From positions 31,002,001 through 31,066,000 of the forward strand of contig OX485806.1 in the NCBI GenBank assembly GCA_950295325.1: a stretch of 64,000 nt of DNA, in the 5' to 3' direction. Below, piece after piece: positions 1 to 64,000 of this stretch (within the stretch, counting starts at the first letter, position 1; each line of letters opens with the position of its first letter). Origin of the DNA: Polytrichum commune. Taxonomy: Eukaryota; Streptophyta; Polytrichopsida; Polytrichales; Polytrichaceae. The notes below the pieces were generated by a model. The model was given only the letters and a program-made list of their open reading frames with translations. It was not told the DNA's origin and did not search any database. Both the position numbers and the translations under genes were made by a program.

Positions 1-2381
1 ACTAGCACTACGGCTATCCTTCTTCACAGGTGAACCCTACACAACATGATTATATGTCAATCAAAATGCTTCAGACAATACACTAAATCATGCACAATCT
101 ATAACTCATGCCAAGAATACATCATTGTTTTACTCTGCAACTAGTGATAGATGATTACAATCTCATATGCTGATCTTTACCTGAGGATTGGCAGGTGAGG
201 CTGACCTTGACCTGAATAAACAAACAGTTGTTCACAATTCAGCAACCAGCAAGAGTCATTACGAACAATGACCATTAAATATGAAGTTAAAAATTGTACT
301 AAACACAAGTATGCACAACGCAAAACAGAATGACAGTAAATAACCTACTTGGACAGTGAATGAACCGACCGAGACCGAGATCTAGACGCAGGAGTGCGTG
401 ACCGTGGTGATCGAGATCGGGATGGTGGTGAAGCACTGCGTCCTCCTGATTTACTGCGAGACCGGCTGCAATCAAGAAGAGTAATGAACTGAACGTTAAG
501 AGAGATATTTTTTAAAACCAAAAACACAACCAAACAAATACAGATACCCAACTCTAAATTAACCATTATTATCTACAAGGTTTTATCACTTGCAAAGAAG
601 AACTGACACTTGCTAGATAAGAGAGCAATCCCTAAACTGTCATGAAGTCAAAATGCAGCCTATGAGTTCTGGATGACAACAACACAGATCACAACTCTTA
701 AAGCTAGTTCATTCAACTAATTGTCTTTTACACAGTATTAACTTCAAAGGCAGTGCATTCAATGGCTAAAAAGAACTAGAACCTGCGGCTGCGACTGCGA
801 CTTCGAGAGGCACTTCTTCGAGAGCCATAACCCTTATCCTCCTTCACACGGATAAATGAGCGAGAGAAAGGATTGCGGAATTCAGAATCATCCAACTTTC
901 GGATCTGAACACAAACAACAAGTATTAGCACAGATAACAAATAAAGTGGCAATAGAAACATCATGTTTTTGTGAACTGAGTGACAAAGAGCTCTAGAGGA
1001 GTAGCATGTACCAATTACTTACCGCATACTTCATATCATCATAGTTGGTGAAGTCCACAATTCCCATTGTTCCAGCTGGAAAATCCAACATGTGTGGAAA
1101 TAAGCAAACGAACTTCAAAAAACGGGGCAACTACCAAAAGAACGTTACAATTGATACAACTGAAATTCATATCAGGAAAGCACACACTTACCACCACCAT
1201 CACGGAATACTTGGGCAAAGCAGACATCACCAGCCCTTCGCATGTGATCCTACAGTCAATTGAGAACACCTTGAGTGCTACTCACAAACCCTTACAGTAA
1301 GCGCAGAAAACAAAAATAAGTGCACACATCAGCAAATCAACAAAAGACATGATGTAACATAGGTAACTGAAAACATTCCAATCAAGAAAATCTCAGAATT
1401 TACATAATATAACAAACCTTCAAATCTTGCCAAGACGCAGAAGACGGAAGTCCAGTCACCATCACTGCAGCAAAGGCAACCCAATGGTGTCAAAATTCCA
1501 TCATGAATTTGATTATACAACAAAGCAACTGGGTCAATGCAATTCCCTGAAATACTTACCTCTATATTCTGAGCGTCTGGAAACACCTCCTGCTCGACCA
1601 CCACCATCCCCGCCACTCCCTCCACCTCCTCGACCACCAGCACCACTGTAGATACTGTATCGGTCAACAGCTGGGGGAGGGCCTCGCCCACCATGCGCAA
1701 GTTCCACCTGGTCACATAATAGAGCATTTCTGAGATTAATTCAAAAGTCAAATTGAGTTCAGGAAAGAGCTAGAAAATCATATTATTGTTATCCATCCAA
1801 CCTACACAGATTAAACTACATGCATATTTATTGGCCTCTGTCGAACTCCAAGCACAAAGCAAACAATTAAGATGAAAATACTCATTGAAAGTCATGAACA
1901 CACTACTATTGTACTCCTGTCAAAGCATGTGATGAGATTACATTACCCTCAATCGGTTCCCATCGAAATTATACCCATCCCGCCCTCGAATGGCATCTTC
2001 CGCATCTCTGGTATCTTCAAACTGCAGACAGAGAGACAACTTTGATCACTATCACACTTGATGAGGAACAAAACTCAATAAGATTCAGATAGAACTCACA
2101 AATAGGAACCAAACCCTTCTAACACCGTCTTTACCTCAATAAAGCAGTATCCGGGTGGGCGAGGAGGCAACTTCAAGTCGATGTCCACAATTCTGCCATA
2201 CTGCACACGCAAAATAAGACAAAGGTTTAGTCTTCAGTATTTTGCATAAATCTTGCAAAACATTTGCCTCAATGATCAATAGGCGTTGATTTACCTTGTA
2301 AAACAAATCTTCAATCTCCCGCTCCCTCACATCCCCAGGGAGGTTTCCAACATAGATGGTTCGACTCGCGCGGCTGCTCAT
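1..2381 (-). CDS. SR34: SR34-type serine/arginine-rich splicing factor (3' end cut by window edge)
   Basis: This is a nuclear pre-mRNA splicing factor of the plant SR subfamily (SRSF1/ASF-SF2 orthologues), which binds exonic enhancers and recruits the spliceosome. Eleven exons join in frame: 2381-2295, 2200-2135, 2021-1947, 1707-1560, 1464-1418, 1249-1192, 1075-1023, 904-783, 465-349, 211-181 and 36-1 (continuing outside). All introns are GT-AG. RRM1 spans about residues 8-76, with RNP2 IYVGNL and RNP1 GYCFIEFE. A glycine-rich hinge (about 94-118) leads to the pseudo-RRM at 126-195, which carries the diagnostic SWQDLKD heptapeptide at 136-142. An RS domain begins near 205. About 280 residues are visible. 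The ATG at 2381 gives the usual short MSSR start. The exon 9 donor overlaps an in-frame TAG, so retention of that intron would truncate the RS domain. The family assignment is very secure; the choice among SR34/SR30 paralogues is not. Confidence 0.96.
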
Positions 2382-3060
2382 AGTTCTGGCTGTCGCAAGG
2401 AGCCCCTCTGATTGCTGGTACTACTCTTCCGAGTAAGAGTGACTGAACCCAGCAAACCAAGAACAAAGGGTTAACCAAAAACGTTCGTATAAGCAACTTG
2501 ACTCACCCGATCATATTCAAACAAAGTAAGTTACCAACTGACAGAATCAGTGGGCACCTGCAGCTAAAGCTGAAAACAGAAAGCTATGAGGCCAACCAAT
2601 AGCGACATCTTTGGGTCCTGTCCAAGCGAAGCCCCTCAAGCTCCACCGCTCCCTCCTTTTTAGCTCCAGGAAGCTCCACAGCTATGCACGACTTAGACAG
2701 GCCAAAATCCCAGAGAGTCTCTCACTCTTGAGCATTGGAAAGAGAGAAATTCATCAGAGCGACGACGCTCCACTGGTTTGCCAGTGGATCAATTTTCCAC
2801 TCCTTATCCCTCTGTGTCCCTTCTCTCCCTCCCTTTCTTATTCCTCGCTCCAACATCTCTACAGTGTTCATTATTAGCGCTCCTCCCTCCACGTTGTCCA
2901 TGCTCCACTCCACGCAGAAATCTAATTCCAAACAATCCAAGGTTTTGCTCTGGGAGTAAGGTGTCGGTCTCCCTTTTTACCTTAACTACCTCTCTTTCCC
3001 GACCGCCAGCGTTGACGCAGATAGATATCACGGCCTCAACGTGTGCACTGCACAGAGAAT
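2382..3060 (-). promoter_or_regulatory. 5' flank of the SR gene (putative 5' UTR and promoter)
   Basis: This lies immediately upstream of the SR start codon. On the minus strand an ATTGG (inverted CCAAT) motif lies near 2600, and long pyrimidine tracts run through 2800-3000. Short ORFs here overlap on both strands and show no domain, so I read it as leader plus promoter. SR genes often have an intron in the 5' UTR, but no TSS or UTR intron can be fixed from sequence alone. Confidence 0.4.
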
Positions 3061-3299
3061 AACAGCTTCTTACTTACTCTCTACCATGCTATAAAAGCCC
3101 TGCCAATGCAACCATCATAACAACTCATATCAACCCTAACCTTCCGTACAGCATCTCTACTTCACAACCACACGCTCTGATGGAGAAAAACTGTTCCCTC
3201 GCAATTAACACCGACTTCGACAAAACTCAAGCCCGTCCTTTCCCGAGCAAAGGCACTTCAGAGCGCAGACTTCAGAAAAACAAAACACACAAGACGCTG

Positions 3300-3720
3300 T
3301 TCATTGCTACCAAAAACTGACAGAATCACCACTACTACTTCACAATAAGCCACCGGATAAAATGGCACTCTTATAATACCACAACACAATAGGCGCACCT
3401 GGTGTTAAACTCCTAACTTCACGGTACTACCCTAACCACGTCACGGGTGATTATAAATGAAACCCTTGCAGGTGCGATCGGTTCGTTCGAGCAAAGTCGC
3501 TCCAAATCGAGAGGAAAGAAATGTCAAATGTTATTCATTGCTACCAGAGACAAACCATCATGCCGCTGTTTTAACAATCGCTGATACTCCACAATGAGCC
3601 ACAACCAATACACTCACCTAACCACACGTCAGAGGAGATGGCACATGAAACCCTTGCGGAGGCGATGATCGGCGCGGCCAAGGCTACTTCAAAACGAGAG
3701 GAAAGAAATGTCAAAATGCA
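3300..3720. repeat. Imperfect tandem duplication upstream of the SR gene
   Basis: Two diverged units of about 200 bp follow each other (about 3300-3530 and 3535-3720). Both contain, in the same order, CATTGCTACCA, a CACAAT(A/G)AGCCAC segment, ATGAAACCCTTGC and the closing GAGAGGAAAGAAATGTCAAA. The area is rich in CpG compared with the DNA beyond 4 kb. It may be a duplicated promoter module or a small tandem repeat; no coding signal is seen. Confidence 0.65.
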
Positions 3721-4069
3721 GCATGAGATGTGTCACACACCATCATCACCATTCAATGGAGTGGGCAAGGCAAGAAAGCTCGATCGTTAGGAAGTTCACC
3801 CAAAAACTGTGCTGGCAAGGCGATCAATCAAACGGGCTTCGAGTGTGTGCGGTCACGGCGATGCGCGCTTTGGCACCCCGTAGTTTGATCGCCACCCCAA
3901 ACGGCTGTCTAGGGTTTCCGATCAACGGCACAGATCGCAGCGCACTCCAAGCATCCGACGGCAAGCGTCTCGTCCCGACCAATCCCAAACTTAAGAGGCC
4001 TGTTTCTAGTTACTTGCTTGCCACGTTTATATGATAACCAGGCTCCTATTCCCCCACTCTTTATACTTA
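3721..4069. other. CpG-containing stretch without a recognised gene
   Basis: A 108-codon plus-strand ORF covers this stretch, but it has no recognisable domain, an even amino acid mix and no splice context. I see no gene. The base composition changes abruptly to AT-rich repeat DNA at about 4030. Confidence 0.35.
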
Positions 4070-4703
4070 CTACACTAAATATCCCAATTAGTGAGGGTGG
4101 GAAATTAGTGAAGGTGATACTAAAATTTCCTTTATGCTATGAATTAGTGCCACCAAAAGATTCAGGAAGCATTGTTCATCCTGGCACTTGGCACTATTCA
4201 CTTAAAGTACCAGCACTTGGCATGAAAGTATCAGCACTTGGTATTGTTCAACCCAGCTCTTGACACTATTCACTATAGTACCAGCATTTGGCATAATTCA
4301 CTGACAAGCATGTGGCATGCACCATTTTTTCTTGAAATATATGGTAACTGAGCATAGAATTTTTACCATAGTCGTTAATTTAGTGTCACGCAGTTAAAAG
4401 TTCCCCTCTAGGTAACTTTTGTTTTTCAACCACACTGAATTGTACAATTAGTGTGGATAAACATTTGGAAATACGCATTTCTATAACTTCTTTCTAGGCA
4501 TATGATTATTTAATTGGGCTACGTAAATAGTTAGTATGCACATCAAAGAAGACGAGATAACTTACTTGGTAAAAAAATGTCAATAAACATTTATAGCAAC
4601 ACATAACTCCAAATAGCAACCCACACTAATAAAGAAATTCAATGTAGTTTGTGCGTGTGACTTGAATTAGTAGCCCCCTCACTAATTGGGTTATTTCATG
4701 TAG
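4070..4703. mobile_element. CTACAC-family TIR element with a second copy inside it
   Basis: The left end reads CTACACTAAATATCCCAATT and continues AGTGAGGG. The right end, reverse complemented, reads CTACATGAAATAACCCAATT and continues AGTGAGGG, giving terminal inverted repeats of about 28 bp. A second pair of related ends lies at about 4428-4456 (CACACTGAATTGTACAATTA) and about 4620-4647, so a 220 bp relative appears nested inside. No transposase is present, so this is a MITE-type element. A degenerate array of an AGTACCAGCACTTGGCA-like unit occupies about 4180-4330. Confidence 0.7.
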
Positions 4704-5330
4704 AGTTATTTGTAAAGTAAAGGAAATGAAACCATGGGCTTAGTCCCAAACCTAAAATTATGAGAATCAACCCAAAGTCACTAAAGTTTTCTCAATGCTT
4801 AATTTATCATACACAAAGAGCATAATGTTATGCAACTATTATCAACTCTAATAGAAACACTCAAGTTTTTTCAACTCGAATTGCCAATGTAGTGCTTTAC
4901 TATGAGAATAAACATAATATAATTATGGATAGAATCTAGTTTATTCTTGACCCCATCCAATGTATAGACTCAACTGAATATTGTTATAAGTGATGTTAGG
5001 GTTATAACATTTGGTTTTCTAGGTTGTCTTCACATGATGGGTGGCCCAAGCTAGCCTTGCATAGACTGATATGGGATTCATGACAGCGGGTCCCATACAC
5101 ATACCCTATTCTTTATCCTAAAACTCTTTCAACGTTTCATAGGTGGAAGATAAGGTCCCAAAAGTTCACCCCACTTTCAAATTATGCTCCAATACACGAC
5201 AAGCTAACCAACTCTCAACATAAAGTTTTATGATAGAATGATCAAACCCATGGTTTTCTCCCTCTTTGAAGGACTTTCTAGATAACTCTACTAGGTACTT
5301 ACACATGGGCGAAGTTTAGGGCACATGCCT
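4704..5330 (-). repeat. Dispersed repeat F, copy 1 (inverted)
   Basis: Reverse complemented, this aligns over long stretches with 41,620-42,000 and 54,950-55,390. The shared blocks include GCATTGAGAAAACTTTA, GGTTTGGGACTAA and CATGGTTTCAT followed by CCTTTACT. This copy is interrupted at about 4830-5000 by sequence absent from the others. No ORF with a domain is present. The superfamily is not recognised. Confidence 0.65.
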
Positions 5331-5647
5331 CTTTAAGTTGGTCCCCCCACCAACATTACTTAAGGTAAAGAGTGTCCTTGTAATTAGGTCCATTATACAC
5401 ATATGACTAGTGACCGCGACAATAAACGATTATCTTCTTATGGTTGGCAATCCAACGACCACGACCAATAGAAATCTACAACACGAGCCTTAGTCAAGCG
5501 TTATAGTGTTAAGCCAACTTAGACTTGGGCATGATATTTTTAATGGAAATTGAAAATGCAAATTCATCACAAATTAATATCAATATATGAATTCATGAAC
5601 TATAAATTTCTTGAATGGATGAATTGTTTGACGTTTGATTAAACTTA
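5331..5647. other. AT-rich spacer, no gene seen
   Basis: Nothing coding was found. The segment around 5440-5530 (GGCAATCCAACGACCACGAC and following) resembles 28,355-28,455, so it probably belongs to another dispersed repeat. Confidence 0.4.
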
Positions 5648-5879
5648 TATGATTTGTAGGAATTGGGAGTTGAGATGTCCCATCTGCATTACATGAATCA
5701 AGGAAGGAAAAATCAATAAAGGACAAGGCAAAGGGTGAGGGTGACCATCTCACTCCAAGTATTGTGCATATGCCATTATGTACATGTATATGCATGTGCA
5801 ATTTGATCTCTAGTTCTATTGTACTTCAATAAAATATGGGCTCACTCACACATGTTCTAGACTTAGAGATTTGGTTGTT

Positions 5880-7090
5880 AGTTGGTTAGGGAGTGGATCT
5901 TAAGAGTGTTTGGAGGAGCCTTTGGGGCACTTCGGGTTGGAGATGCATTGGAGCACGTTTGGGGCATCAGTTGGTGCTTGGAGGCTTGGAGGTTTAGAGA
6001 TTACAACATCGGAGGTGTACAAGTGCACATTTGGTATTTGTAAATGTTGATTTGAGTGTTTACATTGCTTGGTTGCATATTTGATGCATTTGGATGGTGA
6101 TTTAAGTGTATTGAAGGTCATTTCAATCGAAGAGGATTTAATTTGAGGTTTTTGAGTTCAATTTGTGCACATTTGAGAGCATTAAGATCATTTGAGTTCA
6201 AGAATACCTAATTTCAAGTTGTTTGAGTGCTATTATGCACATTTGAGTTCAAATAGACCAGATTTGGTGTTATTGACTACAACTATGTACAATTATGGGT
6301 ACTAAGGTCGTTTGAAAGTAAGAGGACTTGATTTGAGGTTGTTTGAGTGCAACTATGCACATTTGAGGGTATTAAGGCCATTTGGGTTGAAGGAAACATG
6401 ATTTGAGTTGGTTGAATGCAATCGGGCACATTTGAAAAAATTGAAAGTCAGTTGAGTTTATTCAAGGTGCGAAGGCACAACTAAGTTGAAGAGGGTTTAA
6501 TATGAGTGTATTGGAAAGGCAAAGGTGCATTTGAAGGTTACAACGCCTCATGTCAATGTATTGGAAAACCAAACGCACATTTGAGGGTTAAAGGGCCTAA
6601 TTTGAATGTATTGGGTTCACAACGACGCATTTGAGTTGAAGAAAACTTGTTTGGATTGCTTAGAAGGTGGAATGGCACATATGAGTTGAGGAAGGCCTCA
6701 TTTGAGTGTATTGGGATTGCAAAAGCAAATTTAAGTTGTAGGTGGCTTAATTTGAATGTATTTTGGGTGCAAATGTGCATTTGAGTTGAAGAGCATTTGA
6801 TTTGAGTGGATTGAAGGTGCAATGCCACATTGAGTTGACGAGGGCATGATTTGAATATATTAGTCGTATAAAGGTACATTTGAGTTAAAGAGGGTTTGTT
6901 TGAGTGGTTTGAGATCGAAATACACATTTGAATTTATGGAGGCTTGATTTAAGTGGTTTGAGGGTGAAATGTGTATTACAAGTGTGGAGGGCCTAATTTG
7001 AGTGGATTTAGAGTCCAAGGGCACATTTTGACAACAAAAATACTTGATTTGAGGTGGAAGGATATATTTTAGAGCAAAATAGCCAAATTT
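5880..7090 (+). repeat. Degenerate ~60 bp tandem array
   Basis: About eighteen to twenty variable units follow each other. The common core is a CACATTTGAGTT word followed by GAAGAGG, then TTTGAGTG and GATTG or TATTGG. The minus-strand ORF at 6553-6927 is just a read-through of this periodicity. The array sits inside the span of the copia-like element, between its left repeat and its coding remnant. Confidence 0.8.
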
Positions 7091-7260
7091 GAATGGCCTC
7101 GTTTGAATGACTTCAAAGGGATGATGCTAACAATGATGTTGCATCAAGACAAAGCAAGCAATCCATTTTGATTGACATGAGATTACATGATGGCATTTTG
7201 TTTGAAATAAACCTTAAGAAAGTGAATTGAAGACAAACATCCAATTTAATACAATCGTGG

Positions 7261-8010
7261 CTGAAAGACGATGCACTCGAGTTCTGGCACCGTTGGCTTG
7301 GGCATTCAAATGAAAAGCACATATGTGCACTTCAAAGCATAGTAAATGGTATGAACCTTAGCGATTTTTTTTGTCTCACATCTTTGTCAATTTGTTAGGC
7401 ATGCATCAAGGGACAACAACTTAGGACAAGGTTTCCAATGACAAGGAAAGGCAAGCAACTGAATATTTGGAGAAGGTACTACCGGATGTGTTTTGCGGCA
7501 CGAGAGATGTTGTGTTAGTAGATGATTATATGAATAGTGATAGTGATTTGGAAAATTCATCCAAATAGGGGAAATGAGGCTCATGTGATGTTCGGGGTTG
7601 GAAAATATTCCAAATCACCTTCGTTTGATACCGGTGAAAATATTGAGGAGCGTGAGGAGCAAGTGATAATTAATTTAAATACAATTCAAGAACCAAATGG
7701 AGGATGATCTGCAAGCAAAGGGTGGTTTTCAACACCTCCTCCTCAAAACAATTCCAATGAGGGAATGCAACCAAACTTAGGTTTTGATGAAGAGTGGCAA
7801 CCTTTGGAGGACTGCAAATACCTCCCAAGGGCGTATGAAATATATTTGGATGATCATTTGAAGTTGTATGAAACCATGTCATTCAAAAATATGATATATT
7901 AGGATTATAGGCAACAATCACTATCAAGGGCAATGAAATTGAAATTCTTTGAGTATTCGCAAAGTGAGAGTGTTGAAGGTAGAGCATTAGGTTGCTTGTA
8001 GTCATATGGT
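7261..8010 (+). pseudogene. Copia gag-pre-integrase remnant and decayed downstream coding
   Basis: Reading from 7261, the frame gives LEFWHRWLGHSNEKH and then VNGMNL, the gag-pre-integrase signature of copia polyproteins (WHRRLGH...). Further on in the same frame, at 7396-7461, it reads SIC-stop-ACIKGQQLRTRF, where the copia CEACIKGKQ motif has its Glu codon replaced by TAG. From about 7570 a second stretch reads FGVGKYSKSPSF, STPPPQNNSN and EEWQPLEDCKYLPRAYE with scattered stops. Integrase core and reverse transcriptase are missing, so the element is internally deleted as well as mutated and cannot be functional. Confidence 0.75.
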
Positions 8011-8469
8011 AGCGTTTATTAGATGATTAAGAGCAAATAAGGTTTGAATTACTCATATGGTTTGTGGGAAATGGGAGTTGAGATGTCCCATGTGTATTGT
8101 ATGAACCAAGGCGGAAAAATGCAACAAAAATCAAGGCATGGGATGAGGGTGACCATCTCAAAACAAACATTATTTCATAGGTCTTTTTGCTTATGCTTGT
8201 GCAATTTAATCTCCAGTTCTATTGTGCTTCAATAGAAATTTCACCCTTCATCAAAACTGCAAACTTCAATGAAAATATGAGGCGGTGTGTATGAAGCATG
8301 TCGAGGGACAATGACTATTGCCTCGTATTGGAGGTGGTTGTTTATGTGGGGAAGTGAGGGCTAAGGGGCCTCGTGTATACAATGGGTGTGATTGGTGTGT
8401 TGGTTGATGTGTATGTGGTGAGTTAGGATGTTGGTGGGTGCTAATGAACGTGTTGTTAACAGTTCTTCA

Positions 8470-8640
8470 CCTTAAGGTCAAGCATGTTGGTTGGTGAGTC
8501 ACCTGGTGTTTTAGACGTGAAGATATAGGTTCAAATCCATCGGTTCCCATATAGCTTCAATTCCACATGGAGGTGACTATCATAATTTTAGAAACCACGT
8601 GAGATAAAAAAAAATGATCAATTTAATTCGCTGAGGGTAA
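8470..8640 (+). repeat. Possible tRNA-derived SINE fragment
   Basis: A TGGTTGGTGAGTCACCTGG segment resembling a pol III A box is followed about 40 bp later by GGTTCAAATCC, a perfect B box, and then by an A-rich run near 8607. There is no cloverleaf, so it is not a tRNA gene. No second copy was found in the window. Confidence 0.35.
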
Positions 8641-10257
8641 AAATTATAATTTCATTAGATCTACCATAGCATTGGAAATATGTCCCGTACATGATTATAT
8701 GTAAAACAGGGTGGTGAATAGTTCCTTCATTTTAGTAATCAATAGAAAAAAAATAAGATTATAGATATTGGATCCCTCTAAAAGTGTGCAATAGGATCCA
8801 TAGAATAATTATGGCTTTTGTATTTAGCTTTCTTGTATTTGAATGCAATTTTTTTTTGAAGTAGGTAGTTTTGCAAGATTTTATGTTTTGTCACAACTGA
8901 TTGTAATTTTTGTTTTGTTCTATCCGTGTTTACAACTTGTCTATGTTAGCTTGTATATTTTATTATATCCATGTTTATTGATAACCCTTTAACTAGTACC
9001 CAAATGCTATTGGTTGTGTTTTGAATGGAATTTTGAATGGTTTAGGATTGGTATAACTAATTGAAACCAATTCAATTAACAATCATGAATGGTATGAAAT
9101 GTTTGTTGCTCACATAGTCGATTTTGCAATGCTATAGTATTCCATCCACTATTTGGTACTTGTATGATTCATTTAAAAAAATGATGCCAAAAATTAGCCT
9201 CTCTAAATAATTACAAATAAATATAGGGTGCTAAAAAATACGTCAAAGTAGCTTTATATCTACAAACAGGCTAGGAAAAAATTATTGAGAGGTGCATAAA
9301 TATCCCCCCCAATAAATACCCCATTATCGCATGTGGTTACAAAATGTAAGGGGGTGTGATCGCCCTGAGTTCAATTCTCCATCCCTTGATCCACCATCGG
9401 CAAACATATCACCTACCTTTGCAACTCGGGATATTGTATATTTGTAGTACATGTCAAATTCATTGTGGGATCAATGGGGGATAACCAATATTTAATCGTT
9501 CTTCTTGCAACGTTTTGCAGTAGCATGGTGAGGTTATTTGAGGGCAATGAAACATATTTGCTTCATGTATGTGAATATGTTTTTAAAGGGGATACCAAGT
9601 TGGGTATGGAGTGCATCTATAGAGTCAATGTAGATGCTACCTTGGACCCCAACAAAGGTAATGGTTGGGCACAATCATTGTCAAGTACACAACTCCATTA
9701 CCTTGGATAGGTTTAAGTAAAGTGATTCAAAAATATATACTGACTTTGAATTTTGTGAAAGATAAACCCTAAACATTTGAAAATGCAATAATCTACAACG
9801 CCAAATAATTTATGTGGACAAGTTTTTGTTCAAGAGAAGTCTACATTTTTTAAACAACAGTGCAAGTAGTGTGTACGTAGATGTACTGGACACGTAATTG
9901 TTATGGTTTTAGTATATCGGAACGTTTTTCCCATATACTTGACCGTGTTTGTTCTTGGCTCATTGCAAGAAATACCCTTCATCTTCAAGGGTGTCAAGGA
10001 GGATTTGGTATTTGTTACTTATGGTTTGGCTAGCATTTATAGGGCCTAATGTAAATTCAATGGATCAAAGTACAATGGAGTTTTTGAGTGTGGGTATGGT
10101 GATGGGAAATGGGAGCTTTGCATGAGAGAGTGGCTTGAAATCATGCAATCCATGTCAATGTGATGGTGCACACACATGTGTGGAAGCCATGTCATGATGG
10201 TCTTGCATGGGGGTTGCATGGGTGCAAACGGTTAGTAGTGTAAGGCCATGGATATTA
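8641..10257. other. AT-rich intergenic DNA, no gene recognised
   Basis: ORFs such as 9465-9710 and 10207-10422 have no recognisable domain and no splice structure. The latter reads into the TIR element starting at 10,258. A B-box-like GAGTTCAATTCTCC occurs near 9368 without a tRNA fold. Confidence 0.4.
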
Positions 10258-10906
10258 GGGGCGGTTTACACCATAAACCATGAACTCGTCCCATGGAAGA
10301 TGCCTTATTCCGCGGTACGAGTTCATGGTCTGCATTTCATGGTCCGAGTTCTTAAAAATTTGATTTACAAAGCCGTTGGGCCCCTCACTAGGTGTAAACC
10401 GAATGTGGACCAAGAGGAATGACCATGCGGCAAGAAGTGGATGTGCTGATTTTTTTTAATATAAGCCCAAAAAGGGCAGTTTTGGAACAAAATGAAGTTT
10501 GACCATTCTGTTGACTTCAATTTGCCTTCACTTGCCTACACATGCCTTCACTTATCTTGTCACTTAGTTTTTTCTTCTTTTCGCCTTAAAATTCAGCAAG
10601 TATGGTCGAAATGGAGGAGAGGAGGAGGAAACTAGTCGTGCATCTAGGATTGTACATATTTTTGTACATGCTTATGAAGAATGTTGTGGGCATTCAAACA
10701 TTGATTTTGCAAGGAGAATGGGAAAAATTTGCAATTTTGAGCGTGGTTTACGAAAGCATTGGACATAGAGAGAGGAACATATGGAGTCAAGAGAGGTCTT
10801 CTCACAACGATTTTTACAAAAAAAAATGAGTGATTCAATTTGTACATGTGACATGTAATTTACATGTGACATGTAATTTACATGTGACATGTACCTTGTG
10901 TTGTCA

Positions 10907-11060
10907 CTACACTAAATAGGATATTTAGTGTTTGATTATATCTAATGTTGTTATTGCCCTACCTTGCTCAACATTAAATTTCAATTCTTTGATATTTAAT
11001 GCTAGAAGATTTCCCATTGCGCTTCTTTTGACCACCCTGATCTACAGTCACTAAATGACT
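10907..11060. mobile_element. CTACAC-type (family B) fragment nested in family C copy 1
   Basis: The sequence CACTACACTAAATAGGATAT followed by TTAGTG, then CCTTGCTCAACATTAAAT, matches the left end of the family B copies at 16,404 and 55,976. Its right boundary is unclear. It lies within the family C element and therefore inserted after it. Confidence 0.5.
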
Positions 11061-11118
11061 ACAAATTTTTCTTTTTTGTTTTGAAACTATATTTTTAAAA
11101 CATTATGGGGCGTGTAAT

Positions 11119-11159
11119 ATACCGTTGGAAAGATATTTTCAAGACCTTTCCAACGGTAT
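11119..11159. repeat. Perfect 14 bp inverted repeat (hairpin)
   Basis: The arms ATACCGTTGGAAAG and CTTTCCAACGGTAT are exact complements separated by 13 nt. Outside them GGGGCGTGTAATAT and TATACTACAAGCCCCC continue the pairing imperfectly. It lies inside family C copy 1. Confidence 0.85.
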
Positions 11160-11626
11160 ACTACAAGCCCCCAAATTCCAAACATTTCAGTTGGTAGACC
11201 CAAAAAACAAATCTGCACTTGAATTCTTGAGTTCTAGATGTCCCGCGTTGTTTGATGAAGCACGTGTAAGCCGGTTTAAGGGGTAGGGCAATGTAGTGTT
11301 GGTATGTCTCATGGGTTATAATATAATTAAGGCACATAAAAGGTAGATTCATTAAAAAATTCTTGAAATGGCATGTCTTTGACATGGGCCCTTTGGCTTT
11401 TCCTACCAGACCACCTCTCTTGCCTCTCTCACCGTAAAACCTGTTGGACCATGTCAGTGCATTTATTAGGACTTAAAATTTATTTTTTGGGGACCTCAAC
11501 CTCCATGATCCCTCTGCCATTTTTTCCTTGGTGTAAACCGAAGTTGACCCGAGACAACTTCAAGAGCCAATCAGCTGCCTTGCAGAGCCCTGGTCCAACT
11601 TCATGGTCCATAATGTAAACTGGCCC

Positions 11627-14600
11627 TTAGGGTCGGATAGAATGAGGTTGTATATGAATTATATTGCTTGGTTGTGGCAAAATGTTCTCATGTTATTAAT
11701 TGTAGGATAGTTGTATGTTTGTGTGAAAAGGTGGACCCATGTATATGTCTCATTAAGATGGCAAATCAAACATGTTTTAGTGGGTTAGTTTTTTGGGAGG
11801 TCATTAGTGAAAATCGTAGGAATAACGTGTGATAAAAAATAAGGTCTAGTATATTCATTGTAGATGGATTTTGCCAAACATGTACGTATAATACATGGGT
11901 TTGTAAAAGAATGAAACATCTTTACATGTAAAATACCATCACATATAATGATCTCTTTTATTTAGTCAGTACATGTAAAATAGTGTGGAAACAATTACTA
12001 AGGGTAGCGAGTCTACGGTAGGGTCTATGCTAGTGGATGAAAATAAACAATTTTTTTTGTCAAAAAAACTTGGATTGATGACTTCACATGCTGGTTGGCT
12101 TGAACGTTACTGAAGCAAAGTATCCAATGTGAAATCAATGTTTTCTACCTATGTGTTGGGAGGTTTGAGCGTGTTGTTTGGATTGCAATCTTCTTTCCAA
12201 TTTCCTTTCGCAATATAAGCACAATAGGGTATTTTAAAAGGATCCCCAAAAAATTAAAAATATTGATAGGGAGTATTAAAATACAAGCATTTACCTTTAT
12301 TTTGAAAAATACCATACCTTATAATATTTTATGCAAGGTAAATAGCCCCCCGATAAATAGGTCATGAGCACACATGTATGCTATTATATAAGAGAAAGTG
12401 ACCTCCCCGAGGGTTAGTTATGTCAATACATAAAAAAATTGTTTTGCATTGCCCATGTATACAAGGTGTATGAGTACTAGAGTTTGTGAAATTTGTGTGT
12501 TTGTGCATTATCAGGTTGTCCAAACCCGTCCGGAAAGGGTTTTGCTTATGTGGGAGATGTTGTTTCATTTGACAACATATGGATATTTGTATTCAATTTG
12601 TGTCATGATTTTTTTGATGGACGTACAATTATAGTTGTCATTAGGGTTTGTTGGAGGGATATTTTTGAGTGAGATCCATTCAAGAGTCCCAAAACAAGGT
12701 TGTGTGTGTTAAATGGTTGTTGGTTTGAGTGAAAAATTTGCGTTGCGGTCCACCTACTTTCACAAGTTCTTAATGCTTCTTCATTTGCGAGATATTTGTG
12801 TGGGCTCATGTTTTTAGATGGACTATGTTGGTAAATATATAGGATGTGTGCGTGTGCTTTTGGTGAGTTTGAATGCTATGAGTGTGATCATAGGTTTAAC
12901 GCATTGGATGTTTTATTTACATGAATGTTGGCAGAAGATGTTATCGTTGATGTATGCTGACAAATTCTCTACCATGTGGACCATTTTCTCCTATTTAATA
13001 AGGGCGAGGGTGACAAAGCTGATAGTGTATAGGCCTAGGGAGAGGAATGTTTTTAGAATTGTTTGCAATGAACATATAGAATTACACTAACTTGCAAATG
13101 AAACTTTGTGCCAGTGGAACTTCATAATCATCTCTCTCTAGAAGAAGGGCCAAATATGGATCGATATGCTTTCAGTATCTACCATATGCATGAAGGATGT
13201 TGGTTATTCAAACTTCCATGTGTGGATCTCAACCCCTAAATCCTTAAGCAATAAAAAACGACTATGTTTTGGAGGTGTTTGTGGGCCTTCTATAGTGAGA
13301 AAGGAGATGAGGTTGGATTTTGGGTCAACATCAAGGAATGTTGATGAGTGCCTAATTAACCAATTTACTTTGGATTCGGACAAAATCACTGCTTAAGGAA
13401 AATTTCAAGGTGCCCAGCTAGGGAAAAACTTTCAATGTGTGCTAAAAATCCTTTTGGAAAAGAATTTCAAAGACTGGTTCATTTGAAATGCTCCAAATAT
13501 GTGCAAGACTTCTTATTATTTTTATAGCATATATCTTTTCTTCGGAGCTTGAGGTTGTGCATTTGTCATATATAAAGAATTTCATGGTTTGTTAAGGCAA
13601 ACATAGGGCCACGGTCTAAAAAAAACCTTCCATTCTCTCAAATGTGAGTCAAAACTCCTACTTCAAAGTCTGGTTGGCACGTAATTCAGTTTTTGATGTC
13701 AAGCACCAAGTCTCAACCCATTTTAAGCATAATCCATCACCAAAAGTATGTGAAATGAGCTTTCAAAGATTTTGCAATCGTTGCCTCCCCGACAACCACG
13801 TATTATGGCATCCATATGAAAGCATAGATGGTTCAAAACATTTGAACACAAAAGGTGATCCAAGATATAGACCTTCATGTGATTAGATGTGACATGGTCC
13901 ACTCAAATTGCATATGGTTATAGTGTAAACTCAACCACGTCTATTAAATCAAATTGGAAGAAACAATCTTGGGATTTAGGCATTCAATTTCAAGGATGTC
14001 AATGTTTTGGATCACCTTTACGTCATAGGCATTGACATATACATTGGATTAAATCATCTTCAATAATCTATGTCATAGATGGATCACCTTTATGTCATAG
14101 ACATAGACATCGCATTATTTAATACTATGAATTAGTTGTGATGTGACTATAATGAGTGTAGCATTATTGTCATGTGTTTGTATTTGTATTAAAGTGTCTC
14201 CACCATCGCAATGTCCTCTCCAACACTATTTTAGATGGAGCATGGGCATAACAACCACCAATGCATTTTCTTTCAAATTATTCAGCAGAAAGATATTATG
14301 ACAATGAAGAAAAAACTATATGTTGATGTACAGGGTTGCGGGAGGATCATTGACCCCAATCAAATGTTTTTTAATCCTCTCTTCAATAATTTTATGCTAT
14401 AGAATAACCCTTACATGGTTACTTTATTGATAGCTACACATGTACATTATTGTATCACGGAAATTGAGATTCTAATAGTACATATAGAGTAGCAATTCAT
14501 ATTGGAGCAATGTTACTACACCGTTAACGTAAGTGGATAGTATGTGGTTTTTGTTTTCTTTTTCCTTTGGAATAGACTAGGCACTTGACCACCTGGCTAG

Positions 14601-15090
14601 TTTTTCGGTCAAGTTGAGAGAATATTTCAGAGTTGGGAATGAAACTATCAGCCACTCCGTTTGGTTTGGGTACCTTTCCATTATCATCTGGTAGTTTAGG
14701 GTCATCTTGGACCAAGTGGGCATTATGTGGTCATTACTTTTCTTTATTACACCCCCACAAAGCTCGTAGTTAAGAATAAACAACAAAAAGTAGATGTTAG
14801 AATGAGATTGGATTCAGTGGTTATAAGTTCAATATTGAACACAACTGGGAGGGTCTATTTGATATTTTGGGAGAAATATTCTTTCTTATGGACTCGCTTA
14901 AGTTTGGCATCTCTTGCTCATTTCAAAGATTTAAATGACACTCTTTGTGATTTGTAGTCATTTACCAAATAAAACAATTCTTGAGCTGAACCAATGACCA
15001 TAATTATAAGTGGAGTTTACGTTTGTTGTGGCTAATTTGTGATGACATTTGATGGTTGATCTCCAATACAATTATTTCCTTTGGGTTTAC
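11627..15090. other. AT-rich intergenic DNA, no gene recognised
   Basis: The longest ORFs (12,818-13,090; 13,166-13,396; 13,644-13,886) encode nothing I recognise and lack splice context. A ~160 bp segment at 14,555-14,715 is an inverted, diverged copy of 30,500-30,660 (described separately). Confidence 0.45.
14555..14715 (-). repeat. Dispersed coding-like repeat, copy 1
   Basis: The minus strand reads DDPKLPDDNGKVPKPNG and later SQLDRKTSQVVK. The plus strand at 30,500-30,660 reads DDPKLLDDSGELPKPDG followed by GGSIPGREIVSLLDK in a matching frame. Similarity at the protein level with different frame breaks in each copy suggests decayed copies of one transposon-borne or duplicated gene. The protein family is not recognised. 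Confidence 0.6.
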
Positions 15091-15200
15091 GGGCAGGTTT
15101 ACACTAGGGTCCAAGACTCAAGAAACTTTAATATCAAGCGATCCTATTTGTTTAGGGTAAGATGTTGGACCCAAGGAGTGGACCTCACGAGTGGACTAAA

Positions 15201-16318
15201 GGGCCAGTTTACACCATGGACCATGAAGTCGGACCATGGAAGACAGTCATTTTCCTTGGTCCGATTTCTTGAAGAAAACAATTTACAAAGTCTTTGGGCC
15301 CCTCACTAGGTGTAAACCAAATGTGGACAAAGAGGGATGACCATGCACCAAAAAGTGAATGTGTTGATTTTTTTTTAATATATGTTCAAAAATGACAATT
15401 GAAAAAATAAAATCAAGATTGACCATTTTCTTGTCTTGTCTTGACTTGACTTGATTTGACTTCTCTTATCTTCTTGTTTTCGCTTGTTGTCACCTTAAAT
15501 TTTAGCAAGCATGTTGTACACATTCAAGCATTGCTCTTGCAAGAAGAAAGGGAGAAGTGTGTGATTTTGTTGGTCACCCTCTCTTCTTTCTAGCAAGGTG
15601 TCTCTTTGTTGTTGTTGCCACTTTTTCTTTTCCTTGCAAGATTCCAACTCCAGGAGGAGTCTTTAATTATCCTCCTCGCAAGAAGTAATTGGAGGAGGAG
15701 GAAATGCATTAGAAGAAAAGGCAAGTAGATTAGGACTATCCAACATTTGAGAAATCAATATATGGTTACTCTTACAAATTGGAGTTGTCATTTCTTGCAT
15801 TCATTGTGAATTATGTGACCACTCTCCAAGCAACTCCATGCGTGATCCCTCATCAACATTATATCCCTCATTACTTAAAAAAAAAATGATACATTACTAC
15901 CCAAACCATGCCAAAACAATGATGCAAGAGAAATGAGAGTATATTCCAAACAATGGCCTATTCTAATGTGGTTTCAAAAATAAAAATAATATGTAGTGAT
16001 AAAACCCACGATTGTGTTTACAATCCCCCACCAAAAAAATCACTAAAAATATATCTTAACAATATTTCTATATCATGGGCCCTTGTCTTTTTCTACAAGA
16101 CCACATTTTTTTGCCTCTCATATTGCAAAACTTGTTGAACCATGTCAGTGGATAGTGTAGGCCTTAGGATATATGTCTTTTGGGGATCTCGAACTCAATG
16201 GTCACTCTGACATGTTTTCCTTGGTGTAAATTAAAGTGATCCTAGGCCGAGTTCAACAACCAATGACAGATTTTACAGGGCCTTGGGATGACTTCATGGT
16301 CCATGTGTAAACAACCCC
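15201..16318. mobile_element. Family C TIR element, copy 2 (nested)
   Basis: The left end reads GGGCCAGTTTACACCATGGA, and the right end, reverse complemented, GGGGTTGTTTACACATGGAC. TAA lies at both flanks, with one extra A on the left. Internal blocks such as TTGTTGAACCATGTCAGTGGA and TTTTGGGGATCTCGAACTC-like sequence match copies 1 and 3. It carries no intact ORF. Confidence 0.75.
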
Positions 16319-16403
16319 TAAGAATCAGGTATGAAAGCATGAAGTGGTACTACTATCATGACATCATTTTTTTGTCAAATCTCAACGATCTCCAGTCAAA
16401 AAA

Positions 16404-16705
16404 CTATACTAAATATTGCATTTAGTGTTACCAATCCTATATGTCTTGCTCAATACTAATTGTAAACCGCCCATGTAGCGTTACCATCACTAACTATAAA
16501 CCTAGCGCTATTTGCCATTCATTGTAATTAAACATTGGACAATGTTCATTACATAGATGTTAGGGTGCAAAATATACATAAAGTGGATGAACTATTAGTA
16601 AATCGGGATGAAAACATTTGCAAACTTATTCATAAAAAGTGTCACTAGAAAAGTTGCCACTATGACATAAACTGCCACATGACACTGAATACAATATTTA
16701 TTGTA
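16404..16705. mobile_element. Family B TIR element (CTACAC-type)
   Basis: It starts CTATACTAAATATTGCATTT with AGTGTTACC and contains ATATGTCTTGCTCAATACTA. It ends in CACATGACACTGAATACAAT followed by ATTTATTGTA. It aligns with 55,976-56,356 over most of its length, and its right part aligns with the reverse complement of 29,666-29,760. Confidence 0.7.
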
Positions 16706-16819
16706 CTCTTAGTTTGAGAAACCAATCTTCAACCATGGAACCAAGTTCAAGCCTGAAAGTAAGGGATGTCTTAAACCTCAAGTTTCTTGGACCCAAACCC
16801 TAATATAAGTCCACCCTTA

Positions 16820-17245
16820 GTATGTTGATTTGACTAGGTATACAATATTATCGTTGCACGTTCAAGGTCCTACTTAGGGGAATGGGAGGGCTTCGTTTGA
16901 AAACACAAATCTAGGACCCCCAAGGATCTCTTATTCCATCACAACTCTTCTTAACAAGAGATCCTTGAACATCCTAGATTTGCAGTCTAAATTGAAGCTC
17001 GTCCTTTCATAATTTGGGCGGTCATAGGCTCGGTGTTGGTGTTGGTGTTGGTGTTTGGTTGAGCTTTTGCTTCGAGGTTTCCATTGAGAGCAACTTCGAA
17101 GTTAGTATATTATGAAATCCAAGCAATCTAAGGTCGAGGCATCCACAGTCGACCAAGTCCATTGAATCGTTCACCAAGGTCATGCAATGTTGATATGAAT
17201 GAGATCTATATTTTCTAGATGAACAAAGTTAAAGTTTATGTATTA
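16820..17245. other. Intergenic DNA with a GTTGGT microsatellite
   Basis: No gene seen. GGTGTTGGTGTTGGTGTTGG lies near 17,034-17,060. Two segments around 16,903-16,930 and 16,950-16,990 are related in inverted orientation (CAAATCTAGGACC... and ...CCTAGATTTG). Confidence 0.4.
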
Positions 17246-17489
17246 GGTAATCGTTTTATTGGAACCGGTTCTGCACCGATAACCGGTTCCAATAAAACGA
17301 TTACCGGACGTAACCGGTTGGCCGCTTTGTTGAGCCGCCCAGGTGACCTAAACAGTGGGTCGCCTGTCACCATAACCGATTTAGATGATCATAACCGGCT
17401 GGGATGTCGAGGTTATCGTCTGCAAACCTGTGTGCTCAGAGCCAATCGTGTAGTGCCACCTCGGCGAAACAAAGCGGCCAACCGGTTAC
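17246..17489. repeat. GC-rich double perfect palindrome
   Basis: Two perfect inverted repeats sit side by side. The first has 25 bp arms (17,246-17,270 and 17,281-17,305, ending GGAACCGGTT) around a 10 nt loop. The second has 22 bp arms (17,310-17,331 and 17,468-17,489, starting GTAACCGGTTGGCC) around 136 nt. The spacer itself contains GGTGAC...GTCACC and two CATAACCG words. The AACCGGTT core occurs in all four arms. It is a GC-rich island in AT-rich DNA. An ORF of 95 codons crosses it but looks incidental. Confidence 0.9.
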
Positions 17490-18179
17490 GTGGTAGCAGC
17501 TTGTGATTGGTTCCCCGCATAAGAATTTTGATAATTGTCGTAGCCAAGCACTAGCACTTGGATGAGCAATTATGAGTTAACCTATAAATAAGCTACGTGT
17601 TACTCTAACTTCACCTATTCAAAATTTATAGCAACTCCATATTCATTACGTTTTTTTTTTTTTTTTTTTGCATTATGCTTAGAATTTATTTGTCCTCACA
17701 AGAGAAAACAATTTCCCACTGGTACCACTCATAAACATATGCAAACTCTCTTATTTTATCAGTTATAGATCCCTCAACCTTAGATGCAACCTCCATTCTT
17801 TGGGCGACAAATTCATGAACCGACTAACTTAATGATATTGTCTTCCCCTTGGATCCTCTCCATGTGATGATGAGGTAAAACCCAAGGAGGCATAACACCT
17901 TGTGTTGCATCAAGGTTAACTGTGATCAACACAAAGCTAACGGCCTTGCATTCATGCTGGTACCTGGATACGGGCATTACTTTTTCTTTTTTAACTTTTT
18001 TCTCTATTGCCAAGGTAAAACCCACATTGCATAATACCACATTTGATAGGAATCAAGATTGTACATGCACACTCATGATAGTTTTTCCACGGCAACTATG
18101 TAAAATTGTCCATGATTTTGAATGAATCGGTTTTAGTAATAAATCCAATTTATTCATTTGAAATCGGATTCATGGTCCA
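17490..18179. other. AT-rich intergenic DNA with poly-T tract
   Basis: A run of about 20 T lies near 17,650-17,670. No coding signal is recognised. Confidence 0.4.
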
Positions 18180-18405
18180 CTACACTAAATATCCCAATTA
18201 GTGTGTGTTAGAATTTGGAGTTACGCAGTGCAATAATGTACTCAAGAGTTTAAATTTTTACTAATCAAAATTCAACATGTCATGTGGACATTATAGAACA
18301 TAAATGACTTTTCTTGGTAAAATATTACATTTTCATGAAACAATTATATCATTGTGTAACCCCGAATAGTGACACACACTAATTGGGATAATTAATGTGG
18401 TGTAG
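18180..18405. mobile_element. CTACAC-family MITE, complete
   Basis: The left end CTACACTAAATATCCCAATT with AGTGTGTGT and the right end, reverse complemented CTACACCACATTAATTATCC with CAATTAGTGTGTGT, make inverted repeats of about 30 bp around a ~165 bp AT-rich core. The left end is identical over 20 bp to the element at 4,070. No clear target duplication is visible. There is no coding capacity. Confidence 0.8.
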
Positions 18406-19312
18406 GGTCTATGATGCGGCAAGAGGGATTTTCAATATCCCTTTCATTCATCCAGGTCAAGAGGACATGTACCTTATAAGTTTGTGGTGAATTCATTTCG
18501 ATTAAGTTTCACCACAATAAAAAATGCAATGAGGTGCCTTTTCATGTAGGTTGCCTCTTTACCCATGCAGATTACCTTGGGTCACAAAAACTTATAACCT
18601 AGTGTATTTATCCATATAGAAATCACAATAGTAAAAAACAAAGTATGTATAATGTTATTGGGGCACCAAATGCTCAAAGTAGTGTGGAATGGCGATAAAT
18701 TAGCGTGCGGCATATTGTTCTCCCTCTTTAGTATGATACGTTTGGGAAACACAAAAAAAGTTGTATTATCGAAGTGTCGTCCTCTCATTAATATGACAAA
18801 TGGCGTAAAGTTGTCGTATTATCGAGGGAATACGAAAACATAAGTAATATGAGCTTAAAATATATATACAAAACGAGTTCAAGCAATGTAGATGGCATGA
18901 AATAATAACTTATAATTCCAAACAAATACAAATATTCTCAATAATTCTTGAAATAGGAGTTCAAAGATCTATGATGTTGCCTACCCAAGTTAGCAACTGC
19001 CATCTTATTTAAATTCCCTACTAACTTTTGAAAACTGTTAATTTCATTAACACCAAACTATAAAGAGTTCTCTAATAAGAAACTAGACAACAACGATGCA
19101 TGACGTTTAACAACATACTAGGCAGGAGGCCATGCTAACCCTAACCATGTCCATTATGCACTAGTAACATTGATTCTCATTGAGTTCCCAATGGTAAGTG
19201 AAGTTACCAAGTAGTACCCAACTGAAAAATGGATGTATTTTAGATGTACATAACATATATGAAAGGGTTTTAACATTAACTATCTCTTTAAATATGAGAA
19301 AACAAAGTTTCT
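18406..19312. other. AT-rich intergenic DNA, no gene recognised
   Basis: A GTAGTGTGGAATGGCGATAA segment near 18,672 matches parts of repeat G at 19,640-19,890 and 50,290-50,490 in the opposite orientation. GTATTATCGA words at 18,760-18,835 may be a degraded pogo-like terminus. Confidence 0.4.
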
Positions 19313-19449
19313 AAATGTCGCATTATTATCAAGTGTCGTAGTCGTATCAAAGAGGACGTTTTGAACTAAAAAGTTTGGTCGCGCAAAAATATGTTGTAAT
19401 ATCGAGGGTGTCGTATAAACAAGTGTCATATTAACGAGGTTAGACTGTA
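19313..19449. mobile_element. Degenerate pogo-like terminal fragment
   Basis: The segment ends ATTAACGAGGTTAGACTG followed by TA. Reverse complemented it starts CAGTCTAACCTCGTTAAT and then contains ATGACACTTG and TACGACACCCTCGATATTAC. A CAGT start, CCTCG(A/T)TAATA words and a flanking TA are typical of Tc1/mariner pogo-type ends. No partner end or transposase could be paired with confidence. Confidence 0.4.
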
Positions 19450-19639
19450 GCAGTGTAGATTTATTTCAGGCTTTTGAGTTAAATTCATTCACACCACTAA
19501 AAAGAACTCATGAACCACATACTTCATGACATTCTTGGTGGATGAATGAGAAGTGTGTGTTTGTATGGAACCGTTCCCTCTTGCCTTCTGATGACAAACA
19601 TGAGTCAAAGTAGCTCTGGAGAGGAATAAATCAAAATAC

Positions 19640-19890
19640 AAAACCAAATAGTGCATTATACTTTTGAAATGAATCGAGGTCACATACACCGATATGTGCA
19701 ATTAGGCCACCCCATGCTAATCTATCAACGTTCCACACTTTTTGGGTTTTCATTACCATCGTAAAAAAATGCACGATTTAATAGAATTATCATTATTATT
19801 ACAATCATGCTTATTATGTTGGTGTTCAGATGAACACACAAAAGTTGAAAGGTTTTGTGATTTGATTTTGACCCAAGGAATAATTGGCGA
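19640..19890 (-). repeat. Dispersed repeat G, copy 1
   Basis: It shares TGCAATTAGG, the ATCAACGTTCCA/ATCAACATTCCA block, CAGATGAA and TTTGTGATTTGATTTTGACCCAAGG-like sequence with 50,290-50,490 in the same orientation. The minus strand gives similar short peptides in both copies (KVWNVDRLAW here, KVVWNVDKLL at 50.3 kb), but no family is recognised. Confidence 0.6.
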
Positions 19891-22015
19891 GGGTAAAGAG
19901 GCAAAGACCACCTACTTGTACATAGCAGTGTAGTTAAAGGGAAGCTACAGCCACAAGCATCCAATGTATGTGTCCAAACACACATACATATGTCTATAGT
20001 ACACAACTACAGCCTTTTCGCATGCATGAATCTCATCCTTACATGGATGGGCCCTGGTAAATAAGCCTCCTGCAGTCTACAGTTCGGTGGTTATCTTTTA
20101 CTCTAGGTCAACACTTAGTTTGATTTAAGAATTCAAATTCTATTTCCAGGGCAGTACAGGCCGTAAAAGTAAAATTGCAGGCTATAGGTTACTTTACTGT
20201 GCAACTGTAGTTTACATGGTGGGCAAGTTCACATACATGCAGAGAGAGAATCTGTGGACCCTGCAGTGCTGATTCCCAAATTTGGGGTAGTGAAATTACC
20301 GAACCAAAGTGAAAACGTCCTTCTCAAGAATTTGAAGTAGCAGTAGTGTTAATCTTGAATTCAAACTTTGAGCGTCGTTTTTACCTTTTGTATTGATGTC
20401 AAAGACAAATTTTCAAAATCACTTGGAAATGCGTAGGTCATAGGTTGTCCCGCAACTGCTCAGTCCCAACCTGAATCGAGTACAGTGCAGTATTAAATTC
20501 CACTGAAAAATCTCTATCGTCATCAGTTCGTCAGTTCACATTACATTAAATAGGCTGCGTCAGAAGCGCCATGAATTTATTACTAACTCAAACCAGATTG
20601 TACCCTGCATGATTTCATGTACAACTTCCAGACCAAGTTCCCCAGCAACAATCAAGGATCAAACCCTGGAACTAAAAGGATGTTGACTCCCATAACGCCA
20701 TCCACCACATACCCTTGGACTCTATGTATGTCCAAAACAGAAAGATAATGATTGGCAAAATACCACATTTCAATTAGAAAATGAAGAGTTTGGAAACTCC
20801 AATAAAATGAACATTTCTATGAAGGTCTCTTAATACTGAAGGGCCAGCTGCGTGTAAATAGGTAAGTACAAGGGTCATGGTAAATATATTCTATGGAAAC
20901 ATAGAGGAACACCTCCATAGTAATTTGGTGGTGGAGATGAGATAATATCTAGTTCAATCACCTAACCAATAAAGGATAAGCACTTCACTCGTAATCAAAT
21001 AAAGATCCCGTATCCCTGCAGACACTGGCAACCTCGGTGCACACTGCGAGTCCTGAGGAACATGCCCAATTGAAACTTGCCCTAAACTGCTGAAGCACTA
21101 GAAAATTTTGGGGTTTTAAATCATGGTGAAAGCTTCCCACCAACCCAGATACAGTACAATCTTTGGTATGTCCGACATCCCTTGTATCAGGCCTACCTCC
21201 AGAGGAGTCAGGCTGCAGTACATCACATTATGGAGATAATAAAGTGGGACGCTCTGAGATTGCTGGGGTGAAATCTACAAGATATCCTGGGCGACCTGTC
21301 AACCTCATGTACAGGTGACCATTATGTTCCATAATCTTCTACTGACCTGCTTTTGAGCTAAATCTTCACATCACCAACAACACAGCAAGAATACTGGAAA
21401 ACTGGATCAGCATGGTACACTATATCTCTGATGCATAGTGCCCAGAAGCATCCAAAGCCAAGTTGCTCCCTGTTATCTTATGTGAGGACTGCAAAGAGCA
21501 CTGAGCAAACTAGGTTTAGGCGAACCTAGCTTGCTTTCATTATAGGATCAGTGATTGAACCGACATTTGATGCACACCCCAGTTGCACAGGTTTTTATCT
21601 AAACTTAACTCATCAAGCAGAACATGGATCCGTGCCACTTTTGACCCCTCCCACCTTGTTAGTATTAACAAAAAGCTTTCTAGAATGGCTTATCCATGAA
21701 GCAGGAGCTTTACAAGCATAATCGATTCCAGCAACATTGTTCATATGTAGATGTCCAGTTTTAGATCGTCATCTAGCAAGTAAGATTTGCTAGGCGCGAA
21801 GCACAAAAGGAGTCTGAAGTGGCTTGTAAGCAGGACCTTTTCAAAATCTGCTGAGCCAACCTGTATATAAATTACACCTACCTATGATGAGAGCAAGAAA
21901 GGTGTCCTAACGAGCGCAGAGTCAATGTACAAAGAATCACCACGTCAGCAGACTACGAAGATGATGTGGGTTGAGAAACAATGCGTCCTGACCACCATGC
22001 TGCAACATCATCAAC
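19891..22015. other. Region 3' of the zinc-finger/SAP30 gene; no second gene recognised
   Basis: Composition is less AT-rich than the DNA to the left. The part nearest 22,015 probably holds the 3' UTR of the minus-strand gene. No exon chain or domain was found on either strand. Confidence 0.4.
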
Positions 22016-24494
22016 CTATTTGGCCACAGTATGGGCAACCTGATGCTGAGACATTGTTGTAGTTGCAAACGATTGCTGTTTCTTCAAAAAAAAGGCGAAT
22101 GACAGCAGTGTCTCATTCTCCTCCACAACCTGGAAAACTTAGAATTTGTGAGAAATCAAGAACAAATATTCATCATACACAACAATTGCTGCCCCTAAGC
22201 TTGGGAGGTCTGTACGAAGCATACCTGGGCTGCAAAATGCTGCGCAACAGCTGGTACAAGCTCTTCCTGAAACAAGCAGCCAGATAAAATCAAATGTCCA
22301 CATGCTTTTATAAGGAACGACTTCAACGACTTCTTACTGGAAGGTGAAGTCTAGAAATATAACAAAGGCACAAGATCCTGTCTAACAAGCCCCAAACAGC
22401 AAACAGCCGAAACTTAAAAGCGACGTCCATTGCTATTGCTTCAAATATGCACGCTGATGGATTAATGGAGCAGGTCAGGTGCAATTTTAGAATGACTCAC
22501 ATGCATCTTCCAGAAAAGCCTTCACAGGTGTCACTTATTCTTACTACTGTAATATAGCCAATTTGCACCTCCCTCAGGATTGACAAGTCCGATTGTGCAT
22601 TTACTTACCTTGCAGCCGCTCGTAACTTCCCTCAGGTTGTAGACCCGACGATACCGCTGTAATGAAGATGTCTGTCACCGATGATGACATAATGAGTAAC
22701 CAAATCAGACAATATGACACCAAGCAGGGTCTCCATAAATGGAAAATAGGAAGAAAACAGAAGCAGAGACAATGGCGAAAACTAATTTATCAGGTCAGGT
22801 ACTCAAGCTCACCTCAAGCTTGGAGAGATCCACTCGCAGAGGGCGTCTTGTGCTTCTACAGGGCAGAGATAGCTTTGGCTCGTGATTGACCTCCTGCAAA
22901 CACTCAGACTGACAGTGTCACACCTGTTCAAAATCTGGAGACAATGAAGCTGGCTCCAACTGCTCATAGAATAAAGGCCCATGGTAGACTTCCTACAACT
23001 TTCAGAGGCATTTTGTCAAAATTGCAAGGATCTCATCTCCCAGCATAAATTTTGTTAAAAGCTTGCTCACCATGGAACTGTTCTCTTCCTGCATTTGATT
23101 TTGAGCTGCAACCGGCTGCTCTGGAGCAATTGCTCGAACAAGACGCCTTTTATCCCCAGATTCTTGAGAGGTCTGCTAATCAAATTGCACCTTTCAGTCA
23201 AAAACCTATAACAAAATACCTTTCATCACCCTAGGACGCAATGCCCAACTTGATGAAAAGGGCCTAGGAAACTGAGAAGGTTGTTTCGCAGCTCTTAACA
23301 TACACAGGCGAGTGGCACAGCACATTTTCCACAGGAGCTGAACGCAAACGACGAAGACCTACCTCTCTGCAACTGGGACAGAGATAGAAAGCCGTTGAGT
23401 CCACTTTATTGCCGCCACTGGACTCGCATTCCACATGAACCCAACGCCGACAAGTCCTATTGTCACATCCTACCCACTGGACCAAAAAGAACACACAAAC
23501 CCTTCTCAGAACTACGGCGATAATGGAAGTAGGAGAAGAAGAAGAGAGAGCTCAGTCAACATAGGTCGTCAAGACTTTCCATTCAAAATGCCGGCGGACT
23601 TCATGGCAAGAAGAAATAAGTCGTGTGCTTATCGGTGGAAAACCACTGATTGATAAGGTACCTCTTTTCCGTCGAAGCTGTCGGGGTCCTTCTCGCGATA
23701 TATTTGAACACAGAAGGGACAATACTTTCCCTGCAAATTTCGTGTCCAATACGAAGAAACATCAACTGTCAGGTTCCTCCCACACTAGCGACATAATGGA
23801 CACTCGACTCCCTTCAATATTAGCAATGGAACCCTTCTGCTTTTTATTTGATTGTCTTTGAACCGTTTCCTGAGCACATTTACTTGTGAGTCGATGTCTG
23901 TTTCTCTAACGTCCTGTTGGAAGGAGGCGAGACAATCACCTACCTGATCATAATTGATTTTACAAGCATTACAAAGCGTAACATAATTCGGCTCCTTGTG
24001 GCTCCCGTAATTCCGTACATGCCACCGACAAGTCCTGCAGTCATCGGCACGGTAAGTTTGAAGTGGCCTTTTTCTCAAATGCGGATGGATCCATTAGCTG
24101 ATGAAGAAGTGTAATAACCTTTGCAAAGATTATTCTGTACCGCTTCTATTTCTGCCACCTAGCTAAGTAGAAGATGCTGTTGGATAGGAAGGCATGCAAG
24201 GTTTTCCAATTCGTTAAAGTTGCCTCCAGATTGTACAATGCACACCAATCCTATGAAGAAGAACCTCATCTCATTCAAAGGTACGGCATCTCCTCTCGCA
24301 CCTTCGTCCGTACGAAGCAAATGGTCGAATATTTGCCGAACAAGAACCGCTTGGAACTTCAACTTAACTACTAACAGACACACAGATCGTGAGAAACGAG
24401 AAATAGTGGGAGGACAAGGCAAAGAAACTCACGGTCCATCTCCGGGAGATGTCCGCTTGCAATGAGGATTAGAGCAAAGCTGCCGCGAAAACAT
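22016..24494 (-). CDS. Zinc-finger/PHD/SAP30-domain protein, Sin3-HDAC type (complete, 10 exons)
   Basis: Predicted nuclear chromatin protein of 268 residues. Exons 24494-24433, 24034-23944, 23730-23662, 23476-23363, 23172-23071, 22992-22924, 22893-22813, 22671-22609, 22266-22225 and 22129-22016 all join in frame, nearly all in phase 0, with GT-AG introns. Residues 7-45 form a GATA-like Cys module (CSNPHC, then LCNAC). Residues 55-110 are a canonical C4HC3 PHD finger: C55/C58, C78/C83, H88/C91, C107/C110, with WVHVEC. A linker leads to VDLSKLE (190-196) and RYRRVYNL, followed by EELVPAVAQHF and ETLLSFAFFLK, which matches the SAP30 Sin3-binding domain. SAP30 tethers Sin3 to histone deacetylases, and PHD fingers commonly read histone H3 tails. 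The start ATG at 24494 follows an in-frame TGA. I am sure of the PHD and SAP30 calls; the first Cys module is less certain. Confidence 0.88.
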
Positions 24495-25660
24495 TGTTCA
24501 CAGTTGGACAGCACATAAACAATCTGCCGTGCGCTATCCAATCAATCAATCAACCGGCGGCGGCTACAATCTGACTCCCATTTGTTGATCACGCTCTGTG
24601 CCACAACTGTTGATGCCTTCGTAAGCGGACCGAGTAGTCTGTGCTTCCCATTCGCATAAACATAAAACAAAAACAATACAATCCCCCGCGACACGGAAAC
24701 TACTCCTAACTCTATCAAACGCGGACGTTAAGACTCCAACATCATCACCATCATCAACATTCCGAGCTGCTGCTAAAACTTGAACCACCACAAATCCTCA
24801 CTACGCCTTCCTAAGTTGACTTCACATCTGCCTTCCATCACAACATAATCACAGTCTGCACAATTTTACCGGCGATACTATCCAAATTACGCACAACCTC
24901 CGACCACCTCCCTTTACAATGCATAACTATCCGCCACCAAATGCACTCTCCGCCACCTCAAGTCATCAAGAACGCCTATCTCCGACTCCTATTACCGTCC
25001 CTCCCCCTCCCCCTCCCCCTCTCTCTGCAGACCGATGCCGCAGCCTTCAGCGCAAATCAAAAACTAAAGACCACCACCGCCGACACTTGTCAATTGTGGC
25101 CTCCGAGCGCGAGGTGGCGGGAAAGGCGAGGGAGGGAGGGCGAGGGTTTAACAACAATGGACGGACGGACAGACGGACAGAAAGACAGAAAGAGAAAGAA
25201 ACAGCAGCGGACAGCGACGGAAACGAGCGAGCAGGCAGCGTAGAAACAAGAAAAGGAAGCGCAGCAGCGGCAGGAGAGGCGGGATGGAAAGCCAGCGCGA
25301 GACGAAGATGCCTAATTTTCTCCCTTTCTCTGCACCCTCCCCGCAACTTTCCCTTTCCCTTTCTCCCCTTCCCTTCCCTTCCCTTCCCTTCCCTTCCCTT
25401 CCCTCTTCAGTCGCCTCACAGAAAGAAGACAAAAATGCCACGAGTTGGTGGCGCTCGCAAGGAGAGCCCCCCCTCGGCCCTCCCCCGGGCCCGGCGTCGC
25501 CCGTCCCTGAACACGGGCAGTACCGCCCGCGCCCGTCGTCGGTCAGCTTCCTTTTCATCCATTTCTGTCTCTCTCTTTCCGCTCATCCATCCATCCATCC
25601 CTCCCCTAACGACAAAGCTAGCCTGTGGTTTTGGTTGAGAGGTCACACCACTCTCTAGTG
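24495..25660 (-). promoter_or_regulatory. CpG- and CT-rich island upstream of the zinc-finger/SAP30 gene
   Basis: This stretch separates the start codon from AT-rich repeat DNA and is unusually rich in CpG and pyrimidines. It holds a CCCTT tandem at about 25,345-25,402, GGACGGACAGACGGACAG-like sequence at about 25,159, and a CATC tandem at about 25,585-25,600. Long ORFs on both strands (for example 24,919-25,638) are low-complexity and overlap each other, so I read the region as promoter and 5' UTR and not as a gene. A divergent plus-strand transcript cannot be excluded. Confidence 0.5.
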
Positions 25661-25721
25661 GCAAGTATTATGTTCCTTACTTACAAACAAGACTCGTAGA
25701 CGGAGAGGGAACCCTCGTACA

Positions 25722-25855
25722 CAAGCATACCTCTCTCATCCATCCAACATGAAAACATCGCCCCCAAGCATACCTCTCTCATCCATCCAACATGAAAGCA
25801 TGACCCCCAAGCATACCTCTCTCATCCATCCGACATGAAAACATGCCCCCCCCCT
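25722..25855. repeat. Three tandem ~44 bp units
   Basis: The unit CAAGCATACCTCTCTCATCC followed by ATCCAACATGAAAACAT and GCCCCC occurs three times in a row with only a few substitutions. It is at the outer edge of the CpG island. Confidence 0.85.
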
Positions 25856-27079
25856 CCCTTGTTGCCGATTCATCTCAAATGACCTCGAGCATACTAATTG
25901 GGGTTCTATACAACTTTTTAGAAAAACAACACCCAGGTTGCATGTTATTTCATGGCTTTGATGTTGGATAAATGAGAGATATCCTCGTATATGAATACCA
26001 TAGTATCTTTATCACTTTCTATTTATACAAGAATAAGTATTTGTGGTTTTTATTTTAGATTCAACGATCCCGCCTTTTAAGGAAATCTCATTTTTCATAT
26101 TCAATTTAAAATACAATCTCCAAAAAAATCGGTTTTCTAGAAAATATTTTTATTAGTGCCAAAGTGGTGAAGGTTCTATGAATTTCCCTTTCTCCCTTGC
26201 AAACAAGGGTGGCCAACTTAAAATGTTGTTCAACGTGTAATGAGGATGTGTATATCTTCAATGGGCTTCTTCGAATTGGCCATCCTTTTCGTCTATCCAT
26301 GACTTCTCTACAACAAAAGTAGATGTTATTTTGGTTGAGAAGGGGATCAAATCCCTAGCAAGTGGAATACTAACAAGACTCGAATGGTTGAGTGTGGTTG
26401 GTGACTCAATACAACGATCAACGTGTCATTAATGTTTGTATCTTCAAATATGATCTCCTTCGAAGTTGCTCCTCCATTTTCATCTAATCCTTTCCGTTCA
26501 TCCATCTCTCAGCTCATTACAAAGGTAGATGTGATTCTGGTCAAGAGAGGGTCCACAACTCAAGTGGAATACAAGGCTTGCACACGACAATGCCCAACTC
26601 AAAGGGGTGACCAACATGTACCCAATCAAATGGGCTTCTCTCAAACCTGGCATGATTTTACACATATATGGATGTTATTTGGGTTGAGAGGGGTCCATAA
26701 CTAACACCTCTAGCAAGTTTTAGCGAGAGCATAAACACATTAGGGTTCATCAACTCAAATAACAACCACTAGATAACTATATATTTGTCTCTACTTGTTT
26801 TCGGTGGGGGGTGAGAATCAAAATGAAAGTTAGGGAACATAATCACGAGTACCTAAGTTACTATAACATGTACCCAAAAAGAAAACAATGACTACAAGGG
26901 CTCAATCGCATCTCAGTAAGCAAGGTTCAAGGAAGGAAAGCTAGCCCTAGCCCTAGCCCTAGCCCATATAGCCCATAGCCATAGCCTACCCTCCTCCAAC
27001 TTTGCACACTTGACCTATGTTTGAAGGCACCCTCCCTATCTAGACCATTTCCATGATTACATCTAGAATCTACCAATAG
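25856..27079. other. AT-rich intergenic DNA with a telomere-variant run
   Basis: No gene recognised. At about 26,941-26,968 there is a CTAGCCCTAGCCCTAGCCC run (GGGCTA unit), which differs from the standard plant CCCTAAA telomere repeat. Segments at 26,310-26,400 and 26,515-26,720 share GTAGATGTTATTTTGGTTGA-like words followed by GAGGGGTC, indicating a local duplication. Confidence 0.5.
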
Positions 27080-27945
27080 TATTCCAATGTGTGGGACCAT
27101 ACACCATCCCCCATGGATTTATAAACCCTATATATAGATCACGTATAAGTCCTACATATTTGGGATGGGTAGGTACACCATACATGCATGCATGCATGTG
27201 TATATAATAGCAGTATTCCAATACATGGGACCATACACCATCCCCCGTGGATTTACAAACCCTATATATAGATCACTCATAAGTCGTACATATTTGGGAT
27301 GGGTAGGTACACCATACATGCATGCATGTATATATAATAGTAGTATTCCAATACATGAGACCATACACCATTCCCCATGGACTTATAGTACCTCTATGTA
27401 GATCACTTTTATTATATATGTGGTACATAGTTGGGAGGGGTAGGCACGCCATCCATATAATGAATGCACCTGTGCATACATACATACATGCCATCATTAT
27501 TCTAATGTGTAGGCCCATTGTCGTTCACCGTTTCCATGGGTTTGTAATACCTATGTATAGATACCTTACACCTACGTAACACACAATTGGGATGGGTAGG
27601 TACACCATGCATGTAACAAATACATCCATACATACATATGCGAATATGTGGCACCATACACCATCCGCCATCCACCATGTATGTATAGTACTTGGACGTA
27701 TATCATTTATAGGTAGTATGAAGTTGGGATGGATAGGGATCCTAGACATAAAACGAATACACCCATGCATACACACATCATACATATCAATATCATTCCA
27801 ATGTATGGGCCCACCATTCACCATCTCCATGGATGTATGATTCCTATATATGGTTTCATTATACCTAATAGTTGGTACACATTTGGGATGTATAGGTACA
27901 CCATGCATTTACATATGTATGTATGTATGCATGCATGTATACAAT
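27080..27945 (+). repeat. ~140 bp tandem array, about six units
   Basis: Units starting near 27,086, 27,218, 27,348, 27,502, 27,645 and 27,797 share CCAATGTGTGGGACCATACA, then CACCATC.CCCATGGATTT, CCTATATATAGATCA, TTTGGGATGGGTAGGTACAC and a TGCATG microsatellite. The first three are closest to each other, and divergence rises to the right. All ORFs here repeat the same peptide and are not genes. Confidence 0.9.
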
Positions 27946-29665
27946 TCTAACAACATAGATATTTGATGAGTCTACCAATGATGTTAAGTTAGATATGATA
28001 CACCATCCAAATCTTTGTTCTCGTGTTGTGGAATTAGTCACGCATGGGCTCGCCGGCACTAGGCCATATATTTAATGCATAAATAGCCTAACTAATCATC
28101 CCACTGTCCACAATCTGCTGCATGGTTTCTCTCGGATCCCCTCTCATTTTTTAACCCAACAAATGCACCCCACCAATGGTTGGTTGCCACGTGTCAAAAT
28201 GGTACAACAAGTACCTCTCAGGTAGATGGATCTTAAATGGTTACTTATCCAACAAGCCCACTTCACCTAAGATATAAAAACACGCGATTAAGGCCGTTTT
28301 ATAAACGTGACCAAATGCCACGAGAAAAATGTAGTTGGTTTTAGATGTCACGTAGGACGGCAATCCAAAGACCGTGATCAAGAGAAAGCCACGTCTTATT
28401 TTAAAAGCCATGGTGACCGGACATAGTGTAAAGCGGACTTAGACCAGGGCGAAGTGTTTCAACGAGAACAAAGCAATGTTACCAATAATTATTTATTGAA
28501 AATGAGTATTGGAACCAAGCATTGTTCAAAATGTGTTTCTTTTTTGAACAGGGTAGCCTTGTTTTATGCTAAGACAACCTATTTGTGTTCTATTGCCACA
28601 AAACATGGGTGAGAGCACCGAATATTATCCAATCTCAACATGTAGAAATTCATTCATTTTCTCGTCCATTCACGACATGCTCATCCATCGTTGCTTTTAT
28701 GACTTATGACCTTGTGTAAAATGAAGCGGGACCGCCACTTGTTTTGCGACCAGCAAGAGCTTTAGAAATCGGTGGCATGGTCGCTGGTCATTAGTGTAAA
28801 TGTGCAGTTTGTACGTGATGGTTATCAAATGTGAACCATTGAGGTCGTAGACTCTTTCATCAAAATGTCCATAGCTCATATGAATACCTTGCTCATTATC
28901 AAAGTTGAGATTCTTTTACTTATTAGATAATCATATACCCCCACCCACCCACGCACATACAGTTCTATCGACTATTAAACATATGATAACTAGTAATATA
29001 ATATTATTAGCATGTAGTACAATATCATCTCAACACATGTCATTTTAGTATACATTCTTGGAGCAACACATAACCACATACCAAACAAATACATATACAT
29101 GATAAGTAAAGTAATATAAAGTAATGTAGTTGAATAAGGGTTCTCTACATTAGAAAAGGGATTTTTATCCACAACACGAGCCAAGGGGAGTTGAAACATG
29201 TTCCCATATGTTTGTAGTTGATTCTTCCCAATGAAATCTTGCTAGAGTAATTGAGGGTTAATCTCCAACCCTAATGTAGGGGTTAATGTGGCTTACATGA
29301 TAACAATTGGACATAACAATGTTGGGTCTTAGTGTCTTCATTCTCCATGGCACGTGGCTTGAAACTTCTACACAACGCTAACTTAAACGAAATTGCAGAG
29401 CCCTAATAATAACTCATGAGCATTGGTGTGATTCAAGTAGTAACTGGCCGCCGCACTAAAGTTCAAAACTATCGAACCTAGTGATACTTCATTGATGTTG
29501 ATAAAACTTTTATATGTACAAAGATGATAAAATAATTTGATTCAATTTATTCTCGTGAAATGGAAATTATGTAGATTGACATTGATCATAGTCACATTGG
29601 AGTTTTAGATGAACACCTCACCTTTAAAAGATAGGGTCGGTCGGACCTCCAATGTCTTTTGTCCC
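27946..29665. other. AT-rich intergenic DNA, no gene recognised
   Basis: The segment 28,290-28,460 resembles 5,400-5,530 (GGCAATCCAA.GACC, then AGTGT.AAGC..ACTTAGAC) and may be part of a TIR element together with related sequence near 28,700-28,800. No coding signal is seen. Confidence 0.4.
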
Positions 29666-29790
29666 ATAGTAAACTACATATTGTATTCAGTGTCATGTGG
29701 TAATTTATGTCAACGTAGTATCTTTTGTGATGGCACTTCTTATGAATGAGTTCACAAGTATTGGTATCCCAACTTATATATTTCGTTCAT
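29666..29790 (-). mobile_element. Family B right-end fragment, inverted
   Basis: The sequence from AAACTACATATTGTATTCAG through GTGTCATGTGG and CTTCTTATGAATGAGTT is the reverse complement of the right part of the family B element at 16,620-16,705. The left end is not present. Confidence 0.55.
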
Positions 29791-29917
29791 CCAAATGTCA
29801 ACATTGAAGCATCCTAACATAAGCGAATTTGTTTAGAAGTGCTCTAACATTCTTGGTTTTTCCTTCATTCAAAACACAACATTCGTGGTCCATCTTCTCT
29901 CTACCCTGTGTCCCATG

Positions 29918-30034
29918 ACCAAAGTTTTATGAAAAAATTAGGGTTTCATATTTATCGTGGTCATGGCTTCTAACAGCTGACCATGACCATGAGAAACCCT
30001 AACATCATTTTATTTTTCATGGCCGTTGGTCTTG
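29918..30034. repeat. Foldback (imperfect ~50 bp inverted repeat)
   Basis: Arms around TTAGGGTTTC...GTGGTCATGG and CCATGACCATGAGAAACCCTAA flank a 15 nt centre (CTTCTAACAGCTGA region). The outer parts (ATGACCAAAGTTTTATGAAA and TTTCATGGCCGTTGGTC) continue the pairing with a few mismatches. It has the form of a small foldback MITE or hairpin precursor. Confidence 0.75.
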
Positions 30035-33000
30035 TGTGTGAAATGAACGATCCTTGAGGTTTTCATTTTCGAAAGGAGGTAACATTGTTTGAGCTCAGTC
30101 TACCACTCACAAACATGTGTCGTCTCTTCACCTCTCGACCCTATAATAGAGAAAACTATCAAACAAATTGAGGGTTATTTATGACGTTACCGAAACATTG
30201 GGATTTGATATCTCAACATTATTGTCATGGGAATATGTGAAGTCCACAACATTATATGCATGACTTTCTTTCATAAAGAATTGTTAGGGACGCTCCTTGC
30301 GTGATAATGCCATGTCTTTCAATGCCATGCACCTAATAAGTATATCACGTTTGAGCAATAACTTAATGCTCTACATGTTTCAATGAATTTCCAACGAGTG
30401 TTTGTGCAAACTCCTAACAACGTTTGTTGATATGGGTGTGAGTTAGAATATGTTTAAACACCAATCTTATTGTTGGGTCGCGCATCTTTGATGTTTATAT
30501 TGTGGTGGTCCGAGATGACCCTAAATTGCTAGATGACAGTGGAGAACTACCCAAACCAGATGGAGTGGTTGGCGGTTCGATTCCTGGCCGTGAAATCGTC
30601 TCTCTACTTGACAAAAACTAGTCAGGTGGTCAAGCGCCACTTGTGTTCCAAAAGAAGAAGAAGAAAAGTTTATATTGTGGTGTTATACCCCCCCCCCCCA
30701 GTTGCTAAAAGGGACTTCCTCTTACATAAGGTAAATGAGTTTGCAGAGTTAGTCAAGGGCGTTGTGTTTGACACACGAGGAGTGATTGGAGGTGCCTACC
30801 TCTTTAAATAAGCAACACAAGTTAGTTGGGCGTTATGTATTAACATTCAACTTTGGGGGTTCTAATACTAGGGTCTATGGTGTTGTCGTGATGTTTAGGT
30901 TGGTAAGATGGGGAGTTGGTGGGTTTCAAGTCTTCTTTAATCGAGCATGAGTAGGGTGAGGTATTTGATAACTATTTAGTGAATTGTTAAATGCATGCAT
31001 GAGTGGGCATGAGGGGATGCAACGTACTCAAACATTTGAGCAATAGTAAATGCATGGATACCTCTCCGGATGCCGAAAACCACAAGAATGACGAACATGA
31101 CAAACCATCCAACATCTTCTAGTGTATTGAAAAATACTTGTTTATTAGGTTTTCGCTTTGTATTGTTACTGCAAGGTCATGATTGAGGCATACAATGAAT
31201 TGATGAAATGTATGTTGGAGTCGTGGGGTAATGGATGCAAGGCTTGGTGATAGATAGGATGTTGGGTTTCATTGGGCAATGCATTGAACACATGTGGTGT
31301 AGGTGAAAGGGTATACGTAGAGGGTGGGAATATGTCGTCCGATGGAACTCTTAAGTGAATTTTGGCGTTCATTACTAGGTTGTCTTGTGTTCTTGAGAGG
31401 GAAAGGACAAGTTTACGATTTTGCCACACCACTTTGTTGTGTATGGCAATCTGGATTTTGTTGATGTGGGGATCAATGCACATGGAGAGGAGTTGGACAC
31501 AAGTGACAAGCGTTTGTTATGGGCATAGGTGGAAAAAGGGTGTGTGTTGGGGGGGGGGGGGGGGAGCGATGACCATATAGTGTGTGTTCCTTTGCCCATG
31601 TTGTTGTTGTATTGTAGTTTGAGTGTTTGTGTAATCTAAGTTTCTATGCATTTCACCGACGACATGAAATAATTGAAATCAATTGGCAGGAACGATGGGA
31701 TTTTTTAGTCATTTTGCAACACATGGATATTGGGGGAGGATGGTGGTCATAAGTTGATGAATATAGTCCACTTGTATGTCAATGTAGGATGGGTGTGGTA
31801 CGCGGTTGTTTTGTGAGTATTTTGGAGTGCCAACAAAAGGTGGTGCATGTAGTTTGCATTACAAAGGTGGTAGGTTCAAGTGATTTGTTAGTTCTATACT
31901 TGGCAAAGTTATTGGCAATGTCATTACGGAGGATTCATAAGTGTGCACAAATGCTAAAGAGGACAACAAAGCTTTTGGGAAGGAGAGGTATGGAGAGATG
32001 GCACATATGAGTAATATGCGATTGATAATGACGTATAGGGTTCCCTAAAAAACAATTGGGTTCAAATCTCATGTGTTGCAACCCAAGAAGAATAGCTACA
32101 ATAACACAACAAACTCTTGGAAATCATGTTGTATCCCTATATAACCAACATATTTACCATATTATTGATGCAACTACAACCCAAATATACAATAAAAAGG
32201 GGTTCAATTTTTAAGTATGGTAAGCCCACACTTGTCCTAGAGCCATGCTCTATAAATCCGTTTTGTGTTCACATATGAACTTGTGGCTATAATCAAGGGT
32301 GGAACATCTCTCTCCCTCTATCTATCACTTGTAAGCTCGTCCAACAAATGTTTTCCACAATCCCCACAATGGCAACAATCGTTGCCCCTGTGCTCAACAA
32401 CAACTACCTAGTTTCCTCACCGTATTAGTGGAATTTGAGTATCCTCTAATATTTCAAAATTTATATATACCCAATGGGTATCCAACAGTATCAACAAAAA
32501 TTTCTCGCTCGCTTAGACCCCAACCCCAAATACCCATATCCGAATTTTGAAACCCCGATATTTTTTCTTGTCATGAATATTTTTTTGTTTTAGACAATTA
32601 CAACTTTTTTGAATTGTTCATAAATACGCAAGCATTATATGAGAACAAACAAAAAACCAATATGTGATAAAACCCCAATATGAGACATAACAACAAAGTT
32701 GTGGAAGATAATCTCATTGTTGACAAGGTATGGTGGATGATGTCAACCACCTGTTTTTGTCCACAACTGTCAAAATGACTAAAATTACCTCAATAAGATT
32801 GACACACATGCAATACATGTACAAATCGTATTGGCATTCGTAGGTTGACATAGAAAACACACATGAACTTGAAGAAAATTGTTCCATATGTAGTATGGAC
32901 CTCTCAACAAATTTAATATTATATCTAGTTATTGAAAAAATACTAGACTTCCATTTCAAAAACACACACAACTAACACTTCAACTAACACCAAAGTATAT

Positions 33001-34918
33001 TTGTCTATAATTTCAGTGACATGCATGGCACCAAAATTGTCACTAAATTAAGCAGTCCATGTACATAAAACTCAACCCCTATCATCCATTTTGTTTGGAA
33101 GGAACCCCCACAAATGGAAGAAATGGTTCGCCACCCATGCTTGACATCGTACACAATAGCCTCGTGAAGAAGAAGAAGAAGAAGAAGAAGAACTCCGGTC
33201 TCCTTTTGGGGGCCGGAGTGAATGTAGTGTCTGTTCGTAAAACATCTTTAAGCCTCGTGCACTATTAAAGGAACTTAATCACCCTTTAATCTTTCACAAA
33301 TCCATGGACCCAACAATATAAATGAAAACCAACGATGGTTGATTAGACCCTAGCCCCGAAAGAACAATGACAAAGTTGACAAATTCCATGTACATGATAT
33401 GGAACCCTTAGCAAAGCACCATCAATTTTCTTCATCTCCAAAGCATCGACAATAGACACTTCAACCGAAGTCAATGCATAAGACACCAATTTTCATTCAT
33501 AATCCTCGACATGTATGACATCAAACTCATCTCACCATATCCCGACCCCGATATAACAATGGCAAATCATGAAACCCCACCTTTGCCTCACAAAATTATT
33601 GTCCAACATTCATCATAGAAGAAACAAAAGGAGGGGGACTTGCAACCACCCTAGACTCACACAAACCCAACATATGTACAAGTGCTATTGGCTAGGATAG
33701 CTTGACATAGAAGACACATGAGAACTTGAAGACCCCATATATATCATGGTCCTCTTAGCAAAGCACTACTGCAAGGGATTCTCTATTTCATCTTTACATT
33801 TGTTGGAATGTTGTTGCCATATGTAATACAACTGGTCGTAGTGAATGTAAGCATGAAGTGTGGCAGAACTTGAGAGGAGAATAAATATTTAGTGCCGGAA
33901 TAGGAAGCCCTCTATGGTGCCACTTTGTGTCCATGTTTAAAGCATCGACAATAAACACTTCAATCAAAGCTAAAGCAAAGACATATGAAAACCCTTGGTA
34001 TGCATGACTTCAAAATCGTGACAATAGTATGCCACCCAAATATAGACGAACTCACTATGTCCCCCACCAGCTAATCCATCTCCCCCCTCTCCTTATTGAT
34101 TATATACCGCACCTTGTTGATTGGCCAATGTTAGTTCAATTCCCTTTCAAATGACTTGTGTGACAATGAATATTCCACTTATAACTCCCACTGAAGCCTT
34201 TATCTCCCCCCTCCCCCCCTCTTGATCCACATAATATGAATATGCACTAGCTACAACATCCTATGGTTACATTCTTGGGGCCCACATGAACAAATCCACG
34301 TCGCTTAATAATGCAATGAAAAACGTTGTTATCTAAACAAATAGATAAACGAAAAACTAAGCTCCCAATCTCCCATTCATATGCCTAAAAGTGTCATTGT
34401 GCTAAACCAACCCATTTAAAGCATCATTGTCTCATGCACCTTTCTAAAGATAATGATGTTTTGTTTTGAACACGATTTGCTTTTCAAACGCGCTCAAAAC
34501 AACGCAACTTATTTTACTTCACGCTCTTCCAACTCCATGGGTTACGCCAAAACCCCACAAATAACAAGGGTTAGCACAATGTGGCTTGGCTCCCCCTCCC
34601 CTATCTCTCTCACGAACACACACATATACTATTGATCATGGCATTTAGTGCGGGGCGCTATTATTTTTGAGATTTTTTTTTTGATATAGCATGGGACACT
34701 ATATTTTAGTGTGGATGCCAACGTTTGTTCTTATAATTATTCAAAGGTTGACTTGAGCGAGCAATCCATGAATGACATACAAGTGGCAATGATTGTAGAC
34801 CCACACTAAAGCCCATAACTGCTGTAACCTTACACTAGATGTCCATGGCCTCCAATTGGATTTACCAAGCCATTGAATCTCTACTCTACATGCATCTAAA
34901 AGTGTCCAAGTGAGATTG
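30035..34918. other. AT-rich intergenic DNA, no gene recognised
   Basis: This contains copy 2 of the coding-like repeat (30,500-30,660), a G16 run at about 31,548, a GAA microsatellite at about 33,165-33,190 and poly-C runs near 30,688 and 34,205. Short ORFs on both strands carry no recognisable domain. B-box-like words (GGGTTCAAATCTC near 32,060) are isolated. Confidence 0.45.
30500..30660 (+). repeat. Dispersed coding-like repeat, copy 2
   Basis: This is the better-preserved partner of 14,555-14,715 and reads DDPKLLDDSGELPKPDG and GGSIPGREIVSLLDKN with one stop before SGGQAPL. It continues into an A/G-rich run that would read as lysines. Family not recognised. Confidence 0.6.
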
Positions 34919-35140
34919 CACTAGAAGAAAACTTGTCCATTACAATCATCCGCTGCAACTCTTGGCGAGAAATCTTTTTGGTTATCAATTTGATGGTTTT
35001 GGTTGTAGTTTTTGGTCAATAATCTAGTGACCAAAACTCTCAGGTTGACAACCAAAACAATTTATTTATGCATTTCGTGTCACGAGTCGCAATGTTCAAG
35101 TAACAACAGATGGTTGTAATGGACAAGCTCTCTTCTAGTG
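34919..35140. mobile_element. CACTA-type MITE with 3 bp target duplication
   Basis: The left end CACTAGAAGAAAACTTGTCC continues ATTACAATCATC, and the right end, reverse complemented, is CACTAGAAGAGAGCTTGTCC continuing ATTACAACCATC. This makes a 32 bp inverted repeat with about three mismatches. It is flanked on both sides by TTG, the 3 bp duplication expected for CACTA elements. The 222 bp interior has its own weaker foldback (GGTTGTAG.../...ACAACC) and no ORF. Confidence 0.88.
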
Positions 35141-37254
35141 TTGTTGGTCCCACCTGTTGTGGAATGATTGATTTGTATTTTACAAGGACCGATATGGTCC
35201 TCGTGAGCACCGGGTGAGCCCCTCATCCCCTCTTTAATTGCCCCCCCCCCACCACCTTATGTTCATCATTTTGCATTGCATATACTAAGGAGGGCATTCC
35301 ATATGATGAAAGATGCATGATGCGATTGAGTGCACTCCCCGCTAGCTATTATAATGTATATGGAGATCCAAAGATTTAAGCAACCGGAAACACACTCCCC
35401 CAATTACACCTCACATGTTCGTACAACATCTTAAGGACATCATTTTTGCCATGGGCTTTTAGTCATATGCATATATAAATTCACTTTATTGCATATTGGC
35501 TAACACATTTATTACCGTGCATTCCATAAAATTCAAGAGTGTCATTGACATTCCGTAGAGTGAAATATGCACAACCTATAAAGGGTCCAATTTTTTACTT
35601 AGTTGCTTAGTTTCTAAGTGGGGATTCCAAGATATGAACGAACCAAGACATACAATCTTATTTATTTTAAAGCTTTTCTTCTATAGCGATTTGTGCATGT
35701 GTCAACATGGATGACAATGAAGTGCTTCGAACAAGTAGAGTTTCACTACGATGTTTATGGGCAATAGTGTATGTGCGTTAATGTTGGGGGTGAGCTTAGT
35801 GTCACTCGCCATTCGAAGTGGATCACACTAATTCAAAAAACACATAGAATTCATGTGGATTTGTAATGATATCAAACTACTTGGAAAATAAATAAATAAG
35901 GATGGATTGAAATAAAGTGAAATCTATTAAAAATTTGAACAATGTTTTAATACACATTATTGAATCTACGATGTACGTGTAGATATAACCACAACAACAA
36001 CCACTCTAAAGTCATTGTAATCAATTTTGTTTTACATAACATTGCTTAGCACTCATCACTCGTTACGTGGGCTCTTAGAATATTACAGCGGGATGCTCGA
36101 AAATGTGCGAAGGGAGACTCAAATGTTGACCGAGCTCCCAACATCTCATTGTTACATTACATAGGTCCACATATTATGTAAAAATGCAATTCATCACTTT
36201 AAAATGTATCCAATCACAATTGATGCAGCCATAACACAATATTTGTTGTAGTGAGCGTCCATCACTTGCATCACTCAAACTTGAAAGTTGGGGTTACTTA
36301 TCACTCACATAACTGAACTTGCACGAGTTCTTTATGCCATACCAATGAAACAAGGAGGACATCTATTCTTACTTTCTTTGTACTCGATGCCTTGACATGA
36401 CAATTTTTTTTTGACACAAGGTATATGTGCCTATTTCAGTGCCTCGTCTCAAACATGCACCTCTATTTGAGTGGTGAATGGTTGGTGTGGATTTAAGAAC
36501 ATACCCCCAAAAAACATGGGCTGAAAAGAGATTGGAATATGTGTTCAAATTCACCCAGCATTCAATAAACAATATAATTGAAGAGGATATGTATGATCTT
36601 ATAATAACTTGGAGAAACGTCACTTTGACATTGAATGGGATACTTGTACGAGCATTGAAAAGTATGAGGAAAGTGGCTATCGACATCATTTGGATTTGCT
36701 AATCATCTCACATCGTCGAGTGTGCGTTTTCATACCCTACAAGAAGTGGGTGCAAAGAGAAAACGGTCCATTTAAGATCCGCTTATGTTGAGGAATAGAA
36801 GTCAAGCCCCAAAGGAGGAAGAAGACATCCCTTGAATTTCACGAGCATATTTTAAGTCAAAACCTTGTGAAACCAAAGCTTGGGTTGTACCATTACACCA
36901 TCACCCTATGAAGTCGGTCTATGGAATGGAGCATGAATATTATTTTTAAAGGCAATGAGAAATAAGTGACCCAAAAGTGTTCAATGGAGATGTCTCCATA
37001 GTTCCTATTTGCTTGTAAGTATACCGTACTTCCACTAAAGCTACATACAACCGAAGATTGTTGAGTTAGAGGCACTCCACTAGCGAGAGCACGTTCTACC
37101 GTCTTAGCGACTTGTATTCATTTGTGGTCACCGGTCACGTGGTCATGGTCATCTAGACTTTCAACATTGCTCTTGAAAAGCTTTTGGAAACTGTCATTGT
37201 CCTAAGTACATAGGACGGGGACAATCTCAACTAAATTTGGCGTAAGCTCTCCAA
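35141..37254. other. AT-rich intergenic DNA, no gene recognised
   Basis: A segment at 36,680-36,790 (CATCATTTGGATTTGCTAATC, then AAGAAGTG and CCATTTAAG) is similar to 54,740-54,860, marking another dispersed repeat. ORFs at 36,369-36,791 show no known domain. Confidence 0.45.
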
Positions 37255-37429
37255 CTACACTAAACACTTGGTTTAGTGTGGCCCACACTAACTGTCACCG
37301 ATCCACAGTAATTGTCCTGCAATCAGTGGGTGACAACTAGAGAGTTTGTTAACGATATTGGGTTCGACATGACAAGTCACTAATGCCATTCTAATTTTAA
37401 TGCCACATTGAATAAGATGTTTCGTGTAG
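37255..37429. mobile_element. CTACAC-family MITE
   Basis: The left end CTACACTAAACACTTGGTTT with AGTGTGGC and the right end, reverse complemented CTACACGAAACATCTTATTC with AATGTGGC, are inverted repeats. It is 175 bp with no coding content and is closely related in end sequence to the element at 63,202. Confidence 0.7.
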
Positions 37430-38890
37430 TGATGAACCCTTTGTAGTGGTAGTGGTTGTCATTAGTGAGGATTTTACCAAGTTTTTGTGGTTTCAAAATG
37501 CAAGTGGCCAATGCTTAATGTGAAATGGGTGAGATAGCACTTCGAGGTTTTATACGTTTTCAATGCTAGCTCAAACTTTAAATAAGGATTCATTCAACAC
37601 TTTTCAAACTCACAATTCGTCATGCGATTTGAATGTTGCAAAATATGATATTAAAATTGGAACCCTTTGCATCACTATAATGGGTCTAGGGATTTGTAAC
37701 GTCTTGCAATATTTCTCGCTTTACAAATACTCTCACACATAAACAAACACATCTTTGGGATCTAGGATTATTTGTTTGCTCAACGAAGCCAGGGAGGACA
37801 TTCCATAGGATGGAACATGTAATGTCCGAGCCCCCCTGAAATTGTTTATGCCATTGGTCTTGAATGCATGAGCTACTTTTGCTCGTGTCAAAAGATATCA
37901 AAGCATGCCACCAAGGTAACTTATACAATTGAGCTTGTAATTTCTAGTGTTTTAGTGCTTCACCATAGCGTTATAATGTTACACTACAATCATTTTTCAT
38001 GATAGATCAATGTCGTCATTTGTTCCCCATAAGATCCCAATGATAAAGAACAAAGTGACAGTGGATTTTGATGTTCCCACAATGCTTCCCCTCGCTCTTT
38101 TTTTATAAATAAAAATGTGAAATTTTCATCAACTCCCTTAAGAAGGTGTGAATAGCATTTGCATAGTTTTTTTGGGAGGAAAAAGACAAGGGTTTGAATC
38201 TCTACCCATGCACTTACATGCTCACAACAATACACACTAATGTTCTTATTTTTAAGCATCTTGAAATCTAAGCAAATACATAAATAAAACCGAATCACAT
38301 GAGTTTGTGCTCAACTACAAAACACTAAAATGTTGGAGCACTTAAACATTGAATGTGTGTAATCATTGGATTGAATGTGAACAATCACTTATGTGCGGTC
38401 CCTCAAGTGACATACTTTGCCATCTCCTAACATGGCAAGAAACAACTTGTGCATTTAAGAGCAGTAACAAAAACTTTGTTAGGGTTTTTGAACCGTGGCA
38501 TATCGTAGAGGGCTTTCTACTCTGACACACAATAATTATTTTCCCTTCAAAATTTGCCATGTGTCAAGTTCACATTTGTCACGACCCACTTGCATTCAAG
38601 GTGGAAACCACATTCCAACACATGTAAAGGTGAAACAGGGAGCGCTCTATGGGTAATCAATCATAAACTTGTTTCATGGCGCTTGATAAAGGATTATCTT
38701 ACATGTAACTTATTGGCAATGAAACAAATCCACCAAAACTAGGTAGACTTCCTTCCCTTCAAAATGGTAAGCCCACTTTTGAAGGGTTGGTTTTGGCATT
38801 GTGGGTTGGGCGACTGAATCTCAATAGCACCCTCAATTAGTATGACCCATATATTTGGCCCTATTTGATGGAGTCTCGGTAGGCATCTTA
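37430..38890. other. AT-rich intergenic DNA, no gene recognised
   Basis: ORFs at 37,686-38,560 on the minus strand carry no known domain. A GGTTTGAATCTCTACCC word near 38,191 resembles a pol III B box but no A box or fold accompanies it. Confidence 0.4.
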
Positions 38891-39524
38891 GGGCCGGTTT
38901 ACACCATGGACCATGAAATCGAACCATGGAAGATGGCCTTTTTCCATGGTCCGACTTGACAGTCCAACTTCCATCGTCCAATTTCTTTAAAAAATCAATT
39001 TACAAAGCCTTTGGGCCCCTCGCTAGGTGTAAACCGAATGTGAACCAATAGGAATGACCACACACCAAAAAGCGAATGTGGTGATTTTTTAAATATATGT
39101 CCAAAAAAGGCAGTTTTGAAAAGGAGTTCACTCAGTGACTTCGTGGTCGCCCTCAACTTCTACACCAATTAGATCAACCCAAAACGTTTGACCATTCTCT
39201 TTCCTTCTCTTGATTGTCTTCATCTCCTATTCCCCAAGAAAAAGATTCATTCAAAATTTATTATAACAACAGTTCTATGCTATGGGCCCCTGCCTTTTTC
39301 TATTAGATGACCTTTTTGGTCTCTCCCGTTGTAAAACCTGTTGGACCATGTCAGTGGACAATGTAGGCCGTAAAATATGTCTTTTGGGGACCTCGAACTC
39401 CATGGTCACTAACATTCTTTTCATTGGTGTAAACTGAAGTGGTCCCGGGACGAGTTCAACAACCAATCACAAATTTTACAAGGCCTACATTATCCACTTC
39501 ATGATCCATGATGCAAACATCCCC
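38891..39524. mobile_element. Family C TIR element, copy 3
   Basis: GGGCCGGTTTACACCATGGA at the left and, reverse complemented, GGGGATGTTTGCATCATGGA at the right, with exact TTA duplications on both sides. At 634 bp it is the shortest copy. Subterminal blocks match copies 1 and 2, including CCTTTGGGCCCCTCGCTAGG and TGTTGGACCATGTCAGTG. No intact transposase. Confidence 0.8.
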
Positions 39525-41619
39525 TTAGTAGCTCGTGATCTTATTCAGGCAACCACATTGGGCAACACACAACACTATCTATGATTGTCATGCTGAAAAA
39601 TGTTATGTTGCAGATGATCTCAGGTTGGGGACTTGACAATTAATGTGACCCACACTAATGACCATATTATTTGAGTAGTGGTAGTGTCCGTATTGGTTGT
39701 TGTGTGGTCGTACTTTGAACTCTTTTGAAATAATACGGACAAGCAAAATTGCCATTTAATTAATGTTAGATTGCACGTTGGCTTGGGCTTGGAAACTCTC
39801 AATAGTGTGGCCCACACTAGTGATCATATTTAGTGGAGTGGGTATGACCTATGCAATGGTTATCACACCTTCAAATCCTTCTAGGATAGTAATCCCATGA
39901 ATGCCACGGTGAATAATAGAATGGTGTAGTTGAACGCAAGTGTGAGAATGCATACTTAACTTTGTGTGGTCCACACCATTGACCACGTTAGTGGAGTTGG
40001 GAGTGGCCTTTTTTTTCTTTTTTCTTTTTTCTTCTTCCACATGCTTTGGAATCATTAAAGGAGAGTGCTTGAAACGAGTGTTGGCCACAGTGAAGAGTGT
40101 TACGTTGCGCATCGACTTAAGTGTGGGAAATCGCAATCAATATTGCACATACTAATGTCCACCTATGAATGGATTGGAGGTGGTACTTTGGTTACTACAT
40201 GGCTTGAGCTTCTTATGGGATAGAGCTTGGAACTCAAAGATTAGTACAAGACGTGAAGAGTAGGACACAAACCGCTATCCCACAAAGTCATGCTAAAGAA
40301 TATCGTGATGCGCTCTGGTTGACAAATGTGTGGTGCTAACGAATGGCCATACTTGGTGGGCTGGTAGTGGCAATCTTGGGCACTTTGTATTTGCGCCCTA
40401 AAGGTGTTATAAGATAGGAATCACAATGTGAGAATGTTGTGGGATTGAGAACAATGTCCCACAACTGCCATCTTGAAAATTGTCATGTTTCACATGGGGA
40501 TAAAGGTCGAGGATACACAATGAGTGTGGGCCACAAATAGTGATTACAGATCTAGTGCTAGTGGCCATCTTGATGGATTTTTGGTCACTGGCCGCACTTT
40601 GATACTCTTCTGTGATAGTGCTCACGATTCGAAATGCTATATCACAACTGTTGTTGAAGAATGTCATGTTGCACGTGGATTCATTTGTGAGAGACATGAT
40701 CGATGTGATCCACACTATTGGTGACAATATTTAATGTAAAAATAGTAGTTGTATGAGTGACTTCGTTTTTAAAATCTTTGAGACTGTGTAATAGGGCTCG
40801 CAACTTAAAATGCAATCTCACAAATCCCAAGTCGGAATTACTATGTTACTAGGTGTGGAAATTTCACATTTTGTGTGGCCAACATTGGTGACCATGTTAC
40901 AATATTTAGTGGTAGTGGTGTTCTCAACTACTTAGTGGACATCCTTGAAAATTCATTTGGGATAGCAATCACAACACGATGCTTGCTATGGCACACAAAA
41001 CATTATCCCGCAATGTGTCTTGTTAAATTTGTTATGTTGGTAGTGTTATGAAATCCTTGTGGGATAGTGCTTGCAACACGAAGAATGTCATGGGGCGAGT
41101 AGCATAATTGCACATGTGCCATACTAAAGAAAATGATGTTGGGCGCAAGTGTGGGAATTCACAATTAATGTGACCCCACACTAGCACCCATACTTAGTCG
41201 TAGTGGTAGTGGTAGTGGAGGTGGTAGGGCTATCTCCATGGCTTTGTGGTGGTACTTTAAAGCTCTTAAGGGATTAGTGTCTGCAATGTGCATAGTGTTA
41301 TGGGACGTGAAGCACTACCTCACAAATGTGATGTTGCAAAATGTTATGATGCGGTTGGACCCAAGTATATGAATTCACAATTGACATGGCCCACAACACT
41401 TTCTATATTTAATAGTGGTGGTAGTATTGGTCATTTGGGTGGTTGCGACTTGCACATTGAAACTTTTGTGAGATAATAGAGCAATCCGTAAAGTCTCACA
41501 AAGATCATAACATTATTCAAATCCATAACAATGTTATGTGGGACTGATAATATTCAATAGAACATTCCCGGATATTCTCCACATTCAATCTGAATAATGT
41601 TATGGAGGGGCGAAATCGT

Positions 41620-42000
41620 GGGTATTATCCTTCTTTGATAACTTTTTCTATGAAGTGCTCACTAGCTCATCATGTTTTGGAGCCTATTATGAAGGTTGGG
41701 TGCAAGTTATGGGACCTCCTCTTTCTATCTCTTAAAGTTTGAGAGATTGTTAGGATCTAAAAAAGGATATGCGCATAGGACGCATTGTCTTGAATCCCGA
41801 ATCAACCTAAGCTTATGCAAGGCTAGTTTGACCCACCCATCCTATCAGGGCAAGCTACAAAGTTGGTTTTTCATAGCTCGACACCACTCCTTATGGATGA
41901 TAATTTATGCATTAAGAAAACTTGGGTGGCTTTGTGTGAATTCTCATAAACTCGTGATTTGGGACTAAAACCATGATTTCACCCACTTTACTTTTGGAAT
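41620..42000 (+). repeat. Dispersed repeat F, copy 2 (inside the tandem array)
   Basis: Aligned with 54,950-55,390 and the reverse complement of 4,704-5,330; shared words include GAAGGTTGGGTG/GAAAGTTGGATGAG, GGGACCT, GACCCACCCATCCTA-like and GATTTGGGACTAAAACCATG. Just left of it, CATAACATTATTCA and TGAATAATGTTATG form an inverted pair at about 41,509 and 41,591. Confidence 0.65.
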
Positions 42001-42494
42001 AACTATAGTGTTGGCAACACAATGAATGTTTGGCACATGATGCACTATCCCGCAAATGCCAACATAAGGATTGTTATGGTACTCACATGTTCAAGTGTGA
42101 GAATTCCAACAAATTGTGTGGTCCACACTAGTGACCATACTTTGTGGTAGTGGTAGAGGGCACCTTGGTGGCTTATGGTGTGTGCTTTGAAACACTTGGG
42201 GGATAATGCTCATAACACCATGAATGTATAGGAAGCGTAGCGCTTTCCCAAAAATGAAATTCCCCAAAATGTCATATATTGTCAAGGTTCAAGTGTGGGG
42301 ATTAAACAATCAGTGTGGCCCACACTAGTGCCCATATTTAGTGGTAGTGGTAGTGCATACATTGGGGCTTCTTGGTTGTGCTTTGAAACTCTTATGAGTA
42401 GTGCTCGCAACATGGCAGGTGTATGGGACATGTAACATTACAAGTGACATTCCAAAGAATGTAATGTTGCACAAGGTATCAAGTGTGGGAATTA

Positions 42495-42615
42495 GGGTTA
42501 GTTTTCATGTAGGCTGCTCGCTCACCAAATTATAGTGGAAATGTGGATTTCATCTTGTAGAATCTACGTTCCCACTAGAATTTGATGGGTGGGCGGCCTA
42601 CGTGGAAACTAACCC
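42495..42615. mobile_element. 121 bp Tourist-like MITE inside the tandem array
   Basis: GGGTTAGTTTTCATGTAGGC at the left and, reverse complemented, GGGTTAGTTTCCACGTAGGC at the right, matching 18 of 20, with TTA on each side as target duplication. It splits one unit of the array between GTGGGAATT and CAATTGGTGTGG. Confidence 0.88.
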
Positions 42616-43200
42616 TTAAACAATTGGTGTGGCCCACATTGGTGGCCACAATTAGTGGTAGCAGTCATGACCGTCTCAGTAGTTTCATGGTCACACTTTG
42701 AAACTCTTGTGGGATAGCGCTCCCAACACGATGAATATACGTGACGCGTAGAGCTATCTTCCAAGTGACATTCTAAAGACTGTTGTGTTGCGCATAAGGG
42801 TGGGAAAAACCCAATTTTTTTTCTTCTGGCTGATGCATTGGGTTTTTGATTTTAATACAAAGAAACCCGATTTTTGCAATTAAAACCATAGTTTTATTCC
42901 AACACTCAACACTCGGCACCATCATTGACGAACATTGGGTCCTTTGATCTATAATCTCAACTTATTTGTAATAAAAACGGATAAAACCAGATTTTGCTGG
43001 ACCTCAGATGATTGGGCTTCTTTTTATTATAAAAAACAATGAAAAACCCAACTATAAAAAACCGCGTGGTGCCAACCTTGGTTGCGCATGATGAGAATTC
43101 AACAGTTAGTGTGGCCCACATTAATGATCACACTTAGTTAGTGGTGGTGGTTAGTGGTAGTGGCCGTGTTCGGGTGGCTTCGTGGTCGCGCTTTGAAACT

Positions 43201-43968
43201 CTTTTGTGGGATAGCGCTTGGTTGCGAACGCCTCGTGTGGGCTTTGAAGGCTGGAAGCCCGCCCTCCTCCTCCGACCTCGACATCCCGGCCAGATCGCTC
43301 GCTCACGGTATGTGACACAAAATGTACACATGCACGTATCCGTCCAGCTCTGCTCTGGTAACAATCTTAGCTTCGATGTATCATGGAGTAAGTATGCATC
43401 AAGGTGTAGGGTGTGAGGAGGTTGCGGGTGGATTGGAGTAGGTGTTATGTATCATGTTATAATGTTTGCGGACGTTTCTGTCATGGTGGGGGAGGCAATG
43501 AGTGACGTATAGCGTCATGATTCGGTTTCTTTGCCTATGGCATGTGGTGCTCGTAATGTGAGGTTGTGATTTGAAATTCCTTGCTGATGTTTGGGTGTGC
43601 AGAAATCAGGGTGCTTGGGGCGGGGCGGGGTAGGGTAGGGTAGGGTTTTGCGTCGGTTTCACGAATCACAGTGGGATTGTGACATTGAGAATCTTTAGCT
43701 GCAATTGCAAGCAAACGGGCGAATTCTTCCCCCTCTTCCTCCCCCCCCCTCCCCCCGCTGCCTTAATGCCTTGTGGAAGCTCGCCGAGTTCTTGGATGTG
43801 TTTCTCATTCAAATTCGCAGCAAGGGGCATGTGTTGACATTTGAAGACCTGGTCAGCAAGGGGCTGCGTAAGCCCTTGTCAATTTTGCGGTCGTTTGTTG
43901 TGAAACAATTACGAGGGAGCTGAGAGGGCGAGGATTAGGGGAGAGGGCTAGGTTGGGGTTTGGGGCCT
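43201..43968 (+). promoter_or_regulatory. Upstream region and probable 5' UTR of the dehydratase gene
   Basis: Composition turns GC-rich at about 43,230. A donor-like ACG|GTATGT at about 43,308 and an acceptor-like TGTGCAG|AAATC at about 43,603 could delimit a 5' UTR intron. A G-rich TAGGG tandem ending TAGGGTTTT (the reverse of the plant telo-box AAACCCTA) lies at about 43,617-43,649. A 72-codon ORF at 43,705-43,923 precedes the start codon and has no domain; it may be leader. Confidence 0.45.
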
Positions 43969-46900
43969 ATGGCGTCCATGATGTTATGCCCATCGGGTAG
44001 ACTGAGGACTCTGGAGGCATGCTTCTCTGGAGCTCCCTTTGAGGATAGATCAGAAGGGGCATTGTGCACTTCCACCAAAAGATATGGTGGTGGCTTGGGG
44101 GGGCAGGGTTGTAGGCTCACAGTCCAAAGCAGTAGAAATTTGGCTTTCTCCACTCAGGCATCAGCTTCAGCTTCGGGAGGTCAAGGGGCCACTGTGCTGA
44201 GGAGTGAGGGATCCTCCTCCTCCACCCATGTGGAAGAAGGGAAGTCTGATCAGACCTGGGAGGCTTCAGACATTTCCCAGCCTCCAGTGGTCTCGACCAA
44301 AGACCTTGTCAGTCTTCAAATTCCTAGTAAGTATATCTGACATTTCCATTCTGGATAGTAATCTTCTATATGGAGGACTTGAGAGGACTGAGGAACATCT
44401 TTTGCTTGAAAAAACAAACGAATGAATGTCTACTCTTATTTGTAGGTGAATGTGGGTGGCATGGCATAGGACATGATCTCTGTAATGTTGGTTTGATATT
44501 GTAAACCTATAGTTGCAGGGGCTTTGTTCAATTGACTTACATGGTTCTGGTGTATATAGTTAAAGGATGTTAGGAATTAAAAAGCATTTGACAACCTCCC
44601 GAGGGGTGATTATGGTGAAGCTTTAGCTTGTGGCATTTGTAGCCCATTGAAGTGACGTTTGAAAAGCCCGACTAGTTTGCAGTGAGTGTGCGCGGTGATA
44701 AATGCAGACACTGTAACATGTGCTATCTAGTGCGAAGTCTCAGTGTAGGTGTTCTGGGCTTTATGTCCCTAGCCCTTTACACAGCCCATTGCTCGTCTGT
44801 GATCTTTTGACACGTTGTCCCAATGACTTTTTAAGAGTAGATTAGACACCATCATCACAAAGCACTTGTCTGTCACTGCAACCTGCACTCTACAGACCTC
44901 TCTTGTATATAGTCACTAGCAAATTTAGCGTCAAGCTCTTCAATGAGGACCTTTTATTTAGTTTTATCAATATGTTTTGTGGCCCATGTAGCATGTACTG
45001 GTGGAGATCAAAGAATGGAAGATTTGACACAATGTTTGTTGGTTGACTTAACAGAGCCATTGTCCATCACAGATTTAGCTTTACCTCCGAGACATGGGTC
45101 TGATCTTAGGGTGGCCTATCAGGTACTCCAGTGCAACAAGTGCCATTCAGTATATTCTTTATGATATTCTGATTCGAAATGATGTGTCTCAGCCTTTAAG
45201 TCTGGGACTCGTTACATAATCTTCCTTCACCCTTGCTTCTCAGGGTGTTCCAGGGGCCTACAGTGAAGCAGCTGCTGCCAAAGCATACCCTAGATGTGAA
45301 GCTGTTCCTTGTGAGCAGTTTGAGGCTGCCTTCCAGGTATGATTCCAGGTTCATTCTTGTTAGGGGAGGGAATTTATCAAGTTCAAGTACTACTACCCCT
45401 ATCGGTAGTGGTATTGCTATTGCTCCAAGTCCATGATAGATCCTTCCGTCTGTTGAGGTGCTGTGCAGCAATTGAATCTGGAAACAGTGAAGGTGCTTGT
45501 TACATATCTAAGTTGGTTTCAGATTTGTGGGTCTGAATAGCGGAGAGCATTTTGCTTGCAAAATCTAAATTGAAGAACACATCTAGCTGTATTCTGTTCC
45601 CAACATCTGACTGAAGTTGGAATATAGGCAGTGGAGCTGTGGCTGGTAGACAGAGCAGTCTTGCCAATAGAGAATTCACTGGGTGGAAGCATCCATCGAA
45701 ATTATGATCTGTTGTTACGCCATCGACTCCATATAGTTGGGGAAGTTCAACTTGCAGTCCATCACTGCCTTTTAGGAATCCCTGGTGTGAAAAAGGAGGA
45801 ATTGGTGCGAGTGGTCAGTCATCCACAGGTACTTCCACTCCATTTATAGAGTGAAAAACTAGATATTGTGGTGGTAGCTGTTGGCATGTAAATCTAGTAG
45901 GTGGATCTTTGACTGCAAGTGCTACCTGCTATTAGATCTACTGTGTATGGATGGGAAAGTCCATGCAATGTTCATCGTCAGTAATTGCATTCTCAAGGTG
46001 GGATGGTCTGACGTTCTTCAGGAAATTTGCACTGGGTTTTGTTCTTCAGACAATTGATCCCTGTTGACCAATTAATTTCTTTGAATAACTGCAATCATAT
46101 CATTGACCTATGTACATCTGCCAAATGCAGGCTCTTGCTCAATGTGAGAACACCTTATCCAAGTTAGGCGTGTCCAGGGAAGCTGTGGATGACACTGCTG
46201 GAGCTGCACAGGCAAGTTACTTAAACATGAACTTATTGATATGAGAGCATTTCCTTCACCTTGACTATGTTGTCAAGTTATCCTCTCAAGGTGTCCTTTC
46301 TGTGCAGCTGAGCAGATAAAAGAGCTAGTAACGGGCTTGGATAATGATTTTGCACAGGAACATTGCTCCCACTTTGCACTTGCGGTTAAATCCTTTTTGA
46401 AGTGGAAGTGGTTCTTTTGGGGATGTATGATGGGATGATGAGTGTCATTCTTCTATGCAGTAAGAAAGGAGAATCATGTTGTTGTGTGTTGTTGATGGTT
46501 CTTCACTTCTAGAACATTATGGTGATATCTCTGCTATTTCTTGTGTCGACTGATCGTAATGAAACAAAGGAGCTTCATGAGTTTGTGCTCTCTGAGTGGC
46601 TCAGACTATGTGAGGGGTTGCAGTTCATTGCTGCTCATAATCTCCGGGACACAGGGGCTGTAGCGAGTGCACGGGCTGCAGAGATATACGGGCTAGAGAT
46701 TCTTATGGATGGAATCCAGGTTTTTGTCATAACCATCCTACTATATGTGGTGAAATCTAGTTCTGGTGCACACAAACAGGACCACTTATCAGTTTCTGCT
46801 GTAAATGAGATGCATTCAAATTTGAGACTTAGTTGTTTCTCAGTCTTTAGTAATCAACATGGCAAATTATGTAGATAGCAAGTGACAATAAATTTGAATT

Positions 46901-48600
46901 ACGTTCATGTAGGCTGTCCCTGCCATGTGGACTGGTTGGGACGGTGTGTGTCATGGTGTTTATATTGAAACTTGTAGCAGTGTGTCACCTCCAAAGATAG
47001 TGAGATTACTTCCACTTCTGTATTTTTCTTGAGGAAGGTTGCAAGGGCTTGTTTTTAGCCATATTTGGGAATCAAGTGAGATTCCTAATCCTGTTTTACA
47101 ATCTACTTTCAAACTTCAGGATGATCTGGATAATGTCACTCGATTCTTGATGCTGGCCAGGGAACCTATTATTCCGAGAGTTGATAGGCCATTCAAGGTG
47201 GGCATTGCCTTTTCAGCTTGTAATCTCCATTTCATACTCTTGTGGTATAAAACCTTGCTTCTATAATATGCATGACATTTAGGGTTTAATCCTATACTGT
47301 AGGAAATCAGTGGCATGTACTTGAAGCTGTGCATAGAACAGTTCCTATTCCAGTTCATGATGGACCTAGTGCTCAGATTCGCACTTGTGCTTGTCATCAC
47401 AACTTTAATGGGTTGGAGCCACAAACCGCCCTCATCTCTGCCTTTCAAATCTTTTGATGGCATGTCTTTGTTTAAGTTGCATCTGAGGGGCCTGTTTCTC
47501 AGTCGTTCAGTGCCAAGCAAGAGGTCTTTGTTTGCATACTCAAGTATGAGAAGAAAGGCATGCTCTGTCCTCTTCCATGATATATGAGATCATACCCTTA
47601 GTTTTGAAGTTGTTGAAGGATTGAATCAGGTTCTGGTTTAACAAATGTATATTTTGAGTTTTCTCAAGAGGAGTTGCATTTCATGACTGAATATACTTGA
47701 AACACATAACTGCCCACACTGATGTTGTTATTTGCAGACTAGTATCGTCTTCACATTAGAGGAGGGACCTGGTGTTCTGTTTAAGGCACTTGCTGTGTTT
47801 GCGCTGCGGGGAATTAATCTTACAAAGGTATTCTAACACTTGGCATTCAACGAGCAGTGCAACATTGTTAGACTGTAAGGAATATGTGGTGTTCAAGTTT
47901 CTAAGACTTGCTGTGGACATGGCAGATTGAAAGTCGGCCCCAAAGAAAGAGGCCACTGCGCGTGGTGGATGACAGCAACAATGGAACCGCCAAGTGGGTT
48001 TTACTGCCTATGCTGCATGTATTGTGTATCGTTAGTGTGCACGCTATTGCGATTTTGAATGTTCCATCTACAGAGTGTGTGTGTTCATTCTGTTTTGTGC
48101 CCCTCAATTGAGGTACAGACTTTGAGTTTGAGACTAGTAAGATCTTCTGGTTTGTTTGAGGTCTTCGAATGCTACTGATGCATGACAATGATGTCCAGAT
48201 ATTTTGATTATCTTTTCTATGTTGACTTTGAGGCTTCAATGGCCGATCAGCGGGCGCAAAATGCTCTAGGGCACCTTCAGGTATATTATGGAACTTACTT
48301 TCCCAGAAACAGTATTTCTTCTTGGACATATGCCTGGAACCATGTCCTAGAATTGGTGATGTGGTATTTCTTGGTTTAGAAGTAATGTCCATCTAGTCTC
48401 TCTGTACATTACAACTCTATTTACTTCCAATATGTTTCTGAGCAATCACCTGTCTCTGCCATGCACAGGGATTAATTTATTTCCCCAATGTGAAGTTGAC
48501 TGAAGTTGGAAGTTACCTTGTCTTATGTTTGCAGGAATTTGCAACTTTCTTAAGAGTACTTGGTAGTTATCCAATGGACATTAGTCCCATGCGAGCTTGA
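43969..48600 (+). CDS. ADT: Plastid arogenate/prephenate dehydratase with ACT domain (complete, 11 exons)
   Basis: This enzyme converts arogenate to phenylalanine (or prephenate to phenylpyruvate) in the plastid stroma, the last committed step to Phe and so to phenylpropanoids. Exons are 43969-44326, 45073-45122, 45244-45336, 45628-45828, 46131-46211, 46624-46719, 47120-47197, 47738-47827, 47926-47993, 48199-48280 and 48535-48600, giving 420 residues, normal for the family. Residues 1 to about 110 are Ser-rich and fit a transit peptide. The PDT domain (about 128-312) has [38 protein letters not shown] and NVTRFLML with the family's essential Thr-Arg. The ACT domain (about 321-410) has GPGVL and IESRP, the Phe-binding feedback site. 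Intron 5 starts GCAAGT, a GC-AG intron. Substrate preference cannot be decided from sequence. Confidence 0.97.
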
Positions 48601-50000
48601 GGCCTCCATACCATGTGCACTATCTACCATGTGCACTATACACCTAAGGATGAGTTAGTGCACATCCATTTCGTGAGGGGATTGGTATTGGACGTTTTGG
48701 TCTAGAGAGGTGGGCGGGAACCTTTCCATGTGAACTTCTTGATTGTAATGTTGGTCATTGTCTTGATGCAGGGTCAATTCAGGAATATATGAATATTATA
48801 TTTCAGAGTTTTTCTAAACTTGTTAGAGGTTACTTTTCTCTGAATCCGACCGGAAAAATCTTGTAGTCAATGATTCGCGTAGGTATGTCACTCAGATATA
48901 TTCAATGATTGAGACCCCAAGTTTGACTTGAAGTGTTGTTCACAACCTGATTCAAGTGCTGGGAAATTTTGGATATCTCAAACATGTGTAGCTGTGAACC
49001 CACTGCTGGTGCTTGAAAGGTGGGGGGGGGGTGGAGGGGGGTTAGAGTCAGGATAGATAGGGATTTGTATCTGTTGTTCTATACTGTGACAGGCAGTTGC
49101 CATGTTATCAAATAAGTAAATTGAGTGGAGGTGCTCAGTGTTTGTTTTGAGCTTTATTTGCTGGAAACCTGATCCCTGGATTGAGCCGATGCATTCATTT
49201 GTTGTCTTAGGCTGGGAAAATAGTCAGGGTGCTAATCCATATCTCCAGTCTGGAGAATAAGATTTGTGGTTGTTTGGCACAAAGCTCTTCTTTCAAATTG
49301 GAAGCTGGAGGACAACTGATTCGTTTTGCCATAAGAGCTAAGGCAAACTGTAGAGCTGATATTTGATGTCAAAGTGGAGTCACTTCTATTTATACAATCA
49401 CAAACACCCTGTGAATTGTGTTTACTGTTGAACCTAGAATGGTGTATATGTGATTGGATATGTCCCACACTTCCAGGAAATGGACCAATGTGAACATTGC
49501 CTTCTTGAGGGCTATCCAATGGTACTGAATACACTGTCACCAACCCTACCACTTGAAAGCAAAGCAAACAATACAAAACAGCTTCCTTCCTAATAGATAT
49601 ATAGGTTAACAAGCCAACTTTGTTCCTCAATGTATTGATTCTGAATTTTATAAAATTGATAAGTCTGGCAGCAAACAAATTAGAACACATACACAAGAAG
49701 TTGTGCAATGGGAATGTTGAATGATAGGAAAATAGAAGACAACTTTGATGTTGCCACTGTCATGAATTGTGGTGTTGCTTCATTCTTGACTTGGTCTAAG
49801 TCAACATGTAATCCCCAAATGGGCAATATAAAAGTTGAAAGGCCAATGAAGACTATTACGCCCTTTTGAAAGCAAACACTTTGAATGAAGCCAACTAATA
49901 CTTATCTCCTTCAAGGCCAAGCCGAAAAGCCCTCACATGGTTGGTTGAAAATATACGGTTTGCCTGTACAACTCCAATATGATTGGGTGGAGTACATGTG
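48601..50000. other. 3' flank of the dehydratase gene, no second gene recognised
   Basis: The first few hundred bases are presumably 3' UTR. The minus-strand ORF at 49,232-49,708 has no recognised domain and includes repetitive Ser/His-rich sequence. A G-rich run lies at about 49,021-49,040. No exon chain was found. Confidence 0.4.
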
Positions 50001-50123
50001 GTAGTGTGCACCATAAATCAAGTGCTAGGAAGGTCACCCATCTTAGTAATATTCCGGCCTTAGTCGGCTTAACCTTGGACTTCCCATGAGATCAACATTC
50101 ATGCCTTGGGTTTAAGCCATCCC
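50001..50123 (-). repeat. Diverged 5S rRNA-derived sequence
   Basis: On the minus strand the stretch starts GGGATGGC and continues GATCTCATGGGAAGTCC, then GGTTAAGCCGACTAAGGCC and TACTAAGATGGGTGACCTTC. These follow the order and spacing of plant 5S rRNA (GGATGCGATC..., GATCCCATCAGAACTCC, AGTTAAGCGTGCTTGGGC, TACTAGGATGGGTGACCTC), and the total of about 120 bp equals the 5S length. The A-box and C-box regions are the best preserved. Substitutions in the stems make a functional 5S gene unlikely; it is either a 5S pseudogene or the head of a 5S-derived SINE. An ACAT microsatellite adjoins its 5' side at about 50,133-50,182. Confidence 0.7.
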
Positions 50124-50289
50124 TTTGAATGATACATACATACATACATACATACACACACACATACACACATACACACAATACGTTAGGTGTTAACGAT
50201 GTCTACACCATATTCAACTGTGTAGAAGTATTGGTTGATATGCAATCTGCCATGCACTTCCCTTATGAGGACACTTACCAACTACACTA

Positions 50290-50490
50290 TTTAATGAGTG
50301 ACATTTAGCTACACAAATATTTGCAATTAGGTTGTCCGATAATAATTTATCAACATTCCAAACTACCTTGAATATTATCATTGTCGTAACAGAGTACAAA
50401 CATTGTGTTCCTTTTACCGCGATTGCTATACAGATGAATAGAACAAGCAATAAGTTTTTGTGATCTGATTTTTGACCCAAGGTAATTTGC
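50290..50490 (-). repeat. Dispersed repeat G, copy 2
   Basis: Partner of 19,640-19,890 in the same orientation, sharing TTGCAATTAGG, TTTATCAACATTCCA, CAGATGAA and GATTTTTGACCCAAGG. Not assigned to a superfamily. Confidence 0.6.
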
Positions 50491-50793
50491 ATGTGTACAT
50501 GGGCATCCTAATCGCACATTTCAATGTATCTTACATGGAAATAGTGTGGAGGAAATGAAGGAAATGTACATATGTATGAACAAATGGAGGTGGAGTGTGA
50601 AGTACACCATTGGGATGGATTTATTGGCTCTGTCCCGTCAAGGGCAAAGCCTATGTGATCACTTTTGGCCCGGGACAATGGTGTGTAAGGATGAACGTAG
50701 TGGGTGGATGAGGAAAAAAATCATTGGATGAAATGTTTGATGAATTGTCAATTTTAGGTAATGGGGCTTGAACCCCTTCCCTTGCATTCTCTA
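50491..50793. other. Spacer, no gene recognised
   Basis: A 61-codon ORF at 50,546-50,731 has no known domain. GGGGCTTGAACCCC near 50,763 is a palindromic B-box-like word without a tRNA fold. Confidence 0.35.
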
Positions 50794-51385
50794 CAGTAAT
50801 CTCTCACTTAAATGCGCACTTAGTTGGTAGGTGCGTACTTTATTCATATTGCTTTTTAGCCCCTCTGATTCGATGAATCGCAACAGGAAATGGATGAAAC
50901 TTGAGGCAACTCGCTTGACTGAAGCCCAACGATGTGAAATCATTGCAAAGTTGAGCATGCCGAAACCGTTGAGCAAGTGGGCGCTGGGGCGGGAGTATGA
51001 AGTCGGTGAAGGCGCCATCCAGAAATCTAGACTATTGATTATGAAATCTAGCCTATCAAGACATTTGCTAAATCGGGAAGTGCTACCGACTTCAAGGGCT
51101 TTGAAGCTCTACACAAAATTGTCCTCGACAACGATGACCGATTGCTTTACTCCGATGTTCAAACAGAAGTTGGATTGATGTATGATGAGCTGCGACCATC
51201 GTTTGAGACGTTTCAACAAAACGTTAACAAATTGACATTGAATGTCAAGCATAAAAAATTCAATGCATTCACAAAAAATGACTCTGCATGACATGTTCAA
51301 ACAATAAAGTATGAACCCTGATTTTTGTTAAAAAAATTGCGCACTTAACCGGGTGCGTACATAAGATTACTGCGGGAGATTACTG
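50794..51385 (+). mobile_element. Pogo-like (Tc1/mariner) element with TIRs
   Basis: The left end CAGTAATCTCTCACTTAAAT is preceded by TA. The right end, reverse complemented, begins CAGTAATCTCCCGCAGTAAT. Inner parts also pair (TGCGCACTTAGTTGG with CCGGTTAAGTGCGCA). A CAGT start plus TA is typical of pogo-type elements; the right TA has become TC. It is 592 bp and encloses a transposase N-terminal domain, so it is an internally deleted, non-autonomous derivative. Confidence 0.82.
50873..51294 (+). pseudogene. Pogo/Tigger-type transposase fragment (CENP-B/psq HTH)
   Basis: From the ATG at 50,873 the frame reads RLTEAQRCEIIAKLS, KPLSKWALGREYEV and EGAIQK, the helix-turn-helix that opens pogo/Tigger and CENP-B-like DNA-binding domains. 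This frame stays open to 51,178. A second frame becomes protein-like from about 51,060 (DFKGFEALHKIVLDNDDR, then GLMYDELRPSFETFQQN) and ends at a TGA near 51,292, implying one frameshift near 51,040-51,060. The DDE catalytic core is absent, so only DNA binding could ever be retained. Confidence 0.7.
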
Positions 51386-51887
51386 TCCTTTCCTCTCCCG
51401 TGAGGGTTTCAAGCCGGAGGTGGGGCGGAATTGGGTTGGTTTGGGCGGTGAGCAAGATGATTAGGAAACGAGAGACGGAGAATCCGTGATTAGTGTATGA
51501 CCATCACCACAATTTCGAGGACGGGGAGGTTTGTGGGATCTGCAGGCAATGCCTGCAAGAGCCGACGGCGAAGATACCGGCGACGAGTGCTTTTGCGATC
51601 GAGATTTTGCCGCAGTTTGTGTAGCTCGGCAGCTATGACACCGCATCCCGTGCCGAGCTTCACAAAAGCGCAGGGCATCACTCGCATCCTCAATGTACGT
51701 CTCATGTTGGAATGTCGGTTACCAGTGGTAGTAACTATAACCAATCAATCTTTCCTGCTCAGAGGAGGATATTAACACTTTTTATTGCTCTGTGTGTGTG
51801 GGGAAGGTGGGTGATTTAGAGTTGAAATGGTTAGGACTTGATGATTAGTTGATCTGGTTTGAAGAAACTGAGACCTTCGTAAGATTA
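51386..51887. other. CpG-rich patch without a resolved gene
   Basis: Around 51,480-51,700 several frames on both strands are open, including a basic, Arg-rich plus-strand ORF at 51,497-51,775 that resembles a targeting peptide in composition. It could equally be 3' or promoter sequence of a neighbouring unit. No domain is recognised. Confidence 0.3.
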
Positions 51888-53098
51888 TTATAGTTCTGAT
51901 TTGCAGGGGCTGGAATTAGCTGGATGTACAAGCTTACAACCATTGCATAAGCTTTGTTCTTTCCAATTGGTAATGGGGCCCTTAGAGACCGCTTCAACTT
52001 CCTCATCAAGGGGAACCCCCACCTCATGATTCGGATTCTTATTTGGATTCCATTCACAGGCTGGAGCTATTTAAAGGCACACGTTGATAGGAAGTGGGAC
52101 ATTGGGAGCAATTGGTGGAGGAGGTCTTAAGATTCAGAAGGGTGTATAATATGCCGATTTCCCAGCTGAGTATAGTTGTCAGACATGACGAACGATTGCC
52201 TTGGTTCTCGTCCAAATACCTCAAGAGCCGTAGGTAAATCCCATAGTTGAGTGTGTCACGTAATTTGCCGTGATGTCACTAGAAAACCTATTCGTTGTAC
52301 TAATACCTGAGTTACCGAGACCCCACCCTTCACTGGGATCTGGGTAAGCTTTTGCCAGTTGGTCCATTCCACAAGGATGTCGTTTCTGAACTCCAACTTT
52401 AGGGCTTTGTAGTCTGGAAGTGTCGCGATACTTGGGAAAGTCGAATTCTGCTCTAAATGAGCAGTAATTGGGAAAGACAGGACAAGCACCGATACTGGGT
52501 CAGAAGATTGTGCACAATTTCAACGATTTTTAACTTTAACCTATCTTGTTCTTGCAAGTGCCAGCATGCCAGAATCTCTACAAGAATTCATTCACGTATA
52601 ACTCGTTTGAAGAAGAAAAGACTTTGCCGTTTGTGGAATGCCTTGAGTTTATTGGTGAGGGCCTAAGTGCATCTGATGAAGGAGTTGTTCTGTTTAGTGT
52701 TATATATATATAGGTCGAATTCAACAGAATTTCTGATGCCAAAAAAGTCCGAATAGAAAGAATACAATTTCCTGTCCAACTTGCTACTACAAGAACATTT
52801 CATAGATCTCATGGCTTGACTAGTTGAAAAAGCTTTTTATCCCTACTTCTGTAAGTGAACATGGTCATCCTTATATTGCACTCTCTCAAATATGGACAAC
52901 TTCACAATGTCGAGAGAGAGCACCAAACCTTACCATGATGTTACTGGTCGTCAGGCTTCTAGCTGAGCTGGATAATTCATCTTGAAAAAGATTTAGACGG
53001 TCGTTGAAGTTAACTCCAGCACAACCTGCAGTACATAGCATGATCGAAAACACGAGCACACTATACAAAGACATCATCATTCGTCGGAGTGCATACAA
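51888..53098 (-). CDS. Possible unrecognised minus-strand gene with signal peptide (tentative span)
   Basis: Exon-like segments occur in order. At 53,080-52,934 an ATG reads MMMSLYSVLVFSIMLCTAGC, a good secretory signal, followed by VNFNDRLNLFQDELSSS, and ends at a consensus donor ATG|GTAAGG. At about 52,455-52,310 two frames stay open (FDFPKYRDTSRLQSPKVG or TFPSIATLPDYKALKLEF) before GTCTCG|GTAACT. At 52,060-51,888 the frame CEWNPNKNPNHEVGVPLDEE runs to a TAA after CNGCKLVHPANSSPCKSEL, preceded by the acceptor CTCCAG. The middle exons and their phases cannot be fixed, and a plus-strand reading at 52,573-52,656 (TYNSFEEEKTLPFVECLEF) is just as open. No family recognised; it may be a decayed gene. 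Confidence 0.3.
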
Positions 53099-54949
53099 AA
53101 ATCTTCAACGCATAGAACTGAGGGTCACAAAAGTATCACAGAGATTAAGAAAACAAGAAGAAAACAATCATTTCAGCATGCAATAGTTGAGGTTTGTTTG
53201 GGTGATATTCAACATGAAATGTTGGTTACTAGCATTTGGATTAAGCCTTACACTTGTAGTCTGAGAGTAGCTTCAAAAACCTTATGTACCACTAATCTTG
53301 CAAGTGACATTGCACGATTTTTGCACAGTACCATCATTTGCCTAAATATTCCAGATACTAGACCTCAAGCCTTCAGCAATTGCTGCAATCTGTTCAAGTA
53401 AATTTCTACGTGCAAAATTTGTGATGAAGCCTTATCATGCTTCTCAAACCCATGCAAATAAAAATTCCCATGTTTGCAACTTCTTCAGCAAGATTTGGAA
53501 ACCCTTGTCAACAACATACTAATTTTGAAGCTCATCGACCAATTTCGAGGCTCATTCTTATCATGATTTGATGGAAGTCAGAAGCCAAACTTGAGGTTTC
53601 TTGAAGCTCCTCTTATGCACAGACTAAGAGTTTTGTTTTGGGACCAAATTGCAAAGAAATACATCATCTCAGGAGAAAATTGAGGCACAAGTGAGGACGC
53701 ATCATCAGTCAAAGAGAAAATTGAATTCGTAGAGCACATTCACCAAAAGTTGAGTAGTGCTCCAGTTTTGTTGATTTGCAACAAAAAACTGGGATTAAAC
53801 CCTCAAATGTCCATACAACCATATTAAGCATACCTGCTTGGGCATTCAATGGAACAATCAAACAAGGTTTGAAAACTTACCGCGCCCAATTGAGTGCCAA
53901 ACTCTTTCTCTTCACCGAGCCTTGTGAAACGTCCACTCTTGGCCGAACCCATGACTTACTTCAAATCTATAATTGACTAATCTAATTCTAGCATGCAAAA
54001 CATGACTCAAAGTTCAAGTGATAAGATTCGGAGCTTTCAAACATTGCTCCTAGAATCGGAAATAGCCATGAAGACATAAAATGGTTTGGTACACATACAG
54101 GGCCGAAACTTTTGATCCCTCTTTGGAGGACTTTACATATAACTCTATTGGTTCCAAAAAAACACAATCATGTATTTGGTTTTGATGAACAAATTAGATG
54201 AACATCATGTAAAATAGTTAATAGAAAAATACAATGGCTCAAAATTTATAGTTGTGACTTTCAATTCTAATTCAAAAAATAGAAGAGATGTCATATCTAT
54301 ACATCATTCACATTTTACTCGTATTACAATATTCTAGACATTCTAAAGAATAAATAACAAAATCTTCTCAATTTTTTCCAACAATTGTTGTGGGAGGTTT
54401 TCATGTGGATATAGTAGAATAATTTTTTTATCATATTAAACATATTCTAGAATGCATGAAGAATAATATTTTTAATTAGAAAATTACATCTGTACCATCA
54501 AGAATTAATCACTACGTACTTGGCTAGATTAAGATTGAGGATGTATAATAGCTTTTTGGAAAGATTATGACAAACCAATTTATTATGTATTCAAACTACC
54601 AAATCATGTTCCAAATTTTTGCCATGATGTTTGTCAAAACAAATACTCTATCACTTGATACAACATATTATTAATTAATTACATCAATATATCTTAATTA
54701 ATTAAAGAGTGAGATATTCATATGAGTTCTCAAAATCACAAGAACAAAGTGTCTATGATGTTGATTTGGATTTGCTAACTATCTCATACTAAATTGCTTG
54801 TTTCAAATCCTAGGAGAAGTGCGTGAGTTGCAAAAAGTAACCATTTAAGGATGTCTACCTTCCATCGAAACAGTTGGTAGGTTGCTTTAAGATATACTAG
54901 CATGTGCTAAATGGAAATGCATAAATGTAGATGGGAGGTACATAGATGG
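53099..54949. other. AT-rich intergenic DNA, no gene recognised
   Basis: Composition becomes strongly AT-rich from about 54,150. ORFs have no domain. The segment 54,740-54,860 is the partner of 36,680-36,790. Nothing else can be supported. Confidence 0.45.
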
Positions 54950-55390
54950 AGGTCACCCAGAATAGAGTTATCCGGAAAGTCGCTCAAAGAGGGATGAGAC
55001 TATGGGTTTAATCTTTTTTGGGGAAAACTTTCTATTAAGAGCTCATTAGGTCATTGTACATTGCAGCTTATTTCGAAAGTTGGATGAGACTTTTGGGACC
55101 TATTCTTTTCACCTCTCAAACTTTGAGAGAAGTTTAGAATCTATAACATGGTATGCGTATGGGACATGTTGTCCTAAATCTTGGATCAACCTATGAAAGG
55201 ATAGCTGGCCCACTCGTCCTAGTAGCACAAGCTAGATAGTTGGTCTCTAATAGCCCAACACCACTCTTTGTGTATGTTGATTTGAGCATTGAGAAAACTT
55301 TAAGTGACTTTGTGTTAATTCCCATGTACTCAAGGTTTGGGACTAAACCCATGGTTTCATCTCCTTTACTATAGAAATAACTCTAATAGC
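54950..55390 (+). repeat. Dispersed repeat F, copy 3
   Basis: The most complete copy. It shares TTTTGGGACCTATTCTTTTC-like, TGCGTATGGGACATGTTGTC, GGCCCACTCGTCCTA and TTTGGGACTAAACCCATGGT segments with the copies at 4.7-5.3 kb (inverted) and 41.6-42.0 kb. No terminal repeats or ORF identify its class. Confidence 0.7.
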
Positions 55391-55975
55391 TATAGTACAT
55401 TCATTCCAATTTTCATTGTTTGAGAGAGCGTTTCAATCAAGTTGGGAGATTCCACTAGAATACCCTACTTGCAATGTACAAAGAATTCAATAAAGGAAGA
55501 AGAAGAACTTTGATCTCCAAAGGAGAGAATTCAACATTACACCCTACGCGCCTGCTGTCCAAAGATTTGTGGCACCCAAGTAGAAGTTAAAGGTGAAGAC
55601 ATTGAAATAATATCACTCAAATGTCTCTTTTGCTTGATTCGTTGATCCCGAAATTACAATCAATGACCCCAATTTATTCCACGGACTTAATGTTGGGATG
55701 AAAAACCCATGAACTTCTAAAACCCCACGTGTACACCGGACTTCTAACATGACATTGAGAGGATATTTTGACATATGACCATACCTCTCATTCATCCAAA
55801 ATGAAAGCCTTGAAATATTTTGCAACCCAAATGTTATTTTTTGGGGTTGATTTGACACCAAAATCAACTTGAATTCCTGCAAATTAGTCCAATTCAAGTC
55901 ATTTATGATTAATCGACCATAAACCCATAGGAAGTGAGGTTTTTATGTCAGATGGATGAGAGGTGCTAGTCAATA
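55391..55975. other. Intergenic DNA, no gene recognised
   Basis: A 94-codon minus-strand ORF at 55,613-55,897 has no known domain. Nothing else is supported. Confidence 0.4.
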
Positions 55976-56356
55976 CTACACTAAATGTTATATTTAGTGA
56001 CACCAATTCTATATGTCTTGCTCAATACTAAATGTACACCATCTGTGTAGTGTCACCAACACTAAAACGTAAACCTAGCATTATTTGTTATTCTTTGTAA
56101 AAGTTTTTGGACATTATATTTTTTATAGTATTGCAATTATTATCACTTAAAAAGTGATTCCCTATCCAAGTTTCAATCATTCATGAAAACATTTCATCAC
56201 AGACGTGCTAGGTGCAGAACATACCAAAAGTGGATGAACTAAAAGTAAGTTGGGATGAGAATATTTGAAAACTTATTCATAAGAAGTGTCATTAGAAAAG
56301 TTACCAACTTACCACAATGACACAAAATACCATATGATGCTAAATACAATATGTAG
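55976..56356. mobile_element. Family B TIR element, near PIGN
   Basis: The left end CTACACTAAATGTTATATTT with AGTGACACC and the right end, reverse complemented CTACATATTGTATTTAGCAT, form diverged inverted repeats. The interior shares TATATGTCTTGCTCAATACT, AAACCTAGC and AAGTGTCA(T/C)TAGAAAAGTT with the copy at 16,404-16,705. It lies about 445 bp upstream of the PIGN start codon. Confidence 0.72.
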
Positions 56357-56800
56357 TGCAATTTCAATGACACGTGTCATGATGACACTGGTCGGAAGCT
56401 ATACTAAATCCTATGTGGCACCTTGAAATCGAACTATGTGGTACCTGACCGCAAGGTACGGTTCATGGAAATAGACTATCATGTGGACTCAACAAAGAAA
56501 TGTACCCATACATGTAGTTTGTTCCTTGAACGGCTAGAATGTACCTAGGAGGTACATGAGATGGAGTGCGAAGGAAGGAGGGCGCCCTCTCTTCCTCGCA
56601 GGAATGGCAAAGAATGGCGATCACGGAGAGGCACGGAGAGGCAATAATCGACACAGCTATGACTGAGATTGACGCAGAGATTGGAACATCAGCATCCGAA
56701 GCGTAGGATTTAGTTGCAGAATTAAGGAGGAGAATAGAAACTGAAACAGGAACAGAGGAGGGAAGAAAAAATAAAATAAGCAAGGGAACAAGCAGGAGCG
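56357..56800 (+). promoter_or_regulatory. PIGN 5' flank and probable 5' UTR
   Basis: Base composition turns purine-rich at about 56,560 and stays so to the start codon (GAGG, GGAACAG and AAGGGAAC words), which fits a leader. A minus-strand ORF overlaps but is the antisense of this purine-rich tract. Promoter elements cannot be placed with confidence. Confidence 0.4.
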
Positions 56801-59800
56801 ATGGAGCGAAGGAGATGGCGTGAAATGAGTTTGGTTGTGTTGGGAGTGGTTTTGCACTCGCTTTACATGCTCAGCATCTTCGACATCTACTTCAAGTCCC
56901 CAATTGTGACTGGAATGCAGCTGGAGCCTCCAAACATTCAAGCTCCTGCCAATCGCCTTGTCCTCTTCATTGGTACACTCTTCTTCGTTTCTGGCTTCAC
57001 CAATGTCTTGGTCTTCATATTTAGGTGGAAATGTGAGCCAAACGCATCCGTTTGGAGAAAGGATGGAGTCTTAGGAAAGTTCCCTGGGCATGAAGAATTT
57101 TCTCGGCCATGAAGTTTGGATGTGCTTTGGGTTTGTTACTTGGTTTCATTGGGCGTTGCAAAGGTGTGAGCCAGACGCATACATTCCAAAAGGATTGATT
57201 CTTTACGAAGGTTCATTGGATATGAAGAATTTTTTCTCGGCCTTGCTCATTTTTTCGAGTTTGGACTTGTGAGTTTTTGCCCTTGGGTATGTGACTGAGA
57301 TTTTTATTGGGTATTGTGAAAATAAGATCCATTCCGAAAGGATTGATTCTTATGAAGGTTCACTGAATATGAGAAATATTGTGGGCCGTGTTCTTTCTTT
57401 TGGAGTTTGGATTTGTTTATGCCTCTGGAATTGTTACTCAGGGGTTTTGTAAAGGTGTAAGCCAGACGCTTTCATTCAAAAAGGATTGATTGTTATAGAG
57501 GTTCTTATTGAATATAAAGAATTTTCTTGACCTTAGTTCACTATTAGGAGTTTGGATTTGCTTATGTATCTGGGATTGTTACTCGGGTTTTGTAAAGGTG
57601 TGATCCAGACGCATCCATTCTAAAAGGATCGAATGTTATAGAGGTTCTTATTACATATTGAGAATTTTCTTGACCTTGGTTCAATTTAAGGAGTTTGGAT
57701 TTGTTTCTGCCCCAGGGTTTGGTACTGGGTTTTAATGGGTATTGTTAGGTGTGAGCCTTATGCATCCATTGGAGAAAGATTGATTATGATGAAGTTTCAC
57801 TCGATATGAAGAATTTTCTCAGCCTTGTTCATTCTATTCCAGTGCAACTTGACGTTCAATCAGGGTTTCGAATGAATGTGAATGTGTCTGATAATATGTT
57901 GTGGGTGATAGCATAGTGTGACAGTTTTTGGCAGGTGGGTTCCTCTTTATGTTGGACTTGCTCTATATTCCTTAGCTCCACTTAGTCATGTACGGAAAAT
58001 CATATTCTCACATTCGGTGATGTTGCTTAATGGGGTTTTGTCAAAGCAATTTATGCAATCCTCGTGAGAATTTAATTAATCCGGGCATTTAAATCTTTAG
58101 GGAACACACAACCATTTTGCTTTCCAATGAATGTCAATGTATTAAAAATCCAGAAGCCTTGGGTCCACAAGACTTGCTTCTTTTTTTGAAATCTTGTGCA
58201 GCTGCAACAAGAGAGACAGGTGACAGGGTTCCTCCCCATAGATTTAAGATTATGCAAAGTTTGGCATGGTTATGATTACAAGGTTTGTATGAGCTTGAAA
58301 TTTTCAGGCAAGGGTATGATGATCTCCATCCCTGAATTTAATAGACTGCGACTTTGTGGAAATAACCTTCTACTGTAGTGTTTTTCCTTCTCATGGTATT
58401 CAACTGGTTGTTGTCATTTCTGATTGCTGTGAATTTTCTGGGTCAGGGGATGGAATGCGAGCAGACAAGTTCTTTGAAATGGATAGTTATGGAGTTCCAC
58501 GAGCTCCATTCTTACACAATATCATGCACAAGAAGGGTCGTTGGGGTGTCTCACATGCGAGACCGCCCACAGAGTCACGTCCTGGCCATGTTGCTATTAT
58601 TGCTGGTTTTTACGAGGACCCCAGTGCCGTCACAAAAGGTTTGTTTTCTATAAGTATCAATCTGTTTGCAATGCAAGTCTTTTGTTTGTGCTGTAAGTAC
58701 ATTAGTAGTAAAAGATGGTTGTTCACCTTTGTTATTATCTTACAGGCTGGTAGTTCATGCTTATGCTTACTTTGGACATATTTACATACTTAGAACTGTA
58801 TGAGCTCATCCTCGATTCTGGTCACCTTCTTGCAGTAAGTTTAGAGGGAACTTCCTACTGAAATTGACATGTTCAGTCACTTTGTTTTTGGTTCTTAAAT
58901 CCCTGATGTTCATCCAGTCTGACACTCTCTTCTGTATTTGGCATTGACAAGCAAGTTATGCTATTCTTAAAATTTTATCCCTACCTGCCTACCATCACAA
59001 GTATTTGATGTTGTACTGATACTTGCAAGGATTGTTCCAAGCCAACATGGTCTTCTGCAACCCTATCTTTGTGAAAGGCGATCACTATTACTCATTTAGA
59101 GGAGGTCATTGCCAGGATGGAAAGCAAACCCAGTGGAATTCGATTCAGTGTTCAACAGGAGCAGACACACAGTTGCCTTTGGAAGTCCGGACATAGTACC
59201 TATTTTTTGTGGTGCTCTGCCTCACTCTTATTGGGATGCCTATTCAACAGAGTTCGAAGATTTTGCTACTGGTACGCATTTTTATAACTGGTGTTCTGGC
59301 TCCTTGCGTATTAAAATTTGTTCAAAGCTTTGGGCAGTGTATCCAGAAGGTTATGCCTTTATATTACATCCAGTCATATAAGGACCATGTGTGAAATCCA
59401 CCACCTTGTGTTCAAACTTGCATTGTATGTTGAGGTAGATTTCAGGTGATCACATTATTGGTGCCGTCTTCAATGCTGACTATTTCCCAGTACTGTCCAC
59501 AGATGCATCTTTTCTTGACCAATGGGCATTTGACCGACTTGCAACATTCTTAAATGAGTCGAAATCAAACGCAACAATCCAGAAGGATTTAGAGGACAAG
59601 GGACTTGTAATATTCCTGCACTTGCTTGGGTGTGACACAAATGGGCATGCTCACCGGCCATACTCGGATATATACCTGAACAATATTAATCTTGTGGATC
59701 GTGGAATTGAGAGCACTGTGAAACTCATGGAGGAGTATTTTCCAGATGGACGTACTGCCTATGTGTTCACAGCTGACCATGGCATGAGTAACAAAGGTGC

Positions 59801-62800
59801 GTGCATGTGTAGTTTCTAGGGACCTCTTGCAAGGTCTATTTCATAAGGGCTGGTTTACACTAGGGTCTGAGACCAAAGAAACTCCAAAATCAAGTGATAT
59901 TATTGGTTGAGAGCAAAGTTTTGGACCCAAGGAGTTAACACTAGGGTCCAGGACCAAGGTATGAAAAATTGAAGTCGCACTAATGTGGCATTGATTCCTG
60001 CCAAATATCAGCAATCCCCATTCCTGAAAATACGCCTAGTTTGAGAAACCGGTTCTCAAGCTTGGGTCCAAGCTTGAGTTTGAGAAACTAAGATCCATTA
60101 AGGGGTGTTCTGGATCCCAAGTATTGGACCCGGACTCTAATGTGTGATTTGGTTTCTCATGGGTACTCTTTGTCCAGGCAGTTAGCATCAAGCCAATAGT
60201 GGTTGGGACTCATCTCCTCCTTGCAACTGGTGTGGGTTCCATTTTCCACGGAGCCATGCTAGTGTTACCCACTTTAGTCACTGTGTCAATTGGTCATCTT
60301 TAAAGTTATGGGTACCGAGGGGCTCGACGAGGCTAGTAGGGGAGGAACAATGGGTGATCAAAATCTCTCTGTACAGGCTGTTAGAAACAGTCCACCTCTT
60401 AATTGAGGCAGTAGGTTGTGGGTGAAGAGACTCTATAATTCATCCAGTGTTGGCAAACAGACGCATTATCCCTTTTTCTTTTTTTCCTATTTTTGCAGGT
60501 AGTCATGGGGACGGAGATCCAGCAAACACAGAAACCCCTATCGTTGCTTGGGGAGCAGGTGTTCGTGGACCAGGTGTGGCAAGGCATGAAGATGATATTG
60601 ATGATGGTGACCGTTTTGTTGACCAACACACTCACCATGAAAAGACTCCTGACTCATGGCACCTCAAACATGTAGAGCGCACAGACGTGAACCAAGGAGA
60701 CATTGCAGCCCTGATGGTGTGTGAGAATATACATATATAGTTTTACTTCCATGTTGCATCTTTTGGATGCCTCATAAAGATTGATGCAGAAACCCACTGG
60801 AAGAGACTGTAAACAGCGAGCCTCAAAGCACATGGTTAACAGTCCAGGACGTACATTCTCTAATTTATATTATAAACATCATAGGTTTCAATATTGACTA
60901 ATATAACTGATTTCTGATTGGTTGGTTTTGTTGTGACAGTCGACACTTCTTGGACTCCCATGTCCACTCAATTCTGTCGGAATATTGCCAACTGGATTTC
61001 TAGCTCTTGAGAAGGTTTGGTTACATAAACTTGGTTTACACTTTGTTCCTGATTGTTCATGCAATCTGATTGTAGGGGCACATTGTGATGAAGGCCACAT
61101 AGAGTTTGGTGGCTCAAAAATAATTTCACATTAGATTCAACTACCACTGTTTGGCAATAGCATACATTCTGGATGAATAATAATTGAATACTGTATCTTA
61201 GCCCTACTTGCATCAACTAAAATCAATTATTGTAAGGTAGAGGGAAACCTTCCTTTCCCTGTCTCCAGACTTCAGAATAACCTTAGTGGGTTAAGCCAAA
61301 GATTTTGTAATCTATGTTTTTGAGGGAAATATTTCTCAAGTTTTGTGGCATGCAGTTCTTTACTATATTCTTTGTTTCTGCAGAAAGAGCAGGCACAAGC
61401 CATGTTTGCAAATGCGAAACAGATTCTCAACCAGGTCCTTTGCAAAGCACGTATCCAATCCTCTATTTGTTGAGCTCATAATTGTCTATGTTTCTTATAA
61501 CGTTTCTATCTGTGGGCTTGTCTGGCTAGACGTTAGGCCAGAATAATTCTGATCAAATAAGAACCTCCAGATGACACCTACTTTTGTATATTCTGTACTC
61601 TGTGGTACTTCTCCATTTGCAGCTTTAGTGGTTACCAATAAACTTGTGACAGCGAATTATAACATTCAATGTTTGTATTGCCTTCCTTAATCGAGACTAC
61701 AGAACTGAAGCAGGCAACTTCACTATTTTTCAAGCCTTTTGTACCCTTGACAGGGTATAAGACCATTCTTGCCTACATCGATGAACACATATCTAATGAT
61801 GAATTTGAAACTGCAATGCTATCAGCAAAAGAGCTTATGAGGCTTGCCCTAGATGGCTTACATTACTTCCAGACGTATGACTGGTTGTTTCTCATGTCGA
61901 CAATTATTACTGGATATTTGGGCTGGATGATATACATTTTTCTTCACATTCTGGAGTCCTATACAGACTTCCCTCTTTCTCTGGAACAAAAGAGTCAGCA
62001 AGCATACGGCATTCCATCAAGCAAGAACATGGTATGCACTCCTGTCTTACACAAATTAGAACTGAATAGGAAGTGGTGGTTGTCTTGGATGTATATATTG
62101 TTATCCTGTTAGGAACTCTTCTATGATTTTCTAACAGTCTTAGTGGTTCTTATTCCACCATGTAACCAAGTAGCCAAGTGATATTCATTTTATTTTACTT
62201 TGAAGTGCTATAGTCAACACTTCACTCTGTGAAGTTAGTTTTATGGAACAACATCTATTCCTGAAGTGTTATCATATTAGTATCAAGCCAATAGCTTGAG
62301 TGGTTGGGACTCATCTCCCCTTGCATGTGGTATGGGCTATGATGCACCCAAGTTTTTATGTGGGTCACCGGATCAACCAATTATCTTAAAAGTAGTTGGT
62401 GCTGCGGGGCTTGGCGAGCCTAGTAGGGACCAATGGGTGAACAAGTTGCCCCACTTACAACCATCAGACAGAATCCACCTCTTAATTCATGCTCATGTTG
62501 ACAAACATAGTCGTTATCCTTTTTGTTCTTGTATTTAGCTGATGCGAACGGGCTTATATGTTGGTAGATTTAGTTTGCGACTTGGTTTGCAAATTGTGCG
62601 TGTCATGTGATGTAGGTGCGCCTTGCAGGGGGAATATTCATGGGAATATGCTCTCTAATACTCTTTGTGGAGAGGTCCCCACCTCTCTATCACGCTTATC
62701 TTGGATTATCCGTGTTCTTTTGGACGGAGATTTTGTCAAACATGACCCTTTTGAGGAGCATTGCAAGTGCAGTCCAATCAGCAAAAGTCTCCCAACTACT

Positions 62801-63735
62801 TGAGGTTACCTTTACAATGGCCATCTCCTTCCTTGTCTTGGAGGTTCTGGTAAGCTTTTCTATCATGGTTCAGCAGCATTGATCTTGTCTTGCAAGTGAT
62901 TACTTTTGTAATATTTATGTAGAGGTATTATGTTTACTTGACGGGCATAAATGATCAGTTAAGAAATCCTCAATGTTGCACAACTACCTGCAATAATCTA
63001 TGAGCAGTAGGCTTACTGAACACTTTGCACAAAGATGACGACCTTAGGTCCATTATAAAGATATGGTACCATATTGTATGTTCTTGGTTTTGAAAATAGA
63101 CATATAGAAAGAAAACTTGAGGTAATCTCCAAGTAGCTGCCATTCTAGTAGATTAGAGCTATTCCTTACTAAAGCTTTGTGTTATGAGGGTCTGTCACAT
63201 GCTACACATACATCTTATGTAGTGTGGCCGACGCTCTTCGGCATCGACCCATGTAAATGATCTTGTGATTATTGGGTTGCAACTAACGAAGTTTGCATTG
63301 AACACTTCCTGCTACACATGAGGTCATAGCGGCCACTCTAATCAGCATGGCACATAAATTTCAATGCCACACTAAATCAGATATATAGTGTAGTAATTTT
63401 CTATCCTCTTGCCTTTATTACCGAATGTCAAATCTATTTCACAATCTTCAAGTTAGGCAACTGATGAATATTTCTAAATGACATATACTACTAGCTTTAT
63501 CATCTTACACTTCCTGCTGAATAGGTTGCATGGATTCTGATTGGCAGGTTGGTAGTTTTTTCCAGCGGGAAGTCTACACAGGAATTTTCCTGGTTGCTGG
63601 AGTTGTTGGCACAGTCGTTGTATTTCGTAAGACCAAAAATTTGTATATGATGACCATGTTCGTGTGGGGCTCCTGCTGGTTTTTATCGGCCTTCACACTC
63701 ATGCCAACACAAATTTTAGACAATACTGCTATTGT
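56801..63735 (+). CDS. PIGN: GPI ethanolamine phosphate transferase 1 (PIG-N/Mcd4); 3' end outside window
   Basis: ER membrane enzyme that adds ethanolamine phosphate to the first mannose of the GPI anchor. Ten exons are visible: 56801-56972, 58447-58638, 59116-59271, 59446-59796, 60499-60716, 60940-61014, 61384-61434, about 61696-62031, 62616-62849 and 63548-63735, encoding about 657 residues. A signal anchor ([17 protein letters not shown]) starts at about residue 10. The lumenal alkaline-phosphatase-fold domain shows DGMRADKFF (59-67), [15 protein letters not shown] with the predicted nucleophile Thr99, [12 protein letters not shown] and [18 protein letters not shown], the metal-binding set. 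Membrane-spanning PigN-domain segments begin at about 440 ([18 protein letters not shown]). The exon 8 start is uncertain: 61,696 keeps [13 protein letters not shown] in frame, whereas 61,714 would drop it. The C-terminal transmembrane region (typically about 900-1000 residues in total) continues past 64,000. Introns carry several insertions. Confidence 0.96.
57034..57835 (+). repeat. Tandem array of ~125-155 bp units in PIGN intron 1
   Basis: A block GTGAGCCAGACGCAT..CATTC then AAAAGGATTGATTCTTA, GAAGGTTC and ATATGAAGAATTTTCTCGGCC-like sequence recurs near 57,034, 57,164, 57,321, 57,448, 57,598 and 57,752, each followed by GAGTTTGGA(T/C)TTG and a GTTACT.GG segment. The first unit begins only about 60 bp after the exon 1 donor. 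Confidence 0.85.
59847..60150. mobile_element. Family D TIR element in PIGN intron 4
   Basis: Left end GGGCTGGTTTACACTAGGGT after TAA. Over about 90 bp it matches the split element at 15,091 (ACCAAAGAAACT, ATCAAG.GAT, TTGGACCCAAGGAGT), and then GGTATGAAAAATTGAAGTCG matches the sequence resuming at 16,327. The right boundary is complex: a second TIR-like stretch (GGACCCGGACTCTAATGTG) lies at about 60,126-60,144. Confidence 0.6.
60184..60493 (+). mobile_element. tRNA-type SINE copy 1, PIGN intron 4
   Basis: Starts GCATCAAGCCAATAG.. TGGTTGGGACTCATCTCC, resembling a pol III A box, with GTGGGTTCCATTTTCC (B-box-like) about 45 bp on, and ends in a T-rich tail just before exon 5. It aligns along its length with copy 2 in intron 8 (shared GGGGCT.G.CGAG.CTAGTAGG and CCACCTCTTAATT). 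Two copies in different introns of one gene indicate mobility. Confidence 0.6.
62281..62540 (+). mobile_element. tRNA-type SINE copy 2, PIGN intron 8
   Basis: Better-preserved head: ATCAAGCCAATAGCTTGAGT followed by GGTTGGGACTCATCTCCCC. AGCTTGAGTGGTTGGGA fits the tRNA-like A box. Ends TCGTTATCCTTTTTGTTCTT. Same orientation as copy 1 and as the gene. Confidence 0.6.
63202..63393. mobile_element. CTACAC-family MITE in PIGN intron 9
   Basis: Left end CTACACATACATCTTATGTA with GTGTGGCCG and right end, reverse complemented CTACACTATATATCTGATTT with AGTGTGGCA, inverted. 192 bp, no coding content; closest in end sequence to 37,255-37,429. Confidence 0.78.
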
Positions 63736-63950
63736 GTAAGGCTCTGCCCAACTCACCTTTGTATAATTTGGAATTAATATGGTTTTCCCCTTCATACCTG
63801 ATTATCTCAAAACAATACTTAACGCTGTTGAAGCTTTGAAAAGAGACATGCAATTATGGAACTTGGATTTATTATTCCAGTATTTGGGCATTCACATATA
63901 TGTTGCTCTTAATCTCAAGTGAAGGCTCAGTAATCAATACTTGAGTGTGA

Positions 63951-63996
63951 GTTTTTATCGGGGTTCACACTCATCCAAACACAAATTCTAGACCAT
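63951..63996 (+). repeat. Exon-like partial duplicate of PIGN exon 10
   Basis: GTTTTTATCGG..TTCACACTCA then AACACAAATT.TAGAC repeats 63,679-63,724 with about six differences. The frame is kept (FLSGFTLIQTQILDHV against [16 protein letters not shown]). It lies in the intron after exon 10 and ends at or beyond the window edge, so its full extent is unknown. Confidence 0.75.
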
Positions 63997-64000
63997 GTAT

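Follow-up and report, generated by a model that had tools for sequence, protein, structure and literature searches.

Whether one gene of the moss Polytrichum commune joins a PHD finger to a SAP30 Sin3-binding domain, and what a protein of this build would do, is the question raised by a locus on the minus strand of a 64,000-nucleotide stretch of contig OX485806.1 (the whole stretch is referred to as the window). In animals and yeast, a PHD reader and the Sin3 anchor are usually found on separate subunits, whereas the moss gene appears to join both.

Exon chain of the putative PHD–SAP30 gene

For exon placement, the minus strand was read over positions 21000–25800 of the window. The first-pass annotation had proposed ten small exons that splice in frame into 268 residues, and the reading revealed that ten exons at 24494–22016 can indeed be joined in frame into a chain of this length, closed by a TAG stop at 22016 (Table 1). 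All nine introns of the model start with GT and end with AG. Intron 1 is in phase 2 and introns 2–9 are in phase 0, with lengths, from first to last, of 398, 213, 185, 190, 78, 30, 141, 342 and 95 nt. An in-frame TGA is found two codons upstream of the ATG, which is therefore the earliest start in exon 1. Further upstream of the gene, the window harbors two tandem arrays, at 25722–25850 (43-bp unit, 3.0 copies) and at 27078–27407 (134-bp unit, 2.5 copies), and a part of a PIG-N gene of GPI anchor synthesis lies at 61663–62109 (Pfam PigN, 52.5 bits).

Table 1. Exons of the ten-exon model, with the share of random open stretches that score as high in the codon-usage test (a weak test)
Feature	Position in window	Strand	Content	Random stretches scoring as high (%)
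Exon 1	24433–24494	-	ATG and first Cys pair (C7, C12) of the putative N-terminal zinc module; GT donor	9.7
Exon 2	23944–24034	-	Second Cys pair (C42, C45) of the N-terminal module; AG/GT borders, in frame	37.4
Exon 3	23662–23730	-	First half of the PHD finger: C55, C58; aromatic Y54, Y62	14.2
Exon 4	23363–23476	-	Second half of the PHD finger: C78, C83, H88, C91, C107, C110; aromatic W75, W86	27.4
Exon 5	23071–23172	-	Linker between the PHD and SAP30 parts; in-frame ATGs inside	2.4
Exon 6 (first-pass annotation; doubtful)	22924–22992	-	May be a skipped or alternative exon	4.4
Exon 7	22813–22893	-	End of the linker and start of the SAP30 domain (VDLSKLE)	5.4
Exon 8	22609–22671	-	SAP30 domain (QRYRRVYNL)	10.3
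Exon 9	22225–22266	-	SAP30 domain (EELVPAVAQHFAAQ)	2.1
Exon 10	22016–22129	-	End of the SAP30 domain, C-terminal tail, TAG stop	7.9

The part of the ten-exon model that did not hold up well is exon 6. Plant introns have a minimum length of roughly 60 nt, and exon 6 is doubtful because intron 6 (22923–22894) measures just 30 nt; reading through this intron leads to an in-frame TGA. The mRNA that encodes the SAP30 part probably lacks exon 6; without this exon, exons 5 and 7 join across 177 nt with the frame kept, giving a product of 245 residues. A SAP30-less alternative form, i.e., a PHD-only product closed by the TGA that follows exon 6, could nevertheless be made, and it is kept as a possibility since just 4.4% of random open stretches reach the codon score of this exon.

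Such a PHD-only form, ending ahead of the SAP30 exons, would also suit the view that two neighbouring genes or transcripts, one for a short PHD protein and one for a short SAP30-like protein, have been falsely joined by the conceptual splice. Read-through of exon 4 could likewise reach a stop at 23264, and a separate start of a SAP30-only protein is possible because exon 5 has in-frame ATGs. Against this stands the short distance between exons 4 and 7, just 469 nt, in which an open exon flanked by AG and GT connects the two in phase, and we regard a false joint as quite improbable. When bridges of one exon with GTA or GTG donors and both introns of at least 60 nt were searched for between exons 4 and 7, five open in-phase solutions were obtained, four of which are forms of exon 5; the full exon 5 came joint first with one shortened form when ranked by a crude consensus score. 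Joining exon 4 directly to exon 7 likewise keeps the phase, so the frame does not force the inclusion of exon 5. Taken together, a single PHD–SAP30 gene is the simplest model and most likely the right one, since the two parts lie on the same strand within 2.5 kb, with phase 0 over the joint and an open bridging exon; the PHD and SAP30 parts would then be carried by one mRNA. The first-pass claim of both domains in one chain is favored by the phase-0 joint and its open bridge, and is qualified by the exon 5 ATGs, which allow a SAP30-only start.

Codon usage was examined with a weak test, trained on the longest open frames found at four loci of the genome. Fewer than 5% of random open stretches score as high only for exons 5, 6 and 9, and a frame other than the coding one has the higher score in five of the ten exons (2, 3, 4, 7 and 8). 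The Cys-rich exons 2–4 are not separable from random open stretches by codon statistics. What supports the predicted gene is its domain matches and the in-frame exon chain, not codon usage.

SAP30 domain, PHD finger and N-terminal cysteines

The first-pass annotation had recognized a SAP30 domain by its motifs and had made the claim depend on a significant HMM match. Pfam analysis of the 268-residue model revealed SAP30_Sin3_bdg (PF13867) at residues 195–243 (E-value, 3.2e-14), and the match is not a chance one, since its 53.4 bits exceed the cut-off of 22.2. The 245-residue model scores 53.7 bits, as compared with 53.4 for the longer one. In a phmmer search of solved structures, residues 189–250 pair with SAP30 of 2ld7 over 62 residues (E-value, 0.00067). 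By these sequence matches, the identity of the SAP30 Sin3-binding domain is unambiguous, and the domain is predicted to dock on PAH3 of Sin3. A C-terminal Sin3-binding domain of this family is common to SAP30/SAP30L, yeast Sap30 and the window protein. Animal SAP30 also has an N-terminal zf-SAP30 finger, the place of which is taken in the window protein by the PHD finger and another Cys module; no zf-SAP30 match was obtained at E-values up to 1 for the whole protein or up to 10 for residues 1–58. The NCBIfam search gave no match.

All eight zinc ligands of the C4HC3 type are present in order (C55/C58, C78/C83, H88/C91, C107/C110), at the positions and with the canonical spacing given by the first reading, and the second knuckle is C-x4-C. 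For the whole protein, the Pfam PHD model (PF00628) matches residues 55–110 with an E-value of 3.7e-4 and 20.9 bits, and for an isolated 75-residue piece with an E-value of 4.4e-5 and 23.9 bits, both short of the cut-off of 24. PHD_Oberon yields 23.2 bits for the whole protein and 24.9 for the piece, both under its cut-off of 28.8. Thus, the claimed PHD finger is probable, supported by E-value and ligands, yet it stays under the curated Pfam thresholds. The ING domain (PF12998) was not found in the window protein by Pfam at E-values up to 1.

Among solved PHD structures, the whole protein has weak matches to BPTF (E-value, 0.013) and MLL PHD3 (E-value, 0.021). The PHD piece matches 31 sequences of solved structures at E-values up to 1, with BPTF (0.0025), ALFIN-LIKE 1 (0.0085) and MLL PHD3 as the best relatives, again weakly; ING1, ING2, ING3 and png2 rank lower, and the matches also include non-PHD entries (CW-type, BMI-1 and a pilin). 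Several of the BPTF, ALFIN-LIKE 1, MLL PHD3 and ING fingers bind H3K4me3. W75 and W86 are aligned with chain residues 23 and 32 of BPTF, and Y54, Y62, W75 and W86 with F, Y, M and W of MLL PHD3. From the zinc-ligand register, Y54 and Y62 presumably correspond to BPTF Y10 and Y17. Alignment and ligand register combined place aromatic residues at the four BPTF cage positions (Y54, Y62, W75 and W86), and the aligned residues of BPTF and MLL PHD3 are those of the H3K4me3 cage. On this basis, the finger is predicted to prefer H3K4me2/3.

The fusion may also be real and docked on Sin3 while its PHD finger either binds H3 that is unmodified or acts as a structural brace, like PHD2 of PHF12, which is described as structural rather than substrate-recruiting in the excerpted text of PMC10156912. 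The divergence of the window PHD, which lies under the Pfam cut-offs, would fit such a role, but aromatic residues at all four cage positions are more than a structural finger needs, and we hold this possibility to be unlikely, though deserving of weight.

Two pairs of cysteines, C7/C12 and C42/C45, lie in the N-terminal part, with the spacing C-x4-C-x29-C-x2-C. This part had been called GATA-like in the first-pass annotation, a label that is not upheld: no GATA model was listed either for the whole protein at E-values up to 1 or for residues 1–58 at E-values up to 10, and the spacing is unlike that of a GATA finger. Residues 1–58 matched no family model at all at E-values up to 10, in a search in which the HMMER filters drop most weak matches. 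Near 17.15 Mb of contig C5, an open frame of 835 codons (positions 907–3414 of that locus) has an LC-x2-C pair, shared with the window protein, and an alanine-rich part. After the LC-x2-C pair follows a PHD-like stretch (20 of 70 residues identical to the window protein), which is weak and divergent as a PHD finger (Pfam PHD E-value, 0.14). The second Cys pair adjoining a PHD finger may therefore be a recurring unit.

SAP30 and SIN3-type genes and ING-like PHD exons in the genome

The genome searches took in 408 Mb on 64 contigs, one of which (C8) is evidently plastid, with psaA/psaB and rbcL. Among solved structures, psaB is closest to 8htu, 6l35 and 7ksq (1705–1701 bits, as compared with 1667 for the one ranked fourth), all from Physcomitrium patens, as would be expected for a moss. 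A profile search of the genome with PF13867 gave a single match, to another SAP30 gene near 2.82 Mb of contig C2. In this gene, whose exons were placed by eye, a stop codon lies in frame ahead of the first ATG, and the SAP30 domain comes after a short N-terminal part. Over 113 residues of its product, Pfam scored SAP30_Sin3_bdg at 55.1 bits and found no PHD finger, and, by its layout, the gene is taken for one of AFR type. The SAP30 domains of the two genes are identical at 25 of 43 residues (58%). A phase-0 intron after F-x-x-Q is common to both, whereas the other introns in the domain differ; as judged by eye, exon 9 of the window gene ends at the same place and in the same phase as an exon of the C2 gene.

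With the C2 protein as a probe, two matches were obtained in the genome, both on C2, and the window gene was missed. Conversely, the window protein missed the C2 gene, and the PF13867 search missed the window gene, so further SAP30 genes split by introns could be missed by such probes. At E-values up to 1, the window protein matched the genome 11 times; nine of these matches are the window gene itself, and the remaining ones are PHD-like stretches on contigs C5 and C6. No second copy of the fusion was detected with this probe, whose sensitivity is limited, as its failure with the C2 gene indicates. A single copy would be compatible with a decaying or non-functional, unexpressed duplicate of a SAP30 gene that had captured PHD exons. 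We consider such decay very improbable: all ten exons are open, the nine introns keep GT and AG, and neither the eight PHD ligands nor the SAP30 core has been lost, although the SAP30 part is just 58% identical to its sister.

The profile search of the genome for Sin3_corepress gave matches at two places, 28.69 and 32.44 Mb of contig C4. Both SIN3-type matches are thus on the contig of the window gene, ~2.3 and ~1.4 Mb away from it, possibly by chance. An ING-type PHD probe matched nine places in the genome at E-values up to 10, four of them at E-values of 3e-5 or lower, on contigs C2, C3 and C4. The ING domain (PF12998) had no match in the genome, which shows little, as introns may split the domain. 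In a collection of prokaryote genomes, 42 stretches fit a peptide pattern and none was confirmed as a relative, as expected.

Proposed function and comparison with known Sin3 complexes

We consider it fairly probable that this single moss gene encodes an accessory subunit of a Sin3-HDAC complex, docking on PAH3 and equipped with a PHD finger that reads the H3 tail, likely in its H3K4-methylated form. What the sequence itself shows is both domains, the zinc ligands, an exon chain that stays in frame, and SIN3-type genes in the same genome. The protein would be nuclear, with the PHD finger near the N-terminus, a linker of ~60–85 residues depending on the model, and the PAH3-type anchor at the C-terminus. 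Its SAP30 domain would dock on PAH3 of a SIN3-like scaffold while the PHD finger would bind the histone H3 tail, most likely K4-methylated, and this would keep the deacetylase at H3K4-methylated promoters with no need for a reader on another subunit, presumably with repression as the outcome. One moss chain would do the job for which Sap30 and Pho23/Cti6, i.e., two or more chains, are employed. The genome has ING-like PHD exons at other places too, so the reading function does not depend on a fused reader.

It is conceivable, although we lean somewhat against it, that mosses have a second, dedicated SAP30-type subunit, with an H3K4me-reading PHD finger built into the Sin3 anchor, beside the AFR-type complex. 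Such a Sin3-HDAC variant would read active-promoter chromatin unaided, whereas the AFR-type complex would rely on transcription factors or ING-type subunits. If true, this would provide direct evidence from evolution that H3K4me reading and SAP30–Sin3 docking form one functional unit. A natural fusion would support the pairing of both functions and would offer a small protein for testing how plants direct Sin3-HDAC to active promoters. The weight of the finding would be smaller if plant databases already contain many PHD–SAP30 proteins.

According to the excerpts of the plant literature, the SAP30 function-related proteins AFR1/AFR2 and OsSFL1 have, like the window protein, a SAP30-type Sin3-binding region; AFRs form complexes with HDACs, SNLs and AtSAP18, and AFR1/AFR2 are recruited by AGL18 (PMC3760768, PMC6953189 for OsSFL1). 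No PHD finger is mentioned for AFR1/AFR2 or OsSFL1 in the excerpted text of these two sources, in contrast to the window protein. A region resembling the Sin3-binding one is reported for nine proteins of Arabidopsis, two of which are named in the excerpt (PMC3760768), so a PHD-bearing relative in Arabidopsis is possible. In the available portion of a moss study, the SAP30 homologue Pp3c20_6230 is listed among the differentially expressed genes (PMC7181705).

In yeast Rpd3L, as described in the excerpted text of PMC10224958, at least three helices of Sap30 contact PAH3 in one copy of Sin3, to which Sds3 is stapled by Sap30, and flexible tethers carry the H3K4me3-reading PHD fingers of Pho23 and Cti6; the animal counterparts of Pho23/Cti6 and Sap30 are given there as ING1/2 and SAP30. 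Cti6 and Pho23/ING1-2 are thus, by this account, PHD subunits of Sin3L/Rpd3L separate from Sap30, whereas the window protein would join both.

The nearest known logic, by the excerpted description in PMC10156912, is that of PHF12 (Pf1) of the human SIN3B complex, which is a precedent for a histone reader and a Sin3 tie in one chain. There, a role in presenting H3 is proposed for PHD1, the contact of SID2 with PAH3 is called "reminiscent of SAP30", and PHD fingers and a PAH3-binding segment share one chain, as they would in the window protein. PHF12 differs in having two PHD fingers, an MRG-binding segment and a differently built complex, and the two proteins are likened here by description, not by sequence. 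In the titles and abstract beginnings of the matches listed, Physcomitrella included, no published description of a PHD finger and a SAP30 domain in one chain was found. As far as can be told, the logic of a reader combined with a Sin3 anchor is known from PHF12 and Cti6/Pho23, and the fusion of a PHD finger and a SAP30 domain in one chain is new.
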